64,000 nt of DNA from contig NZ_JAVDDU010000001.1 in NCBI RefSeq assembly GCF_030848505.1, positions 1-64,000 on the forward strand, given 5' to 3'. The notes below the pieces were generated by a model. The model had not been told where the DNA came from and searched no databases. It saw only the letters and a program-made list of their open reading frames with translations. Below, piece after piece: positions 1-64,000 of the stretch. The stretch comes from Marinimicrobium hydrolyticum (GTDB taxonomy: Bacteria > Pseudomonadota > Gammaproteobacteria > Pseudomonadales > Cellvibrionaceae). Position numbers and translations under genes: made by a program. How positions within the stretch are numbered: position 1 is the first letter of the stretch; each line of letters opens with the position of its first letter.

Positions 1-1
1 T

Positions 2-246
<245 letters not shown>

Positions 247-320
247 CGTTCTCGTCGGCGCTGGTGTATACTGCGGCGCTGTTCTCACGCCGCACTGACG
301 ACTAAGGCAATCCGCACTCT

Positions 321-1673
321 ATGGCGCAGCAGCTCACGGCAACCCTGACCGAAGGCCCCGTCGCCGGCCAATTGCGCTCCATGGCGGTGCCCATGGTTTG
401 GGGCTTGTTGGCGACTATGTCGTTCAACGTGGTGGATACGTTCTACGTTGCCCAGTTGGGCAGTCGGCCCCTGGCGGCGCTCAGTTTTACCTTTCCTGTG
501 GTGATGGTGCTGACCGCCTTGGGTATCGGTCTTGGCGCCGGCACATCATCGGCCGTGGCTCGTGCCATTGGCGAGGGTGACGCACAAAAAGCCCGGCGCC
601 TGGCCACCGATGCCACCAGTCTTACCTTACTGATTTCGGTTGGCGCCTGCCTTTTGGGCTGGCTCACTCTGGAACCCTTATTTCTGGCCCTTGGGGCGAC
701 CCCGGACCTTATTCCCCTGATTCGGGAGTATATGGCGCTCTGGTATTTCAGTGCGCCCTGCCTGATGGTGCCCATGGTGAGCTTGGCGGCATTGCGCGCT
801 ATGGGCATGAGCCACATCCAGGGTTACCTGATGAGTGCGGCGGCTATCTTCAATGCCATTCTGGATCCCATTCTAATTTTTGGTCTTTTGGGCGCACCGG
901 CCATGGAGTTACGCGGTGCAGCTTTAGCCACCTTGATTACTCGGGGGCTGATGATGTTGGTGGCCCTGTACATTCTTCACTATCGGGTGCATTTGCTGGT
1001 GAACCCGCTAGTAGCCTGGAGTCAGATGCGACACTCCTGGCGGATCATTGTGCACGTAGGAGTGCCGGCCATGGCGGCCAACGTGATTGTTCCTTTGGCC
1101 AGTGCGGTGATTATTATGATGGTGGCCCGCTATGGGACCGACGCGGTGGCCGGGCTGGGGATCGCCATGCGCATTGAACCGCTGATGTTGATCGTGTTTT
1201 ACGCCTTATCCGGCGTGATCGGGCCTTTCTTTGGACAGAACTACGGTGCGGGCCAGCACGGTCGTATGGCCGAAGCGCAGCGAGTATTAACGCGTTTTTC
1301 CATCGCCTTTGGCCTCTTGGTCGCGGTGTGTCTGTGGATGTTTGGCGGCGCTCTGGCGAGCCTGTTCAGTGACCAGGAAGAAGTCTTAACGGTGGCGGCT
1401 TTCTACCTGGCGGTGGTGCCGTTCAGTTACGGCGCCTACGGTGTGGTGATGTCGGTTAGCGCCGCCTTTAACGGGCTGGCGCGACCCTGGCCGGCTATGC
1501 TGCTTTCGGCGGCGCGCGTGGTTTTGGTGTTCCTGCCTTTGGCGCTATTAGGCCAGTGGCTCTGGCAACTGGAAGGCATTTTTGTGGCCACCGCCCTGGC
1601 CAATATCAGTGTCGGCCTGTGGGCCTGGTTTTGGCTGCGCCGTCATATCGCGCGGGTGTCCCGCGAGGCCTGA
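321..1673 (+). CDS. MATE family multidrug/Na+ efflux transporter
   Basis: This 450-residue protein is an inner-membrane antiporter of the MATE (NorM/DinF) family, which exports drugs or metabolites in exchange for Na+ or H+. The sequence is hydrophobic throughout with about twelve membrane segments in two halves (roughly residues 15-220 and 235-440). The family-type stretch FNVVDTFYVAQLGSRPLAAL lies in the first helices and GPFFGQNYGAGQ in the second half. Length is normal for the family. The ATG start has only a weak AAGG-type ribosome site. It is 113 bp upstream of prfC and may or may not share its transcript. The substrate cannot be told from sequence. Confidence 0.93.
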   Translation: MAQQLTATLTEGPVAGQLRSMAVPMVWGLLATMSFNVVDTFYVAQLGSRPLAALSFTFPVVMVLTALGIGLGAGTSSAVARAIGEGDAQKARRLATDATSLTLLISVGACLLGWLTLEPLFLALGATPDLIPLIREYMALWYFSAPCLMVPMVSLAALRAMGMSHIQGYLMSAAAIFNAILDPILIFGLLGAPAMELRGAALATLITRGLMMLVALYILHYRVHLLVNPLVAWSQMRHSWRIIVHVGVPAMAANVIVPLASAVIIMMVARYGTDAVAGLGIAMRIEPLMLIVFYALSGVIGPFFGQNYGAGQHGRMAEAQRVLTRFSIAFGLLVAVCLWMFGGALASLFSDQEEVLTVAAFYLAVVPFSYGAYGVVMSVSAAFNGLARPWPAMLLSAARVVLVFLPLALLGQWLWQLEGIFVATALANISVGLWAWFWLRRHIARVSREA

Positions 1674-1786
1674 TTGAGTCGGGACGGGATATGGGCGAGA
1701 ATAGCGGCCAGATTGAGTCCACTACCCAGCGCGCCATTCTGCGGCGACGCTCTACATCCACACGATAGACCCAGAAGATTGTATTC

Positions 1787-3370
1787 ATGAGCAATAGCAT
1801 CATCCGTTCGGAAGTTAGCAAGCGGCGGACTTTCGCCATTATTTCTCACCCGGACGCCGGTAAAACCACCATCACTGAAAAGCTGTTGCTGTTCGGGCAA
1901 GCCATTCAACAGGCGGGTTCGGTCAAAGGCAAGCGCGGTCCTCACGCCAAGTCTGACTGGATGAGCATGGAGCAGGAGCGAGGCATTTCCGTGACCTCCT
2001 CGGTGATGCAGTTTCCTTACAAGGACCGGGTAGTAAACCTTCTGGATACTCCTGGGCATGAAGACTTTTCCGAAGATACCTATCGCACGTTAACCGCCGT
2101 CGACTCGGTGCTAATGGTGTTGGACGGCGCCAAGGGTGTGGAGGATCGCACCATCAAACTGATGGACGTGTGCCGTCTGCGAGACACGCCCATTCTGTCG
2201 TTCATTAACAAAATGGACCGGGAAGCGCGCGACCCAGTGGAACTGCTGGATGAAATCGAATCGGTACTGAAAATCCAAGCAGTGCCCATCAACTGGCCAT
2301 TGGGGATGGGGCAAGATTTCAAAGGCGTTTACAACCTCTACACCGATACCGTGCACCTGTACAAAAAAGGGCAGGGCAGTGGTATTCCTGAAGATTTACG
2401 CATTCAAGGGCTCGATAGTGACGAAGCGCGGGAGTTGTTGGGTAGCGATGTTGAAAGTGTGCTGGGAGAAATAGACTTCGTACGCGGCGCGACTCCTGAG
2501 TTCGATGTGGAAGCCTATTTGGCGGGCCGTATGACGCCGGTGTTTTTTGGCACCGCCTTAGGTAATTTTGGTGTGCGGGAAATGCTTGATGACTTCGTTG
2601 AGTGGGCGCCCAAGCCCCTGGGCCGCGAAGCGAAAGAGCGCTTTGTGGCTCCCGATGAAGAAAAATTTTCGGGCTTTGTATTTAAGATTCAAGCCAATAT
2701 GGATCCACGTCACAGGGACCGGATCGCGTTTATGCGCATCTGCTCCGGCACTTATCACCAAGGCATGAAGGTACACCATACGCGTATTGGGAAAGACGTT
2801 AAAATCGCCGATGCAGTAACGTTTATGGCCGGGGATCGCAGCGCTGTGGCGGAAGCGGTGGCGGGCGATATTATCGGCTTACACAACCACGGCACCATTC
2901 AGATTGGCGATACCTTTACCGAAGGCGAAGAGCTGAAGTTTACGGGCATTCCTCACTTTGCTCCGGAACTGTTCCGTCGTATACGCCTAAAAGATCCGCT
3001 CAAAACCAAGCAGTTGCAAAAAGGCCTTCAGCAGTTGTCCGAAGAAGGCTCCACCCAGGTATTTTTTCCGCTCAACAAGAACGACATTGTGGTGGGCGCT
3101 GTGGGTGTTCTGCAGTTTGAAGTGGTGGCCTATCGCCTTAAAGACGAATATAAGGTGGAAGCCATTTATGAGCCGGTTAACGTTGCCACTGCCCGTTGGG
3201 TGGAGACGGAAGATCCGAAAGTGCTTGAGCAGTTTAAAAACAAGTGCCAAGACAACCTCGCCCTGGATGGCGGTGGTCACTTGACCTATTTGGCACCGAC
3301 ACGCGTCAACTTGTCTTTGACCGAAGAGCGCTATCCAGACGTGGCGCTACGGGCAACGCGCGAACACTAA
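1787..3370 (+). CDS. prfC: Peptide chain release factor 3 (RF3)
   Basis: RF3 is the GTPase that recycles RF1/RF2 from the ribosome after peptide release. At 527 residues it has the standard length. The P-loop SHPDAGKTT is at residues 20-28, the G3 motif DTPGHEDF near residue 90 and the G4 motif NKMD near residue 143; the RF3-type insertion [20 protein letters not shown] follows switch I. Domain order is GTPase, then beta-barrel domains II and III. The ATG start matches the conserved N-terminus of the family. No strong Shine-Dalgarno is visible ahead of it. Confidence 0.98.
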
Positions 3371-3397
3371 ACCTTTTGGCCGCGGGGAAGGACTCTG

Positions 3398-3730
3398 ATG
3401 CTAGCAACCATTCTTTTATCTGCGCTGGTTTTTGCGCTGCTGCTGGGGGTGTTCGTATGGGTGCGTACGCCCCGCTACCGAATTAATCGGGCTAATGTAA
3501 TCGCCCTTCTGGAGCTGGTTCTGGACGCGCGCGCCGCCGAGAACGACTGGCGGGTGTTTGTCAGTATCCCCTTGCGCCATGACCCCTATTTGGAGCAAAT
3601 CCGCCAACGATGCATGGACATTGAAGAGCGCACCTATGTGGGCAAGCGGCGTTCGGGGTTTTTGTTCAGTGACCAGGGCCTGGCTGAGTTGCGAGAGATT
3701 CTTGACGAAATACGATCCCACGACCCGTGA
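3398..3730 (+). CDS. Small single-pass membrane protein, unknown
   Basis: A 110-residue protein of unknown function. Residues 1-23 form one hydrophobic helix (MLATILLSALVFALLLGVFVW), most likely an N-terminal membrane anchor leaving a soluble cytoplasmic tail of about 85 residues rich in charged residues. A good ribosome site, GGGGAAGGA, ends 6 bp before the ATG. It starts 27 bp after prfC and could be cotranscribed with it. I recognise no domain. Confidence 0.75.
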   Translation: MLATILLSALVFALLLGVFVWVRTPRYRINRANVIALLELVLDARAAENDWRVFVSIPLRHDPYLEQIRQRCMDIEERTYVGKRRSGFLFSDQGLAELREILDEIRSHDP

Positions 3731-3743
3731 CTCTTGACTATAC

Positions 3744-4400
3744 TTGAGCAAAGCCCCTACTTGCCGATACCTTGAAGAGCGGCTTTGGTCAGGGGGCGCC
3801 CGCTATAAAGGGCATATACGAATTCATTCGGAGGGGGTTGCGGTGGGCTTTGCCGACGACAATAAGGATCTGGTGTGGGATCTAGACGCGTTCAGCCAAC
3901 GCCGGAAAGCGACGGACTTTGTCATGGGCTTTGAAAACAAGCTCTGTGTGTATTCCGGCGCGGTGGAGCAAATCTACACCAACTACAATATCTTCTTTCC
4001 TAAGGAAGAAGAGCGCAAGCTCGTGATTCTCCCTAACCCCTATGCGCCTCATGATACCTTCAACGGCATCCCCCAGGAGGCGGTGAGCGCGACGGGTCTG
4101 TACATAGTGCCCGGAAGAGTGGGGGATAAAGATGGACTGCTGCTCAGAATTCCCTTTCGCAGCGGTAACTCCAAATTCCGCACGGTTCCCCTGCAAGTGG
4201 GTTTACGAGTGGTTGGTCAGAGCCGCACACCGGATCGGCCATTGTTGCCGGTGTTAATGAAAGGTGATTTGCGGGAATTGAACGCCGATACCCCGTGCTT
4301 ACATTTGCACACAATTCAGCTGGATCAGTTGGAAAAGCATTCTATGTTGGAGCGAGACAGTCTGCGCAAGGTCATTCAGCACCATTTAGGCAGGCTTTAG
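3744..4400 (+). CDS. Conserved-looking hypothetical protein
   Basis: A soluble-looking protein of up to 218 residues that I do not recognise. It has no signal peptide or membrane helix and looks like a beta-rich fold. The start is uncertain: the longest frame begins at a TTG (3744) without a clear ribosome site, 13 bp after the previous stop, while a GTG at 3843 sits 6 bp behind GGAGGGG (3830-3836) and would give 185 residues. The N-terminal part (KGHIRIHSEGVAVGF) reads like coding sequence, so the longer form is not excluded. It is the last gene before a convergent hairpin. Confidence 0.65.
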   Translation: MSKAPTCRYLEERLWSGGARYKGHIRIHSEGVAVGFADDNKDLVWDLDAFSQRRKATDFVMGFENKLCVYSGAVEQIYTNYNIFFPKEEERKLVILPNPYAPHDTFNGIPQEAVSATGLYIVPGRVGDKDGLLLRIPFRSGNSKFRTVPLQVGLRVVGQSRTPDRPLLPVLMKGDLRELNADTPCLHLHTIQLDQLEKHSMLERDSLRKVIQHHLGRL

Positions 4401-4446
4401 CCGCTCAGGGTTGTACTCAGGGAAGGAACAAGCTTAAGGCCGGTCA

Positions 4447-4469
4447 GGGAGGCGGCCAAGCCGCCTCCC
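4447..4469. terminator. Hairpin between convergent genes
   Basis: A perfect 10-bp stem (GGGAGGCGGC / GCCGCCTCCC) with a 3-nt CAA loop lies between the gene ending at 4400 and the minus-strand gene ending at 4477. There is no U-tract on either side, so it is not a textbook intrinsic terminator, but its position between convergent genes suggests it marks transcript ends. Confidence 0.5.
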
Positions 4470-4476
4470 AAAAGGA

Positions 4477-5643
4477 TCAATCCGGCAATATAAAGTTGAA
4501 GGGTACTGCGAACTCGTACTGACGCCCACCAATGGCACTGGGTACTTCTGGGAAGGGGGCCGCGGCAGAGACGGCGTCCAGAGCGGCCCGGTTGAGCATC
4601 GAGAAGCGGGACTCTTCAAGCACTTCCGTACTGATAATTTGCCCCGCCCGATTGATCACGACAGATACCCGTACTTCACCTTCCTGGTTGCGCTGCATAG
4701 CGCGACGTGGATATTCAGTCCGGCTTTGAATTTCGCGCAACAGCGAAGAAAAGTAGACTTGTTGGGCGCGCAGCGACTCCGCCGTTAACATGGGCTCGTC
4801 ATCTTCCTCTTCTTCCACCACTGGCGCGGGTTCAGGCTGAGGTTGCGGTCTTGGTCTTGGCTGCGGCTCGGGTTCCGGTTCGGGCTCTGGTTCCGAGGCG
4901 CGCAAATCCGGGCGCGGGATGTCCAGGGCAACAGCCGGCAAGCCGATACCAATGTCCGGCCTGGGCGCTTCGCGGCTGGGCGTGGGTTCTGAGGCTCGGG
5001 CGGTTTGCGCGGGCTGTGCGGGCTCTGGTGGTTGGGTCCAGGCAATCAACTCTTCGCGTCGACTATCAGATGGCTCTATGCTCTCAAAACGCCGACGCAA
5101 ATCTGAAGATACGTCCCCAGCCTGCAACAGGCTGGCCCGATAGGCGGACGAAAGCGGGACATTACCGATCCAGGTTCTGAGCAAAACATTAAAAAACTCG
5201 TCGCTGCCGATGGTGCCGAGGGCAACGTCGTTAATGGCGATGAACACCCCATCCCCCGGCTCCAGACTAAAGGTGATCACATCGTTCTTTTCCAGGCGAC
5301 CTTTAAACAGATTGGAGAAGGCCACCATATTGTCGGCCTGCTCATTCAGAACGGTGCCACTGTTGTTAATGGCCACACCTTCAATCCACATGCGGCTGAA
5401 GCGGCGCGCGGTAATGCCATCATCCGCCGTAATACGCAGTTCCATGCGCTTGCGGCCGTCGGAAGACAATATCTGATTTCGGTCGCTGCTGTAGGATTGG
5501 AGGTAGAGGGCGCCAATGAATTGTTCATTGCCCAGCTCGTTATGGACGGCCAAGCCGTTCAATTGAGTTGCCGCCCAGAGGCCACTGGCCCAGAGCGAAC
5601 ACAGGAGGCCGATCAAGGCCACAAAAGCAGTGGATCTACGCAT
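4477..5643 (-). CDS. Exported chalcone-isomerase-like/TonB-C protein
   Basis: A 388-residue exported protein with an unusual architecture. Residues 1-25 are a signal peptide ending in a GLWA-A type cleavage site. Residues 26-180 resemble the bacterial chalcone-isomerase-like domain (FIGALYLQSYSSD, MWIEGVAINN, PGDGVFIAINDVALGTI, LLRTWIGNVPLSSAYRASLL). Residues 200-290 are a Pro/Glu/Arg-rich linker with EPEPEPEPEPQPRPRPQPQP. The last 90 residues are a TonB C-terminal domain (YPRRAMQRNQEGEVRVSVVI). True TonB keeps an uncleaved N-terminal anchor; here a cleavable signal is predicted, so the protein may be free in the periplasm. The role is unknown: a structural or partner-binding use of the TonB fold is as likely as energy transduction. 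Confidence 0.85.
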   Translation of the reverse strand: MRRSTAFVALIGLLCSLWASGLWAATQLNGLAVHNELGNEQFIGALYLQSYSSDRNQILSSDGRKRMELRITADDGITARRFSRMWIEGVAINNSGTVLNEQADNMVAFSNLFKGRLEKNDVITFSLEPGDGVFIAINDVALGTIGSDEFFNVLLRTWIGNVPLSSAYRASLLQAGDVSSDLRRRFESIEPSDSRREELIAWTQPPEPAQPAQTARASEPTPSREAPRPDIGIGLPAVALDIPRPDLRASEPEPEPEPEPQPRPRPQPQPEPAPVVEEEEDDEPMLTAESLRAQQVYFSSLLREIQSRTEYPRRAMQRNQEGEVRVSVVINRAGQIISTEVLEESRFSMLNRAALDAVSAAAPFPEVPSAIGGRQYEFAVPFNFILPD

Positions 5644-6034
5644 AGTTCTGTTCCCGAAATTATTTTATTGCGCTCGGGCTGAGGGCGCAGCCCAATATTC
5701 AGGTTTCAGCCCCAATCACCTGGGTTGCCCCAAAGGTGAACGCCCCGGCGTCTAAAACCTTACTCTCTGCCCTTAATAGTACATCAAAGTCCACATTTTT
5801 GGAGAAAAATCGATCTATTTTTGTGCAATTATCATATTTACTGCTGCCCCTTCGCGCCTTTTCGTTAAACCTTTTGCGTTAATTGGGGCCGCGCGGTTGT
5901 CAGTGCTGGCGCCGCGACGCTATGATGCTTCCTGCGCACACAGCGAGCTGATCCAGGGGGACGTCCCCGCCCCCTGGAATCAAGAGATCCAATAATAAGG
6001 GCTGTTTTTAGCAGTCAGCCGGCCAGGAAGAGCA
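5644..6034. other. Divergent intergenic region with a hairpin
   Basis: This 391-bp gap separates two divergent genes and must hold both promoters. The middle (about 5790-5880) is AT-rich. A hairpin with an 8-bp stem, CCAGGGGG at 5953-5960 and CCCCCTGG at 5970-5977 around a 9-nt loop, sits 58 bp before the cNMP-domain gene, probably inside its leader. I see no gene or RNA family here. Confidence 0.5.
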
Positions 6035-6706
6035 ATGGAAATCAGACCCCTGCAAAAGTTTCCTCGCGATAAGCTGGAGCAATTGTTGCTCACCGTTCCC
6101 TTCTACAAATCAATCAAACAACAGGATAATTGGCAGTTTGAAATCTTGCTGCAGCACTCCAGAATCGCCTGTTTTTCTCCTGGTGAAGTGGTTCTGCAGC
6201 GTGGTGAGCGTGATCAGTGGTTGTATTTTTTACTCAAAGGCCGGCTGCAGGTGTTCCCCGATGAACTATGTCAGGGTGAACCGGTAAATTTGATTACACC
6301 GGGTGAGGTATTCGGTGATCTTGCCATGTTAGTGGGGAGTGAGCGTACCGCAACGCTCATTGCTGACCCCAGTTGTCGAGAGGTCATGGTATTTGCATCG
6401 GACTTCCGGGTATTTGGCGATTTGGAAGCCATACAGCCCATCAGCTTGCAGACCAAACTTACCTATTATCGAAACACGGTGCATAACCTTCGCTGGAAAT
6501 TGGAGGTGTACCGCTCCCAGAATCCGCAGCACAGCTTCGCCAACAAGCATCGGCAGGTGAAACTGTACACGGGCGTCAAAGGTACACTGGAAGAGCTGCG
6601 AGCCTTGCACGCGCAAGCCCAGGCTTTGGCGCGCCTGTTGTTGGAGTGGAACGGCGAGTTTGGCAACCGGGTTGCCACCGACGCCACTGCCCAAGCTCCT
6701 GACTAG
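6035..6706 (+). CDS. Cyclic-nucleotide-binding domain protein, no HTH
   Basis: A 223-residue protein with a cNMP-binding domain at about residues 35-135: FSPGEVVLQRGERDQWLYFL, a core glycine-rich turn and the phosphate-cassette-like stretch GEVFGDLAMLVGSERTATLI. The remaining 90 residues are helical and basic and show no winged-helix DNA-binding domain, so this is not a CRP/FNR-type repressor. It is more likely a stand-alone sensor or a scaffold. The ribosome site AGGAAGAG is 3 bp from the ATG. The gene lies 64 bp ahead of a PilZ protein, which hints at nucleotide second-messenger signalling. The ligand is not known. Confidence 0.85.
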   Translation: MEIRPLQKFPRDKLEQLLLTVPFYKSIKQQDNWQFEILLQHSRIACFSPGEVVLQRGERDQWLYFLLKGRLQVFPDELCQGEPVNLITPGEVFGDLAMLVGSERTATLIADPSCREVMVFASDFRVFGDLEAIQPISLQTKLTYYRNTVHNLRWKLEVYRSQNPQHSFANKHRQVKLYTGVKGTLEELRALHAQAQALARLLLEWNGEFGNRVATDATAQAPD

Positions 6707-6770
6707 TCCTGCCCGGACGCTTCGAGTCTGCTATGCTTGAAGCGGTTCCTATCACAACTGACCGCTATCG

Positions 6771-7448
6771 ATGAAATTTGAAGAGCTCAAACTCAGTCCT
6801 GGTTATCCGCTGCAAATTCAGGTCTCCGACCCTTCGGGGCAGTCCGATCGCTGGCCCTGCCGGTTGATTGGTGCTGTTCCGGGGCGCAGTTTGCTGATAT
6901 CCGTTCCCCGCTCCGGGGGCCGTCTGGTGCGTTTTCGCCCGGGGCAAAAAATTCTTGCGCGTATGATGGTGGCCAATGGCGTAGGCGCCTTTGCCAGCGT
7001 GGTAGAAGCGCAAACGGCTGATCCCTACCCCCTGATTTATTTGAGCCACCCAAAAGATATCAGTTTTAAGGGCGTTCGCGGTGCCACCCGTGTGGGCGTT
7101 GAACAGCCAGTAATCGCGACCAATTTAAGTGCGCTGAGTGAGCAGCAAGTCAGCGGTAAGTTGGCCGATATCAGTGTAACGGGTGCGCGCTTGGAACTGG
7201 ACACGGTTTTGGGGGATATTGGCGATAAAATCCTTTTGCAAACTCGAGTTGAAGTGGCCGGAATCGAGCGCGATTTGACCATTGAAGCTATTCTCCGATC
7301 CCGCATAGAGCGCAGCACCCAAGAGAGTACGCAGAACCTGCCGGTGGTTTACGGCATTGAGTTTACTGAAACTGATGAAGAACGCCGCCTATTGCTTTAC
7401 GCCTACGTCTTTAGTCAGATAGCTCATGACCAGTCCCCGACACCTTAG
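6771..7448 (+). CDS. PilZ-domain c-di-GMP effector (YcgR-like)
   Basis: A 225-residue protein with the two-domain layout of YcgR-type effectors: an N-terminal beta-barrel (about 1-100) and a PilZ domain (about 105-220). The c-di-GMP-binding signatures are both present: RGATR (RxxxR) near residue 104 and DISVTGARL (D/N-x-S-x-x-G) near residue 138. In the family this binds c-di-GMP to slow flagella or alter secretion or adhesion. No flagellar gene lies in the window, so the target is open. No obvious Shine-Dalgarno precedes the ATG. The 3' end overlaps the next gene by 23 bp. Confidence 0.9.
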   Translation: MKFEELKLSPGYPLQIQVSDPSGQSDRWPCRLIGAVPGRSLLISVPRSGGRLVRFRPGQKILARMMVANGVGAFASVVEAQTADPYPLIYLSHPKDISFKGVRGATRVGVEQPVIATNLSALSEQQVSGKLADISVTGARLELDTVLGDIGDKILLQTRVEVAGIERDLTIEAILRSRIERSTQESTQNLPVVYGIEFTETDEERRLLLYAYVFSQIAHDQSPTP

Positions 7449-8187
7449 CGCCGCCCTAGCGCTGTCTCTGGCCGCTGCAAGCAATGCTCAGACGGTGGAT
7501 CTAGACCAACTGTGGCTTCCACAGAGCTATCTGCGCCATTTACCCAGACTTTATGATGCCGCACAGCTTGTCGACGCTTCGTCCCGCTGCGTAGAGTTTA
7601 TTACCGGTACGGTGGCGGTGGATCGGAGTAGCCTTGAACACCCGGTGTTTACCTTTACCTGTCGCAATCGCGAACGACAAACCTATAGTTTGTTGGTGGA
7701 CGGCTTAACTTTAAAGAAAGTCGACAGTACTCGTCCCGAAGGCTTTATCTCCTTCGAGGAGCTGGAAAAAGAGTACCAGCGAGAGCGGGAGCTGGCCTTG
7801 GAACGAGAGCGGCAGCGTGAGGAATTAGAGGCGTTGCGGGCACAGAGGCAGCAGGAGAGAGAAGAGCAGCAGCGGCGCGAAGCTTGGCAAAAAGAGGAGC
7901 AGGCGCGTGCCGAGCTTCTGTGGGAAACCTGCCAAGCTCAATTGCAAGACCGTGTGGGTAATATGAGCCAACTGGTATGGCTTACCGATACTATGCCGGA
8001 GCCAAGCTATGAAACTGAGCCGGAAGTGGGGGAGCAACCACCGTTTGTTTTCGTGATTGATTTCAATGCCCGGGATATCGTTGGGCAAGCGCTGCGCTAC
8101 CGTGCGCGCTGCATTGTGGCAAGTACCGTCGAGCACCGTCTGGAGATAGGCGCGCGCCGAGAAGCGGATGAAGAGCCACTGAAATGA
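7426..8187 (+). CDS. Exported coiled-coil protein, unknown
   Basis: A 253-residue protein overlapping the PilZ gene by 23 bp, so the two are probably cotranslated. Residues 1-21 are a signal peptide (AALALSLAAASNAQ). Residues 22-105 hold two cysteines (SRCVEF, FTCRN) that could pair. Residues 106-165 are a long charged coiled coil rich in ER, EE and QQ. A C-terminal part has two more cysteines (ETCQAQ, ARCIVA). The layout suggests a periplasmic structural or adaptor protein. I do not recognise the family. Confidence 0.8.
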   Translation: MTSPRHLSAALALSLAAASNAQTVDLDQLWLPQSYLRHLPRLYDAAQLVDASSRCVEFITGTVAVDRSSLEHPVFTFTCRNRERQTYSLLVDGLTLKKVDSTRPEGFISFEELEKEYQRERELALERERQREELEALRAQRQQEREEQQRREAWQKEEQARAELLWETCQAQLQDRVGNMSQLVWLTDTMPEPSYETEPEVGEQPPFVFVIDFNARDIVGQALRYRARCIVASTVEHRLEIGARREADEEPLK

Positions 8188-8210
8188 CGAAGTAAAAGCA
8201 AGAGGAACGA

Positions 8211-8239
8211 AAAAGGGCGCCCATGGGGCGCCCTTTTTT
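8211..8239. terminator. Bidirectional intrinsic terminator
   Basis: Two copies of the self-complementary GGGCGCCC (8215-8222 and 8226-8233) pair across a 3-nt ATG loop. The stem is followed by six T on the plus strand (8234-8239) and preceded by A residues that give a T-run on the minus strand. It therefore can end both the coiled-coil gene at 8187 and the AlgP-like gene at 8276. Confidence 0.85.
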
Positions 8240-8275
8240 GTTACCAGCTCACCCGACTACATGTCGGGGTATGGA

Positions 8276-9082
8276 TCAAGCGGTTTTAGCTTTCGCCCGA
8301 GCTTTGCGCGCGCGTTTAGCGGTCGCTTTCTTGGCGGGCCGCTTGGCGGTTGCTTTTTTAGCGGTGCGCTTGGCGCCTGCTTTCTTAGCTACCCGCTTGG
8401 CTGGAGCTTTTTTAGCGGTCGCTTTGCGAGTGGTTTTCTTGGCTGAAGGCTTTTTCTTGGTGGTCGCTTTCTTGGCGACGCGCTTGGCCCGAAGTGCAGC
8501 CTTCTTCTCAGCGGCTTTTTGCCGTGCGGCAGCCTTTTTGGCGGCTACTTTGGCACGGGCGGCAGCGGCTTTGGCCTTGGCTTTGGCTTTAGCAGCGGCT
8601 TTCTTGGCCCGGACCTTGGCTTTGGCGGCAGCTTTCTTAGCGGCGGCCTTGGCTTTGGCGGCTTCTTTGCGAGCAGCCGCTTTTTGCCGCTTGGCGATAG
8701 CAGCTTCAGCCTTGGCTACAGACTTCTCATGCTCGGCAGCCATCTTGTTGGCTGCTTTGATTGAGGCCAATTCCTGCTTAGCGCTGGCCAGGTTGGCCTT
8801 AACTGCGTCGGAAGCCTTCTTAGCAGCAGCTACGGCTGATTTGGCAGCAGCGGCTTGCTTGGCAGCGGCGGGGGTTTTCTTTTTCTTGGCAGCGGCCAGT
8901 TTGGTGCGGGCAGCCTTAAGTTGTGCTGTTGCTTTGGTTGAGTCTTTAGTGGCAGACGTAACCGCTTTTTGAGCGGCCGCTTCCTGCTTGGAGCGAGCCT
9001 TAACAAGTTGAGTCTTCAGTTGTGCCAGTTGTTGTTCCAACTGAGCGACATCATCAACCGCTTTTTGTTTGCGTGCAGCCAT
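8276..9082 (-). CDS. Histone H1-like Lys/Ala-rich protein (AlgP-like)
   Basis: A 268-residue very basic protein. Residues 1-110 form a helical region with an N-terminal coiled coil (VDDVAQLEQQLAQLKTQLV). From about residue 115 to the end it is almost only Lys, Ala, Arg, Thr and Pro in short KKAAAKAKA and AKKATAKR type repeats, like the tail of histone H1 and of Pseudomonas AlgP/AlgR3, a DNA-binding regulator of alginate genes. It most likely coats nucleoid DNA. An ATG at 9091 is in frame, but AAAGGA sits directly against it and 8 bp from the ATG at 9082, so I use 9082. The repeat tail is prone to length change between strains. Confidence 0.85.
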   Translation of the reverse strand: MAARKQKAVDDVAQLEQQLAQLKTQLVKARSKQEAAAQKAVTSATKDSTKATAQLKAARTKLAAAKKKKTPAAAKQAAAAKSAVAAAKKASDAVKANLASAKQELASIKAANKMAAEHEKSVAKAEAAIAKRQKAAARKEAAKAKAAAKKAAAKAKVRAKKAAAKAKAKAKAAAARAKVAAKKAAARQKAAEKKAALRAKRVAKKATTKKKPSAKKTTRKATAKKAPAKRVAKKAGAKRTAKKATAKRPAKKATAKRARKARAKAKTA

Positions 9083-9440
9083 GGTGAGCATCCTTTATTT
9101 TGTTTTTGAAGTATCTTAAAAGAACTAGTAGGTCGAACGGCTACTAAGTTAAAACTTTGTGGCGAAATTTCAAGTTTTTTAACGCTATTTGGGTAAAAAA
9201 AATGGTTTTTTTTGCTCTTTTTTTTAAAAACCGAATGAATTCTTAGTTTTTGGGGCAAATCCGAGCCCGCACAGTAAATTTTTATGATTTCGTGAGTGTC
9301 TGCATAAAAGCCATTAATGGGTTTAAAAAGGCGCTGAAGTTTAGTGATCACAATGTGTCGCAACCAGGACGATAGCTGTATATAATCCCAGTAAAAGTGG
9401 TGCTTTGCACCATGCAGTATTGACTAAAATGAAGGTTTAA
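9083..9440. other. AT-rich divergent promoter region
   Basis: This 358-bp gap between the AlgP-like gene and dinB is far more AT-rich than the surrounding DNA. Homopolymer runs dominate 9170-9235: eight A at 9195-9202, TGG, eight T at 9206-9213, then eight T at 9218-9225 and five A. Such tracts bend DNA and favour nucleoid-protein binding. The right part carries the dinB operator. No gene is supported. Confidence 0.6.
9376..9391 (+). promoter_or_regulatory. LexA (SOS) box of dinB
   Basis: CTGTATATAATCCCAG fits the gammaproteobacterial LexA consensus CTGT-N8-ACAG with one mismatch in the right half. It includes a TATAAT that may be the -10 element, so LexA would block the promoter directly. 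It lies 49 bp upstream of the dinB ATG, as expected for an SOS gene. Confidence 0.65.
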
Positions 9441-10556
9441 ATGCGGAAAATTATCCATTGCGATGCGGATTGTTTCTTTGCCGCCATTGAGATGCGCGAT
9501 GACCCAAGTCTGCGTCACCGGCCGATGGCCGTGGGCGGTTCGGCGGAACGACGCGGGGTAATTTCCACGTGTAATTATGAGGCCCGGCGTTACGGTATTC
9601 ATTCTGCGATGGCTTCCGCCCACGCACAGCGCCTGTGTCCAGACTTATTGATCGTTCCGCATCGCATGGAAGCCTATCGAGAGGCTTCGCAGGCTTTGCG
9701 GCAGATATTCTTCCAATACACCGAGCGGGTAGAGCCCCTGTCCTTGGATGAAGCATTTCTCGATGTGAGCGAAAGTACGCACTGTCAGGGCAGTGCCACG
9801 CGCATCGCAGAACACATTCGTGCCCAGGTTAAGGCGAATATTGGCATCAGTGTTTCCGCCGGAGTAGCGGGCAATAAGTTTTTGGCTAAAATTGCCAGCG
9901 ATTGGCGCAAACCGGATGGTTTGTTTGTGATTCGTCCGGACCAGACGGATGAGTTTGTTCGCCAACTGCCAGTACGATTGATTCCCGGTGTGGGCAAGGC
10001 CACGGCCGGGCGACTCGCTCTTTTGGGCGTGGAGTTTTGTAGTGATTTGCAGAAATTCAGTGTTTTTGAACTCAGCGAGCACTTTGGGGTCTTTGGAGAA
10101 CGTCTGTATAAGCTTTGCCGCGGCCAGGATGAGCGACCGGTAACCATTGGCCGTCGGAGAAAGTCCCTCAGTGTCGAGCACACCTATCCCAGTGACTTGC
10201 CCGATTTGCCCAGTTGCCTGAACCAACTACCAGCGCTTTTGCAGGATATGCAGAGACGTCTGCGCCGCTTGCAGGATGATTACCTGGTAGTGAAAGCGTT
10301 CGTGAAGTTGAAGTTCGATGATTTCACGCTCACCACCCTGGAGCGGAGCGGCAGTGACTTACGCAGGGACACTTATCAAGAGCTGTGCGCGCAAGCCTAT
10401 GCCCGTTACAACCGGCCGGTGCGTCTGTTGGGAGTGGGGGTGCGATTTGTGGATTTGCGAGAGGATCAGGCATTCCACCAGCTGGATTTGTTCTCGGAAA
10501 CCACGGAGCAGCGAGTCGCTGAAACTCCTGGTTCCTATTCGGTAGGAAGACGTTAG
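9441..10556 (+). CDS. dinB: DNA polymerase IV (error-prone Y-family)
   Basis: This 371-residue protein is the Y-family translesion polymerase. The metal-binding Asp is D8 (IIHCDADCFFAAIE), followed by the Phe-Phe steric-gate region, and the second acidic pair is in SLDEAFLDVS near residue 103. A helix-hairpin-helix (PVRLIPGVGKATAGRL) follows, then the little-finger domain. The C-terminal QLDLF at residues 347-351 is a sliding-clamp-binding motif, 20 residues before the end. The ATG start fits the family. An SOS box sits upstream. Confidence 0.98.
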   Translation: MRKIIHCDADCFFAAIEMRDDPSLRHRPMAVGGSAERRGVISTCNYEARRYGIHSAMASAHAQRLCPDLLIVPHRMEAYREASQALRQIFFQYTERVEPLSLDEAFLDVSESTHCQGSATRIAEHIRAQVKANIGISVSAGVAGNKFLAKIASDWRKPDGLFVIRPDQTDEFVRQLPVRLIPGVGKATAGRLALLGVEFCSDLQKFSVFELSEHFGVFGERLYKLCRGQDERPVTIGRRRKSLSVEHTYPSDLPDLPSCLNQLPALLQDMQRRLRRLQDDYLVVKAFVKLKFDDFTLTTLERSGSDLRRDTYQELCAQAYARYNRPVRLLGVGVRFVDLREDQAFHQLDLFSETTEQRVAETPGSYSVGRR

Positions 10557-10775
10557 GGCGCCAAACTATTGACGCCTGAAGGCCATGTAAGGGCTGATTT
10601 GTCCCGCAAGGCTCTTTGCTGGCGACCTGTAGCGTGGCGTAGAAATTGGTGGTCAGGGGGCGGCGAAAACTGATAGTATTCGCGATTAGCTTTATCGCTA
10701 GCAAAGCCGGTGGGCCTTCAAGCCCGCTAATAAAGCCCTTTTCAGTTGACAGATAACAAACGGGGAGTAAGCGCG

Positions 10776-11201
10776 GTGAGACGAAAGAAAGGCCGTAGCC
10801 AAGACGAAAGCAATGACATCGACCTGACACCCATGCTCGATGTGGTGTTCATTATGCTGATTTTCTTTATTGTGACGGCATCCTTTGTGCGGGAGATTGG
10901 TATTGATACCAATGTGCCCGAAGACACCGATCAGCCGCCACCGACCGATGCGGATCCCAATATCGTTGTGCGTATTACCCGCGATAACCAAATCTGGATG
11001 GAAAACCGCCGGGTAGAAGAGCACGCCGTGCGCTCTAATATTGAGCGTATGCGCGCGGAGCTGCCCGAAGCCACGGTAATCGTGCAAACTCATGGCGATG
11101 CCCATGCAGGCACCTACGTTGCCGTTGCTGATGCCGCCCGCGAGGCTAGGGCGCCGTCCGTAGTGCTCGTGCCTATGGATGAGCGCGGCGCTGCTCGCTA
11201 A
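10776..11201 (+). CDS. ExbD/TolR-like biopolymer transport protein
   Basis: A 141-residue ExbD/TolR family protein, the proton-channel partner of ExbB/TolQ/MotA-type complexes. The single membrane helix carries the family motif DIDLTPMLDVVFIMLIFFIV, in which the second Asp of LTPMLD is the proton-relay residue. The periplasmic part follows. The frame is open back to a TTG at 10746, but GGGGAG at 10762-10767 lies 8 bp before the GTG at 10776, and starting there gives the usual MRRKK-type N-terminus. No exbB or tonB gene adjoins it, which is unusual. A strong terminator ends the unit. Confidence 0.92.
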   Translation: MRRKKGRSQDESNDIDLTPMLDVVFIMLIFFIVTASFVREIGIDTNVPEDTDQPPPTDADPNIVVRITRDNQIWMENRRVEEHAVRSNIERMRAELPEATVIVQTHGDAHAGTYVAVADAAREARAPSVVLVPMDERGAAR

Positions 11202-11225
11202 GCGTTCATTCAAAAGCCGGATATT

Positions 11226-11260
11226 AAAAAACCACCGTGGTCACCCCCGGTGGTTTTTTT
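11226..11260 (+). terminator. Intrinsic terminator after exbD-like gene
   Basis: ACCACCG (11231-11237) pairs with CGGTGGT (11248-11254) across a 10-nt loop, with five A before the stem and a T-run to 11260 after it. It starts 25 bp after the exbD-like stop codon. Confidence 0.9.
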
Positions 11261-11347
11261 GTGCCTGCGTTCTGTGGGCCACTTTTCGTGAAAAGCCCGT
11301 CCCCCCGCCTATCGTACGTTAATTGAGTGCTCCGTAAGCAGGTCCTC

Positions 11348-11455
11348 GGGCAAGCGCAGGGTGAGTGTTCAGCAAACGTCGTGGACCCATCCATGGGGAC
11401 TGCCTCAAAAGGTCCCTCTTTTGAGGCTTGCTGAACACTCACCCTGCGCTTGCCC
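11348..11455. repeat. 108-bp element with perfect 28-bp inverted arms
   Basis: The left arm 11348-11375 (begins GGGCAAGCGCAGGG) and the right arm 11428-11455 (ends CCCTGCGCTTGCCC) are exact reverse complements over 28 bp. Between them, touching the right arm, is a second perfect hairpin: GCCTCAAAAG (11402-11411), 6-nt loop, CTTTTGAGGC (11418-11427). TCCT occurs one base before the left arm and directly after the right arm, a possible target duplication. It lies in the gap between the convergent exbD-like and aminotransferase genes. The form suits a MITE-like element or a structured RNA; there is no coding capacity. I see nothing else in 11261-11541. Confidence 0.85.
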
Positions 11456-11541
11456 TCCTAGCCCCGTGCTCTAGCCTTCTTTTTCACCAGTGCTGCAAAT
11501 TCTCATGCCTGCTCAGGCGTTTACGGCGGGAGGTGGTACTT

Positions 11542-12822
11542 TTAGGATTGCGCCAATTTAGCCCGTACCGATGCCAACTTCACGCAGATAACAAAGACCT
11601 TCATAGCGGAAACTACTTCGGAAACGCTGGGGACCGAAGGTGCAATGCGAATATTGCAGTCCTGAGGATCTTTTCCGTAGGGGAAAGTGGCGCCAGCTGG
11701 TGTCAGTTTTACACCCGCTTCCGCCGCCAGCTTTACGGTTTCCCGCGCACAGTTGGGGCGGGTGTCGAAGGACACAAAGTAACCCCCTTCAGGAGCTTCC
11801 CAGGCACCCAGGTCTGTGTCCGCAAAAGCTTCCTTCAGTGCACTTAACACCGCTTCAAATCGCGGCTGCAAAAGTTCTGCGTGAGCCTTCATATGGGCGA
11901 GTAGGGCGTCGCGATTGGGGAGGAACCGGGCGTGACGAATTTGGTTGACCTTGTCGGGACCTATGGTGCAGGTGCTCAAAAAGGCCTTCAGGCCCTTCAG
12001 ATTGGCCTGGCTGGCGTTAACAAAGGCCACACCGGCGCCCGCGTGGGTAATTTTTGAGGTGGAAGCAAACTGCAACACGGAATCTTCCGTCCCCAGGCGC
12101 TTGCAGGCGCTCATGATGCAGCTCAATGCGGGCGCGTCGTCGGTTAGATCGTGCACGGCGTAGGCATTGTCCCAAAATACGCGGAAATTGGGATTGGCGA
12201 TTTTGCCCAGCGCCGCAATGCGCTCCACAGTTTCATCGCTGTAGACAACCCCAGTAGGGTTGGAGTACTTGGGCACACACCACATGCCTCTGATAGCCGG
12301 GTCTTTTTTGATGAGTGCTTCCACCGCGTCCATGTCTGGACCCTGAGCAGTCATGGGCACCGTAACCATATCGATACCCAGCTGTTCGCACACAGTGTAG
12401 TGACGATCGTAACCGGGAACCGGGCAGATAACTTTCACGGCGCCATCGTGCTTCCAGGCGCTGTCCGGGCCGGTCAGTCCAAACTGGTGCGCGGTGAGCA
12501 TCATTTGAAACATTAAGGTCAGGCTGCTGTTGCCTCCCACCAAAACGTCGGCGGGGTCAACGCCCATGATATCGGCGCCGAGGCGTTTGGCCTCGGGCAG
12601 CCCATCCAGCCCACCGTAGTTGCGGCTATCGGTGCCATCCTCGGCGCGGTAGTTACCGTTTAAGATACCGTCCAGTGCATCGGACAGGCTCAATTGTTCC
12701 GGTGACGGTTTGCCGCGGGTCAAATCAAGGTTGAGGTTTTGCTCCACGATGGCTTTGTAGTCGGCGGCCAGTTCGCTTTCCCACTGGCGCAGTTGTTCAG
12801 GGGTCGCATGATCCAGTTGCAA
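11542..12822 (-). CDS. Class Ic aspartate aminotransferase (PLP)
   Basis: A 426-residue PLP enzyme of the aminotransferase group typified by Corynebacterium AspT (MocR-like aminotransferase family), which interconverts aspartate and oxaloacetate using glutamate/2-oxoglutarate. The N-terminus LDLTRGKPSPEQL is typical of the group. The substrate-site region MWCVPKYSNPTGVVYS is near residue 185 and the PLP lysine is in STSKITHAGAGVAF near residue 258. The ATG start fits the family's N-terminus. The extreme C-terminus (after VSEVVSAMKVF) looks ordinary. It is read toward the 108-bp inverted-repeat element. Confidence 0.93.
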   Translation of the reverse strand: MQLDHATPEQLRQWESELAADYKAIVEQNLNLDLTRGKPSPEQLSLSDALDGILNGNYRAEDGTDSRNYGGLDGLPEAKRLGADIMGVDPADVLVGGNSSLTLMFQMMLTAHQFGLTGPDSAWKHDGAVKVICPVPGYDRHYTVCEQLGIDMVTVPMTAQGPDMDAVEALIKKDPAIRGMWCVPKYSNPTGVVYSDETVERIAALGKIANPNFRVFWDNAYAVHDLTDDAPALSCIMSACKRLGTEDSVLQFASTSKITHAGAGVAFVNASQANLKGLKAFLSTCTIGPDKVNQIRHARFLPNRDALLAHMKAHAELLQPRFEAVLSALKEAFADTDLGAWEAPEGGYFVSFDTRPNCARETVKLAAEAGVKLTPAGATFPYGKDPQDCNIRIAPSVPSVSEVVSAMKVFVICVKLASVRAKLAQS

Positions 12823-12936
12823 GGTAGTACCTCAATGGTTGGTGGGCTTATAGGGAAGTGATTATAACTGTTTGCCTGACAATATTTAACCGGGGCGGCG
12901 CAGGTCGGCATTGAGGTTGAGAAGAGGAGGAATGCC

Positions 12937-12958
12937 CTGCGGGTTTCTAGACCCGCAG
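12937..12958 (-). terminator. Hairpin after the M48 protease gene
   Basis: CTGCGGGT (12937-12944) pairs with ACCCGCAG (12951-12958) over a 6-nt loop, starting 10 bp downstream of the M48 gene stop on the minus strand. There is no U-tract, so it is only a possible transcript end or RNA-stabilising stem. Confidence 0.4.
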
Positions 12959-12967
12959 TAGTGCTCG

Positions 12968-14878
12968 TTAAGAGTGCTCGCCCGCCAATATCGGGGGGAC
13001 AGGGCAATCAAGGCTGTCGGCCAATGCTCGGAACAATTCGGCCTCAATGGCAGTGACGCGATCATTGTAGAAAATCGCACGACTCATGGCCTTGAGCAAA
13101 GCCGGTTTTTCAAGTGGTTTAAGCCGTTTAAGCCGTTCAATAGCGCGGTCCAACTGCGTCAATTGGATTTGATTGCTCGGAATTAAAGTCAGATCAGCGA
13201 AGGGAAGCTCGGCGTTGGCCGCAGCAAACGCGCCCCGTGCTTCATCGGCGTCTCGGGCCCCAGCATGGGCGGTCAACGATAGCACCAATTCGCACTCACG
13301 CTGGCAATAGCGGAGCTTAAGTGTATTTCGAGTCGGCGTCTGCGCCTCAAGTTGCTGAAACACAATTCGGGACAGGGCCCATTCCATTAAGCTAATCCGT
13401 CCGTCGGCGGCAATCAGGTATTCAACGGTCTTTTTAAACTCCGCATACTGGCCTTTGGACAATTGCTTTAACGCGGGTAGAGCCAGTTCCAGCAAGGGTA
13501 AACGCCCCTCGGGGTTTGTGTCTCGAGCGGCCTCAGCGAGCGGCTTTAGATTCTCCCAGTCTCCGTCGGCCGTGACCTCAGCCAAGTGCTGCCATTGGCG
13601 TTCGCGCACCGCCTCATCCCGTGAGAGCAGTAAGCCGAATACCAAGGCGCGAGCGGCAAAGGTGTCGTGGGCCGCATCGCGCAGTTGCGTATCCAGGGAG
13701 GCGAGCAGTAGCTGGGCGCGCGCCAAGTGCTGCGGCATGGCTTGGCCGATGCTTTCAATACTAGCGTCCACCGCGTTGATGTCGGTGCTGCCGGCCTGAA
13801 AATTACTGGCTGGCGCGCTGCTGTCCGGTGAGGCTGTTTTTGCGCTGGGAGCTTGCCCATCCCACTGGGGCGCGATGCGCCGAATACGTTCATCCACGGG
13901 TGGGTGGGTGGCCATCATGCGATTAAAAGAACTTCCTACACCCTGACCAAAATACATGTGGCTGAATTCGGCGGCATCAGAGGCTTGCAGTTTTGAACCC
14001 ACAGAGGAGCCGGCAATTTTTTTCAGGGCGCCGGCTATACCGTCCGGGTTGCGGGTGAACTGCACGGCCGAGGCATCGGCGAGGAACTCTCGTTGCCGGC
14101 TCACCGCCGCTTTGATCCAGTTGCCAAAAAATGTACCAATGGAGCCGATAAGTATCAGTAACGCGCCCAGACTGAGAATCGCCATTTGGCTGTTGTCGCG
14201 ATTGGAACGGCGTGGACCACGGAAGTAGGCGCTGCGTAACATCATATGGCCCAGGAGGCTAATCACCAGTATGCCATTGAGCAAACCGACCAAGCGGATA
14301 TTCAAACGCATGTCACCGTGCAGTATGTGGCTGAACTCATGGGCAATGACGCCCTGCAGCTCATCGCGGTTGAGTTGTTCGATGGCGCCCCGGGTGATGC
14401 CGATAACCGCATCCTGAGGTGTGTGGCCGGCAGCGAAGGCGTTTATGGACTTTTCCTCCAGCAAATACACCGGCGGTACCGGAGTGCCCGAGGCGATGGC
14501 CATTTCCTCCACCACATTAAGCAGTTGGCGTTCGTCGGCACCGGCGCTGTTGAGGTTAATCAGCTTGCCCCCCAGGGCTTCGGCGACGGCTCGCCCGCCG
14601 CTGCGCAATTGCAGCATTTTGAACAGACCACCCATGCTGACAAAAAGCAACACCAGTGTGGCAATGACCGTTAAGGCCTGCCAGCCCACGACCGAGGTTA
14701 GTGCGGCCCAGAGACCCTGATCTTCGTAAGTGACGTAGCCGTTGGTGTTGAGACCAAGCATGACCACGGCGAACACCAAAGTGGTAATGGCGATTAAGGT
14801 TAGCGTCGCCAAGCTGAGCAAAAGCACCAGGCGGCGAGTGTTGCGCCTGGCGATGTCCTGGTGCTCGAAAAAGTTCAT
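12968..14878 (-). CDS. M48 family (HtpX-like) membrane metalloprotease
   Basis: A 636-residue inner-membrane zinc protease. Two N-terminal membrane helices (about 15-45 and 65-90) precede the M48 domain with the zinc motif HEFSH near residue 180 and the third-ligand motif REFLADASAV near residue 265. Two further membrane helices lie between them. Residues 350-636 form an extra soluble, helix-rich region not present in plain HtpX (about 290 residues). It follows a lemA gene, a pairing seen widely; the LemA-M48 pair is thought to act in envelope quality control. No stand-alone regulator is seen. Confidence 0.93.
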   Translation of the reverse strand: MNFFEHQDIARRNTRRLVLLLSLATLTLIAITTLVFAVVMLGLNTNGYVTYEDQGLWAALTSVVGWQALTVIATLVLLFVSMGGLFKMLQLRSGGRAVAEALGGKLINLNSAGADERQLLNVVEEMAIASGTPVPPVYLLEEKSINAFAAGHTPQDAVIGITRGAIEQLNRDELQGVIAHEFSHILHGDMRLNIRLVGLLNGILVISLLGHMMLRSAYFRGPRRSNRDNSQMAILSLGALLILIGSIGTFFGNWIKAAVSRQREFLADASAVQFTRNPDGIAGALKKIAGSSVGSKLQASDAAEFSHMYFGQGVGSSFNRMMATHPPVDERIRRIAPQWDGQAPSAKTASPDSSAPASNFQAGSTDINAVDASIESIGQAMPQHLARAQLLLASLDTQLRDAAHDTFAARALVFGLLLSRDEAVRERQWQHLAEVTADGDWENLKPLAEAARDTNPEGRLPLLELALPALKQLSKGQYAEFKKTVEYLIAADGRISLMEWALSRIVFQQLEAQTPTRNTLKLRYCQRECELVLSLTAHAGARDADEARGAFAAANAELPFADLTLIPSNQIQLTQLDRAIERLKRLKPLEKPALLKAMSRAIFYNDRVTAIEAELFRALADSLDCPVPPILAGEHS

Positions 14879-14923
14879 GATAGCGGTCCGTTAGCTCTCA
14901 CCAAATTATGAGAAATATTTTTA

Positions 14924-15520
14924 TTAAAAGGAGACTTTGGGCGCTTCCTGGATGGCGGCGCTGTCCGCGAATTCCAACAAAGAAGCGTCTTCACCGTGCC
15001 CGACCATGGGGGCTAGCATGACTTGCGGAAAGCTTTGTTTGTAGGTGTTGTATTCCATTACCGAGTCGTTGAACGCTTGTCTGGAAAAGGCGACGCGGTT
15101 TTCGGTGCTGGTGAGTTCCTCGGACAGCTGCGCCATGTTTTGTGACGCTTTCAGGTCAGGGTAGGCCTCCATCACCATGTTCAGTCGTCCCAGGGCACCC
15201 GTCAAAGAGTTTTCAGCTCCGGAAAGTTGTGCCATGGCGCCTTTGTCTCCGGGTGCGGCTTTGGCCGCGTTCAAACCCGCCAGCGCTTGATTGCGTGCCT
15301 GGGTTACCGCTTCCAGGGTTTCGCGCTCGTGCGCCATGTACGATTTGGCCGTTTCGACCAGATTGGGAATCAGGTCATAGCGGCGTTTGAGTTGCACTTC
15401 GATTTGCGAAAATGCATTTTGGAAACGGTTTTTCAGTGCTACCAAGCGGTTGTACACGGCAATGGTGAAGAAAAACAGTGCCGCGACAACCGCCACTATG
15501 ATGATAACTGTGATGTTCAT
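14924..15520 (-). CDS. lemA: LemA family membrane protein
   Basis: A 198-residue LemA protein: an N-terminal membrane helix (residues 3-24) followed by a long alpha-helical domain. The family core RLVALKNRFQNAFSQIEVQL then KRRYDLIPNLVETAKSYM is clear. LemA proteins have a short N-terminus outside or inside the membrane and form a helical bundle; the molecular role is not settled. It is 45 bp ahead of the M48 protease gene on the same strand, so the two are likely one transcript. Confidence 0.95.
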   Translation of the reverse strand: MNITVIIIVAVVAALFFFTIAVYNRLVALKNRFQNAFSQIEVQLKRRYDLIPNLVETAKSYMAHERETLEAVTQARNQALAGLNAAKAAPGDKGAMAQLSGAENSLTGALGRLNMVMEAYPDLKASQNMAQLSEELTSTENRVAFSRQAFNDSVMEYNTYKQSFPQVMLAPMVGHGEDASLLEFADSAAIQEAPKVSF

Positions 15521-15581
15521 GGTCCATCCTCTCAGTTTATTGTGTTTATACGTTCCGTTTTCCCTGACGTGTCAGGGTTTG

Positions 15582-16159
15582 TCAGTCTATGTATTCAAAT
15601 ACCCGCACTACTTTACTGGCGCCGCTGGTGTGACGAACAATTTCGGTCACTCGGTCGGCTTCCGCGCGGGAGACCAAGCCCATCAAGTAAACCGCGCTGT
15701 CTTCCGTAATCACTCGAATGCGTCGGCCTTCCACATCTCGGCTGGCCAGCAATTTGGTTTTAATTTTTGTGCCCAACCAGGTGTCCTTCGTGCGCGTGAG
15801 CATGGGGATGGGAGCTTCCACCTGTAATTCATTGTGCACTTGGCGCACGCTGTGAATATCACTGACGGTTCGCGCCGCCAGCTCACGCATTTCGGTGCTG
15901 GGAACCTGGCCAGTTAACAGAACCACGGCGTTGTAGCTGTTGACTTTGATGGGCGCTTCCTTAAGCCGCTCATGCGCCTTGCCAATGTTAACTTTGGCTA
16001 CGGTTTCGATTTGGTTGTCGTCCAGACGCGCGCCCAAGCTGCGTTTGCCGGGATTGAGTTCAATGGGTTCGCTGGTGGTGGCGCTGACGACTCGGGCACA
16101 GCCGTTTAACCCGAAGGCAATGCTGAGCAGGAGCATGATGGGAAGTAAGGCACGGAACA

Positions 16160-16160
<1 letters not shown>
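15582..16160 (-). CDS. BON-domain outer-membrane lipoprotein (DolP/YraP)
   Basis: A 192-residue lipoprotein with two BON domains, matching DolP (YraP), which sits at the inner face of the outer membrane at division sites and supports envelope integrity. The signal peptide ends in the lipobox LNGC (Cys near residue 21). BON1 covers about residues 50-115 (AVVLLTGQVPSTEMRELAA) and BON2 about 125-190 (AVYLMGLVSRAEADRVTEI). Its ATG overlaps the diaA stop in a TGATG and uses GGGAG as ribosome site, so it is translationally coupled to diaA. Confidence 0.93.
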
Positions 16161-16753
<593 letters not shown>

Positions 16754-16834
16754 TTATCGCTCTTGGTTGGGGTAAATCCACACTAGCCGTCGTGTCGAAG
16801 GCACTCGGCAGACATCTTATTCGGTGAGCTTGCC

Positions 16835-17206
16835 TCAGGCGCCAAACGCGTTTGGTAGCCAGGTAATTCCGTCGGGCTTCAGGCCTCGGTCGAAGGCCAC
16901 CACATCGAATCGGCACTGGACTTTGTCCGTTAATCGGCGTTGTAGCAAATAGTGTTGTGCCGCCCGGAGCAGTTTGTGCTGTTTGCGGGCATCCACACTT
17001 TCAGCCGCGCTGGCAAAACGGGCGTTGCTGCGCAGGCGTACCTCGACGAAGATCAAGGTTTCGCCCTGGCTCATGATTAAGTCAATTTCCCCAGCCTTGC
17101 AGCGATAGTTGCGTTCGCGGGGCTGCAAGCCCTGGCGCTGTAGGAAAGTTTCGGCCAGCGCTTCGGCCTGTTGGCCCTGGTTGTTGCTCGATGGCCAGAG
17201 GCTCAC
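16835..17206 (-). CDS. yraN: YraN family (UPF0102) endonuclease-like protein
   Basis: A 123-residue UPF0102 protein with the restriction-endonuclease-like fold signature GEIDLIMSQGETLIFVEVRL, whose acidic residues and EVR/EVK motif resemble a nuclease active site. Function in cells is unproven. It starts with GTG only 2 bp after the lpoA stop, so it is very likely translated from the same message. Its neighbours lpoA and diaA are the classical ones in gammaproteobacteria. Confidence 0.95.
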   Translation of the reverse strand: MSLWPSSNNQGQQAEALAETFLQRQGLQPRERNYRCKAGEIDLIMSQGETLIFVEVRLRSNARFASAAESVDARKQHKLLRAAQHYLLQRRLTDKVQCRFDVVAFDRGLKPDGITWLPNAFGA

Positions 17207-17208
17207 GG

Positions 17209-19089
17209 CTATTCCACTTCAATATCGGCAAGTGTGGGTGCCAGGGGCTGCACGGTACCTCGGCTGAACTCAACCCAGACCTGTTCGCGCTCGATACGTC
17301 CACCTGGCAACATCTGTAGGGCGCCTGTGGCTCCGTAGAGTCGCGCCTGAGTGACTTGTGCCAGTTGCGGTAGACGCGGGTGGAGGTGGTAGGCGTCCAC
17401 CCCTAAGGCGTGCATACGGCTGTAAATGGCAGGTGCGCGCACATGCTCGACAATGGCTTGTTTCTCGGGACTGTCCTGGTCGAACAGCCAAGGCATGGTG
17501 TTGAAACGTACGCCGTTGAGATCGCCATCGCTGGCACGGTCTTCCTCGCCGGAGTAAATGTGGCTAGTGGAATACACGGGTACTTGCCCGGCGTAGTGGA
17601 ACGCCAAAGTGGGTTTGATTTGCCGGCCCTGTTCGGGATTGGCAATCAAAAAAATCATGTCCAGGTCCTGACGCCGGCGGGGCTCAAACTCCACTTGGGC
17701 ACCGAACAAGCGCACCAGCTCTTGCCTTCGGGCTTGGCTTTGGTCAATCAGTAGCGCTTCCTGGATGATGCGCGAATAGCCACTGTTGATAAATTGGCTG
17801 ATATTTACCACGTGGCCACCCAGGGCCAACCACTCGTCGGTGAACGCTAGAGCGCTGCGTTCACTCCAGTTGCGATCAGGCGTAATCACCAGAGCGTAGC
17901 GGTGGCCATCCAGATATGCCCGGCGGGCCACTTGGCGAGCCTCGTCTTCGGCGGCCAGTCCAAACTGGTAAAAGCCTGCGGGACTTTCCAGGCCGGCTAA
18001 ATACGGGTTGGAGCTCTCTGTGTAGTTGAGTGTGAGTATGGGTACCGGTAACTCTTCCTGCTCGCTCAGCGTTTGCACTTTGTCGCGATCCAGGGGGCCA
18101 ATAATAAATTCGGCTCCCTCGGCGACGGCTTGTTCGTACAGGGTCAGTATGTCGATGTCGCCGGCGCTGTCGTACTGACGAATTTGCGGGACCCGGCTCT
18201 GTTCGCTGAGGGCGTGATAGTACGCGGCCATAAAGCCATCACGCACGGCATCCCCGGCCTGAGCGAGATTGCCCTGTTGTGGCAACAACAATGCGATCTG
18301 TGAAGGCGCTTGTTCCACCAGCTGCCGAAGCAGTTGCAGGTCCTGGGGCAAGTTACGGTTGGCCGGGTGTTGGGGCCAGTCACTCTGCCACTCCTCGACC
18401 CGTTGCTGCTGGCGTTCCAGGTTGGTCTGATTGTTCTTACTCAGTGCCGCCAAGCTGTACCAGCCACGCAATGTGTAATTGCTCTCTTGCCGCGCGAGAC
18501 CTTCCAGCTCGTTGCGGGGCAGAGTCATCAGGCTGTGCCAGATGGCCTCCCGGTTGTGCAATTCGTCTTCTTCGGTTGTCAGCAGCGAGCCCAACTGAAT
18601 CCGCTCATTGATGGCGCTGGGGATTTCTCCGCGCCGTTCGAAGAGCACAGCGCGCATGCCTCGCAATGCCACTTCCTGCTCGGGACTTAAGTCGTACCAC
18701 TGTTGCTCGAGGCGGGGGTTGGTTAGAATGCTCTCGGCCAACAGGTACGAGCTGTCTTGTAGGGCGACCTGGGCGAGTAATTGCGAATGCTTGATAAACG
18801 CGGCATCTTCCAGTTGGCGTGCATCGATGGAAGTGAGCAGGTTTCTGGCCCAGTCGTTTTCCTGCTGCTGAACCAGAAGCTCGGCGGCTCGCAGAAGATA
18901 ATCATCCCGCTCCGGGCCGCTGCTGGCGCGTGCTGAATCCACCAGTTCCCGAACGCGGGCCTCGATCTGCTCGGCGCTGAGAGTAACGGGATCGTCCGTG
19001 AAGGTTGATTGCGTGGGCGTGCTGCCGCAGCTGGCCAGCGCCAGCGCCATAAGTGCTGCAAGCGCACAATAAATTCCCCGGTTCAACAT
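17209..19089 (-). CDS. lpoA: LpoA, outer-membrane activator of PBP1A
   Basis: A 626-residue lipoprotein of the LppC/LpoA family. In E. coli LpoA reaches from the outer membrane through the wall to stimulate the transglycosylase/transpeptidase PBP1A. The lipobox LASCGS is near residue 20. Residues 40-260 are helical repeats (TPR-like) and residues 270-600 resemble a periplasmic-binding-protein fold (SQIALLLPQQGNLAQAGDAV). The frame is open to an ATG at 19107, but TAGGAGA lies 3-4 bp before the ATG at 19089, so 19089 is chosen. The gene is divergent from rsmI with only 52 bp between starts. Confidence 0.95.
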   Translation of the reverse strand: MLNRGIYCALAALMALALASCGSTPTQSTFTDDPVTLSAEQIEARVRELVDSARASSGPERDDYLLRAAELLVQQQENDWARNLLTSIDARQLEDAAFIKHSQLLAQVALQDSSYLLAESILTNPRLEQQWYDLSPEQEVALRGMRAVLFERRGEIPSAINERIQLGSLLTTEEDELHNREAIWHSLMTLPRNELEGLARQESNYTLRGWYSLAALSKNNQTNLERQQQRVEEWQSDWPQHPANRNLPQDLQLLRQLVEQAPSQIALLLPQQGNLAQAGDAVRDGFMAAYYHALSEQSRVPQIRQYDSAGDIDILTLYEQAVAEGAEFIIGPLDRDKVQTLSEQEELPVPILTLNYTESSNPYLAGLESPAGFYQFGLAAEDEARQVARRAYLDGHRYALVITPDRNWSERSALAFTDEWLALGGHVVNISQFINSGYSRIIQEALLIDQSQARRQELVRLFGAQVEFEPRRRQDLDMIFLIANPEQGRQIKPTLAFHYAGQVPVYSTSHIYSGEEDRASDGDLNGVRFNTMPWLFDQDSPEKQAIVEHVRAPAIYSRMHALGVDAYHLHPRLPQLAQVTQARLYGATGALQMLPGGRIEREQVWVEFSRGTVQPLAPTLADIEVE

Positions 19090-19141
19090 GAATTCTCCTA
19101 GGTGCAAACCTTATGTGCCGATTAATGACGAGAGACCACTT

Positions 19142-19999
19142 ATGACTTATAGCAGCGCGACGGGCACGCTCTTCGTGGTGGCCACGCCAATCGGCAATTT
19201 GGACGATATGGTACCGCGAGCGATAGAAACTCTACAATCGGTAAACGTCATTGCCGCCGAGGACACTCGCCACAGTGGTCGGCTGCTGGCTCGCTTTGCT
19301 ATCGAAACCCCTTCACTTGCCTATCATGATCACAGTGATGATCGACGGCTTGAGGATTTGCTCGGGCGCCTGCAAACCGGTGAAAACGTGGCTCTCATCT
19401 CCGATGCGGGTACACCCTTGGTGTCCGACCCCGGTTATCGATTGGTTCGTGCAGCGCGCGAACGAGGTTTCACGGTGGTTCCTATCCCCGGCCCCTGTGC
19501 TTTGGTGGCGGCGCTCAGCGCTTCGGGCTTGGCATCTGATCGCTTTTCTTTCGAAGGGTTCCTTCCCGCTAAGTCCGGCGCCCGCAGGCATGCGCTGGAC
19601 GCTTTGGCGCGTGAGCCCCGCACCTTAATTTTTTACGAGGCGCCGCACCGAGTGCTGGAATGCCTGCGTGATATGCAGCAGGTGTTCGGTAGTCAGCGCG
19701 AAGCGGTGTTGGCGCGGGAGCTGACGAAAACCTTTGAGACTATTCACAGTGCCCCCTTGGCGGAACTGACCGAGTTTGTGGCGGGCGATTCCAATCAGCA
19801 GCGGGGCGAAATTGTTCTGCTGGTACAGGGGGCGCCCAAAAATGCCGGTTCAGAATTGGATTCTGAAGCGGAGCGAATCATGGGTGTACTATTGGAAGAA
19901 TTACCGCTTAAGCAAGCGGCCAGCTTGGGGGCCAAGCTGACCGGCCTGAAGAAGAACTTCCTTTACCAGTGGGCTCTGGATAAAACTCAGGGCCACTAG
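19142..19999 (+). CDS. rsmI: 16S rRNA C1402 2'-O-methyltransferase
   Basis: A 285-residue SAM-dependent methyltransferase of the tetrapyrrole-methylase fold that modifies the ribose of C1402 in 16S rRNA. The N-terminal LFVVATPIGNLDDM is the family hallmark, followed by AAEDTRHSGRLL and ALISDAGTPLVSDPGYRLV. The frame opens at 19088, but the conserved N-terminus begins at the ATG at 19142. It shares a very short divergent promoter region with lpoA. Confidence 0.97.
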   Translation: MTYSSATGTLFVVATPIGNLDDMVPRAIETLQSVNVIAAEDTRHSGRLLARFAIETPSLAYHDHSDDRRLEDLLGRLQTGENVALISDAGTPLVSDPGYRLVRAARERGFTVVPIPGPCALVAALSASGLASDRFSFEGFLPAKSGARRHALDALAREPRTLIFYEAPHRVLECLRDMQQVFGSQREAVLARELTKTFETIHSAPLAELTEFVAGDSNQQRGEIVLLVQGAPKNAGSELDSEAERIMGVLLEELPLKQAASLGAKLTGLKKNFLYQWALDKTQGH

Positions 20000-20015
20000 G
20001 ATTTTGCCCCCAGCG

Positions 20016-22430
20016 TTAAAAACGTAGGGTGCCTTGCAGGGCCACGCTGCGCGGCCGCTCGTAGAACGCGTAGTACGCGGTGCCGGTATTTTGCGTTAGC
20101 ACCGTGGCGATCGGTAAGCCGTTTGCGTGAGTCACAATCGCTTGGTCGGTGAGGTTCTTGCCAATGAGCGCCAACTCCCAACGATCCCCTTCCCCTTGCA
20201 GTGCCACACGGGCGTTGACCTTAACGTAGCTGTCTTGACGCATGCGCGGATCCAGGGTCGGAGCCGTGTAGTAGTCATCGCTGTAGATCAAATCCAAGGT
20301 ACTGTTTAAACCCATACGGCCCAGGCTGACGTGATGATTCAAGCCCAAGTTGCCTTGCCACTCGGGGGTGAATTCACGCCGTTTGCCGCTGGCGTCACAG
20401 CGGGTGACGCCAGGCTGGGCTTGGCCGAAATAACACTGCGCCGTGGGAAAGCGGTCGTATTCAAAATCGAGCCACGCCAAGCCGCCGCTGAGTATTAGGT
20501 TATGCGTGAGCAACCATCGGCCATCCACTTCCACGCCCCGTACCGTAGCTTCTGCCGCGTTGGTCACGTTGAAGCTGAAGGCGCCGTCGAATTGGCTGGT
20601 TTGTAGATCCGTGAATTCGGATTGGAACAGAGCTACATTCAGCTCCGCGGCGCCGCCGGCCAAACTGAATTTACCGCCCAGTTCGTAGTTAGTGACTTTT
20701 TCTTCTTCAAATTGGAATACGCCAGTGATGGGCATGGGCTCCCCGGTTCTGACGTTAAACGCATTGTTGACCGTGGGGTCCGGGTGGGCATTGGAGCGCA
20801 CGTCAAAACCGCCGGATTTGTAGCCGGTGGTATAGCTGGCATAAACCATATCCGTGGGATTCAAATCGTACTGAACGATCACGGAAGGCGTGAAGCCGCT
20901 TTCGTTGCGAGTATCAGTAATGGTGTCGTAGGGCTCAATATTGAACAGGCCAAATAATGTGTTGTGGGGGTCAGAAGGGGAGCCTATGGGTAGCTCTTGC
21001 CCGTTGGCTACATGAAACTGACGCCGGCTGGCGGTTTTTTCTTCGTCGGTGTAACGACCGCCAAAGGTGACATTCAATTCATTGGTCACATTCCAGGTGA
21101 CTTGAGCAAACAGTGCCCAAAGATCACTGTCCTGCTCAAACGCTCGCTGGCTGGAGGTGTTGTTGAGCAGACTCGCACCGGCAATGCCGCCTGCCTCCAA
21201 GGCTGGCGGCAGGAAGCTGCCGTCGGGGACGCGGGTGGCGTCGTCGAAGGTCAGGTTGCTGCTCTGGAGGAAGAGTCCACCCAGATAGCTGATGGGTTGG
21301 TCCAGAGGCGAGGCCAGGCGCAGTTCCTGGCTCCACTGACTGTAATCCTCGGCCGACGCAATGTTGATCAGGGGCACACCCACAAAATCGCAGTTGCACA
21401 GCTCTTCATAGTCGTACTGGGTGTAGCCGCTGATGGATGTCAGCGTGTGATCGCCCAGTAGGGTCTCGATAGTAAGAATGCCGTGGCGGCTGTTGTTCTC
21501 GCTGTAGTCCCCCAAAGGGTTGTTGTCCTCGCTGTAGCCCGCCAAAGATTGGCGCCGGAAGTCCTGTTGGGTATCCAAGTGGTAAACGTTTGTACCGCCA
21601 GTGAGCTGTGAGGTCAGATTCGCTAAGACGTCGGCATAGGCTACGCCCCCCTCCAGTGTGGTGGGTTCAATGACTTCCAAGTTGCGACCTTCACGATCGA
21701 AAGAAGCATCTTCTAGCTTTAGCGATACGTGCCAATCGGGGGATGGATCCCAATTGAAGGTGGCGCGGATCACTCGGTCCTGCTCCTGGGCTTCGTCGCG
21801 GCCGAGGGTGGTGTTACGCATGTAGCCGTCCATGGAGCGGTCCAGCATGGCCACACGAGCGCTGAACTGGTCACTCATAGGGCCGGAGACGACCGCTCGA
21901 ATATCCCGCTCGCCATGGTTGGGCTCGTACAGCCCTGTAATGCTACCCGTGGTTTCGCGAGTGGGTTGAGCGCTGGTGATGCTGACGGCGCCAGCGGTGC
22001 TGTTTTTGCCGAACAGAATGCTCTGGGGGCCGCGCAACACCTCCACTCGCTCAACATCCAGAAACGGCGCCCGGGCTTGTTGTGCGCGCCCGAAGTGAAC
22101 GCCATCCACAAACTGGGCGGTGGATTGTTCAAAACCCTGGTTGACGCCGGAGCTGATGCCGCGGATGGAAATGGTGGTGCCAATGCCGGTTTGGGTTATG
22201 TTGAAGCTGGGAATGTAGTCGGCCATGCCCTCCATGTTGGCGATGCCGGTCTCGGCAATTTTTTCGCCGCTCAGGGTATTTACCGAAACCGGCACATCCA
22301 TCAGGCTTTGCTCCCGTTTTTGGGCGGTGACCAAAATCTCCTCCAGGGCGGGGCCGGTTTGGGCTAGAGCGGTGCTACCGGAAGCCGCCGCAATCATGAC
22401 TGCCAGGGACTTAATGGTGTTATTTTTCAC
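20016..22430 (-). CDS. TonB-dependent outer-membrane receptor
   Basis: An 804-residue TonB-dependent receptor. A signal peptide (about 1-23, ending ALAQ) is followed by a TonB box-like EEILVTAQKRE, the plug domain (about 45-160, with VERVEVLRGPQSILFGKNSTAGAVSITSA split across the plug end) and a 22-strand barrel ending in aromatic LQGTLRF. The start is GTG with AAGGAG 6 bp ahead. The group is common in marine Cellvibrionales and Sphingomonads, taking up oligosaccharides, siderophores or aromatic compounds; the ligand is not deducible. In Pseudomonas rsmI lies next to rnpB, so this gene looks inserted. Confidence 0.93.
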   Translation of the reverse strand: MKNNTIKSLAVMIAAASGSTALAQTGPALEEILVTAQKREQSLMDVPVSVNTLSGEKIAETGIANMEGMADYIPSFNITQTGIGTTISIRGISSGVNQGFEQSTAQFVDGVHFGRAQQARAPFLDVERVEVLRGPQSILFGKNSTAGAVSITSAQPTRETTGSITGLYEPNHGERDIRAVVSGPMSDQFSARVAMLDRSMDGYMRNTTLGRDEAQEQDRVIRATFNWDPSPDWHVSLKLEDASFDREGRNLEVIEPTTLEGGVAYADVLANLTSQLTGGTNVYHLDTQQDFRRQSLAGYSEDNNPLGDYSENNSRHGILTIETLLGDHTLTSISGYTQYDYEELCNCDFVGVPLINIASAEDYSQWSQELRLASPLDQPISYLGGLFLQSSNLTFDDATRVPDGSFLPPALEAGGIAGASLLNNTSSQRAFEQDSDLWALFAQVTWNVTNELNVTFGGRYTDEEKTASRRQFHVANGQELPIGSPSDPHNTLFGLFNIEPYDTITDTRNESGFTPSVIVQYDLNPTDMVYASYTTGYKSGGFDVRSNAHPDPTVNNAFNVRTGEPMPITGVFQFEEEKVTNYELGGKFSLAGGAAELNVALFQSEFTDLQTSQFDGAFSFNVTNAAEATVRGVEVDGRWLLTHNLILSGGLAWLDFEYDRFPTAQCYFGQAQPGVTRCDASGKRREFTPEWQGNLGLNHHVSLGRMGLNSTLDLIYSDDYYTAPTLDPRMRQDSYVKVNARVALQGEGDRWELALIGKNLTDQAIVTHANGLPIATVLTQNTGTAYYAFYERPRSVALQGTLRF

Positions 22431-22547
22431 CGGAGACTCCTTATTATCTTTTCGGGTAAGTACTCAAGTGGTTCGCTCGGGGTGAAGGCGCGAGCGATCG
22501 ACCGCCTGGGATTAGCCGTCTCATTAAGAAAATAGTAGTTGAGAAAA

Positions 22548-22582
22548 CCCCGAAATGCTGGGATACACACAGCATTTCGGGG
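22548..22582. promoter_or_regulatory. 13-bp perfect hairpin ahead of the receptor gene
   Basis: CCCCGAAATGCTG (22548-22560) pairs perfectly with CAGCATTTCGGGG (22570-22582) across a 9-nt loop. On the minus strand the stem is followed by TTTTCTC, so it could act as a terminator or attenuator 118 bp before the receptor start; on the plus strand it is followed by ATTTTG just upstream of the rnpB promoter. The rest of 22431-22650 holds the two promoters. Confidence 0.6.
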
Positions 22583-22615
22583 ATTTTGCCGCCAAAATTT
22601 TGTCTTAACCCGGGC

Positions 22616-22644
22616 TTGCGCTTTCTTGGCCCTGCGGGTAATCT
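22616..22644 (+). promoter_or_regulatory. Sigma70 promoter of rnpB
   Basis: TTGCGC (22616-22621), a 17-bp spacer and TAATCT (22639-22644) match a sigma70 promoter. Transcription would begin about 7 bp later, at the first base of the RNase P RNA. Confidence 0.7.
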
Positions 22645-22651
22645 GCTCAGC

Positions 22652-23029
22652 GGAGTCGGCTCGGCAGTCGCTCTGGTGCGTAGAAAGGCTTCGGCACTTC
22701 GAGGCACTGGGGAGGAAAGTCCGGGCTCCATAGGGCAGGGCGCCAGGTAACGCCTGGGGGGCGCGAGCCTACGGAAAGTGCAGCAGAAAGTATACCGCCT
22801 AAGTGATTGGCTTCGGTCGATCAACGGTAAGGGTGAAAAGGTGCGGTAAGAGCGCACCGCGCAGCTGGTAACAGTCTGTGGCGATGGTAAACCCCGCTCG
22901 GAGCAAGACCAAATAGGAACCCATTGGTGCGGCCCGCATCGGGTTCGGGTAGGTCGCTTGAGGTGTGCGGTGACGCACATCCCAGATGAATGACTGTCCT
23001 CGACAGGACCCGGCTTACAGGCCGACTCC
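22652..23029 (+). ncRNA. rnpB: RNase P RNA (M1 RNA), bacterial class A
   Basis: The catalytic RNA of RNase P, which trims the 5' leader of tRNA precursors. The ends GGAGTCGGC (22652-22660) and GCCGACTCC (23021-23029) pair to form helix P1. Conserved blocks are present: the GGGGAGGAAAGTCCGGGCTC core at about 22710, AGGGTGAAAAGGTGCGGTAAGAGC-type P10/P11 region split around 22830-22855, and the ACAGNAAxA-type AATAGGAACCC region near 22910. Size about 378 nt is normal. It lies directly upstream of mraZ, as in Pseudomonas. Confidence 0.96.
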
Positions 23030-23094
23030 ATTTTATTCTCCGCTTAGACGCTCTGGTTCTAGTCATCCTCCATTTTTAATGCAAAAAGATTGCT

Positions 23095-23117
23095 AACTTA
23101 ATGTAATACATTAAGTT
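23095..23117. promoter_or_regulatory. 23-bp AT-rich palindrome, operator-like
   Basis: AACTTAATGTA (23095-23105), one central A, and TACATTAAGTT (23107-23117) form a perfect palindrome of 11-bp arms. It lies 66 bp after rnpB and 132 bp before the mraZ -35 element. The one-base centre favours a dimeric repressor or activator site rather than a hairpin. Apart from this site, the mraZ promoter and the MraZ boxes, 23030-23344 shows nothing I can name. Confidence 0.5.
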
Positions 23118-23248
23118 TGTTGCCCATCCCCTTCATTTGCTTCTATTTGCCCTAAAACTCTCTTGCCTGGTTTTCGCATTTCCCTGTTTATCCCTCCAGC
23201 TTTCCTGCACGTTCGATGGTATTTCGCCGCAGATACGTCATTGCTTGC

Positions 23249-23276
23249 TTGACTTTGCTTGCCCCAGATTTATAGT
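23249..23276 (+). promoter_or_regulatory. Sigma70 promoter of mraZ and the dcw operon
   Basis: TTGACT (23249-23254), a 16-bp spacer and TATAGT (23271-23276) make a strong sigma70 promoter. The predicted start near 23283 falls exactly at the first MraZ box. Confidence 0.75.
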
Positions 23277-23283
23277 GTGCGCA

Positions 23284-23318
23284 GTGGTAAAAAGTGGGTA
23301 ATAGTGGTTTTTTGTGGA
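23284..23318 (+). promoter_or_regulatory. MraZ operator: four GTGGN boxes, 10-bp period
   Basis: GTGGT, GTGGG, GTGGT and GTGGA start at 23284, 23294, 23304 and 23314, an exact 10-bp spacing. MraZ is known to bind repeated TGGG/GTGG-type pentamers spaced by 5 bp in front of its own gene, so this is the expected autoregulatory site. The boxes lie from +1 onward, right for repression. A further GTGG at 23335 is out of phase by one base. Confidence 0.85.
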
Positions 23319-23344
23319 AATCCGCCCAACATAAGTGGTGAAAA

Positions 23345-23785
23345 GTGTTTACAGGCAGTCATTCCATCAATATGGACCCAAAAGGTCGCATGGCGATACC
23401 AACCCGCATCCGGGATGCGCTGTTGGCGTCGTGCAATGGCCGTTTGGTGCTGACTGCCCACCCGGAGGAGCGCTGCCTTCTGGTGTATCCCGAACCCCAG
23501 TGGCAGGAAATTCTGCCACAACTTCAGGCTCTGCCGGGCATGAGAAAAGCCTCGCGCCGTATTCAGCGCCTGTTGATTGGTTACGCTTGCCCGCTGGAGC
23601 TGGACGGCAACGGTCGCATCCTGGTTCCACCGACGCTGCGCAGCTACGCCGGCATGGATAAAAAACTGATGCTGGTCGGGCTGGGCAACAAGCTGGAGTT
23701 GTGGAGCGAAGACAGCTGGAGCGCGCTCCTGGATGAGCCCGGCGAGGAAGATTTGCCGGAAGAGCTGCAGTCACTGGTTTTCTAA
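23345..23785 (+). CDS. mraZ: MraZ, transcriptional regulator of the dcw cluster
   Basis: A 146-residue double SpoVT/AbrB-like protein that binds the repeated boxes in front of its own gene. Two copies of the DxKGR-type motif are present: [18 protein letters not shown] at about residues 9-26 and [18 protein letters not shown] near residues 80-97. The start is GTG (MFTGSHSIN), preceded by a weak purine-rich site. It heads the dcw cluster, 12 bp before rsmH. Confidence 0.97.
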
Positions 23786-23797
23786 CAGGGCCTGCCC

Positions 23798-24748
23798 ATG
23801 AGTGAGTCGCAACATCAAACGGTTCTATTGCAAGAGGCCGTCAACGACCTGATCACGAATCCAGACGGTTTTTATGTCGATGGAACCTTCGGGCGTGGCG
23901 GCCACAGCCGCTTGATTCTTGAGCGCCTATCCGCACAAGGGCGACTGTTGGGAATCGACAAGGATGTAGTTGCGGTAGCGGCCGCGCGGGAGCACTTTGG
24001 CGGCGATCCGCGCTTTTCGATTTCTCAGGGCTCTTTTGCCGAATTAAAACACTTGGTGGAAGAGCGGGGCATGACCGGCCAGGTCTCCGGAGTGCTGTTG
24101 GATTTGGGGGTGTCATCGCCCCAGTTAGATGTCCCCGAGCGGGGCTTCAGCTTTTTACAAGACGGACCTTTGGATATGCGCATGGACCAAACTCGGGGCC
24201 AAAGTGCCGCTGAGTGGGTCAACACCGCCAGCGACACAGAGATCGCCAAAGTATTGAAAGAGTACGGTGAAGAGCGCTTTGCCAAGCGCATTGCACGAGC
24301 TTTGGTAGAGGAGCGGCAGAGAGAACCCTTTACTCGCACCGCGCGTCTGGCGCAGGTAATTAAGGATGCCAACCCTGCCTGGGAAAAGAATAAGCATCCC
24401 GCCACGCGTGCGTTTCAAGCCATTCGCATCCATATCAATAACGAGTTGACGGATTTGGAGTCAGTTCTTGAGCAGGCGTTGGCCGTGTTGGCCCCCGGCG
24501 GCCGGATGGTAGTGATCAGTTTTCACTCCCTGGAAGACCGAATAGTGAAGCGTTTTATTCGCCGACAGGAAAAAGGCGAAGCCCTGCCAGCCAACCTGCC
24601 GGTACGGGACGATCAGCTTAAGCGCCGTATGCGCAGCATTGGTAAGGCGCAGCGGGCAAGCGAGGCGGAAGTGGCCAGTAATGTCAGAGCCCGGAGCGCC
24701 ATTATGCGAGTTGCAGAAAAACTATCCCCGACGGTTTCGGGACTCTAG
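23798..24748 (+). CDS. rsmH: 16S rRNA N4-methyltransferase (C1402)
   Basis: A 316-residue SAM methyltransferase that adds the N4-methyl group to C1402 of 16S rRNA; rsmI, which methylates the ribose of the same nucleotide, lies 3.8 kb upstream. Visible motifs are the SAM loop [16 protein letters not shown] near residue 30, [14 protein letters not shown] near residue 100 and the C-terminal [20 protein letters not shown]. Length and start match the family. The stop codon overlaps the ftsL ribosome site. Confidence 0.98.
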
Positions 24749-24755
24749 AGGTCAA

Positions 24756-25058
24756 ATGAAAATAGTCGCCAATCGCAAGCAGCGTAACGACATCAACTGG
24801 GTTGTGCCGGTGGTCGTGCTGTGGTTGTTGGTTTTGGCGTCTGCCCTGGGGGTTGTGGCTTCCACCCATGAGGTCCGTCAGCGAGTTGATGCACTGGAAA
24901 CACTCCGCCGTGAAGCGGTCGAGCTGGAAGTGGTCTGGGGGCAGTACTTATTGGAGCAAAGCACTTGGGCCTCCTATGGCCGCATTGAACGACTAGCGGA
25001 AGATGAGCTGTCGATGAAAGTGCCCAAGGCTGAGCATATTGTGATGGTGTTGCCATGA
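24756..25058 (+). CDS. ftsL: FtsL, divisome scaffold
   Basis: A 100-residue bitopic protein of the FtsQLB complex. It has a short cytoplasmic N-terminus (MKIVANRKQRN), one membrane helix (about residues 14-34) and a periplasmic leucine-zipper-like coiled coil (VDALETLRREAVELEV). AGAGG at 24746-24750 is the ribosome site. The frame is open upstream into rsmH, but the 24756 ATG matches the expected size. Its last four bases overlap ftsI (ATGA). Confidence 0.95.
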   Translation: MKIVANRKQRNDINWVVPVVVLWLLVLASALGVVASTHEVRQRVDALETLRREAVELEVVWGQYLLEQSTWASYGRIERLAEDELSMKVPKAEHIVMVLP

Positions 25059-26788
25059 GCCGAGCGCAAAAACTGACATTGCCGCGTTGGCGCGTCTACT
25101 TAGTGGCGCTGGTGGTGCTCGCCCTGTGTTTGGCTCTACTCTGGCGCGTAACCAGTCTGCAAGTGCTGCCTCATACGGATCGGGGGTTTCAGTTTTTACA
25201 AAACCAGGGGCAGGCGCGCACCTTACGCACCGAGCCCATCAGTGCCTACCGCGGTGTCATTACCGATCGCAATGGTGAGCCTCTGGCAGTAAGTACGCCG
25301 GTAGAAAGTTTGTGGGCTGATCCCCAGGTGTTGATTCAAGCTCCCCACCGGTGGGCGGAACTGGCCGAAGCATTAGGTTGGGATAAAGCACGTCTGGAAT
25401 CGCGCCTGGCTCGTTTCGCCAGTCGAGAATTTATGTATCTGCGCCGCCACTTGCCTCCCCATCAGGCAGAACAAGTGTTGGCGCTTAATATTCCCGGGGT
25501 TTCCAGCCAAAGGGAATACCGGCGTTTTTACCCCGCCGGCGAAGTGACCGCACATTTGGTGGGGTTTACGGATATTGACGATCGCGGCCAGGAGGGAATG
25601 GAGCTGGCCTACGATGCTTGGCTCTCCGGCGAAAGCGGCGCCAAACAAGTACTCAAGGATTTGCGTGGCAACACCGTTAAAGAGTTGCAACTTATTAGAG
25701 CCGCGCGGCCGGGTCGTAGTCTGGCGCTGAGCATTGATCTGCGTCTTCAATACTTGGCGCATAGCGAACTGAAAGCCGCGGTACGCAGTCACGGGGCCAT
25801 AGGTGGCTCTTTGGTGATTATGGATGTGCACACGGGTGAAGTTCTGGCCATGACCAATCAGCCCGCTTACAACCCCAATGACCGCAACCGCGTTAGCGCT
25901 ACCGGATTGCGAAACCGAGCACTGACCGACTTATTCGAACCGGGTTCTACGGTTAAGCCGCTCGCCGTTATGGCCGCAATGGAAGCGGGAGAATTCCGTT
26001 CGGACTCCGTTATCGATACCAGCCCCGGCCATGTGTATGTGGGCGGGCATATGCTTTTGGATCCTGCCAATTACGGCGCCCTGGATCTGCCAATGATTAT
26101 TGCCAAGTCCAGTCAGGTGGGTATGACCAAACTGGCATTGGCCATGGAGCCCAACATCATACGCAGCATGTACGGGCGTCTGGGTTTGGGCCAGTCCCCC
26201 GGCACTGGCTTCCCCGGTGAAGGTGTAGGGCTCTTACCTTCGTACAGCCGCTGGCATCCGATCCAGCAAGCCAACTTTGCCTTCGGTTACGGGTTGAATC
26301 TAAGTTCGCTGCAGCTTGCGCAAGCCTATGGTGTGCTGGCCACGCGCGGGCTCAAGCGTCCACCGTCTTTGCTGCGCCTGACGGACGTTCCGGAGCCGGA
26401 ACGGGTAGTGGATGAAGCGCTGAGTGAGTCGATCGTGGACATGCTGCGTTTGGCTGTTAGCCCGAACGGAACTGGCCATCGGGCGAATCTGCCTTCATAC
26501 CCCGTGGCCGGAAAAACCGGTACTGTGCGTAAAGTGGGTGCCAACGGCTACATGGACAATAAGCACTTGGCCTCTTTCGCTGGCTTCGCACCGGCGGACA
26601 ACCCGCGCATCGTGGCGGTGGTCGTTATCGATGAGCCATCGGAAACCTTTTATTTTGGTGGTCAAGTGGCGGCACCGGTGTTCGCCCGGGTGGCGGAGCG
26701 GGCGCTTCGCTTGCTTCAGGTTCCGCCTGAAACCGAATCCCTGCAAAATCTGGTCGAGCAACCCCGGAGAGGGAGGCCTTTGTCCTGA
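25055..26788 (+). CDS. ftsI: FtsI (PBP3), septal transpeptidase
   Basis: A 577-residue class B penicillin-binding protein that cross-links septal peptidoglycan with FtsW. One N-terminal membrane helix (about 14-34), the pedestal domain (to about 230) and the transpeptidase domain follow in order. The active-site serine is in S298-T-V-K301 and the third motif is K487-T-G489. The second motif, normally SxN, reads S352-S-Q354 here (codons TCC AGT CAG at 26108-26116), an Asn to Gln change; the flanking KSSQVGMTKLALAM is otherwise typical. It overlaps ftsL by 4 bp and murE by 1 bp. Confidence 0.97.
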   Translation: MSRAQKLTLPRWRVYLVALVVLALCLALLWRVTSLQVLPHTDRGFQFLQNQGQARTLRTEPISAYRGVITDRNGEPLAVSTPVESLWADPQVLIQAPHRWAELAEALGWDKARLESRLARFASREFMYLRRHLPPHQAEQVLALNIPGVSSQREYRRFYPAGEVTAHLVGFTDIDDRGQEGMELAYDAWLSGESGAKQVLKDLRGNTVKELQLIRAARPGRSLALSIDLRLQYLAHSELKAAVRSHGAIGGSLVIMDVHTGEVLAMTNQPAYNPNDRNRVSATGLRNRALTDLFEPGSTVKPLAVMAAMEAGEFRSDSVIDTSPGHVYVGGHMLLDPANYGALDLPMIIAKSSQVGMTKLALAMEPNIIRSMYGRLGLGQSPGTGFPGEGVGLLPSYSRWHPIQQANFAFGYGLNLSSLQLAQAYGVLATRGLKRPPSLLRLTDVPEPERVVDEALSESIVDMLRLAVSPNGTGHRANLPSYPVAGKTGTVRKVGANGYMDNKHLASFAGFAPADNPRIVAVVVIDEPSETFYFGGQVAAPVFARVAERALRLLQVPPETESLQNLVEQPRRGRPLS

Positions 26789-28338
26789 TGGCGCTGATCA
26801 CTTCACAATTGACCCTGGGTCAACTCCTGCCTGATCACGATTTGGCCGCAGCCAGCGCCACTGTAGTGACGGGTTTGAGTCTGGACAGCCGAGCGCTCAA
26901 AGCTGGTGAAATTTTTGTCGCCCTGAGCGGCGCCCAACACGACGGTCGCGACTTTATAGAGGATGCGGTAGCCAAAGGTGCCTCGGGGGTATTGGTTGAA
27001 GCCGGAGAGCGTTGGCAGGATCCGGTGTTCACGCCGGTGCCTATTATCCCGATCGCGCATTTAGGTTCAGAGCTAAGCGCCATCGCCGGCCGTTGTTACG
27101 GCGATCCCAGCCATAAAGTGTGGCTTGTGGGTATCACCGGTACCAATGGCAAAACCACCTGCAGCGTACTGTTGGCTCAACTCACGTCTTTGTTGCGTGA
27201 GCGTGCTGCTGTAGTGGGTACATTGGGTTATGGCGTCCTGGAAAGTGATGCACCCTTGGGCGCTCGGTTGGATGCGCTGACCAGCACCGGATTGACCACT
27301 CCGGATGCCATCGGCGTGCAGCGTATTCTGGCTGACTTGGTGGCGCGCGGCGCTGCGTGCGTGAGTATGGAAGTGTCCTCCCACAGTTTGGTGCAGGGCC
27401 GAGTGGCGGCCTTGCAGTTCGACGCCGCGATCTTTACCAATCTCACGCACGATCACCTGGATTACCACGGCGACATGGAAAGCTATGGGCGCGCCAAACA
27501 GCGTCTACTGACCATGCCGGGGCTGCGTCACGCGATTGTAAATTTGGATGACCCCTGGGCGGCCGGTTTGTTAACACAGTTGCCTTCGGGAGTGTCCGGG
27601 TTGAGTTATTCGGTCGCTAATACCGACGCTGACATCCATCTGGCTGAGCGGGTTGACCAGCGCTCCGGTGTGAGTGCTTTGGTAGTCACACCCTGGGGGC
27701 AGGGCGAAGTGCATACCCGATTGCTGGGGCGGTTTAACATGGGCAATTTACTTGCCGCCATAGCCGCCGCTTGCTGCGAGGGGCACTCGTTAGAAGACGT
27801 GCTCAACGCCGTGCCACACTTGCAGGCTGCGCCCGGCCGTATGCAGCCGGTGATAGTGGATGACGACCAACAGGACATTCAAGTGATTGTGGACTACGCC
27901 CACACGCCTGACGCGTTGAAAAATTCTCTGCAGGCATTGAAGGACCATTTAACCGGCCGCTTGTGGTGTGTGTTTGGCTGTGGTGGCGACCGGGACAAAG
28001 CCAAGCGCCCCGCCATGGGTGCTTTGGCTGAGCGTTACAGTGATTTCACTATCGTCACCAATGATAACCCCCGCACAGAAGATCCCGCTCAGATCGCCTC
28101 CGATATCGTGCGTGGTATGGACAACCCCAGCAATTGTCTGGTGATCGCCGATCGGGCCCAGGCCATTGACTTGGCGGTTCAACAAGCCCGCGCTGGCGAT
28201 ACTGTCTTGATCGCGGGGAAAGGCCACGAGGACTACCAACTGTTTGCCGATAAAACCCTACCTTTTAGTGATGTCGAGCACGTGGCCCAATCGCTTCAGC
28301 GCCGGCTCGACAAACAGCGTGAGGAGGTATCGTCATGA
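26788..28338 (+). CDS. murE: UDP-MurNAc-tripeptide synthetase
   Basis: A 516-residue Mur ligase that adds meso-diaminopimelate to UDP-MurNAc-L-Ala-D-Glu. The ATP loop GITGTNGKTTCSVLL is near residue 115 and the mDAP-specificity motif DNPR is in VTNDNPRTEDP near residue 428, so the peptidoglycan is of the Gram-negative DAP type. N-terminal, central ATPase and C-terminal domains are complete. It starts in a TGATG junction with ftsI and overlaps murF by 4 bp. Confidence 0.98.
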   Translation: MALITSQLTLGQLLPDHDLAAASATVVTGLSLDSRALKAGEIFVALSGAQHDGRDFIEDAVAKGASGVLVEAGERWQDPVFTPVPIIPIAHLGSELSAIAGRCYGDPSHKVWLVGITGTNGKTTCSVLLAQLTSLLRERAAVVGTLGYGVLESDAPLGARLDALTSTGLTTPDAIGVQRILADLVARGAACVSMEVSSHSLVQGRVAALQFDAAIFTNLTHDHLDYHGDMESYGRAKQRLLTMPGLRHAIVNLDDPWAAGLLTQLPSGVSGLSYSVANTDADIHLAERVDQRSGVSALVVTPWGQGEVHTRLLGRFNMGNLLAAIAAACCEGHSLEDVLNAVPHLQAAPGRMQPVIVDDDQQDIQVIVDYAHTPDALKNSLQALKDHLTGRLWCVFGCGGDRDKAKRPAMGALAERYSDFTIVTNDNPRTEDPAQIASDIVRGMDNPSNCLVIADRAQAIDLAVQQARAGDTVLIAGKGHEDYQLFADKTLPFSDVEHVAQSLQRRLDKQREEVSS

Positions 28339-29711
28339 TGACTTCTGTTTCGCTTTCTCAGTTGGCTAAGCGTATCCCGGAATCACTCTCTCCGCGCCTG
28401 CGTCACGGCGATGCGGAGTTCGAGCACGTAAGCACCGACAGCCGACACATCAGTACCGGTGATTTGTTTATCGCCCTGCGTGGTGATCGCTTCGATGGCC
28501 ATGACTTTCTGTCACAAGTGGCACAGGCAGGTGCTTGTGCCGTGGTGGTGGAAGAGGAGCGCCCAGATCTAGCGCTACCGCAGTTGATCGTTCACGACAC
28601 TTTGGCCGCCCTCGGCCATCTGGGTGCTTTGAACCGGGATGCCTTTCCCGGTCCGGTTGTTGCGATTACCGGCAGCAGCGGAAAAACGACGGTGAAGACC
28701 ATGTTGGCCGCGATTCTCAGCCAGATGGGGGACACCCTCGCCACTCGTGGCAACCTGAATAATCACATCGGAGTGCCTTTAACGCTATTGGAAATAGGGC
28801 CTCAACACCGCTACGCCGTGATCGAGATGGGCGCCAGCGCCATGGGCGAAATTGCCTACCTGTGCACTCTGGCCAAGCCTGATGTGACTCTGGTGAATAA
28901 CGTCATGCAGGCGCATATCGCTGGGTTCGGTTCGCTGGAGAATGTGGCCAAGGCCAAAGGCGAAATCTACAGCGGTCTCGGCCCTAATGGCACAGCGGTG
29001 ATCAATCTTGATGATGCCTTTGCGCCACGCTGGCGGACTCGGATGGTTGATCGAAAAGTAATAGGGATTTCTCTGTACGAACCTGCAGCGCAGTGTCGCG
29101 CCGAAGCCATTGAACAGGGCGCGGAGAACCTGCGCTTCACGCTTATTACACCGCTTGGCCCGGTCGCCATCGAATTGCGCGGCGCTGGAGAGCACACGGT
29201 GCGCAACGCCCTCGCGGCTGCCGCTTGTGCCATCGCGGTCGGCGCCTCTTTGCAGCACATTCAAGACGGCTTAAAGGAATTTTCGCCGGTAGCCGGTCGG
29301 CAGTCCCAGTCACGAGGGTACGCGGGCGCTTTGATTATTGATGACAGCTACAACGCCAACCCAGGGTCGGTACGCGCCGCCATTGATGTTTTGGCCCACT
29401 ATGATGACGGGCAAATTTTAGTACTGGGAGATATGGGCGAGCTGGGCGATGAGGCTGAAGAGTTGCACCGGGAGATTGGACGCTACGCAGCCGAAAAAGG
29501 CCTGAACGCTTTGTTTGCGCTCGGGCCGCTCAGCGCTCATGCGGCAGAGGCGTTCGGCACAGGTGCTCACCATTACGACACGCACGAAGCATTGGTTACC
29601 GCACTGAAGGGCACCGTGGATGCTACCAGTAAAGTACTTATAAAAGGTTCTCGCAGCGCCAAGATGGACTTGGTGGTACGCGGCTTGAGCGAATCCGGAG
29701 AAGAAGAATAA
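28335..29711 (+). CDS. murF: UDP-MurNAc-tripeptide D-Ala-D-Ala ligase
   Basis: A 458-residue Mur ligase that attaches D-Ala-D-Ala to complete UDP-MurNAc-pentapeptide. The ATP loop is [15 protein letters not shown] near residue 112, and the C-terminal domain has [19 protein letters not shown] near residue 335. Its partner ddlB, which makes D-Ala-D-Ala, lies later in the same operon. It overlaps murE by 4 bp and mraY by 1 bp. Confidence 0.98.
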
Positions 29712-30793
29712 TGCTATTGTGGCTCGCTGAAATTTTACAGGAATACATTCGCGCCATGGCGGTGTTCCAATACCTTACCCTGCGCGCGCTGTTTGGGGTA
29801 ATCACTGCCCTGATCATTTCTTTGCTGCTCGGCCCCTGGATGATTCGCAGGCTCAACTACTTGCAAATTGGCCAAGCGGTTCGCAGTGACGGTCCGCAAA
29901 CACATCTGACCAAATCGGGAACTCCCACCATGGGCGGCACCTTGATTTTGGCGGCAATTTTTATCAGCACACTGTTGTGGACCGACCTTAGCAACCGCTA
30001 TGTGTGGGTAGTGCTCGTGGTTACCGGTGCATTTGGAGCCGTGGGCTGGGTCGACGATTATCGCAAAGTGGTGCATCGAAACCCGCGTGGTCTGCCGGCA
30101 CGCTGGAAATATTTGTGGCAGTCCGTGGCCGGATTGGGTGCGGCGGTATTTTTGTATTACACCGCTGCCATACCTGCGGAAACTCAGTTGTTTGTCCCAT
30201 TCTTTAAAAACATCGCCCTGGATATGGGGCTGTTTTACATCGTATTCAGTTATTTCGTGATCGTGGGTTCGAGCAACGCGGTCAACTTGACCGACGGCTT
30301 GGACGGTCTGGCCATCATGCCAACTGTGATGATTGCCGCTGCGCTGGGCATTATTGCTTACCTGTCTGGCCACGTTGAGTTCGCCAACTATCTGCAGATT
30401 GCCCACATTCCCGGCGCTGGTGAGCTGGTGGTGTTCTGCGCGACGTTGATGGGCGCAGGGCTGGGCTTTTTGTGGTTCAACACATACCCGGCCCAGGTGT
30501 TTATGGGCGATGTTGGCGCGCTGGCGCTCGGCGCTGCCCTAGGCGTGATGGCCGTCATGATTCGCCATGAAATTGTGTTCTTTATTATGGCGGGCATATT
30601 CGTCATGGAAACCGTCTCGGTGATCCTGCAGGTAGCCTCTTACAAGTTGACCGGCCGGCGTATTTTCCGCATGGCGCCGCTGCATCATCACTTTGAGTTG
30701 AAAGGCTGGCCAGAGCCCCGAGTCATTGTGCGTTTTTGGATTATTACCGTCATGCTCGTGTCATTCGGGCTGGCGACATTGAAACTGCGTTAA
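29711..30793 (+). CDS. mraY: Phospho-MurNAc-pentapeptide transferase
   Basis: A 360-residue, ten-helix inner-membrane enzyme that makes lipid I by moving phospho-MurNAc-pentapeptide onto undecaprenyl phosphate. Signatures are [11 protein letters not shown] near residue 74, GWVDDYRKV near residue 115, [14 protein letters not shown] near residue 192 and the C-terminal [15 protein letters not shown] near residue 320. All catalytic Asp residues seem present. It overlaps murF by one base. Confidence 0.98.
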
Positions 30794-30809
30794 GCAAAAG
30801 GTAGCTGTT

Positions 30810-32156
30810 GTGTCTGGACTGATAGCCACAAGCCAAATAACCGCCATCGTCGGCGCCGGTGTGACCGGCCTGTCCGTGGCGCGCTTTTTGGTGCGTCAGG
30901 CCCAGCCGTTTGTCATTTTTGACACGCGTGAAGATTTGGCTAATGCGGAACAGATTCGAACAGAGTTTGGTTCAGGTGCACTGGAGCTGGGAGAGCTGAA
31001 ACTCGAATCTTTGTCGTTGGCTCATGAAGTTGTGGTCAGCCCAGGGGTGCCTTTGAGTTCGCCGGTATTGCTTCAAGCCGCTGAAGCTGGCGTGCCGCTG
31101 ATAGGCGATATTGAATTGTTTGCTCGCCATGCGAAAGCGCCAGTAGTAGCCATCACGGGTTCCAACGCGAAAAGTACCGTCACTACCTTGGTTGCGGAAA
31201 TGGCAAAGCGTGATGGTGTAAACGTGGCCGTCGGCGGCAATATCGGTGTCGGCGCCCTGGACTTACTCCATGATAGTGTCGAACTCTATGTGCTGGAGCT
31301 GTCCAGCTTTCAGCTCGAAAGCGTTAGTCGTCTTAACGCCAGTGTAGCCTGCATTCTCAACGTCAGTGCCGATCACATGGATCGTTACTCCAGCCTGCAG
31401 GCCTACCACGCCGCCAAGCTGCGGATTTACTACGGGGCACAACAAATCGTTGTCAACCGCCGCGATGTACTGACGCAACCACCACTGGGTGTGGGCGTGA
31501 AACCCGTCGGCTTTGGCGGTAAAGCTGAATTCAACAGTTTCGGTTTGCTGGAGCGAGACGGCGGTACCTGGTTGGCCTGGCAGTTTGAGCCCCTAATGCC
31601 CGCTTCCGCTCTAAAAATTAAAGGCACCCACAATGTGGACAACGCCTTGGCGGCCTTGGCGATTGGCCATGCCGCTGGTTTAAAGCACGAGGCTATGCTG
31701 GAGGCGTTGCGCGCGTTTACGGGCCTGCCGCACCGGTGTGAGTGGATTCGGAATCTCGCCGGCGTGGACTATTTCAACGATTCCAAGGGCACCAACGTTG
31801 GCGCAACGCTCGCCGCTATCGAGGGGCTGTCGACCGACTATGACAAGCTGGTGTTGATTGCGGGAGGCGAGGGCAAGGGGGCTGATTTCTCACCGTTAAA
31901 GCCCGCCTCGCAACGCCATGTACGTGCGGTTGTGCTTATAGGCAAAGACGCCGATCGCTTGGCGCAGGCGTTGGCAAGTGCGGTGCAGATCGTACTTGCC
32001 AAGGATATGGCCGATGCGGTGTCCCAGGCGCGGCTATTGGCGCAAAGCGGGGATGCCGTACTGTTGTCACCCGCCTGCGCAAGCTTCGACATGTTCAACG
32101 GCTATGAACATCGTGGGCAGGCCTACTGCGCAGCGGTTAAGGAGCTGGTGGCATGA
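30810..32156 (+). CDS. murD: UDP-MurNAc-L-Ala D-glutamate ligase
   Basis: A 448-residue Mur ligase adding D-glutamate to UDP-MurNAc-L-Ala. The N-terminal dinucleotide-like fold [16 protein letters not shown] is at about residue 13, the ATP loop [15 protein letters not shown] near residue 115 (an Ala-Lys-Ser variant of the usual GKT/GKS loop, as found in many MurD) and [13 protein letters not shown] near residue 322. The start is GTG with AAAAGGTAGC 7 bp upstream. It overlaps ftsW by 4 bp. Confidence 0.97.
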
Positions 32157-33364
32157 CTATGATCCGCTTCCGCGAGCAAACCTTGTTGTCCTTGCCGTCG
32201 CGCATAGACCCCACCCTGCTTCTTCTGTGGTTGGCGTTGCTCTCCATTGGCTTGGTGATGATTTCTTCTTCTTCCGTGGCATTCGCTGCGGAACAGTATG
32301 GAGATCCCTGGTTTCTGGCCAAGCGGCATGCTGTGTATTTGTTGATGGGATTGGTTTTGGCCTTGGCGGTAATTGTTGTGCCCGTTGAACAGTGGCAGCG
32401 TTACAGTGGATGGCTGTTGCTGGTAACGATCTTACTGTTGGTGCTGGTGCTGATTCCGGGGGTTGGCAGAGAAGTGAACGGAGCGCGGCGCTGGATCGAT
32501 TTAGGCATCATTTCGATACAAGTGTCCGAGGTGGCTAAGTTCAGTGTCGTGGTGTTTTTTGCCAGTTACTTCGCTCGCCGCCACCAGGAGCTCTACACCG
32601 GCTGGCGCGGTTTTGCCAAGCCCTGTTTGGTGATCGGGCTGCTCGCCTTTTTGGTGCTATTGGAGCCAGATTTTGGCAGTGCCGTGGTATTAAGTGGCAC
32701 CGCTTTTGCGATGATGTTTATTGCCGGCGTAAAGTTGCGGCACTTTATGCTGTTGGTGGCGCTGGCTGGCGGGCTCCTGGCTATTGTTGCCATTACCTCT
32801 CCCTACCGGTTGCAGCGACTCATTACCTTCCTGGACCCTTGGGCGGATCAATTTAATACCGGCTATCAGCTGACTCAGTCCTTGATTGCGTTCGGGCGCG
32901 GAGAATGGTTTGGGCTGGGGCTGGGTAACAGCCTGCAAAAGCTCTTCTATCTGCCCGAGGCGCATACCGATTTTATCTTTTCCATTCTGGCAGAAGAGTT
33001 TGGGCTGGTAGGTGTCGTTATCGTGATCGGCTTGTTCGCCGCGATGATTTTCCGCATGTTTGTGGTGGCTCGGGCGTCTTTAGAGGCGGGCTCTGTATTT
33101 CCGGCTTTGGCTGTGTTCGGTGTAGCCATCCTGATTACCTTCCAAGTCTTTATTAACGTAGGTGTGGCTGCCGGTCTGCTGCCCACCAAAGGGCTAACTT
33201 TGCCGTTTATCAGTTATGGCGGCAGCAGTTTGTTGATTGGTTGTGCCCTGCTGGCATTGGTGCTGCGAGTGGAATCAGAGTTACACGTGAAGGCTGAGCC
33301 TCAAGTGCAGAAACGTCCTCGCACAGCCAGAGTTAGGCGAACGGTTATGGCGGAGGCTGCATGA
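32153..33364 (+). CDS. ftsW: FtsW, septal glycosyltransferase (SEDS)
   Basis: A 403-residue SEDS polymerase with ten membrane helices that builds septal glycan strands from lipid II together with FtsI. Motifs include SSSVAFAA in the first helix region, [16 protein letters not shown] near residue 103 and [16 protein letters not shown] near residue 345. Sequence length is normal. It overlaps murD and murG by 4 bp each, which places lipid II polymerisation next to lipid II synthesis. Confidence 0.98.
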
Positions 33365-34443
33365 TGTCACCTACGTCGTTACACATCATGATTATGGCCG
33401 GCGGTACGGGTGGGCACGTATTTCCCGCGCTGGCGGTTGCTCGAGTGTTGCAAGCGCAGGGCGCGCAGGTCTCCTGGTTGGGTAGTCCACGAGGTATAGA
33501 AGTGCGCGTAGTCCCCGAGGCCGGGTTCCCGTTGTTTGTTCTGCCTGTGCAAGGAGTGCGCGGGCGCGGAATTCTGGGTTTGCTGAAAGCGCCTGGGTTA
33601 ATTGCGCTGGCACTGTGGCGCGCCGTGCGGGTAATGCGTGAAACCCGTCCCGATCTTGTTATCGGCTTTGGCGGTTTTGCCAGCGGGCCTGGTGGTGTGG
33701 CAGCCCGTTTGTTGCGCAAGCCGTTGGTAATTCACGAGCAGAATGCCGTGGCCGGCACCACCAACCGCTTGTTGGCACGCTTGGCGACACGGGTCCTCAC
33801 GGCATTTCCAGATGTGCTTAAGAATGCAGAGGTGGTGGGTAACCCTGTGCGGCAGGAGATTGCCAGCCTGCCCGCGCCCACTCAGCGCTTTGAAAACAGA
33901 TCGGGTCCTTTGCGCTTGCTGGTGTTAGGTGGCAGCTTGGGTGCGCGCTTTATCAACGAACTGCTGCCAGAGGCGCTCGCAAGCCTCGCTGAAGAACAGC
34001 GTCCGCAGGTGCGTCATCAAGTGGGCCGTGGTCACGGTGAAAGCACCATGGCGCTGTACAGCCAGAAGGGCGTGCAAGCGGATGTGCATGAGTTTATTGA
34101 TGATATGGCGGATGCTTACGCGTGGGCCGATTTGGTGATTTGCCGGGCTGGAGCGCTCACCGTCTCTGAGCTAATGAACGTGGGCGTGGCCGCGATTCTT
34201 ATTCCGTTTCCTCACGCCATTGATGACCACCAGACTCAGAATGCAAGGCATTTGGTGGACGTCGGGGCGGCCCATTCAATCGCTCAGGCGGAACTGACGG
34301 TTGAACGGTTGGTGGCGCTGCTGACGGAACAATTTAATACACGAGAAAAATTGCTAAGCATGGCTCAAAAAGGTCGGCAGTTGGCTCAGCCAAATGCTGC
34401 TGAACATGTGGTGCAACACTGTCTGGAGTTTGTGCGTGGATAA
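33361..34443 (+). CDS. murG: MurG, lipid II-forming GlcNAc transferase
   Basis: A 360-residue peripheral membrane enzyme that adds GlcNAc to lipid I to make lipid II. The two Rossmann domains carry [16 protein letters not shown] near residue 11 and [15 protein letters not shown] near residue 190, and the donor-binding [12 protein letters not shown] is near residue 260. Its 3' end overlaps murC by 8 bp. Confidence 0.98.
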
Positions 34444-35860
34444 GACCATCGAATACTACCAAGTGCCTGAGATGCGCCGCATTCGCCGTATTCATTTTAT
34501 CGGTATTGGCGGTGCGGGTATGAGTGGCATTGCGGAAGTATTACTGAACCAGGGCTATGAAATTTCTGGCTCCGACCTCAAGGAATCCAGCGCGACCCAA
34601 CGCTTAAGGACCATGGGGGCAACAATATTTATTGGTCACAATGCTGAAAATGTGACAGGTGCGAATGTGGTGGTTAACTCCAGCGCGGTGAACAATCTAA
34701 ACCCCGAGATGGTCAGCGCTCGTGAGCGACGGATCCCCATCGTAAGACGCGCGGAAATGTTGGGTGAACTGATGCGCTATCGCCACGGCATTGCCGTGGC
34801 CGGAACCCACGGCAAAACGACTACCACCAGTTTGATGGCCTCGGTGCTGGCAGCGGCCGGACGCGATCCCACCTTCATCATCGGTGGCCTGGTCAACAGC
34901 GCTGGGAGTAATGCTCAGTTGGGGGGTAGCCGTTACCTGTTGGCTGAAGCGGACGAAAGCGATGCATCGTTTCTGCATTTGCAGCCCATGGTGGCCGTGG
35001 TTACCAACATCGATGCGGATCACATGGAAACCTATGAAGGTGACTTTTCCCGTTTGAAGAGAACCTTTATCGAGTTTCTGCACAACCTGCCGTTCTACGG
35101 TCTTGCCGTTTTGTGCAAGGACGATCCGGTGGTGATGGAAATTATCGAAGATTTAGGTCGCCCGACGGTCACTTACGGACTCTCAGAGGGGTGTGACTAC
35201 AGAGCAGTGAATGTGCGCAAGAACAAAACCCAAACTCAGTTCGAAGTCCTGCGCCCGGGTAATGCCAAGCCTTTGGCTATTGAATTGAATATTCCCGGAA
35301 TGCACAACGTGCTCAACGCTACCGCTGTAATTGCGGTAGCGATGGAAGAAGGGATAGCTGATGAGGCTATCCAAAGTGGTTTGAAAAACTTTGCCGGCGT
35401 CGGCCGCCGTTTTCAGGTCTATGGCAACTACCCGGTGGGGGACGGAGAAGCCATGCTGGTGGATGATTACGGTCACCACCCTCGAGAAGTCGCGGCGACC
35501 ATTCAGGCGATTCGCGATGGTTGGCCGGAGCGCCGCCTGGTAATGGTGTATCAGCCACACCGTTACACCCGCACCCGCGACTTGTACGAGGACTTTGTCG
35601 ATGTGCTGTCGTCGGTGGATGCACTGGTTTTACTGGAAGTGTACAGCGCGGGTGAAGAACCCATTCCCGGCGCTGACGGTCGTCATCTCAGCCGCAGCAT
35701 TCGAGTCCGCGGCCAAGTGGAGCCGATTTTTGTCGAGGGCATTGAGGCCGTACCTGGGGTAATCAAAGACATCGCCCAGGCCGGCGACATTATTATCACG
35801 CAGGGCGCCGGTAACATCGGTGCTTTGGCGATTGAACTTGCCAAGCGCAAGTTACAGTAA
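34436..35860 (+). CDS. murC: UDP-MurNAc L-alanine ligase
   Basis: A 474-residue Mur ligase that adds L-Ala to UDP-MurNAc. The N-terminal [17 protein letters not shown] and the ATP loop [15 protein letters not shown] near residue 122 are clear, and [14 protein letters not shown] lies near residue 344. The open frame reaches back into murG, but the GTG at 34436, 8 bp after TGGAG, gives the normal length and an 8-bp overlap with murG; an ATG at 34472 is the alternative. Gene order is that of all gammaproteobacteria. Confidence 0.96.
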
Positions 35861-35873
35861 CTGGAGCAAAACT

Positions 35874-36824
35874 TTGAGCGAACAGCATTCTACAGCTACC
35901 GATTCACTTTCTCAGTCGTTGGGACGGGTTGGCGTGCTCTTTGGTGGCGTCTCCGCCGAGCGGGAGATCTCGCTGCAATCCGGTGCCGCAGTGATGCAGG
36001 CATTGAGTGATCTCGGCATCGAGCATGTGGGCATTGATATTGGTGCAACCGCGATTGCGGACATTCAAGCCGCGCAACTGGATCGGGCCTTTGTCGCTTT
36101 GCATGGCCCCGGTGGTGAAGACGGTCGTATCCAAGCGGTACTGGAATATCTGCACATCCCCTATACCGGCAGCGATGTACAGTCCTCCGCGCTGGCGATG
36201 GACAAGCTGCGCAGCAAGCAATTGTGGAGTGGCGTCGGCTTGCCAACGCCTGAATTCTCGGTGCTGGACAGTCAAAGTGACTTCTCCGCCGTGCTGCAGA
36301 GCTTAGGTGGTGAAGCCTTCGTCAAGCCTGCCCACGAAGGCTCCAGTTTGGGAATGGCCCGGGTAGGGAGCGTTGAGGAATTGACTCAAGCTTACGAGGC
36401 CGCCGCGAAATTCGATGGCAGCGTACTGGTCGAGCGGCTCGTGACCGGCGCGGAGTACACCGTCGCCATCTTGGGTGACTCAGCACTGCCTCCGATCAAG
36501 CTCGAAACGGATCACCGCTTTTACGATTTCGATGCTAAGTACCTTGCGGATGACACACGCTACATCTGTCCGTGTGGGCTTGATGAGAAAAAAGAGCAAC
36601 AACTAAAAGACTTGGCACTACAGGCATTTTCCAGTCTCGGGTGTCGGGGTTGGGGCCGTGTGGATGTCATGGCTGATCAAGCTGGAGACTTCTATTTGCT
36701 GGAAGTGAATACCATCCCCGGCATGACCAGTCACAGCTTAGTGCCCATGGCGGCGCGAGCCGAGGGACTGTCTTTTAGTGCACTGATTCTACGGATTTTG
36801 CAGGAGAGTTTACGCCGCTCATGA
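35874..36824 (+). CDS. ddlB: D-alanine-D-alanine ligase B
   Basis: A 316-residue ATP-grasp enzyme making the D-Ala-D-Ala dipeptide used by MurF. VLFGGVSAEREISLQSG is the N-terminal domain signature, GEAFVKPAHEGSSLGMARV marks the ATP-binding region and YLLEVNTIPGMTSHSLVPMA the C-terminal active-site loop. I start it at TTG 35874, which has GGAG 7 bp upstream and begins 13 bp after murC; the frame extends further up inside murC without support. It overlaps ftsQ by 4 bp. Confidence 0.95.
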   Translation: MSEQHSTATDSLSQSLGRVGVLFGGVSAEREISLQSGAAVMQALSDLGIEHVGIDIGATAIADIQAAQLDRAFVALHGPGGEDGRIQAVLEYLHIPYTGSDVQSSALAMDKLRSKQLWSGVGLPTPEFSVLDSQSDFSAVLQSLGGEAFVKPAHEGSSLGMARVGSVEELTQAYEAAAKFDGSVLVERLVTGAEYTVAILGDSALPPIKLETDHRFYDFDAKYLADDTRYICPCGLDEKKEQQLKDLALQAFSSLGCRGWGRVDVMADQAGDFYLLEVNTIPGMTSHSLVPMAARAEGLSFSALILRILQESLRRS

Positions 36825-37633
36825 AGCAGGGTGTAAAGCGCATACCTGGACAACGCGGAGTCTCTCCGCGCGGCGCGACCCAAAAAGCCGGGCCGCGCAA
36901 GCTGCCCGAGGGGTTTAAGCGCTGGAGTTTGAGAGCGCTTTGGTGCTCGCTTCTGGTGGCAATGGTGGTACTGGGCTATCGGTTTGGCGCGGAACCCGTG
37001 GCACAGGTCTTTGACCGACCTATTGCCAAGGTGCAAGTAGAAGGTGCGTTCCGCTATGCGGATAAAGAAGAACTCGAACAATTGATAGCGGCGGCACTGA
37101 ACGACAATTTTTTAAAGCTGGACTTGGCCAATGTGCGGGCTGAATTGGAACGGAATCCTTGGGTCGAGCGTGCGGCGGTACAACGGCAGTGGCCGGATAC
37201 TTTGCGAGTACGCATCTATGAGCAGCATCCCATTGCGCGTTGGGGCAACAAAGGGTTTCTCAACCGAAGAGGGGACATAATTCAAGTCCCGGAACTGGAC
37301 AAGGTCTCGCACCTGCCCTGGCTGGATGGAGACGATGACGACGCTGTGAAGGTGATGCGTTACTACTTGGAAGTAGGAGAATTGTTGCGGGCACGCGGAC
37401 TGGCGCTTAGGTCGCTCAAGTGCGACAAGCGTAAATCTTGGGAGATGCGCGTAGGTGATGGAATTAAAGTGACGATCGGGCGCGATGCAATGATGGACAA
37501 AGTACAACGATTTCTGACTGTGTACGATCAGACGTTACACGAGCACTGGAAGGAAGTTGCGTCGGTTGATCTTCGCTACCACAGCGGCATCGCCGTGGGT
37601 TGGGTGGAAGAGCAGGATTCGAATGAAGGTTGA
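36821..37633 (+). CDS. ftsQ: FtsQ, divisome scaffold
   Basis: A 270-residue bitopic division protein of the FtsQLB complex. After a basic cytoplasmic tail (about 1-40) there is one membrane helix (about 42-62), a POTRA domain (IAKVQVEGAFRYADKEEL) and the FtsQ beta domain with NPWVERAAVQRQWPDTLRVRI. The ATG is in a 4-bp overlap with ddlB. There are 71 bp to ftsA. Confidence 0.96.
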   Translation: MKQGVKRIPGQRGVSPRGATQKAGPRKLPEGFKRWSLRALWCSLLVAMVVLGYRFGAEPVAQVFDRPIAKVQVEGAFRYADKEELEQLIAAALNDNFLKLDLANVRAELERNPWVERAAVQRQWPDTLRVRIYEQHPIARWGNKGFLNRRGDIIQVPELDKVSHLPWLDGDDDDAVKVMRYYLEVGELLRARGLALRSLKCDKRKSWEMRVGDGIKVTIGRDAMMDKVQRFLTVYDQTLHEHWKEVASVDLRYHSGIAVGWVEEQDSNEG

Positions 37634-37704
37634 AAAGGAAGCTAAGCGGGTAAACATGGACACTATATTTAACTTGAGTAGTTCTACAACACGGGGTCTG
37701 CGAA

Positions 37705-38940
37705 ATGGCCAATGCTGGTGATAATAAAATGATCGTGGGTCTGGATATAGGCACATCCAAAGTGGTGGCCATAGTCGGTGCTATAACGCCCGAGGGAATC
37801 CTCGAAGTGGTGGGTATTGGTTCGCACCGCTCTACTGGGCTGAAAAAAGGCGTAGTGGTCAACATCGAGTCCACCGTGCAGTCGATACAGCGTGCGATTG
37901 AAGAAGCTGAGTTGATGGCGGGCTGCCAGATTCATTCGGTATACGCAGGCATTGCCGGTAGCCACATTCGCAGCCTGAACTCCCACGGAATCGTGGCGAT
38001 AAAAGACCGCGAGGTGTTTGTTCAGGATTTGGATCGGGTCATTGACGCCGCCCAAGCCGTGGCCATCCCCGCGGATCAAAAAATTCTGCATATCTTGCCG
38101 CAGGAGTTTTTGATCGACGAACAAGAAGGGGTTAAAGAGCCTTTGGGTATGTCCGGTGTTCGACTGGAAGCCAAAGTGCACTTAGTCACCTGTGCGGTCA
38201 ACGCTGCGCAAAACATTGAGAAGTGCATCCGCCGCTGTGGCCTGGAAGTGGAAGACATTATTCTTGAGCAGTTGGCCTCCAGTTACGCGGTACTGACCGA
38301 AGATGAAAAAGAGCTGGGTGTGTGCGTCGTGGATATAGGTGGTGGCACAACGGATATTGCCATCTTTACCGATGGGGCCATTCGGCACACGGGGGTAATC
38401 CCCATCGCGGGCGATCAGGTTACCAACGATATTGCCATGGCTCTGCGAACGCCTACACCCCACGCTGAAGAGATAAAGATCAAATACGCCTGCGCTCTGG
38501 CCAAGCTAACCGGCCCGGACGAAACCATTAAGGTTCCCAGTGTGGGTGATCGTCGTCCGCGCGATCTGTCCCGCCAAGCGCTGGCTGAGGTGGTAGAGCC
38601 TCGCTATGACGAGCTGTTTACTTTGGTGCAGGCCGAATTGCGCCGCAGCGGGTTTGAAGATCTCGTGGCCGCAGGCATCGTTTTGACCGGCGGCACTTCA
38701 AAGATGGAGGGCGTGATCGAGCTGGCTGAAGAGATATTTCATATGCCCGTGCGCTTGGGCGCTCCCCAAAACGTGCGCGGTTTATCAGACATCGTCAACA
38801 ATCCGATTTATTCCACCGGCGTAGGGCTATTGCTGTACGCCATGAAACAGCAGCAGGAAGGGAGGGTATCCACGCATGTCAAGGAAAACGAAGGCTCCTG
38901 GTTCACGCGTCTGAAAAAACTTTTTCAAAACAACTTTTAA
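37705..38940 (+). CDS. ftsA: FtsA, actin-like Z-ring anchor
   Basis: A 411-residue actin-family ATPase that anchors FtsZ to the membrane. The phosphate 1 motif IVGLDIGTSKVVAIVG is near residue 10, phosphate 2 CVVDIGGGTTDIAIF near residue 206 and the adenosine loop VLTGGTSKMEG near residue 330. The C-terminus ending GSWFTRLKKLFQNNF is the membrane-binding amphipathic helix. ftsZ follows after 34 bp. Confidence 0.98.
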   Translation: MANAGDNKMIVGLDIGTSKVVAIVGAITPEGILEVVGIGSHRSTGLKKGVVVNIESTVQSIQRAIEEAELMAGCQIHSVYAGIAGSHIRSLNSHGIVAIKDREVFVQDLDRVIDAAQAVAIPADQKILHILPQEFLIDEQEGVKEPLGMSGVRLEAKVHLVTCAVNAAQNIEKCIRRCGLEVEDIILEQLASSYAVLTEDEKELGVCVVDIGGGTTDIAIFTDGAIRHTGVIPIAGDQVTNDIAMALRTPTPHAEEIKIKYACALAKLTGPDETIKVPSVGDRRPRDLSRQALAEVVEPRYDELFTLVQAELRRSGFEDLVAAGIVLTGGTSKMEGVIELAEEIFHMPVRLGAPQNVRGLSDIVNNPIYSTGVGLLLYAMKQQQEGRVSTHVKENEGSWFTRLKKLFQNNF

Positions 38941-38974
38941 ATAAATTTTATTTCATTGTAAGAGGGGAAACATC

Positions 38975-40141
38975 ATGTTTGAACTCGTAGACAACATCCC
39001 GCAAAACGCCGTTATTAAAGTTATCGGTATCGGTGGTGGTGGCGGCAACGCCGTTAAGCACATGATCGACAGCAAGGTTGAAGGTGTAGAGTTTATCTGC
39101 GCCAACACCGATGCGCAGGCGTTGAAAGACGTGGATTCACGCACTGTCCTGCAACTGGGGCACAGCATGACGAAAGGCCTGGGCGCTGGTGCTAATCCGG
39201 AAGTTGGCCGCCAGGCGGCAATGGAAGATCGGGAGCGCATTGCGGAAGTGCTGCGTGGTGCCGACATGGTATTCATTGCCGCAGGAATGGGTGGCGGTAC
39301 CGGTACAGGTGGTGCACCGATTGTCGCCGAAGTCGCACGGGACTTGGGTATCCTTACCGTTGCGGTAGTGACCAAGCCATTCCCCTTTGAAGGCCGTAAG
39401 CGCATGGTGGTGGCCGACGCCGGGATTAAGGAATTACAGGAGCGGGTGGATTCTCTGATCACCATTCCCAACGAGAAGCTGCTTTCGGTGCTGGGTAAAT
39501 CCACCAGCTTATTAGATGCATTCAAAGCGGCCAACAATGTGCTGCTTGGTGCGGTGCAGGGCATTGCGGATCTGATCATCCGTCCGGGTATGATCAACGT
39601 CGACTTTGCAGACGTGCGCACCGTTATGTCCGAAATGGGTATGGCGATGATGGGCACCGGTCACGCCACTGGCGAGAACCGCGCCCGTGAAGCTGCCGAG
39701 GCGGCCATCCGCAGTCCCTTGTTGGAAGATGTGAACCTGCAAGGCGCGCGCGGCATCCTGGTGAACATTACCGCTGGCATCGATCTGTCCCTGGGGGAAT
39801 ACTCCGAAGTGGGCAACACTATCGAGGAGTTCGCCTCCGGTGATGCGACCGTTGTGGTGGGAACTGTTATCGACCCGGAGATGTCTGACGAGCTGCGAGT
39901 AACAGTAGTTGCGACCGGTTTGGGAGTGAGCGCGCGGGAAGAGAAGGCCGCACCCACCAAGGTAGTCGTGGACAACACCCGCCGGAGCAACGGTCAAGTG
40001 GATTACAGCGCCTACGATCGTCCTACGGCAATCCGCCAAAAAGCGGCATCTCCCTCCTCCGCTGCAGCAGCAATGCCAGCCACGGATCGGGAGATGGAGT
40101 TCCTGGATATTCCGGCATTCTTGCGGCGCCAGGCGGATTAA
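38975..40141 (+). CDS. ftsZ: FtsZ, tubulin-like division GTPase
   Basis: A 388-residue tubulin homologue that polymerises into the Z-ring. The GTP-binding tubulin signature [12 protein letters not shown] is near residue 107 and the T7 loop with [11 protein letters not shown] near residue 208 supplies the catalytic Asp. A variable linker (about 320-370) leads to the conserved C-terminal peptide [13 protein letters not shown], which binds FtsA and ZipA. AGAGGGGAAA is a strong ribosome site 5 bp from the ATG. Confidence 0.99.
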
Positions 40142-40377
40142 TCTTCCTGGAGTGGAAAGGCAGGTCGCCCGTGAGTTTTGCGGGCGCCGCACTTTCCTAA
40201 GGGGAGGAGCGTCACAAAAGAACCAATTTGGTGCAAATAAATGGCACAAAAGTGGTTGTTTTGATCAATTTTTGATAGGATTGGCCGTTTTCTTAACAAC
40301 AACACCGCCGCGATTGGTCCTCACTTTGCCGTGAGCCCCTCCGCCGCTGAAAAACCAAAGGTAGGCTAAATACAGTA

Positions 40378-41289
40378 ATGATCAGACAGCGCACCCTCAA
40401 AAACGCCATCCGGGCCACTGGCGTCGGGCTACACACGGGCCAGAAAGTGTATCTGACCCTTTTGCCTGCGCCGATTGACGCCGGTATCATCTTTCGCCGG
40501 GTGGATCTTGATCCTGCCGTGGAAATCGAGGCCAAAGCCGAGAACGTCGGCGATACGACTCTGTCCACCAGCTTGGTTAAAGGGGATGTCAAAGTCTCTA
40601 CCGTAGAGCATCTTCTATCGGCCATGGCGGGCCTGGGTATCGATAATGCCATTGTCGAGGTCAGCGCTCCAGAAGTGCCCATTATGGACGGCAGTGCCGG
40701 TCCCTTTGTGTTTCTGATTCAGTCCGCTGGTATTCAGGAGCAGGCGGCCGCGAAGAAATTTATCCGTATCAAAAAGCCGGTAACCGTGGAAGATGGAGAC
40801 AAAACCGCCAGCTTTCTGCCATTTGATGGCTTTAAAGTGTCATTCTCCATTGAGTTCGATCACCCGGTGTTCAACGGCCGCACTCTGAGTACCTCAGTGG
40901 ATTTCTCCAGCACCTCTTTTGTAAAAGAGGTCAGTCGCGCTCGGACCTTCGGTTTCATGCATGAAATCGAATACCTGCGCTCGAAAGGTTTGGCCAAAGG
41001 CGGTAGCGTAGATAACGCTATCGTTGTGGATGACTACCGTATTCTCAACGAAGACGGCCTGCGCTACGAAGACGAATTCGTCAAGCATAAGGTACTCGAC
41101 GCCATTGGTGACCTGTATTTGTTGGGCAATAGCCTGATTGGCGAGTTTAAAGCGCATAAGTCGGGCCACGCCCTGAACAATAAGTCCCTGCGTCAGCTGA
41201 TCGCTCAGCGCGATGCTTGGGAAGTGGTGACCTTCGACGACGAGAATGCCGCCCCCATTTCTTATATGAAACCGCTCCTGGCGATTTAA
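40378..41289 (+). CDS. lpxC: LpxC, UDP-acyl-GlcNAc deacetylase
   Basis: A 303-residue zinc deacetylase that commits UDP-acyl-GlcNAc to lipid A synthesis. The zinc ligands are in [10 protein letters not shown] (near residue 79) and [15 protein letters not shown] (His near 237 and Asp near 241); [12 protein letters not shown] supplies the catalytic His near residue 264. The 236-bp gap after ftsZ contains a small GC stem at about 40166-40186 and must hold a promoter. The gene is closed by a strong terminator. Confidence 0.98.
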
Positions 41290-41316
41290 TTTTCCTGGTT
41301 TCTATGCCCCTTTTTA

Positions 41317-41346
41317 GGGCCGCACTGAGCAGTGCGGCCCTTTTTT
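41317..41346 (+). terminator. Intrinsic terminator closing the dcw/lpxC unit
   Basis: GGGCCGCACT (41317-41326), loop GAGC, AGTGCGGCCC (41331-41340) and six T (41341-41346) form a textbook terminator 27 bp after lpxC. The following 274 bp to 41620 are AT-rich, contain the promoter region of the M23 gene and show no other recognisable feature. Confidence 0.95.
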
Positions 41347-41620
41347 CGTTGGCGCATGAGCCCCTATATTGGTAATATTGGCCTTTCTGTGCCATATTTC
41401 GGTTGGACGGGACGCCTCGAAAAGCTAAGCATAGGTAAAGTCGAGATGTCATTGAAAACAATAACGTATTGATTTCACTGAAAAAATGACTTTAGCGCCG
41501 CATGCTTTAGTGCCAGTTTGAATAACGGCGCCGAAATTAGCTGTATTTAATATAAGAAAAAGCAATAAAATGTAGGTTTGCCCTATGCCTTTCGGCAGCA
41601 AAAACAACTAAGATTAATTC

Positions 41621-42562
41621 ATGAAGATCATAATTGTCAGCAAACAGCATGGTCAGACACGGAGCATCACCCTCGGTGGGTGGACTAGAGCTCTATTGTC
41701 CGTCTGTTTGCTGGGGATTCCGGTCGCCACAGGCGGGTTATTGGGCTACAACTGGTTGGTAGACCAAAACAGTCAAAACAGTGACGTGTTTACCGCCGAA
41801 ACCCGCCAAGCTTGGGAAGCCGCCCTGGCCGAGCAACAAGCTCAGGTCAAACAGGTTCGAGAGCAGGCCCAGAGCCAAGTCGCAGCCTTGACCTTGCGTA
41901 TGGCCGAGCTGCAGGCTCGATTGGTGCGCCTCGACGCTTTGGGCGAACACTTGACCGCCGTAGCCAACCTGGAAGAAGGGGAGTTTGACTTCAGTCAGGC
42001 GCCAGCGCTCGGCGGACCAGAAACGGTTCTGTCGGGCGACCCCTACACCCCCCCTGATTTCATCAGCATCATTGATCAACTTTCTCACCAGATTGAAAAT
42101 CGCGAGCAGCAACTGGCCATGCTTGACGAACTTCTGGTCAAGCGAAAGCTCCAGGAAGACATCTATATCGCTGGTCGGCCCATTAAAAAGGGTTGGATGT
42201 CATCGCGCTTTGGTCGGCGCACCGATCCGTTTAGCGGTCGTGTGGCCTACCACAATGGCGTCGACTTTGCGGCCAAAGAGGGCTCCGAAGTTATTGCTGT
42301 GGGCGCGGGAGTGGTTACCGCTTCCGCCGACCGTCAAAGCTACGGCTTTTTGGTCGAGATTAACCATGGCGGCGGAATTGTTACCCGCTATGCCCACAAC
42401 AAGAAAAATCTCGTCAATGTCGGTGACGTGGTCAAAAAAGGCCAAGTTATCGCTTTGGTGGGCTCAACCGGTCGCTCAACCGGCCCCCACGTTCACTTCG
42501 AAGTCCACAAAAACGGTCGGGCGGTGGATCCCGCGACATACATTCACCGCGCCAGTCGTTAA
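41621..42562 (+). CDS. M23 family peptidoglycan peptidase, membrane bound
   Basis: A 313-residue LytM/M23 metallopeptidase with an N-terminal anchor (about residues 24-46), a coiled-coil stem (about 60-115, EEQQAQVKQVREQAQSQVAA region) and the peptidase domain (about 190-310). Zinc and catalytic residues are intact: H in YHNGVDFAA with the Asp 4 residues on, and HVHFEVH near residue 285. It should cut peptide cross-bridges in the periplasm, unlike the degenerate NlpD/EnvC activators. It sits where enterobacteria have secM, between lpxC and secA. A weak GCCCG/CGGGC stem follows the stop. Confidence 0.93.
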   Translation: MKIIIVSKQHGQTRSITLGGWTRALLSVCLLGIPVATGGLLGYNWLVDQNSQNSDVFTAETRQAWEAALAEQQAQVKQVREQAQSQVAALTLRMAELQARLVRLDALGEHLTAVANLEEGEFDFSQAPALGGPETVLSGDPYTPPDFISIIDQLSHQIENREQQLAMLDELLVKRKLQEDIYIAGRPIKKGWMSSRFGRRTDPFSGRVAYHNGVDFAAKEGSEVIAVGAGVVTASADRQSYGFLVEINHGGGIVTRYAHNKKNLVNVGDVVKKGQVIALVGSTGRSTGPHVHFEVHKNGRAVDPATYIHRASR

Positions 42563-42668
42563 TTAAATTCCCCTGGCCCGTTTATGCGGGCATCTTCCTG
42601 TTCACCCTTTGGCTAGGCCGAAGGGTGTAGTACTCTGTAATCCGCAACTTCTACTAACGGAATAAACC

Positions 42669-45395
42669 ATGATCGGCAAGTTAACCAAAGCAGTGTTCGG
42701 TTCTAAAAACGAACGCGAGCTGAAGCGTATGCGCAAGGTCGTCGCCCAGATAAACGCTCTGGAAAGCGAGATGGAAAAGCTCAGCGACGAGCAACTTCGC
42801 GCTAAAACTCCTGAATTTCGTCAGCGCCTAAAAGATGGTGTGACGCTGGAACAACTGTTGCCGGAAGCTTTCGCGGCAGTCCGCGAAGCCAGCCGACGCA
42901 AGCTGGGACTCCGGCACTTTGATGTGCAGATGATCGGTGGTATGGCCTTGCACGAAGGGCGCATTGCGGAAATGCGCACCGGTGAAGGTAAAACGCTTGT
43001 ATCCACGCTGCCTTGTTATCTGCATGCCCTGACTGGGGAAGGCGTCCACATCGTCACGGTCAACGATTACTTGGCGAGTCGTGACGCCGCCTGGATGGCG
43101 CCCGTGTACGAATGTTTGGGAATGCGGGTCGGGGTAATTCAGTCCATGCAGCCCACAGACGCAAAGCGCGATGCTTATGCGGCCGACATCACCTACGGCA
43201 CCAACAACGAGTTTGGTTTTGATTACCTGCGGGACAACATGGCGCTCAGTCTTGCCGACAAAGTACAGCGGCCGCTGTACTTTGCGGTAGTGGATGAGGT
43301 GGATTCCATTTTGATCGATGAGGCCCGAACTCCACTGGTGATTTCCGGCGCTGTGGAATCCAGTACGGAACTGTACGAGCGTATGCACAAGCTCGTCGCC
43401 AAACTGAACCCAGTGACGGAAGAGGACGGCCCAGGTGATTATTCCGTAGACGAAAAATCGCGCCAAGTGGAGATGACCGAAGAGGGGCATCAACACATCG
43501 AACAGCTGTTAATGAAGGCCGGGTTGTTACCTGAAAACGAAAGTCTGTACGCAGCGGCAAACCTGAGCTTGCTGCATCACATTAACTCGGCGTTGCGGGC
43601 CAAAGCCTTGTTTCATCGCGATGTTGAATACATCGTGCAAGATAACCAAGTGGTGCTGATTGACGAACATACCGGCCGCACCATGGCGGGTCGGCGCTTG
43701 TCTGAAGGACTTCACCAGGCGATTGAAGCAAAGGAAGGCTTGCCCATTCAGCGCGAGAGCCAGACCTTGGCTTCAACTACCTTCCAGAACTATTTCCGGC
43801 TTTATCCGGTACTGTCGGGTATGACCGGTACCGCGGATACCGAAGCTTTTGAATTTCGTGAAATCTACAAGCTGGATGTGGTGGCGGTTCCCACTAACAA
43901 GTCCACTCAGCGTATTGACTTGAATGATCTGGTGTTCATGACCGTGGAAGAGAAGTACGACACGATCATTGAAGACATCAAAAAGTATCAGGAAAAAAAT
44001 GCTCCTATCCTGGTCGGTACCGCCTCTATTGAAACCTCTGAGGAAATGTCCAAACGTATGAAGGCGGCGGGCCTGAAACACCAAGTGCTCAACGCCAAGT
44101 TTCATGAAAAAGAAGCGGAAATTATTGCTCAGGCAGGGCGCCCAGGCGCGGTGACCATCGCAACGAATATGGCCGGTCGGGGTACCGATATTGTACTGGG
44201 CGGTAACTGGGAAGCCGAAGTTGCTCAACTGCAAGATCCGACTCCGGAAAAATTCGAAGCCGTTAAGGCGGACTGGCGCAAGCGTCACGAGTTGGTTATC
44301 GAAGCGGGTGGTCTACACATTATCGGTACGGAACGACACGAGTCGCGGCGTATCGATAACCAGCTGCGTGGCCGGGCGGGTCGTCAGGGGGACCCGGGTT
44401 TAACCCGCTTCTATTTGTCGATGGAAGACAGCTTGATGCGCATTTTCGCCTCAGACCGTATCCGCGGCTTTATGCAGGCCCTGGGGATGGAAAAAGGAGA
44501 AGCGATTGAGCATCGCATGGTGAACAATGCCATTGAAAAGGCTCAGCGCAAGGTAGAAGGGCGTAACTTCGATATCCGTAAACAGCTTCTGGAATTCGAT
44601 GATGTCGCCAACGACCAGCGACAAATCATTTACAATCAACGCAATGATTTGCTGGAGTCTGACTCGATCAGAGACACCGTGACGTCCATTCGTGCCGACG
44701 TGGTGGATGGTCTGGTGAGTGAGTTTATTCCACCGCAAAGTCTGGAAGAACAGTGGGATGTAGCTGGCCTGGAAAAACAGCTAGAAACCGATATGGGCCT
44801 AAAGTTGCCCCTCTCCAGCTGGTTGGATGAAGACACACACTTGAACGAGGAGCAGCTGCGCGAGCGCATTCTCACGGAAGCTCAAGCCGCCTACGATGCC
44901 AAATGTGAGCGCATCGGTGAGATGATGTTTGAAATTGAAAAGCAAGTCATGCTGCAAGTGTTGGATAACGCTTGGAAGGAACAACTGGCCAGTATGGATC
45001 ATCTCCGCCAGGGTATTAACTTGCGCTCCTATGCCCAGAAAAATCCGAAGCAGGAGTACAAAAAAGAAGCGTTCTTCTTATTCCAGAATATGCTGGAAAA
45101 AGTTAAGCGAGAAGTGGTTCAGCTCCTGACTCGAGTAGAGCCAATCACGCGCGAGCAGATGGATGCCATGGAGAAGCGCCGTCGCGAGGAGCGTGAGCGC
45201 GAACGGCAAAAAATGCAGTTGAAGCACGAGCAAGTGTCCGCGTTACAAAACCCGGACAGCGCCATGGCTCCAACACCTGAAGCCGGGCCCGGCGCGGCGC
45301 CTTTTGTGCGCGAAGGCCGTAAAGTGGGCCGCAATGATCCGTGCCCTTGTGGTTCAGGTAAAAAATACAAGCAGTGTCACGGAAAACTGGACTAA
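42669..45395 (+). CDS. secA: SecA, preprotein translocase ATPase
   Basis: A 908-residue motor that drives protein export through SecYEG. The Walker [10 protein letters not shown] is near residue 105, Walker [15 protein letters not shown] near residue 208, and the NBD2 motifs [10 protein letters not shown] and [14 protein letters not shown] follow. The C-terminal zinc finger is [14 protein letters not shown], which binds SecB and phospholipid. Length and start are standard. The upstream 106 bp hold no secM-like arrest gene. Confidence 0.99.
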
Positions 45396-45413
45396 GCGGG
45401 TGTCAGCCCGCTT
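45394..45413 (+). terminator. Weak hairpin after secA
   Basis: AAGCGGG (45394-45400) pairs with CCCGCTT (45407-45413) over a 6-nt loop right at the secA stop codon. The following bases are only moderately T-rich, so termination is probably partial. Confidence 0.35.
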
Positions 45414-45450
45414 CGTTCCGACTTGAATAACAAGAGGCAGGATCTGAAAA

Positions 45451-46671
45451 ATGGCAGTAGGTGAGTTTCCCTTTCCCGCTATGCCGGCTCTGGCCGGCGT
45501 GAAGTTGGCAACCGTGAGTGCGGGTATCAAGCGGGTGGGCCGCAAAGATGTGGTACTGATGGAACTGGCCGAGGGCAGTAGCGCCGCGGGGGTTTTTACT
45601 CGCAATGCGTTCTGCGCGGCACCCGTTACCGTATGCAAAGAACACTTGGCGCAAAACGGTATACGTTACCTGCTCACTAACGCAGGCAACGCCAACGCAT
45701 GCACGGGAGATCAGGGCATGCGTGATGCTATTGCCTGTTGCGTTGCCGTCGGGGAAGAGACCGGTGTCGGTACGGAGACGGTGCTACCGTTTTCTACTGG
45801 CGTCATCGGTGAGCCGCTACCCGTGGAAAAAATAAAGGCCGTCATTCCTGAGGCCATCGCGGCGCTCGACGAAAATGGTTGGGAGAGCGCTGCGAAGGGT
45901 ATTATGACCACTGACACCCGCCCCAAAGGTTTTACCGGCCAGCTGGAGTACGAAGGCAAAACCATTACCGTCAACGGTATTGCCAAAGGCGCCGGTATGA
46001 TTCGCCCGAATATGGCAACCATGCTCGCTTACATAGCCACTGATGCCAAAGTTGCTCAGCCGGTATTGAAGCAGTTGTGCCGCGAAGCGGCGGACCTGTC
46101 GTTTAACCGAATTACCATTGATGGCGATACCTCCACCAACGACTCATGCATCCTAATCGCCAGCGGCCAAGTTGACTTGCCGCCGGTGACCGAGCCTGAA
46201 GGCGAACTTTATCAGCAGCTACGGGAGCTCATTATTCAGGCTTTCAAGACGTTGGCCATGAGTGTGGTGAGCGATGGCGAGGGCGCCACCAAGCTCGTTA
46301 CCCTGAAGGTAAGCGGCGGTAATTCCTCTGATGAATGCCTCAAAGTGGGCTATGCGGTTGCCCACTCCCCCCTAATTAAAACCGCCCTGTTTGCGTCCGA
46401 TCCCAACTGGGGCCGAATTGTTGCCGCGATTGGCTATGCGGGCATTGAAGACCTGGACGTAGGCCGCGTAATCGTGCATCTCGGAGATACTTTGATAGTG
46501 GAGAACGGGGGCCGAGCGGCCAGTTATACCGAAGCTCAAGGCCAGGCGGTGATGCAGCGGGAAGAAATCACCATCGCCATTGATCTCGGTCGCGGTGATT
46601 GCTCGGAAACCCTTTGGACCACCGACCTTTCCTATGAGTACGTGCGTATCAATGCCGACTACCGAAGCTAA
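45451..46671 (+). CDS. argJ: Bifunctional ornithine acetyltransferase ArgJ
   Basis: A 406-residue enzyme of the cyclic arginine pathway that transfers acetyl from N-acetylornithine to glutamate, and often also makes N-acetylglutamate. It self-cleaves before a conserved Thr in the segment [21 protein letters not shown]-type region near residue 189. The oxyanion-hole Thr pair lies in [21 protein letters not shown] and PFSTGVIGE near residues 115-125. The start is ATG; it has a weak ribosome site. It overlaps the next gene by about 20 bp. Confidence 0.97.
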
Positions 46672-47611
46672 GGCGGTGGTGCATGTGGCGGTGGGTGTTC
46701 TGGAGGACGAGCTTGGGCGGGTGTTAATAGCCCGTCGCCCGGATCACGTGCACCAGGGCGGCCTGTGGGAATTTCCCGGTGGCAAAGTTGATCCGGGTGA
46801 AACTCTGGATTTGGCACTACGCCGCGAGCTGTGGGAAGAGCTGGGCATTCAGGTGCAGGCGACTGAGCCCTTGATTCAAATCCGTCATCATTACCCCGAT
46901 AAGTCGGTGCTGCTAGACGTTCACAAAATCACAAGGTTTGAGGGAGAGCCCCACGGAAACGAGGGGCAACCGGTGCAGTGGGTTAAACCGCACAGGCTTA
47001 GGGAGTATCGCTTTCCTGCCGCTAATGTTCCGATTATTTCCGCACTTAACTTGCCCGACCGAATGTTGATAACCGGCGCGGCGGCCACAGCGGATGAGTT
47101 TATGCTCAAAGCCGAGCGCGCGCTGGCCAGTGGAATTCGTTTGATTCAATTGCGCTGCCCCGGTGTTTCTGAGACGGAATACGAAGCTTTAGCACGCCCT
47201 CTGGCAGCCATGTGTCAGGAGCGTGAGGCCACGCTTATGTGCAATACTCAGGTTGAACATTGGCAACGACTTCGCTTGGGCGGACTGCATCTGAATAGCA
47301 GGCAATTGCGTACCTGCACCGCGCGACCCGTTCCAGACTCCGTCCTACTCGGGGCGTCCTGCCACAATCCGCAAGAAATTGAACAAGCCTGTGCTTTGGG
47401 CGCAGATTATCTGACGGTTTCTCCCGTCGCGCCGACGGCCACTCACCCGGATGCACCGCCTTTGGGGTGGGATAGGTTTGCCGAATGGGTGGAGCAGGCG
47501 CGGGTGCCGGTATACGCGCTGGGAGGAATGACGCCCGCCGAGATTACCCAAGCGCGCCGCTTGGGCGCCCAGGGTATTGCCGGAATTGGTTTTGGGTGGA
47601 AAGCGCAGTAA
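46652..47611 (+). CDS. Nudix hydrolase fused to a ThiE/TenI-like domain
   Basis: A 319-residue fusion like the Pseudomonas MutT/ThiE protein. The N-terminal Nudix domain has the full Nudix box GKVDPGETLDLALRRELWEE-LGI, so it can hydrolyse nucleoside diphosphate-type substrates such as oxidised dGTP. The C-terminal half resembles thiamine phosphate synthase (VSPVAPTATHPDAPPLGWDR, YALGGMTPAEI), but the substrate sites are altered: LIQLRCPG lacks the Lys after QLR and the usual ND reads NT. Thiamine synthesis by this half is therefore doubtful. ATG 46652 overlaps argJ; ATG 46634 is another option. Confidence 0.9.
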   Translation: MPTTEAKAVVHVAVGVLEDELGRVLIARRPDHVHQGGLWEFPGGKVDPGETLDLALRRELWEELGIQVQATEPLIQIRHHYPDKSVLLDVHKITRFEGEPHGNEGQPVQWVKPHRLREYRFPAANVPIISALNLPDRMLITGAAATADEFMLKAERALASGIRLIQLRCPGVSETEYEALARPLAAMCQEREATLMCNTQVEHWQRLRLGGLHLNSRQLRTCTARPVPDSVLLGASCHNPQEIEQACALGADYLTVSPVAPTATHPDAPPLGWDRFAEWVEQARVPVYALGGMTPAEITQARRLGAQGIAGIGFGWKAQ

Positions 47612-47630
47612 AGGAGTGAGAGAGCGCCCG

Positions 47631-47834
47631 CTATTGTTCCGGGTCTTCGGTGAAATCGGCGGGAGGGCCTGGAATTTTGTGGTTTTCGCTGGCCCACTCT
47701 CCCAGGTCGATCAATTTGCAGCGCTCGCTGCAAAACGGCCGATACGGAAAATCATCGGTCCAGTAAACCACTTTCTGACACGTCGGGCAGCGCAATTCAA
47801 TGATGGGCTCGTCACTTGGTTTTTTCTCGGTCAT
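47631..47834 (-). CDS. yacG: YacG, gyrase-inhibiting zinc protein
   Basis: A 67-residue zinc-ribbon protein with four cysteines in CPTC and CSERC, typical of YacG, which binds GyrB and blocks gyrase in E. coli. The conserved [20 protein letters not shown] is complete. In many gammaproteobacteria it follows coaE in a coaE-yacG pair near pil genes; here it stands alone on the minus strand, convergent with the Nudix/ThiE gene. Confidence 0.95.
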
Positions 47835-47918
47835 TAGCGTGTAGTGTCCGTTGGGCTTGGCGTGGTGTTATAGCATTGGTGCCAGGAGGGTTCAACCGGT
47901 ACTCACAGGAAGCCTTTT

Positions 47919-48857
47919 TTATACATTCTGTAGCCACTGCTCGAAATCGCTTTCCTGCCATTGGCTGAGTAGCTGAATTCCGGCTTCCACCACCTGCAGG
48001 TAAACATCAATGATATCCGTAGCGACGCTGAACAGTCGGTTGCTGTCGGCGTGAATTTTTTCTCCGGTGAGTACATCAGTCTCCACCATGTTGAGAAGAA
48101 ACATCAGCTTCAGCTCATAACTTTTCAATTGTCCTAAGGGGCCGAAATGGTTGCCCAGTAGACCGTCCAGGCGTCGCGTTTGGTGGCGCAACTTCTCGTT
48201 ATTAACGCGTGTGTTCTGGATGACGTAGCGGAGCTTGCCATCGTGATGGCTGTCGCAAAAACCGATGGCCGCCGCATAGCTGGCCAAGGCGCGAATGCGG
48301 CCAATTTGCTCAACCACGGACGGGAGCAGGCGCGTGGTGAAATGCAGAAGCTCCAAACGTTGCACGCGGTTGGGTTGTTGGTCAGAGTCCCCTGCTGCGA
48401 TTGGGGCGTCAACTGACGTGGAAACCGGTTGCTCCAGCCCTCGGGACAGGCCGGTCACCATGGACAGCAGTTGCTCAATCAAATGGCAGTGAAGTTCATA
48501 ATTATCGATAACACTGTCTTGCTGCCAGTCGTGGCTGATGGTTGCCCAGGCCCCTTGCAGGTTTTCACGCTCCCGGTCGGTTAGCAACTGAGTATCCCTG
48601 GCGAACGCCTGCAGAGCCAATAAGCGCCGCTGCAACTGTAACTGCAGGCGATCAAAATCGGCCTTAAAGAGCGTGTTGCCGCCCAGCAAAGCCATGCTCA
48701 TGCCCCGGTGCCGCTGAGCGGCCTTGATGAGCTGAACCAGTTGTCGGATGAGCTCCAGAGCGTCCCTGCGCTCCCGATACAGCGCACAAAAACGTTCAAA
48801 TACTCTGGCATCGGTGCTGGAATCTGGTGCAGACGTTGTGTGGTTATGCGCGATCAT
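47919..48857 (-). CDS. All-helical protein, possible NIT-like domain, unknown
   Basis: A 312-residue soluble protein predicted to be almost wholly alpha-helical. Residues 40-75 (LIKAAQRHRGMSMALLGGN) resemble the ERGLS-type motif of nitrate-sensing (NIT) helical bundles, but the match is partial. There is no kinase, GGDEF, HTH or membrane helix. It stands on its own on the minus strand, divergent from a DUF3617 protein. I cannot name a family. Confidence 0.7.
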   Translation of the reverse strand: MIAHNHTTSAPDSSTDARVFERFCALYRERRDALELIRQLVQLIKAAQRHRGMSMALLGGNTLFKADFDRLQLQLQRRLLALQAFARDTQLLTDRERENLQGAWATISHDWQQDSVIDNYELHCHLIEQLLSMVTGLSRGLEQPVSTSVDAPIAAGDSDQQPNRVQRLELLHFTTRLLPSVVEQIGRIRALASYAAAIGFCDSHHDGKLRYVIQNTRVNNEKLRHQTRRLDGLLGNHFGPLGQLKSYELKLMFLLNMVETDVLTGEKIHADSNRLFSVATDIIDVYLQVVEAGIQLLSQWQESDFEQWLQNV

Positions 48858-49091
48858 AGTGCTTCCGAAGTAGAATTTGCTCCAAAGCCTGGACCCTAAG
48901 TGACGGGGGCAAAGCTTTCCGGAGGTTGGAGAGGACTCAGCAACACTTGTGCCAGTTGCTCGCTAAGCAGGCAAACTTGGCGCCTCAAAGCCCTGTTTGC
49001 GCAGCGGGCGCGAATGGGGCACACTCAAGGATCGCCGCCTTTTTTTGGCGCAGTAATTAACTTCAAGCCACTACTCATCAGGGAAGCCACT

Positions 49092-49625
49092 ATGAAAACG
49101 ATCAAGTACCTTAGTCTGGGGGTTGGACTTGCGTTTGCATCCGGTCCTTTATTTGCCAACGAATTCCCCAACATTAAACCGGGGCTCTGGGAGCACAAAG
49201 TTGAGATGGAAAGTGAAGGTGGAGAGTTGGAGGAGGCCATGGCAGAAGCCAGGCAACAAATGGAACAACAAATGGCCGATATGCCGCCGGCCCAGCGAGA
49301 AATGATGGAACAAATGATGGAAGAGCAGGGCATGAGCTTCGATTTAAGTGATCAACGCTTTGAAAGCTGTGTGACAGAAGAGCAAGCTCAAGCCGGTGAA
49401 TTCGACATTGCCGACGAAGACTGTGATCAGAACATCATCACCCAGAGTGACGAACGCATTGAAATGGAGTTTGCCTGCCCAGACGGTGAACGCGGGCGCG
49501 GTGAAATGGTGATGCACAGTGATGAGCACTACACCGGAGACTTCCAGCTGGAAACGGATATGGAGGGTAAGCCAGTGACGCTAAATCTCCGTCAGGAAGG
49601 ACGCTGGCTACAGGAGGACTGCTGA
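49092..49625 (+). CDS. DUF3617 family exported protein
   Basis: A 177-residue exported protein of the DUF3617 type, common in soil and marine proteobacteria with unknown function. The signal peptide is residues 1-22 (ending LFANEF). PNIKPGLWEHKVEME is the family start motif. A Met/Gln/Glu-rich acidic helical insert (about 43-85) follows, then the beta-sheet part with two conserved cysteines (FESCVTEEQA, DEDCDQN) and a C-terminal Cys. The frame is open far upstream, but the signal peptide begins at ATG 49092 with AGGGAAG upstream. Confidence 0.85.
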   Translation: MKTIKYLSLGVGLAFASGPLFANEFPNIKPGLWEHKVEMESEGGELEEAMAEARQQMEQQMADMPPAQREMMEQMMEEQGMSFDLSDQRFESCVTEEQAQAGEFDIADEDCDQNIITQSDERIEMEFACPDGERGRGEMVMHSDEHYTGDFQLETDMEGKPVTLNLRQEGRWLQEDC

Positions 49626-49680
49626 GGCGTGCGGTGACGTTCGCGGTGCAGACTGCCCCCATGGTTGGCGCGTCCCGCTC

Positions 49681-49714
49681 TTTTAACCCGGCAACGACGC
49701 TTGCCGGGTTAAAA
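49681..49714. terminator. Perfect 14-bp hairpin between convergent genes
   Basis: TTTTAACCCGGCAA (49681-49694) and TTGCCGGGTTAAAA (49701-49714) are exact reverse complements around a 6-nt loop. It lies between the DUF3617 gene and the minus-strand ZIP transporter gene, almost touching the latter's stop. The A/T ends could give a shared, bidirectional transcript end. Confidence 0.7.
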
Positions 49715-49715
49715 G

Positions 49716-50504
49716 CTAAGCCAACGCCGTATCCAGAATCATCATCAAGCCAAAGCCTGCCATCAATGAAAATGTGGCGGCGTGCTCGTGGCCGTCCTTG
49801 TGAGTTTCGGGAATAATCTCGTTGCTGATAATGAAGATCATGGCGCCCGCCGCGCCGCCAAGAATCCAAGGTAGTATGGGTGTGGCGATGGACACCAGGG
49901 TAGCACCAAACAAGCCGCCCACAGGTTCGATAAAACCCGTCCCAGCCGCCACCGCAAATCCGAACAGGCGAGAATAGCCGATGGAATAAAGCGCCACTGC
50001 AACGGCCAGCCCCTCGGGAATATTTTGCAGGAAAATACCTACCGCTAATGGAATACCACTAGAAACTTCCCCTCCGGCGAAGCCCACCCCGACGGCCATA
50101 CCTTCGGGAAAATTATGCAGAGCTATGGCGATCACAAATAACCAAATTCCCCCAATTCGCTTGGAGTCTTTTCCCTCGCGCCCTTTAAAAAAATGCTGGT
50201 GGGGCGTGAATGCGTGAATAAGAGCCAACACCGCCGCTCCCAGGAGCATGCCTAGGGAAACCACTGTCGCAGCACCGCCAGCGCCCAAGCCCTGAGCTTC
50301 GCCGTGCGCTATGCCGGGCAGCAGCAGTGAGAACACGGACGCCGCCAGCATAACGCCGGCCGCCGAGCTCAAAAGCATGTCCTGTGCGCGCACCGAGAGT
50401 GCCTTCACCGTCCAGATGAGTACCGCCCCTACAATGGTGCCCAGACTCGCCAGGAGACTCGCCAAACTTCCGATAAAAATGACGTTGTCCGAATGCTCGA
50501 TCAT
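49716..50504 (-). CDS. ZIP family divalent metal transporter
   Basis: A 262-residue inner-membrane transporter of the ZIP (ZupT/GufA) family, importing zinc or other divalent metals. The metal-site helix IALHNFPEGMAVGVGF and the following IFLQNIPEGLAVAVAL form the binuclear center; a His-containing loop (HAFTPHQHFF) lies between. About eight membrane helices. ATG 50525 is in frame, but GGAGG sits 4 bp before the ATG at 50504, so this start is chosen. The metal cannot be named. Confidence 0.93.
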   Translation of the reverse strand: MIEHSDNVIFIGSLASLLASLGTIVGAVLIWTVKALSVRAQDMLLSSAAGVMLAASVFSLLLPGIAHGEAQGLGAGGAATVVSLGMLLGAAVLALIHAFTPHQHFFKGREGKDSKRIGGIWLFVIAIALHNFPEGMAVGVGFAGGEVSSGIPLAVGIFLQNIPEGLAVAVALYSIGYSRLFGFAVAAGTGFIEPVGGLFGATLVSIATPILPWILGGAAGAMIFIISNEIIPETHKDGHEHAATFSLMAGFGLMMILDTALA

Positions 50505-50686
50505 AAACCTCCAAAGAATAACCACTCAGCTCAGTCGCGGCTCTATTACTCTAGGCGTTGGGTGTTGCCAAAAATGCATCAGTCGCGCAATATGCAGTCC
50601 TGATTGAATCACACTGATGGCCCGTTCGCACATCTTGCCGCGCGCCGTTTTGAAAATGCAAGCGCACACCAGTAAGGATCATACCC

Positions 50687-52363
50687 ATGAGTAAAGACCA
50701 TCGCCGCCGCTATTCCAGCCAAGTTGTTGACGGCTTAAGCAAAGCACCCGGCCGCGCCATGTTGCGCGCCGTCGGCTTCGACGATGAGGACTTTAAAAAA
50801 CCGCAGGTGGGTATTGCCTCGACCTGGAGCACCCTCACCCCGTGCAACATGCACATCGATGGCCTGGCGGTGGACGCCGGTCGCGGCGCCGACGAAGCGG
50901 GCGGCAAGAGCATGATCTTCAATACCATTACCATCTCTGATGGCATCGCCAATGGTACAGAGGGCATGAAATATTCTCTGGTGTCCCGGGAAGTGATCGC
51001 CGACTCCATTGAGACCGTGGCGGGCTGCGAAGGGTTTGACGGCCTGGTGGCCATCGGCGGTTGCGATAAAAATATGCCCGGTTGCATTATGGGGCTGGCG
51101 CGCTTGAATCGGCCGTCGGTGTTTGTGTATGGCGGCACCATTCGCCCCGGCGCCAACCACACCGACATTATCTCTGTCTTTGAGGCCGTAGGCGCGCACG
51201 CCAAAGGCGATATGTCGCTGATTGAAGTGAAACAGGTTGAAGAGACCGCCATTCCCGGACCAGGCTCGTGCGGCGGCATGTATACCGCCAACACCATGGC
51301 CTCGGCCATTGAGGCTATGGGCATGAGTTTGCCCGGCAGCTCCGCGCAGGATGCGATTTCCGACAGCAAATTAGTCGATTGTCGCGCGGCTGGCGCGGCG
51401 GTTTTGGAGCTGTTGGAAAAAGACATCAAGCCCAGCGATATCATGACTCGGGAAGCATTCGAAAACGCCATCACCGTGGTGATCGCTTTGGGTGGTTCCA
51501 CCAACGCTGTTTTGCACTTGCTGGCCATGGCCTACACGATTGACGTGGAGCTGACGTTGGACGACTTCGTGCGCATCGGTAAGCGTGTGCCCGTGGTGGC
51601 GGATTTGCGCCCCAGCGGTCAGTACATGATGTCCGAGCTGGTAGCCATCGGCGGCATTCAACCGCTGATGAAGATGCTTTTGGAGGCCGGCTTGCTGCAC
51701 GGCGACTGTATGACCGTCACCGGCAAGACCCTGGCGGAAAACCTGGCCAGTGTGCAGCCTTACCCCGACGGTCAGGACATCATCCGCGCGCTCAACCAGC
51801 CGATCAAAAAAGACAGCCACCTGCGGATTCTGTACGGCAATCTGGCGCCCACGGGCGCAGTAGCAAAAATTACTGGCAAAGAGGGTACCCACTTCACCGG
51901 GCGTGCCCGAGTGTTCCACTCGGAAGAAGAGACACTGGACAACATCCTCGACGGCACTGTGCAAGCCGGCGACGTGCTCGTGATCCGCTACGAGGGGCCA
52001 AAGGGCGGGCCGGGTATGCGCGAGATGCTCAGCCCCACATCGGCCATTATCGGCAAGGGCTTGGGCAGTTCCGTGGCGTTGATAACCGATGGCCGCTTCT
52101 CCGGCGGCAGCCATGGCTTCGTGGTGGGCCACGTTACGCCTGAAGCGGCTGAGGGTGGCCCCATTGCGCTGGTTGAAGATGGCGATACCATCATTATTGA
52201 CGCCGAAGCCAATCAAATCACACTGGACATCAGTGATGAGGAAATGCAGCAGCGTAAATCCCGCTGGCAGCCGCCTGAGCCTCGGTACACGCGTGGCGTC
52301 CTGGCCAAGTTTGCGCGCACCGTGTGTTCAGCATCAGAGGGCGCTGTTACCGATAAGGGCTAG
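50687..52363 (+). CDS. ilvD: Dihydroxy-acid dehydratase
   Basis: A 558-residue Fe-S dehydratase, the third step in valine, leucine and isoleucine synthesis. The cluster cysteines are in [29 protein letters not shown] and [17 protein letters not shown]. The length is that of the shorter [2Fe-2S] class rather than the 616-residue E. coli type. AAGGA is 8 bp ahead of the ATG. It stands alone, without other ilv genes. A terminator follows. Confidence 0.97.
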
Positions 52364-52383
52364 TAAAAGGGCTAGCAGCAGGC

Positions 52384-52432
52384 GTCGGAGCCGGTCAGCT
52401 TTGCTGCACCGGCTCCCGACGACGGGTTTTTT
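52384..52432 (+). terminator. Intrinsic terminator after ilvD
   Basis: GTCGGAGCCGGT pairs with ACCGGCTC-C-CGAC with one bulged base, CAGC/GCTG extends the stem inside, and six T follow at 52427-52432. The hairpin overlaps the 3' end of the convergent amidotransferase gene. Confidence 0.65.
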
Positions 52433-53132
52433 GCTGACTGGCCACGATGGCGTCAACCACTTGGCTTAGCACTTGGTTTGGTCCGGCAAAATACGCGGGC
52501 AGGGCGCTGATGTCTTCCGGGCTCTGGACGTAGTGAGAGCCGTCCAGTTCATCCCCGCAATTTTCCAGAATGGCTTGTGCCAGTTGAGGCGTCGTTTCCA
52601 GGTGGCACTGAAAGCCAAACACCCGATCATCGAGGCAGAACGCTTGATTTTGACAGGCTTCGCTGCTGAGCAATAGTTGAGCACCCGGCGGCAGTTCAAA
52701 GCTGTCCCCGTGCCAATGAAAGGCGTCAAACTGATCAGGCAGGATCGACGTAAGTATTGAGTTGTCCGCCGCGGGCTGTCGCCGTACGGGAAACCAGCCA
52801 ATTTCCTTATAGCCCATGGGCTCCACTTTGGCACCCAGGGCTCTGGCGATAAGCTGCGCCCCAAGACAGATACCGATAACGACTTTACCCGCATCGATAG
52901 CGCCGTGAATGAGAGCTTTTTCGGCTTTCAGCCAGGGATAGGAGGTCTCGTCGTCCACATTCATGGGGCCGCCCATAATCACCAACCAGTCGAAACTGTC
53001 CAGCTCGGGGGCGCTTTCGCCTTTATACCAACGGGTAGCTTCTGTGCTCCACCCTCTGCGATGAAAGTCATCCAACATACTTCCCAAGCCCTCGAAGGGC
53101 ACATGTTGCAGATAGCGAACTCGAGTCGTCAC
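52395..53132 (-). CDS. Class I glutamine amidotransferase (GATase)
   Basis: A 245-residue stand-alone GATase of the type close to GMP-synthase amidotransferase and gamma-glutamyl hydrolases of unassigned substrate. The nucleophile elbow is GICLGAQL (Cys near residue 88), and the catalytic His/Glu are in FGFQCHLETT near residue 178. GGPMNVDD near residue 55 is the oxyanion strand. The start is GTG, with TAGGAGA 5 bp before it. No synthetase partner adjoins it, so it may hydrolyse an amide or gamma-glutamyl compound itself. Confidence 0.9.
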   Translation of the reverse strand: MTTRVRYLQHVPFEGLGSMLDDFHRRGWSTEATRWYKGESAPELDSFDWLVIMGGPMNVDDETSYPWLKAEKALIHGAIDAGKVVIGICLGAQLIARALGAKVEPMGYKEIGWFPVRRQPAADNSILTSILPDQFDAFHWHGDSFELPPGAQLLLSSEACQNQAFCLDDRVFGFQCHLETTPQLAQAILENCGDELDGSHYVQSPEDISALPAYFAGPNQVLSQVVDAIVASQQKTRRREPVQQS

Positions 53133-53248
53133 AGTGTTCTCCTATAGGTGGACGGGGGCTCCGTGCTTGATTGGTGATGGGCCATAATAGTACCCCAGGC
53201 GGCCGCCCTGACCCAGCCCCGGATTGGGAGATGTTCGCCCGTTTCGTG

Positions 53249-53254
53249 TATAAT
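53249..53254 (+). promoter_or_regulatory. Putative -10 element of the DEAD-box gene
   Basis: A perfect TATAAT lies 32 bp before the TTG start of the helicase gene. The -35 region is poor (nearest TTGGGA at a 19-bp spacing), so recognition may need an activator or an extended contact. Confidence 0.4.
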
Positions 53255-53285
53255 CCGCCCACATTTTGTTCAACAGGTAATCATT

Positions 53286-54836
53286 TTGATTGGCAAACTC
53301 CTTAATAGACTAACGGGAAACAACGCTGCCGGGAGCGATTCCGACGCCCCGTCCCAAGGGCGGAGCCAGAAAGAAAAGACTGCAACGCGGCCTCGCAACG
53401 CCTCAAACGGCGCCAAGAGCGAGCCGGAAATCGGCGCTCAACCAGACAAGTCTCCGCGCTCGCGCACCCGTTCACGCGGTGGTCGCAACCGCAGGCGCAA
53501 CAGCGGCGCCAAACAAGCCCCCTGGGATATTTCCCAATTCCCCGTGCCGGAAGTCCCCGGCAAAACGCGCTTTCATGACATGGGGCTGGAAACCAGCTTA
53601 ATGCACGCCATTGCCGACCTGAAGTTCGAGTACTGCTCGCCCATTCAGGCGCAATCTCTACCCTTGGCCCTGCAGGGGCGCGACGTTGTGGGCAAGGCAC
53701 AGACGGGTACCGGTAAAACTGCCGCGTTTCTCACCGCCATCATTGATGACTTGCTAAAAAACCCCATTCCGGAACAGCGCTATGCGGGCGAAGCTCGGGC
53801 GCTGATCATTGCTCCCACGCGCGAGTTGGTTATGCAAATCGCCGAGGATGCCAAGCTGCTGTGCAAATACACGGATCTGAAAATCCACACACTTGTGGGC
53901 GGTATGGATTACAGCAAGCAACAACATCGCTTGCACGACACCTTGGTCGACATTCTGGTAGCCACCCCCGGCCGCTTGCTGGATTTCTGCCGCAAGCAGG
54001 ATGTGTATCTGGATCAGTTGGAAATACTCGTCATTGACGAAGCCGATCGAATGTTGGATATGGGGTTTATTCCGCAGGTGCGGCAAATCGTTCGGCAAAC
54101 GCCGAAGCGGGAAGATCGACAAACACTGTTTTTCTCCGCCACGTTTACCGACGAAGTGCAACGGTTGGTGGAGCAGTGGACTCACGAACCCACGACCATT
54201 GAAATCGAACCGGAGAGCGTGGCGACGGATACCGTAACCCAGCGGGTGTACTTGGTTTCCACTGAAGAAAAGTACACGCTTTTATACAATCTGATTCGCC
54301 ATGAGGATGTCGAGAGCTTGATTGTCTTCGCCAATCGACGCGACCAGTGTCGGGATTTGCAAGATAAGCTGGAGCGGCACGACGTGAAGGCCGGATTGTT
54401 GTCCGGCGAAATCCCTCAGAACAAACGCGTAGCCACGCTTGAAGCTTTCAAGAACGGTACGTTAAAAGTACTGGTAGCCACCGACGTGGCCGGCAGGGGT
54501 ATACATATCAGCGGTATCAGCCACGTAGTGAATTTCACCCTGCCTGAAGAGCCCGAAGACTATGTGCACCGTATCGGAAGAACTGGCCGGGCCGGTAAAT
54601 TGGGAACCTCGGTCAGTTTCGCCTGCGAAGACGACGCCTTCCTGCTGGAGCCCATTGGTAAGTTGCTGGGAGAGCCCATCAAGTGCACACAACCCCCTGA
54701 GGAACTGCTCGCGGAAACGCCGCCCCTTAAGCCGTCATCCCGACAGCGTTCCAGTGGTCCCCGCTCTGGAGGCTCGCGTTCAAGTGGGTCGCGCTCGGGT
54801 GGCGGTGCCAGGAGAAGTCCTCGCCGACCATCCTGA
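53286..54836 (+). CDS. DEAD-box RNA helicase, RhlB-like
   Basis: A 516-residue ATP-dependent RNA helicase. Motifs in order: Q-motif [26 protein letters not shown], Ia PTRELVMQI, Ib [57 protein letters not shown]. Residues 1-85 are a basic N-terminal extension ([14 protein letters not shown]) and the C-terminus is Ser/Arg/Gly-rich, both likely RNA-binding. The layout fits RhlB/RhlE in Pseudomonas; RhlB is a degradosome partner. The start is TTG at 53286 with AGGTAA 7 bp upstream. Confidence 0.93.
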
Positions 54837-55020
54837 GGGAAGCTGTTAAATTCCCGCGCTTGTGAGTCCAGCAACTTGTCGTTGTGTGGTTCACGGCTTG
54901 TATTTTTGACACCGTGGTTGCTACTATCAGTTAGCTTCGCGGGTCAGTCTCGGATGACTTTGTCTTTAGCTAAACTATTAGGCTACCCCCGTAGCCTTTT
55001 CACCCAACGCGACAGAGGAT

Positions 55021-55713
55021 GTGTTTGTGTTTGGACGAACTCACACCGTGCCTTCCACCGGCAAATTTAGCCGCCTATTACGCCGCGCCTTCAGAGGCTC
55101 GAATCATTCCCCTCACTTTACCAGCTCACAGGATTATTGGGAGCAGCGCTACGCTTTAGGTGGCCACTCAGGCGCTGGTTCCTATCGAAAGTTTGCGGAG
55201 TTCAAAGCCGAGGTGCTTAATCGCTTTGTTTCGAAACAAGCCATTGAAAGTGTTATCGAGTTTGGGTGTGGTGATGGCAATCAGCTCTTGCTGGCCGAGT
55301 ATCCACGCTATTTGGGCATAGACGTCAGCCCAACCGCGGTTGATTTGTGCCGCGAGCTGTTTCGTTCCGATGACACAAAAGAGTTTTTACCCTTGAGCGA
55401 CTATGCTCAGGAAAGTGCGGATCTAACGTTGTCATTAGACGTGATCTACCACTTGGTCGAGGATGAGGTGTTTACCGAGTATATGCGGACTCTGTTCGCC
55501 GCCGCGCAGCGCTATGTCATTATTTACGCCAGCAACTTTGACGACCCGGAGCGGCAGGTTGGCCCGCATGTGCGTCACCGAAAATTCACCCGTTGGGTGG
55601 AGTCAGAGCTGCCGCAGTGGCAACTCCAAGAACACATCCCGAACAAATACCCCTACCGTGGAAACTACAAAAAAGGCTCCTTTGCAGACTTTTACGTCTA
55701 CGAAAAAGCCTGA
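55021..55713 (+). CDS. Class I SAM-dependent methyltransferase
   Basis: A 230-residue methyltransferase. Residues 35-75 begin a conserved segment (TSSQDYWEQRYALGGHSGAGS), followed by the SAM loop VIEFGCGDGNQLLLA near residue 80 and the acidic pair IDVS near residue 97. The class acts on small molecules or sugars; the C-terminal HRKFTRWVESELPQWQ is shared by a group of uncharacterised proteins. Start is either GTG 55021 or GTG 55027, the latter better spaced from AGAGGA. The target is unknown. It faces an MFS gene 12 bp away. Confidence 0.88.
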   Translation: MFVFGRTHTVPSTGKFSRLLRRAFRGSNHSPHFTSSQDYWEQRYALGGHSGAGSYRKFAEFKAEVLNRFVSKQAIESVIEFGCGDGNQLLLAEYPRYLGIDVSPTAVDLCRELFRSDDTKEFLPLSDYAQESADLTLSLDVIYHLVEDEVFTEYMRTLFAAAQRYVIIYASNFDDPERQVGPHVRHRKFTRWVESELPQWQLQEHIPNKYPYRGNYKKGSFADFYVYEKA

Positions 55714-55724
55714 TGTGTGAGCGG

Positions 55725-56993
55725 CTAAGGCGCCGGGCGTGGTTCGCTCGGCGAGTTGATATCTTCGATGTCGGGTGCGCGCGGATCCAATTCAGCCAAA
55801 CCTAAGGTGGCCTCTGGAGTAATGGTAATAAATTGTTCCTGATCGGCGACCGCCACCGTGGGCTTCGCACGGCCAACCGTTAAAAAAGCGATTAACCCGC
55901 CCAGGACCACCGCGTTGCTGACAAACAACCCGCGCGGTCCCAGTACATCCATAAACGCAGCACTAAGCAGTGGCCCAACACAGCTACCCACGCCGTAGCT
56001 TAAGAGTAAGGCGGTGCTGGCAGCGGTGATTTGGTGGCTTTCCATCAAATCATTGGTGATGGCAACAGCGATGGGGTAAAGGGTCGCGCTAATGCCAATA
56101 AAAACACCGACCGAAAAAACCAACAGCGGCATACTGAAGCCTCCAACCAGTGCGGCGGACAAACTAGCGACACCAGCCACACAAGACATGGCGAGCATGA
56201 TGCGATTGCGATCAAAGTGATCGCACAGCCGGCCCACGGGCCAGGCCAGTAACATGGCGGCAATAATGGCGGCGACCATAAAGTTGGAAATTTCCCCCAC
56301 GTCCAACCCTATCTGGTTCCCGAATACCGGACCCATGGTGTAGAAGGAAGTAATCAGTATCCCCCCCACCAGAGCACCCAGGGCCCCGGCAGGGGAGACT
56401 CTGTACAGTCGCCGCAAGGACATTCGCTCACTGGGCTCAATGGTGGGGGACTCCCGCTTGGTCATAGAGAGCGGCACCACCGCCAGTACCACCAGTATGG
56501 CGGCCAGAGAGAACGGTATAAACCCGGCGGGGTCGGCAACTCGAATTAACACTTGTCCACCTGCCGTGGACAGGAAAAAAATCACTTGGTACACCGCGAA
56601 TAAGCTGGCTCGGTTCTGGTTGTTGGCTTTGCTGCTGAACCAGCTTTCCACCACGATCATCAGGCCGGCCATCACGAAACCCGCCAGTGCTCTAAGCAGA
56701 GCCCACAAGGAGATTTCCACTGCCAGCGGATGTACCAAAATCACTGCCGCCAGGACGGCGGCAAACACCGCGAAGGCCCGAATATGACCGACCTTGTTGA
56801 TAATCCGGTTGGCGTACAAGGAGCCAGCAACAAAGCCGAATGAATAGAACACCAAAATCCAGCCGATCACCCCGGAGCTGAACTCATCAATGCTCAGGCG
56901 GAGGCCGAGCACACTGGTCAAAAAGGCATTGCCGCTGACCAGCAAAATTATGCTGACAATAAGTGAAGACATGCCCAGGGCGGTTCTACCCAT
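55725..56993 (-). CDS. MFS transporter, YcaD-like
   Basis: A 422-residue major facilitator with twelve membrane helices, close to E. coli YcaD in the helix 4-5 segment MIVVESWFSSKANNQNRASL. It has no large substrate-binding insert, and the C-terminal tail is short and hydrophilic. An in-frame start at 57107 is open, but AAAGGAG lies 6 bp before the ATG at 56993, which begins the expected N-terminus (MGRTALGMSS). Substrate unknown. Confidence 0.9.
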   Translation of the reverse strand: MGRTALGMSSLIVSIILLVSGNAFLTSVLGLRLSIDEFSSGVIGWILVFYSFGFVAGSLYANRIINKVGHIRAFAVFAAVLAAVILVHPLAVEISLWALLRALAGFVMAGLMIVVESWFSSKANNQNRASLFAVYQVIFFLSTAGGQVLIRVADPAGFIPFSLAAILVVLAVVPLSMTKRESPTIEPSERMSLRRLYRVSPAGALGALVGGILITSFYTMGPVFGNQIGLDVGEISNFMVAAIIAAMLLAWPVGRLCDHFDRNRIMLAMSCVAGVASLSAALVGGFSMPLLVFSVGVFIGISATLYPIAVAITNDLMESHQITAASTALLLSYGVGSCVGPLLSAAFMDVLGPRGLFVSNAVVLGGLIAFLTVGRAKPTVAVADQEQFITITPEATLGLAELDPRAPDIEDINSPSEPRPAP

Positions 56994-57318
56994 GAATACT
57001 CCTTTCGGCGAGCTTACAGGCTGTTGATAATGATAGATCGCACAAAGATTTGCGATCAAAACTTGGGCGCTGAGCTGACGCGGCCCGCCACGCATAATCG
57101 GCAACATACCAAGGTCAAACGGTTTTTCAAAGGCTAGTTGCTTTGGCTTTCAGCAGCCCATTGGTTATGACGATCTGCTATTGAAGGATACGCGAAAACC
57201 CCACCGAAATTAAGGTACTCTTACAGACAGAGCTGATTGGGCCGGGCGAGCAGGCCCGAGCTGCTGACCTCACGGGATCGGGCAGGATGATCCGCCATGG
57301 CGACTGGAGGAAAGCAAA

Positions 57319-58281
57319 ATGCGTTTATTCGAAAACATCGTGTGTGTTGTAACCCCAGGGCATGAAGAGAGTGCGCCAACGTTGGCGCGTGCCATTACTC
57401 TGGCGCAAGAACACCGGGCCAAACTGTCCGTCGTGGATGTGATCCCCAGGGTGATGATCGGAGGCTGGACGCCTGATAGCGGCCCCTCTATGGGTGAAGC
57501 ACTGCTGGAAGTGACCGACGAGCGACGACGGGCATTGCGAGAATTTGTGGAGCCCTACCAAGAGCAGCTAACCTTTCAATCAGAGGTTCTGGCCGGTACC
57601 AGCTTTTTGGAAATTATCCGCGCGGTGATGCGCAATGGTTATGACCTGGTCATTAAGCCGGCGGAAAATCCCGGCATCCTGGAACGCGTATTTGGTAGCG
57701 ACGATATGCACTTATTGCGTAAATGTCCCTGCCCTGTGTGGCTGACTCATCCTGGAGAAAAGGCCAATTACAGCCGTGTGCTGGCTGCCGTCGACTTTGA
57801 TCCTGAGAATCCCGACCCTGTCGAGGATCAGCTCAACGGAGCGATATTACGGCTCGCGGCACTGCAAGCCTCGGCGGATGAAGCGGAGTTGCACATTGTG
57901 CATGCCTGGAGCGCTCCGGGTGAAATTAACCTGCGTCTGTGGAGTGAAGAGCCGGAACAACCCTCGGTGGTGGAGAACATCGCCGCCACCCATGAGTCGG
58001 GGTTGCAAGAGCTCGGAGAACAGGTAAAAACATTTTTAGGTCGGGACGACAGTCAAGCGCTTTCCCCCAAACTTCATCTGGTGCGTGGACGGGCCGATAA
58101 GGAAATTCCGGCTATGGCTCGCCAGCAGGCGGCGGATTTGGTGGTAATGGGCACTGTTGCCCGCACAGGTATCGCGGGTTTGTTGATTGGCAATACCGCC
58201 GAAGCCATCATTAACCAGTTGCAGTGTTCGCTGCTGGCGGTAAAGCCCGAGGGGTTTGAAACCCCTGTGGGGTTCGGCTGA
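57319..58281 (+). CDS. Tandem universal stress protein (UspE-like)
   Basis: A 320-residue protein with two USP domains (about residues 1-145 and 150-318), like UspE. The second domain keeps the ATP-binding loop motif VVMGTVARTGIAGLLIGNTAEAI-type G-2x-G-9x-G pattern; the first lacks a clear one (NPGILERVFGSD). Such proteins respond to starvation, oxidants or stationary phase. AGGAAAGC-type ribosome site 4 bp from the ATG. It is 32 bp upstream of a small membrane-protein gene and is probably cotranscribed. Confidence 0.93.
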   Translation: MRLFENIVCVVTPGHEESAPTLARAITLAQEHRAKLSVVDVIPRVMIGGWTPDSGPSMGEALLEVTDERRRALREFVEPYQEQLTFQSEVLAGTSFLEIIRAVMRNGYDLVIKPAENPGILERVFGSDDMHLLRKCPCPVWLTHPGEKANYSRVLAAVDFDPENPDPVEDQLNGAILRLAALQASADEAELHIVHAWSAPGEINLRLWSEEPEQPSVVENIAATHESGLQELGEQVKTFLGRDDSQALSPKLHLVRGRADKEIPAMARQQAADLVVMGTVARTGIAGLLIGNTAEAIINQLQCSLLAVKPEGFETPVGFG

Positions 58282-58313
58282 GAGATGCACTGCGTCAGTA
58301 CTGGGGGGGAAGT

Positions 58314-58835
58314 ATGAAAGACCCTATGGGAATGATCGCGGAATTATTTAATCACAAGGTGGCGGGCATTTGCCGCACGGATGTGGATGCTGATCATGCT
58401 CTGGAGTCATTACGAAAAGGTACCAGCTTGAGTTACGATCAGGTGTTCGTCGTACGGCCTGGCGAGCGCCATCCCGATGCGGACTTGGCGCCCGACTGGT
58501 CTCTGATGATACGTTATCAACTCTGGCTGGGCGGAATCGGAGCTCTGCTCGGGCTCGCGGTGTATTTGCTATTTCTGCTGATGGGCGCTGAGTTTGCGTT
58601 TCAGCGCTGGTTAGTGAGCATAAGTTTGTTCGTGATTGGAGGGGCGCTCTCGGGGGTTTTGTTGAGCGCGCTGGCGATGCTACGCCCGGACCATGCTCAA
58701 TATCTGGTGGCCTCCCAAGCGGCGCTGCAAGAAGGCAAGACAGTGGTAGCCGCTCACACGTTAAGTGCCAGCCAGCTCCAGCAAGCGCGACACGTACTGG
58801 AGCGGCTAAAAGTTCGGACCATCAGCACTCTGTAA
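58314..58835 (+). CDS. Small two-helix membrane protein, unknown
   Basis: A 173-residue protein with a soluble N-terminal part (1-65), two membrane helices (about 70-92 and 98-120) and a C-terminal soluble helix. The N-terminal CRTDVDADHALESLRKGTSL looks like a small alpha/beta domain. GGGGGAAG is 4 bp from the ATG. It lies right after the Usp gene and may be a membrane partner of it. I recognise no family. Confidence 0.75.
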   Translation: MKDPMGMIAELFNHKVAGICRTDVDADHALESLRKGTSLSYDQVFVVRPGERHPDADLAPDWSLMIRYQLWLGGIGALLGLAVYLLFLLMGAEFAFQRWLVSISLFVIGGALSGVLLSALAMLRPDHAQYLVASQAALQEGKTVVAAHTLSASQLQQARHVLERLKVRTISTL

Positions 58836-58845
58836 TTACAGAACG

Positions 58846-59448
58846 TTAGTCCTGTTGCTCTTCGGCGGAAATTACCCCGCAGGCAGCGCGTGGGCCGGCA
58901 TCACCAGCCGGGTTGCTACGCATATCGTCGGTTCCGGAATGGATGACAATAGACGTGCCGCCGCCTTGAAATACCGAAGTCTCTCCGGAAAAGCTGGCTT
59001 GAGAAAAGCGTACAGTTCCGCTGAAGCTACCATCGGAGTCAAACTCATAGTTGTACGCATCGCTGTCGCCAACATGAGGGCCATCATCTTCCCCGTGTCC
59101 AACATGCAAAGGATTAAAGTGACCGCCTGCAGCGCCTGCTGGAACGGGATCACCACCTTCTTGCGTGGGTGCTATCGCACAGCTTGGGTTTTCATGGATA
59201 TGAATAGCCCTGGGGCCTGGCGGGATGACATCATTAGAGTCAATATCAAATACAGCCACCAAACCCATCGGAACGTCTTCCATAAGTGTGACTGTGCCGA
59301 GGGTTTGTGTCAGATCCTTGGCGTTGCGGATATCCACCACTATCGTCCTAGGTTCCATGTCCTCAGCGTCATTTTCAGCGCAACCCAGGATACTCAGTGC
59401 CAGAGTGGCTACACCAACTTGGCAGGCCAAGCGTCGTATCATTGTCAT
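58846..59448 (-). CDS. sodC: Copper-zinc superoxide dismutase, lipoprotein
   Basis: A 200-residue Cu/Zn SOD. The signal peptide ends in a lipobox (SILGC, Cys near residue 23), so it is lipid-anchored in the periplasm, probably to the outer membrane. Copper ligands are in AIHIHENPSC and VIHSGTDD, zinc ligands in GGHFNPLHVGHG, and the disulfide Cys are in ENPSC and RAACG; the active-site Arg in GPRAACG is kept. The frame is open to 59571, but GGGAGAG lies 4 bp before the ATG at 59448. It faces a Usp operon and is followed on its strand by the BrkB gene. Confidence 0.95.
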   Translation of the reverse strand: MTMIRRLACQVGVATLALSILGCAENDAEDMEPRTIVVDIRNAKDLTQTLGTVTLMEDVPMGLVAVFDIDSNDVIPPGPRAIHIHENPSCAIAPTQEGGDPVPAGAAGGHFNPLHVGHGEDDGPHVGDSDAYNYEFDSDGSFSGTVRFSQASFSGETSVFQGGGTSIVIHSGTDDMRSNPAGDAGPRAACGVISAEEQQD

Positions 59449-59491
59449 AATTCTCTCCCTTGTCTTAGTATTTACCCGTAGTAAACGCAGC

Positions 59492-60352
59492 CTAAGAGCT
59501 GTCGTCAAGGCCTTTGACGGGTTTTCTATCGTTATAGCGTTGAATGCGTTCGGCATTGAGTTCTGCACCAACCAGAAATATAAATGCGCCGATGAACAAC
59601 CATATCATGGTTGCCACCACTGCGCCCAATGCACCGTATTCCTGCTCAAATTCACCAAAATTTGAGGCATAAAAGGAAAACGCTGTGGAGGCAATGACAA
59701 ACAGAAAGGCCGACACAATTGCACCTGGTAGTAGTTCCTTCCAACTCTCACGATTTCGATCCGGTGCCACACTGTAGACGATTAAATACATGCCAACCAG
59801 TAAACCTAAATACAGCGTCCAACTTAACAAGGTTGCCAGAAGCTCCACTTGCCGCGTTAAAAACACGCTCACGAACAGCGGCATGGCCACCACTACGGTG
59901 ATGGCGACAATGAATGCGACGGTAGAGAAGAGCGTAAGCCCTAGGGTCACCAAGTGGAACTTGATAAAACCGCGCCTCTCCTTGGTGTCATAGGCGATGT
60001 TCAAGGCTTTGGCTACAGCTTTCATGGCTTTGTTGGCGCTCCATAGCGAGACGAGTATCCCTATGGCGACGCCAAAGGTCAGGGAGCCGCCTCCTGTTTC
60101 CGCCAGCGTGGTTAGCCGTTCCGATACAATGCCCATGACTTCCTCTGGCATAAAATTTTCCATGGCGGTGACATGGTTTTCCACCGTTTGTGGGTCGGAT
60201 ATCAAGCCGTAGATTGAAATAACGCTGGCCAGCGCGGGGAAAATTGACAGAAAGATGTAAAAAGCGACGCCTGCCGCCACCAGTGACAGGCTGTCGTCTT
60301 TAATGCGATGTTTCACTCCGATCAGTTGACGCTTCAACTCCGTTAGGAACAT
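59492..60352 (-). CDS. YihY/BrkB family inner-membrane protein
   Basis: A 286-residue integral membrane protein of the YihY/virulence factor BrkB family with about six helices. Family motifs: DDSLSLVAAGVAFYIFLSIFPALA near the N-terminus, KAMKAVAKALNIAYDTKERRG in the middle and ATMIWLFIGAFIFLVGAELNAERIQ near the C-terminus. The family is abundant and its role is unproven. AAAAGGAG is 6 bp before the ATG. It is 43 bp upstream of sodC on the same strand. Confidence 0.95.
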   Translation of the reverse strand: MFLTELKRQLIGVKHRIKDDSLSLVAAGVAFYIFLSIFPALASVISIYGLISDPQTVENHVTAMENFMPEEVMGIVSERLTTLAETGGGSLTFGVAIGILVSLWSANKAMKAVAKALNIAYDTKERRGFIKFHLVTLGLTLFSTVAFIVAITVVVAMPLFVSVFLTRQVELLATLLSWTLYLGLLVGMYLIVYSVAPDRNRESWKELLPGAIVSAFLFVIASTAFSFYASNFGEFEQEYGALGAVVATMIWLFIGAFIFLVGAELNAERIQRYNDRKPVKGLDDSS

Positions 60353-60530
60353 GTCAGACTCCTTTTAACCGACGGGATGCGGGTAGCCGTGCACGCAGCT
60401 ATTTTCTAGTAGCCTTCCATAATTGCCCCACGCTGGCCAGCCTGCTGCAGATAAAAACGCTTAAACGTGCAACGGCTTTCGTCTATTCGTCTTCGTTGGT
60501 TTTGCCCTGTTTCTGGAGTGCATCGGGAAA

Positions 60531-60989
60531 CTATTTATTAACGGTAGGCTCAGGTGCCAGGGGTTCGGCGTTGTCACCATCCCAAGGCTGGCCATCCAGG
60601 GGGCGAGCGCGGGCCAATTCGGCTTCATCTAAGCCGGAGCCGGCTCCGATTTCATCGGCGCTAGCCTCGGCTAACCTTTGATCGGCGGCGCTATCCTCGC
60701 CGTCTGGTTCCCTGGGTGAACGGCTGCCATCCTCGCTGATCAGTGTTTCGGGGGAGAGATCGTCTTGGGTGGTTTGATCCGCGGGTATGGCTCCTCCGGT
60801 CAGGCCTGCTTCGCGAGCCTGCGTTGGTGGCTGGTCGCGTTCAAGTTTGTTTTTGGGCAACGTTTCGCCAATGCCCTCTGTCGGCTCGTCATCGTCGTCG
60901 AAAAAAAGCTCATCGAACTCGGCGGGGTACTCATCATCCGTTTCGTCAATCGGATCGTCGGGGTACTCTTCATATTCACGGTGCGTCAT
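60531..60989 (-). CDS. Acidic disordered protein, 'HPr-related' family
   Basis: A 152-residue, extremely acidic protein (DDPIDETDDEYPAEFDELFF, then SADEIGAGSGLDEAELARAR near residue 110). The DEIGAGxGLDEAELA and PLDGxPWDG motifs are those of a Pseudomonas family often labelled phosphotransferase system, HPr-related; there is no HPr active-site His, so that name is misleading. The protein is probably intrinsically disordered. AGGAGGT, 6 bp before the ATG, is an excellent ribosome site. No function is known. Confidence 0.85.
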   Translation of the reverse strand: MTHREYEEYPDDPIDETDDEYPAEFDELFFDDDDEPTEGIGETLPKNKLERDQPPTQAREAGLTGGAIPADQTTQDDLSPETLISEDGSRSPREPDGEDSAADQRLAEASADEIGAGSGLDEAELARARPLDGQPWDGDNAEPLAPEPTVNK

Positions 60990-61156
60990 TGGTGGACCTC
61001 CTAATACACACTACCCATTTATTTATGCAGTACCCATTTGGTTCCGCATAATCCTGGTGTTGAAGCTGTCTCTATCAATTGTTGACACCGGAGCGATGGA
61101 AAATTCCAAAGGGGTATGTAGCTAGAAGCCAAATGAATGCGCGCAGGAGTGGGTGT

Positions 61157-61747
61157 TCAGTGGGCGCGCAGCTTCAGCTGTCGAAAGATGTGCACTGAGA
61201 CGCCCCATACAAAGCCAATCACGGCGCCGTACAAATGCGCGTCTACGGCCACAGGCACTGGCAGTAGTGGATGCTCAGGGTCGAAGCTCGCGCCTTGCTC
61301 TTGAATCAGTTTAGCGGAGAGGACTACCAAAACAGCGGCAGCGATCCAGGGTGCATCTTTAAAAGACAACAAAACGCCTGCGACTAACAGGCCGTGTAGG
61401 GCGCCGGAGAGCCCGGCGTAGTAGTGCAGCTCTGGGCTGAGCCAATAGAGTCCGGCACCTACGCCCAAGAGGCAGGTCAAGGTCAGTAGCGAGTAGTGGC
61501 TGAGGGGCAGGTGCCGCAGCAGAATGTAGCCGCAGAGCACAAACGCAAAAGCGTTCATGGCTAAATGGTAAACACCATAGTGCACCCAGTGGCCGGTGAG
61601 CAGACGCCACCATTGGCCCTCGGTAATGAGGGTGCGGTTAAATTCCAGCGCGGGTACGCTCCAGAATGGCATCAGGCCCAAAACGAGCATAAGCGCCGCC
61701 AGAACGAATGTCGTTGTCAGGCTGGCGCTTAGGCGGCGTTGGCTCAT
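61157..61747 (-). CDS. rrtA: Rhombosortase (rhomboid-type intramembrane protease)
   Basis: A 196-residue membrane protease of the rhombosortase type with about six helices. Catalytic Ser is in GLSGALHG near residue 115 and His in VDAHLYGAVIG near residue 170; WRLLTGHWVHYGVYHLAMNA is the family N-terminal motif. Rhombosortases cut the C-terminal GlyGly-CTERM tail of exported proteins. No GlyGly-CTERM protein is seen in this window, so the substrate lies elsewhere. It begins 5 bp after the preceding gene's stop on the same strand, a two-gene unit. Confidence 0.9.
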   Translation of the reverse strand: MSQRRLSASLTTTFVLAALMLVLGLMPFWSVPALEFNRTLITEGQWWRLLTGHWVHYGVYHLAMNAFAFVLCGYILLRHLPLSHYSLLTLTCLLGVGAGLYWLSPELHYYAGLSGALHGLLVAGVLLSFKDAPWIAAAVLVVLSAKLIQEQGASFDPEHPLLPVPVAVDAHLYGAVIGFVWGVSVHIFRQLKLRAH

Positions 61748-61752
61748 GGGCT

Positions 61753-62049
61753 TTACTTGGCGCCCGCGTTTTCCAGGGTTTGAATGTAATCGCCCGCGAT
61801 GCGGTGATCTTTTATGGTTTGCAGGAAGGTCTTTCCGTCGGGTCCGGGGGCGTTGAGGTCATAGCCCGCGTCCAGAAAAAATTGTACGAAGGTGTTGAAG
61901 TTTTCCTCGCGCATGCCACGGTAAGCTTTTTCCAGTACGTGGAAGTCCTGGCTAACTCCTTCGGGCGCGGGATAGGTCAGAAAGCTTTTGATGCGTTCGT
62001 CGTCAAAGGTTTCGCCGATGACTTTTTCTTTATCTTTACGTTGGCTCAT
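61753..62049 (-). CDS. PA4642 family protein
   Basis: A 98-residue soluble protein of the PA4642 family, conserved in Pseudomonas-like bacteria and of unknown role. The sequence KEKVIGETFDDERIKSFLTY and the C-terminal GPDGKTFLQTIKDHRIAGDY are characteristic. It lies directly ahead of rrtA in one transcription unit. Being followed by a protease gene does not by itself assign a role. Confidence 0.9.
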   Translation of the reverse strand: MSQRKDKEKVIGETFDDERIKSFLTYPAPEGVSQDFHVLEKAYRGMREENFNTFVQFFLDAGYDLNAPGPDGKTFLQTIKDHRIAGDYIQTLENAGAK

Positions 62050-62406
62050 GTTGCATTCTCAATAAATTGGTTTTAGACGCAGCGATGTAGCTAGTTCAGG
62101 AAAGGGTACCCTGCGTTGTGAGACACGCTGTATATAACGGCCCCTACGCGCTCCCGGCGCTTCGGGGCACTCCTCGCTTCCCTGCGAGTCGTCCATGTAC
62201 GCTCCGCGTCGGCTTCCTGCCTCCGAGGGTCTCAAAACGCTGGAGACTCTTTCCTCTACTGTGTTGCCTGAAAGGACGTCACCATTTGGTATCGCAAAGT
62301 TGAAGGCAGTCCGCAGGGCTGTGCACATGGATGTTACCTGTACGCTTCCCATCGCGCTTTGCCTCCGGTGGTCTCAAAACCCTGCCTATCCTTTCCTTCG
62401 GTTTTT
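62050..62406. repeat. Intergenic repeat region between gatB and PA4642 gene
   Basis: This 357-bp gap holds two diverged copies of one repeat: 62218-62242 (starts TGCCTCCGAGGG) and 62360-62384 (starts TGCCTCCGGTGG) match at 22 of 25 positions, including the exact core GGTCTCAAAAC, 142 bp apart; similarity extends weakly upstream (TGTACGCT in both). The open frame across it reads like no known protein and has the composition of an interspersed repeat. The right end has a T7 run near 62401. No gene is supported. Confidence 0.6.
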
Positions 62407-63861
62407 TTAACCTTCCAGTTTCTTTTTCAAAATATCATTCACTGCCTGAGGGTTTGCCTGCCCCTTGCTGGCCTTCATGATCTGGCCGACGAAGAAGCCC
62501 AACATTTTAGGCCGCTTCGCCTCGTCGGCACTTCGGTAGTTGTCCACCTGTTTGGTGTTGTTGGCGATAACCTCGTCCACCAGTTTTTCCAGGGCGCCGG
62601 TGTCCGATACCTGTTTGAGGCCGCGGGCTTCAATGATGGTGTCGGCGTCACCCTCGCCAAGGGTCATAGCTTCGAAGACTTGTTTGGCAATTTTGCTGGA
62701 CAGGGTGCCGTCGGTCAGTCGCGTGATCAGCCCGGCCAACTGAATCGGCGTGACCTTGGATTGCGTGATGCTTAGCTCTTCTTTGTTCAGGTAAGCGGAC
62801 AAGTCAGCCATAATCCAGTTGGCTGCCAATTTCGCTTCACCGCAAGCTTTCACGGTGGCTTCAAAGTAGTCAGCCACGGCACGTTCCGCGGTCAGTTGCG
62901 TGGCGTCGTATTCGGTCAAGCCATAGTCAGCCACGAAACGTTCACGGCGCGCTTCCGGAAGCTCGGGCATTTGTTGACGCACTTCGTTGATGTACTGATC
63001 GTCGAGGATGACCGGCAGCAGGTCCGGGCAGGGGAAGTACCGATAGTCATCCGAGTCTTCCTTGGTGCGCATGGAACGGGCCACTTTGGTTTCGCCGTTG
63101 TAGAGACGAGTCTCCTGGACAATTTTGCCACCGTCTTCCAATACGTCGATCTGCCGTTCCACTTCCAGCGCAATGGCTTCTTCCATAAAACGGAAGGAGT
63201 TGAGGTTTTTGGTTTCGGTACGCGTACCCAACGTTTCCTGGCCTTTGGGGCGAACGGAGATGTTGACGTCAAAGCGCATGGAGCCCTGAGACATATCGCC
63301 GTCACAGATTTCCAAAGAGGTGGCGATGTTGTGCAGTTTCTTGGCGAAGGCTACCGCTTCTTCGGCGCTGCGCATGTCCGGTTCGGTGACCACTTCTATC
63401 AGCGGGGTGCCGGCGCGGTTCAGGTCGATGCCGCTCATGCCGTGGTAGTCTTCGTGCAGGGATTTACCTGCATCTTCTTCCAAGTGCGCGTGGTGAATGC
63501 GGACTCGCTTGGTTCGGCCTTCAGAGAGTTCCAAGTCCACATAACCCGGGCCAACAATCGGCTCGGCCAACTGGGTGGTTTGATAGCCTTTGGGAAGATC
63601 CGGGTAGAAATAGTTCTTGCGCTCGAACACGGAGCGTTTGCCGATTTCCGCATGCACGGCCAAACCGAACATCACCGCGTAGCGAAACGCGGCTTCGTTG
63701 GCCACAGGCAGCGTGCCCGGCATGGCCAGGTCAATGGCGCACGCTTGGGTGTTGGGCGCTGCGCCGTAGGCGGTGCTGGCGCCGGAGAATATTTTGGTTT
63801 TGGTGGCCAGTTGTACGTGTACTTCCAGCCCGATTACTGTTTCCCATTCCATCTTTGTCAT
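62407..63861 (-). CDS. gatB: Asp/Glu-tRNA amidotransferase subunit B
   Basis: A 484-residue GatB, which phosphorylates Glu-tRNA(Gln) or Asp-tRNA(Asn) and, with GatA and GatC, makes the amide. The start [20 protein letters not shown]-type N-terminus, [19 protein letters not shown] and [22 protein letters not shown] are clear, and the C-terminal YqeY-like domain is complete. AAGG lies 3 bp before the ATG. The tail end of gatA lies just upstream, so gatCAB is an operon on the minus strand. Confidence 0.98.
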
Positions 63862-63913
63862 AAACCTTGAGTAGTGGTTTCAGTGGCCCGGTTCGGGGCT
63901 TACTGGCAACGCG

Positions 63914-64000
63914 TCATTCAATACCTGGCGCGGAGCGCGTGTGGAAATCCGTTGTCTGCTGGAACTGGTGGGCAATGTTCAACAGCCGCCCTTCAGCAAA
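63914..64000 (-). CDS. gatA: Glu-tRNA amidotransferase subunit A, 3' end only
   Basis: The last 28 codons and the TGA stop (63914-63916) are in this window; the rest lies beyond its edge. The reading frame ends FAEGRLLNIAHQFQQTTDFH followed by a short tail, which fits the C-terminus of GatA (RLLNxAHQxQQxTDxH). It precedes gatB by 52 bp. Assignment rests on this tail and on context. Confidence 0.8.
   Translation of the reverse strand, partial: FAEGRLLNIAHQFQQTTDFHTRSAPGIE

Follow-up and report, generated by a model that had tools for sequence, protein, structure and literature searches.

A conserved fusion of a chalcone-isomerase-fold domain and a TonB C-terminal domain, apparently without a membrane anchor, in Marinimicrobium hydrolyticum and its relatives

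The fusion gene, its domains and their predicted folds

The stretch of Marinimicrobium hydrolyticum DNA that was analyzed (the window; 64,000 nucleotides) carries on its minus strand a complete gene at 4477..5643, stop codon inside, which encodes a protein of 388 residues. All the parts of this protein are likewise given as minus-strand positions. The N-terminus (residues 1-24; 5572..5643) reads as a signal peptide, by its motif of the signal peptidase I type, and is a helix at residues 2-22 in the structural model. It is followed by a chalcone-isomerase-fold domain (residues 27-175; 5119..5565), in which the codon for His34 (5542..5544) occupies, according to alignments, the place of the pocket Arg of the isomerase family. 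Pfam assigns residues 27-173 to Chalcone_3 (PF16036; 83.8 bits, cut-off 27; 1.9e-23), and profile score and fold together make the domain a member of this family. Next come a helical hairpin with Arg195 (residues 176-203; 5035..5118), seen in the alignment and as model helices 180-188 and 193-203, and a linker (residues 204-285; 4789..5034) that is rich in Pro and Glu (24 and 14, respectively, in 82 residues) and has low pLDDT. The protein ends with a TonB C-terminal domain (residues 286-388; 4480..4788) with a conserved YP at 311-312. Here Pfam TonB_C matches residues 309-386 (59.6 bits, cut-off 24.6; 4.3e-16) and NCBIfam TIGR01352 (TonB family) makes the same call (1.7e-16). Both Pfam scores lie far above the curated cut-offs. 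Hence, the order of signal peptide, beta domain, Pro/Glu linker and TonB C-terminus, which the earlier note had read from the sequence, is confirmed by Pfam, by the linker composition and by the model.

An AlphaFold2 model built from 47 aligned proteins has a mean pLDDT of 87.8; block means are mostly above 90 in both domains and low in the linker. When solved structures were searched with phmmer, TonB C-termini gave the best matches (8.2e-8) and AtFAP1 a weak one (0.69). Foldseek placed plant chalcone isomerases at the top (9.6e-8 and weaker) and the C-terminal domain of Helicobacter pylori TonB at rank 48 (TMt 0.75). The matches found by Foldseek were then compared again with VIA-align, which gave Z scores for the pocket domain of 15.7 with a reconstructed isomerase, 14.7 with AtFAP1, 13.6 with Aim18p and 12.5 with Aim46p; for the C-terminal domain the values were 11.6 (H. 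pylori TonB), 10.9 (Neisseria TonB) and 8.5 to 10.8 (TolA domains). In VIA-align, the pocket domain further matches two chains from plastid FtsHi motor complexes, 8xks_H (Z 11.9) and 8xqw_P (Z 10.5). Profile matching against solved structures gave the best values for H. pylori TonB (1.2e-12) and for HasB (8.1e-12), and both alignments run to the end of the domain. The modeled TonB_C domain has three strands and three helices, and the number of strands is the same as in HasB. The chalcone-isomerase-like fold that had been put forward on the basis of the sequence is thus present according to AlphaFold2, Foldseek and VIA-align, and the term "ligand-binding-type domain" used for it is a fair name for this fold.

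Upstream, an intergenic region (5644..6034) separates the fusion gene from a divergent gene on the plus strand (6035..6706) for a single-domain cyclic-nucleotide-binding protein (Pfam cNMP_binding, 1.5e-12), a conserved neighbor. Downstream, between convergent genes, there is a perfect inverted repeat at 4447-4469 with 10-base arms and a 3-base loop (found by eye); a terminator scan gave no T-tailed hairpin at this place. Farther away, at 8276-9091 on the minus strand, a Lys/Ala-rich protein of 271 residues has a histone-H1-like make-up by eye, with no Pfam match at 0.01.

Distribution of the fusion and numbers of TonB-dependent receptors

Near-full-length matches recur in many genera and AlphaFold2 folds both domains; hence, the fusion is a conserved family and not a chance joining. 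Among the genome matches listed, which were read by hand via coordinates and frame length, at least 90 fusion loci were counted in at least 63 of the 97 genomes of the order. The fusion occurs in at least 53 of the 61 genomes of the host's GTDB family (f1) and in at least 10 of the 36 other families of the order, and at least 24 genomes have two or three copies. For the rows of two alignments (A1 and A3) and for loci L174 to L176, an alignment or a profile confirmed both domains; the TonB part is not seen at the loci in G001 and G086, which are cut by contig ends, and it is not shown for three of the second copies counted (G011:C67, G016:C30 and G038:C23). Locus L054 was omitted from A1, while the copy of the same genome enters A3 as L120; L060 was omitted since its C-terminus has no TonB-like look in frame, and L072 is the host genome's own standalone Chalcone_3 gene. 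Near-full-length relatives are mostly 35-60% identical within the family and about 24-35% outside it. Named carriers (48 loci) include Marinimicrobium agarilyticum and species of Gilvimarinus, Cellvibrio, Teredinibacter, Simiduia, Aestuariicella and Exilibacterium, among others. Marinimicrobium belongs to the Cellvibrionaceae in the NCBI taxonomy; the fusion is common in this family, many members of which degrade polysaccharides. The mean pairwise identity is 0.48 in the pocket domain, 0.44 in the TonB_C domain and 0.21 in the linker, the length of which ranges from 61 to 145 residues in 47 aligned fused proteins. In these 47 proteins P312, G322 and G334 of the TonB_C domain are invariant. The small difference in conservation between the TonB_C and pocket domains suggests that the former is under selection.

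A tree of 111 domains places the 75 fused ones on one side of a branch and the 36 standalone ones on the other (support 100/100). This single clade fits one fusion event, within the limits set by few columns, long branches and sampling: the standalone rows were drawn from the class search, so closer standalone relatives within the order are absent from the tree. In the class, a Chalcone_3 match was found in 117 of 370 genomes (the host genome and a few others of the order included), mostly in short frames, about 170 to 260 residues long. Outside the order, no open reading frame matched the TonB profile in 10 of the 11 class-sample stretches with frames of at least 330 residues (G174 left out); in the stretches L165 to L168, the pocket profile matched no open reading frame either. 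No description of the Chalcone_3 plus TonB architecture was found in the open-licence literature. Both domains are known; what appears to be new, being absent from the literature searched, is their union without a membrane anchor.

The cNMP-binding gene is divergently adjacent in 40 of the 63 fusion genomes, five of the ten in other families included, with gaps of 251 to 1069 bases between the matches. It is nevertheless dispensable, because 19 fusion genomes have no strong match; nine genomes have the gene and no fusion among the matches listed, and an obligate partnership was rejected. In 13 of 40 fused loci a PilZ gene is near. A convergent downstream gene (3744-4400 in the window; 218 residues, no Pfam match) has counterparts near the fusion in 12 of 40 loci. 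An ExbD gene lies 5.1 kb from the fusion gene (10746-11201; 4.9e-25), with no sign that it belongs to it, and by eye no ExbB-like frame stands out next to it. Genes of the same ExbD group were found close to 9 of 40 fused loci, a count that excludes the locus in the window. According to the available part of one source, tonB is infrequently linked to its own motor genes (PMC12204202). Regulation by Fur was also considered and rejected. The upstream regions of 40 fused genes, up to 400 bases each, were scanned for the best match to a 19-base Fur consensus; at most 5 of 100 shuffles did as well in just four cases (L034, L035, L038 and L047), and for the window's own gene 60 of 100 shuffles did as well; there is no clear excess of Fur boxes. 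Of nine neighbors of divergent copies that were chosen and scanned, two were receptors (L055 and L071), which can be due to chance since there are dozens of receptors per genome; with nine chosen neighbors scanned, no enrichment of receptors beside the gene is claimed. In L055 (7350-13734), the divergent copy ends 300 bases upstream of a TonB-dependent receptor gene, and the next frame resembles a tryptophan-halogenase-type flavoprotein.

Genomes with the fusion hold more TonB-dependent receptors, where the numbers are first-look TonB_dep_Rec candidates rather than scored matches, the fusion status is that among the matches listed and kinship is handled solely by taking one genome per family outside f1. 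Over all 97 genomes, the median is 38 candidates with the fusion (63 genomes) and 6 without it (34 genomes; p=1.1e-10); in the other families, one genome each, it is 21.5 (10 genomes) versus 7 (26 genomes; p=0.003). Inside f1, the medians are 40 (53 genomes) and 3 (8 genomes), with a p of 0.00065 that overstates the case because the losses may amount to about four events (g3, g9, g17 and G057), with each genus counted once. Response regulators were counted as a control: 48.5 with the fusion versus 68 without it in other families (p=0.36), 89 versus 62.5 in f1 (p=0.022) and 84 versus 67 over all 97 genomes (p=0.0098). Genome size, a second control, gave p=0.42, 0.014 and 6.2e-5 for the same three sets, so that inside f1 both controls differ too. 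Per megabase, the receptor numbers still differ (p=0.0053 in other families, 0.00052 in f1 and 4.4e-10 over all 97), and the corresponding values for response regulators are p=0.13, 0.35 and 0.74. When receptors, response regulators and size enter a logistic fit together, the receptor term comes out largest, both over all 97 genomes (1.98, 0.12 and -0.06) and in other families (1.14, -0.50 and 0.33). Seven of the eight f1 genomes without the fusion have 1 to 9 candidates; the contrary case, G057, has 75. Contrary cases of the other kind, with the fusion and few candidates, are G001 (8), G012 (5) and G030 (7).

The earlier note had proposed a periplasmic adaptor that links a small-ligand- or fatty-acid-binding domain to a receptor or to peptidoglycan. 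The receptor counts give the receptor link indirect support; the fatty-acid part of the proposal is weakened (see below). Peptidoglycan, already raised there, leads to a different reading in which the protein would be a scaffold of the envelope: the C-terminal domain would bind peptidoglycan or another TonB-type domain and the pocket a lipid or a protein, without contact to receptors. TonB C-termini may indeed also bind peptidoglycan or each other. Moreover, TonB domains do occur alone, with a signal-peptide-like start, in two genomes of one genus (L186, 6618-7073; L187, 7066-7548). These solo TonB_C frames of 151 and 160 residues (1e-19 and 3.5e-20) sit in flagellar clusters near FlhA and frames that resemble FlhB and FlgA/FlgB, the latter by eye. 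Their existence suggests that a TonB domain may be functional in soluble form and may have other uses as well. However, a scaffold would not be expected to be associated with the number of receptors, and a general flagellar role is unsupported, as FlhA is unrelated to the fusion. We consider the scaffold unlikely. A flagellar role of the fusion itself was rejected (FlhA in 52 of 63 fusion genomes and in 28 of 34 without it; Fisher p=1.0).

The pocket and the N-terminus

For a protein that would act as a soluble partner of receptors, the reading preferred here, the question arises what the pocket may hold. In standalone Chalcone_3 domains, the motif LNGAGIRSKFF aligns with GVGLRKK in AtFAP1, GTGFREK in AtFAP3 and GAGVRG in reconstructed isomerases, the pieces of AtFAP1 and of the reconstructed proteins being weak matches. 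Because of this alignment, the Arg in the motif is taken as the catalytic or ligand-binding Arg of the family. Standalone Chalcone_3 proteins are of the same Pfam family as the fused domain and have signal-peptide-like starts in 11 aligned cases (by eye), but those examined are without linker, TonB domain and hairpin and fall on a separate side of the tree, and the pocket Arg is kept in 33 of 36 (Tyr in two, Thr in one). At this position the 75 fused domains have His (53), Tyr (13), Phe (4), Leu (2), Ser, Asn or Glu (one each) and never Arg. Two residues further on, a Lys in 31 of the 36 standalone domains corresponds to Glu in 54 of the 75 fused ones. Arg195 of the hairpin is present in 74 of 75 fused proteins, and the hairpin is absent from the 36 standalone domains compared. 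The host protein has His34, in a register that comes partly from weak alignments, where both chalcone isomerases and the plant-type fatty-acid-binding proteins (FAPs) have their Arg. In FAPs, this Arg anchors the carboxylate of the ligand. Its replacement makes it unlikely that the fusion protein is an isomerase, and unlikely that it holds fatty acids by their carboxylate as its plant relatives do.

This bears on the fatty-acid part of the earlier proposal, which is weakened by the loss of the Arg. A role in the handling of lipids, with a pocket that binds fatty acids like plant FAPs, would agree with the Z score of 14.7 to AtFAP1 and with the position of the genome's standalone Chalcone_3 gene (C25:45135-45557), about 700 bases from an open reading frame that resembles a cyclopropane-fatty-acid synthase. 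Set against the absence of the Arg in 75 of 75 fused domains and the exchange of the neighboring Lys for Glu noted above, such a role appears quite improbable.

The yeast mitochondrial hemoproteins Aim18p and Aim46p have the same fold (Z 13.6 and 12.5), and the available part of the report on them describes no isomerase activity and a lowered heme binding upon mutation of this Arg (PMC9996372). They differ from the fusion family in that they have Arg where the host protein has His and its relatives mostly His or Tyr, and a TonB domain is not mentioned in the same part of that report (PMC9996372). His or Tyr at this place makes heme a testable idea, no more. In its specific form, the idea would be that the protein is a soluble periplasmic carrier of heme, or of a similar tetrapyrrole or aromatic compound, with His34 or Tyr as axial heme ligand. 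It would dock by TonB mimicry on the inner face of receptors, and a receptor would hand its cargo to the partner bound at its own TonB box. We regard this version as very doubtful.

The adaptor or brake reading presupposes that the protein leaves the inner membrane. In the host protein, a hydrophobic stretch leads into ...GLWA|ATQLNG. This is a small-x-small site, and the first beta strand begins a few residues further on. In 73 of 75 fused proteins a 10-residue window in the stretch has a hydropathy of at least 2.0 (1.96 and 1.99 in the other two), and a candidate signal peptidase site is found 3 to 10 residues ahead of Gly30 in all 75. Of the 75, 70 pass a strict rule in which position -1 is A, G or S and position -3 is A, V, S, T, G or I, and all pass a looser one that also permits L, C or F at -3; the five others need Leu at -3. 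The strict rule is weak alone, because 66% of the sequences still pass after their last 13 residues have been shuffled. Stronger than the rule is the conserved Ala at the putative cleavage site (A24 column), present in 43 of 47 aligned proteins. Beyond residue 90, three of the 75 proteins have a 19-residue segment with a hydropathy of 1.61 to 1.67; in two of them it falls in an Ala-rich linker, in the third it lies in the last strand, and these segments are not read as membrane helices. The proposal that the protein is anchorless is consequently favored, at the level of sequence, over an N-terminus that stays as an uncleaved transmembrane anchor such as TonB energy transducers have, and we infer that the signal peptide is cleaved. 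The spacing S-x3-H-x6-L-x3-S, which we take from E. coli TonB, occurs in none of the 75 fused proteins, yet also in none of the four other TonB_C proteins of the same genome; hence, this test is uninformative. A motor-binding S...H...L...S box in the TonB anchor is named in the available part of PMC12204202. That the protein is instead a conventional TonB powered by ExbB/ExbD, with one more domain in the periplasm and held in the inner membrane by its N-terminal helix, would suit the hydrophobic helix 2-22, the TonB-like linker and C-terminal domain and the weakness of the small-x-small rule, but with the possible cleavage site after the hydrophobic stretch in 75 relatives (70 by the strict rule), the Ala in 43 of 47 and an anchor that would be tied straight to a folded domain rather than to the linker, we find this reading very unlikely.

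Proposed role and comparison with known TonB proteins

TonB is regarded as a force transducer that must sit in the inner membrane. Without an anchor there, the fusion protein could not transmit force, which would leave an adaptor or a brake. Moreover, the canonical TonB and TolA roles look covered in the host genome, as its four other TonB_C proteins each have an N-terminal hydrophobic stretch as for an anchor (by eye). We therefore propose, with about an even chance of being right, that the fusion protein binds a ligand and acts, soluble in the periplasm, as an adaptor or brake on TonB-dependent receptors, for which cleavage, binding to the TonB box, the ligand and the direction of the effect are our inferences. 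The protein would be exported, lose its signal peptide and stay soluble in the periplasm. The chalcone-isomerase-fold domain would offer a pocket without catalytic function to a small and mostly hydrophobic molecule. The Pro/Glu linker, which fully extended would measure about 25 nm for its 82 residues (with an assumed rise per residue), would allow the TonB-type domain to extend as far as the outer membrane and, on its inner face, to pair with TonB boxes of TonB-dependent receptors. As an adaptor, the protein would take up or sense the imported molecule at the receptor; as a brake, it would compete with anchored TonBs, possibly gated by the ligand. A soluble protein with a TonB domain that meets receptors and a pocket that meets a ligand is the simplest reading that uses every conserved part. 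The interpretation that the earlier note had given is supported in part: the fold and the signal-peptide-like N-terminus agree with it, the receptor link gains indirect support and the fatty-acid part is weakened. If the proposal is true, receptors have un-powered partners in the periplasm, which serve naturally as brakes, as sensors or as acceptors of what is imported. To our knowledge, little is known for most substrates about what takes over the cargo on the inner side of a TonB-dependent receptor.

A study from 2001 is said to provide a precedent for a soluble TonB domain that acts as a brake. With TonB energy transducers, including HasB of Serratia marcescens, the fusion protein shares the TonB_C domain (score above the curated cut-off and a fold match), the YP motif and a Pro-rich linker of the kind able to span the periplasm. 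It differs from them in that it is, by its sequence, without a membrane anchor and has an extra folded domain between export signal and linker. HasB, a TonB paralogue with a dedicated receptor, has been modeled with the receptor's TonB box beside its third strand, according to the available part of PMC3602595. Another TonB protein with a non-standard N-terminus comes from Teredinibacter turnerae, which is of the same bacterial family as the host. As described in the available part of PMC10734418, this protein, TonB1a, likewise departs from the standard start but differs from the fusion in having four predicted transmembrane helices; the same source counts four TonB genes in T. turnerae, and the word chalcone is absent from its main text as available.
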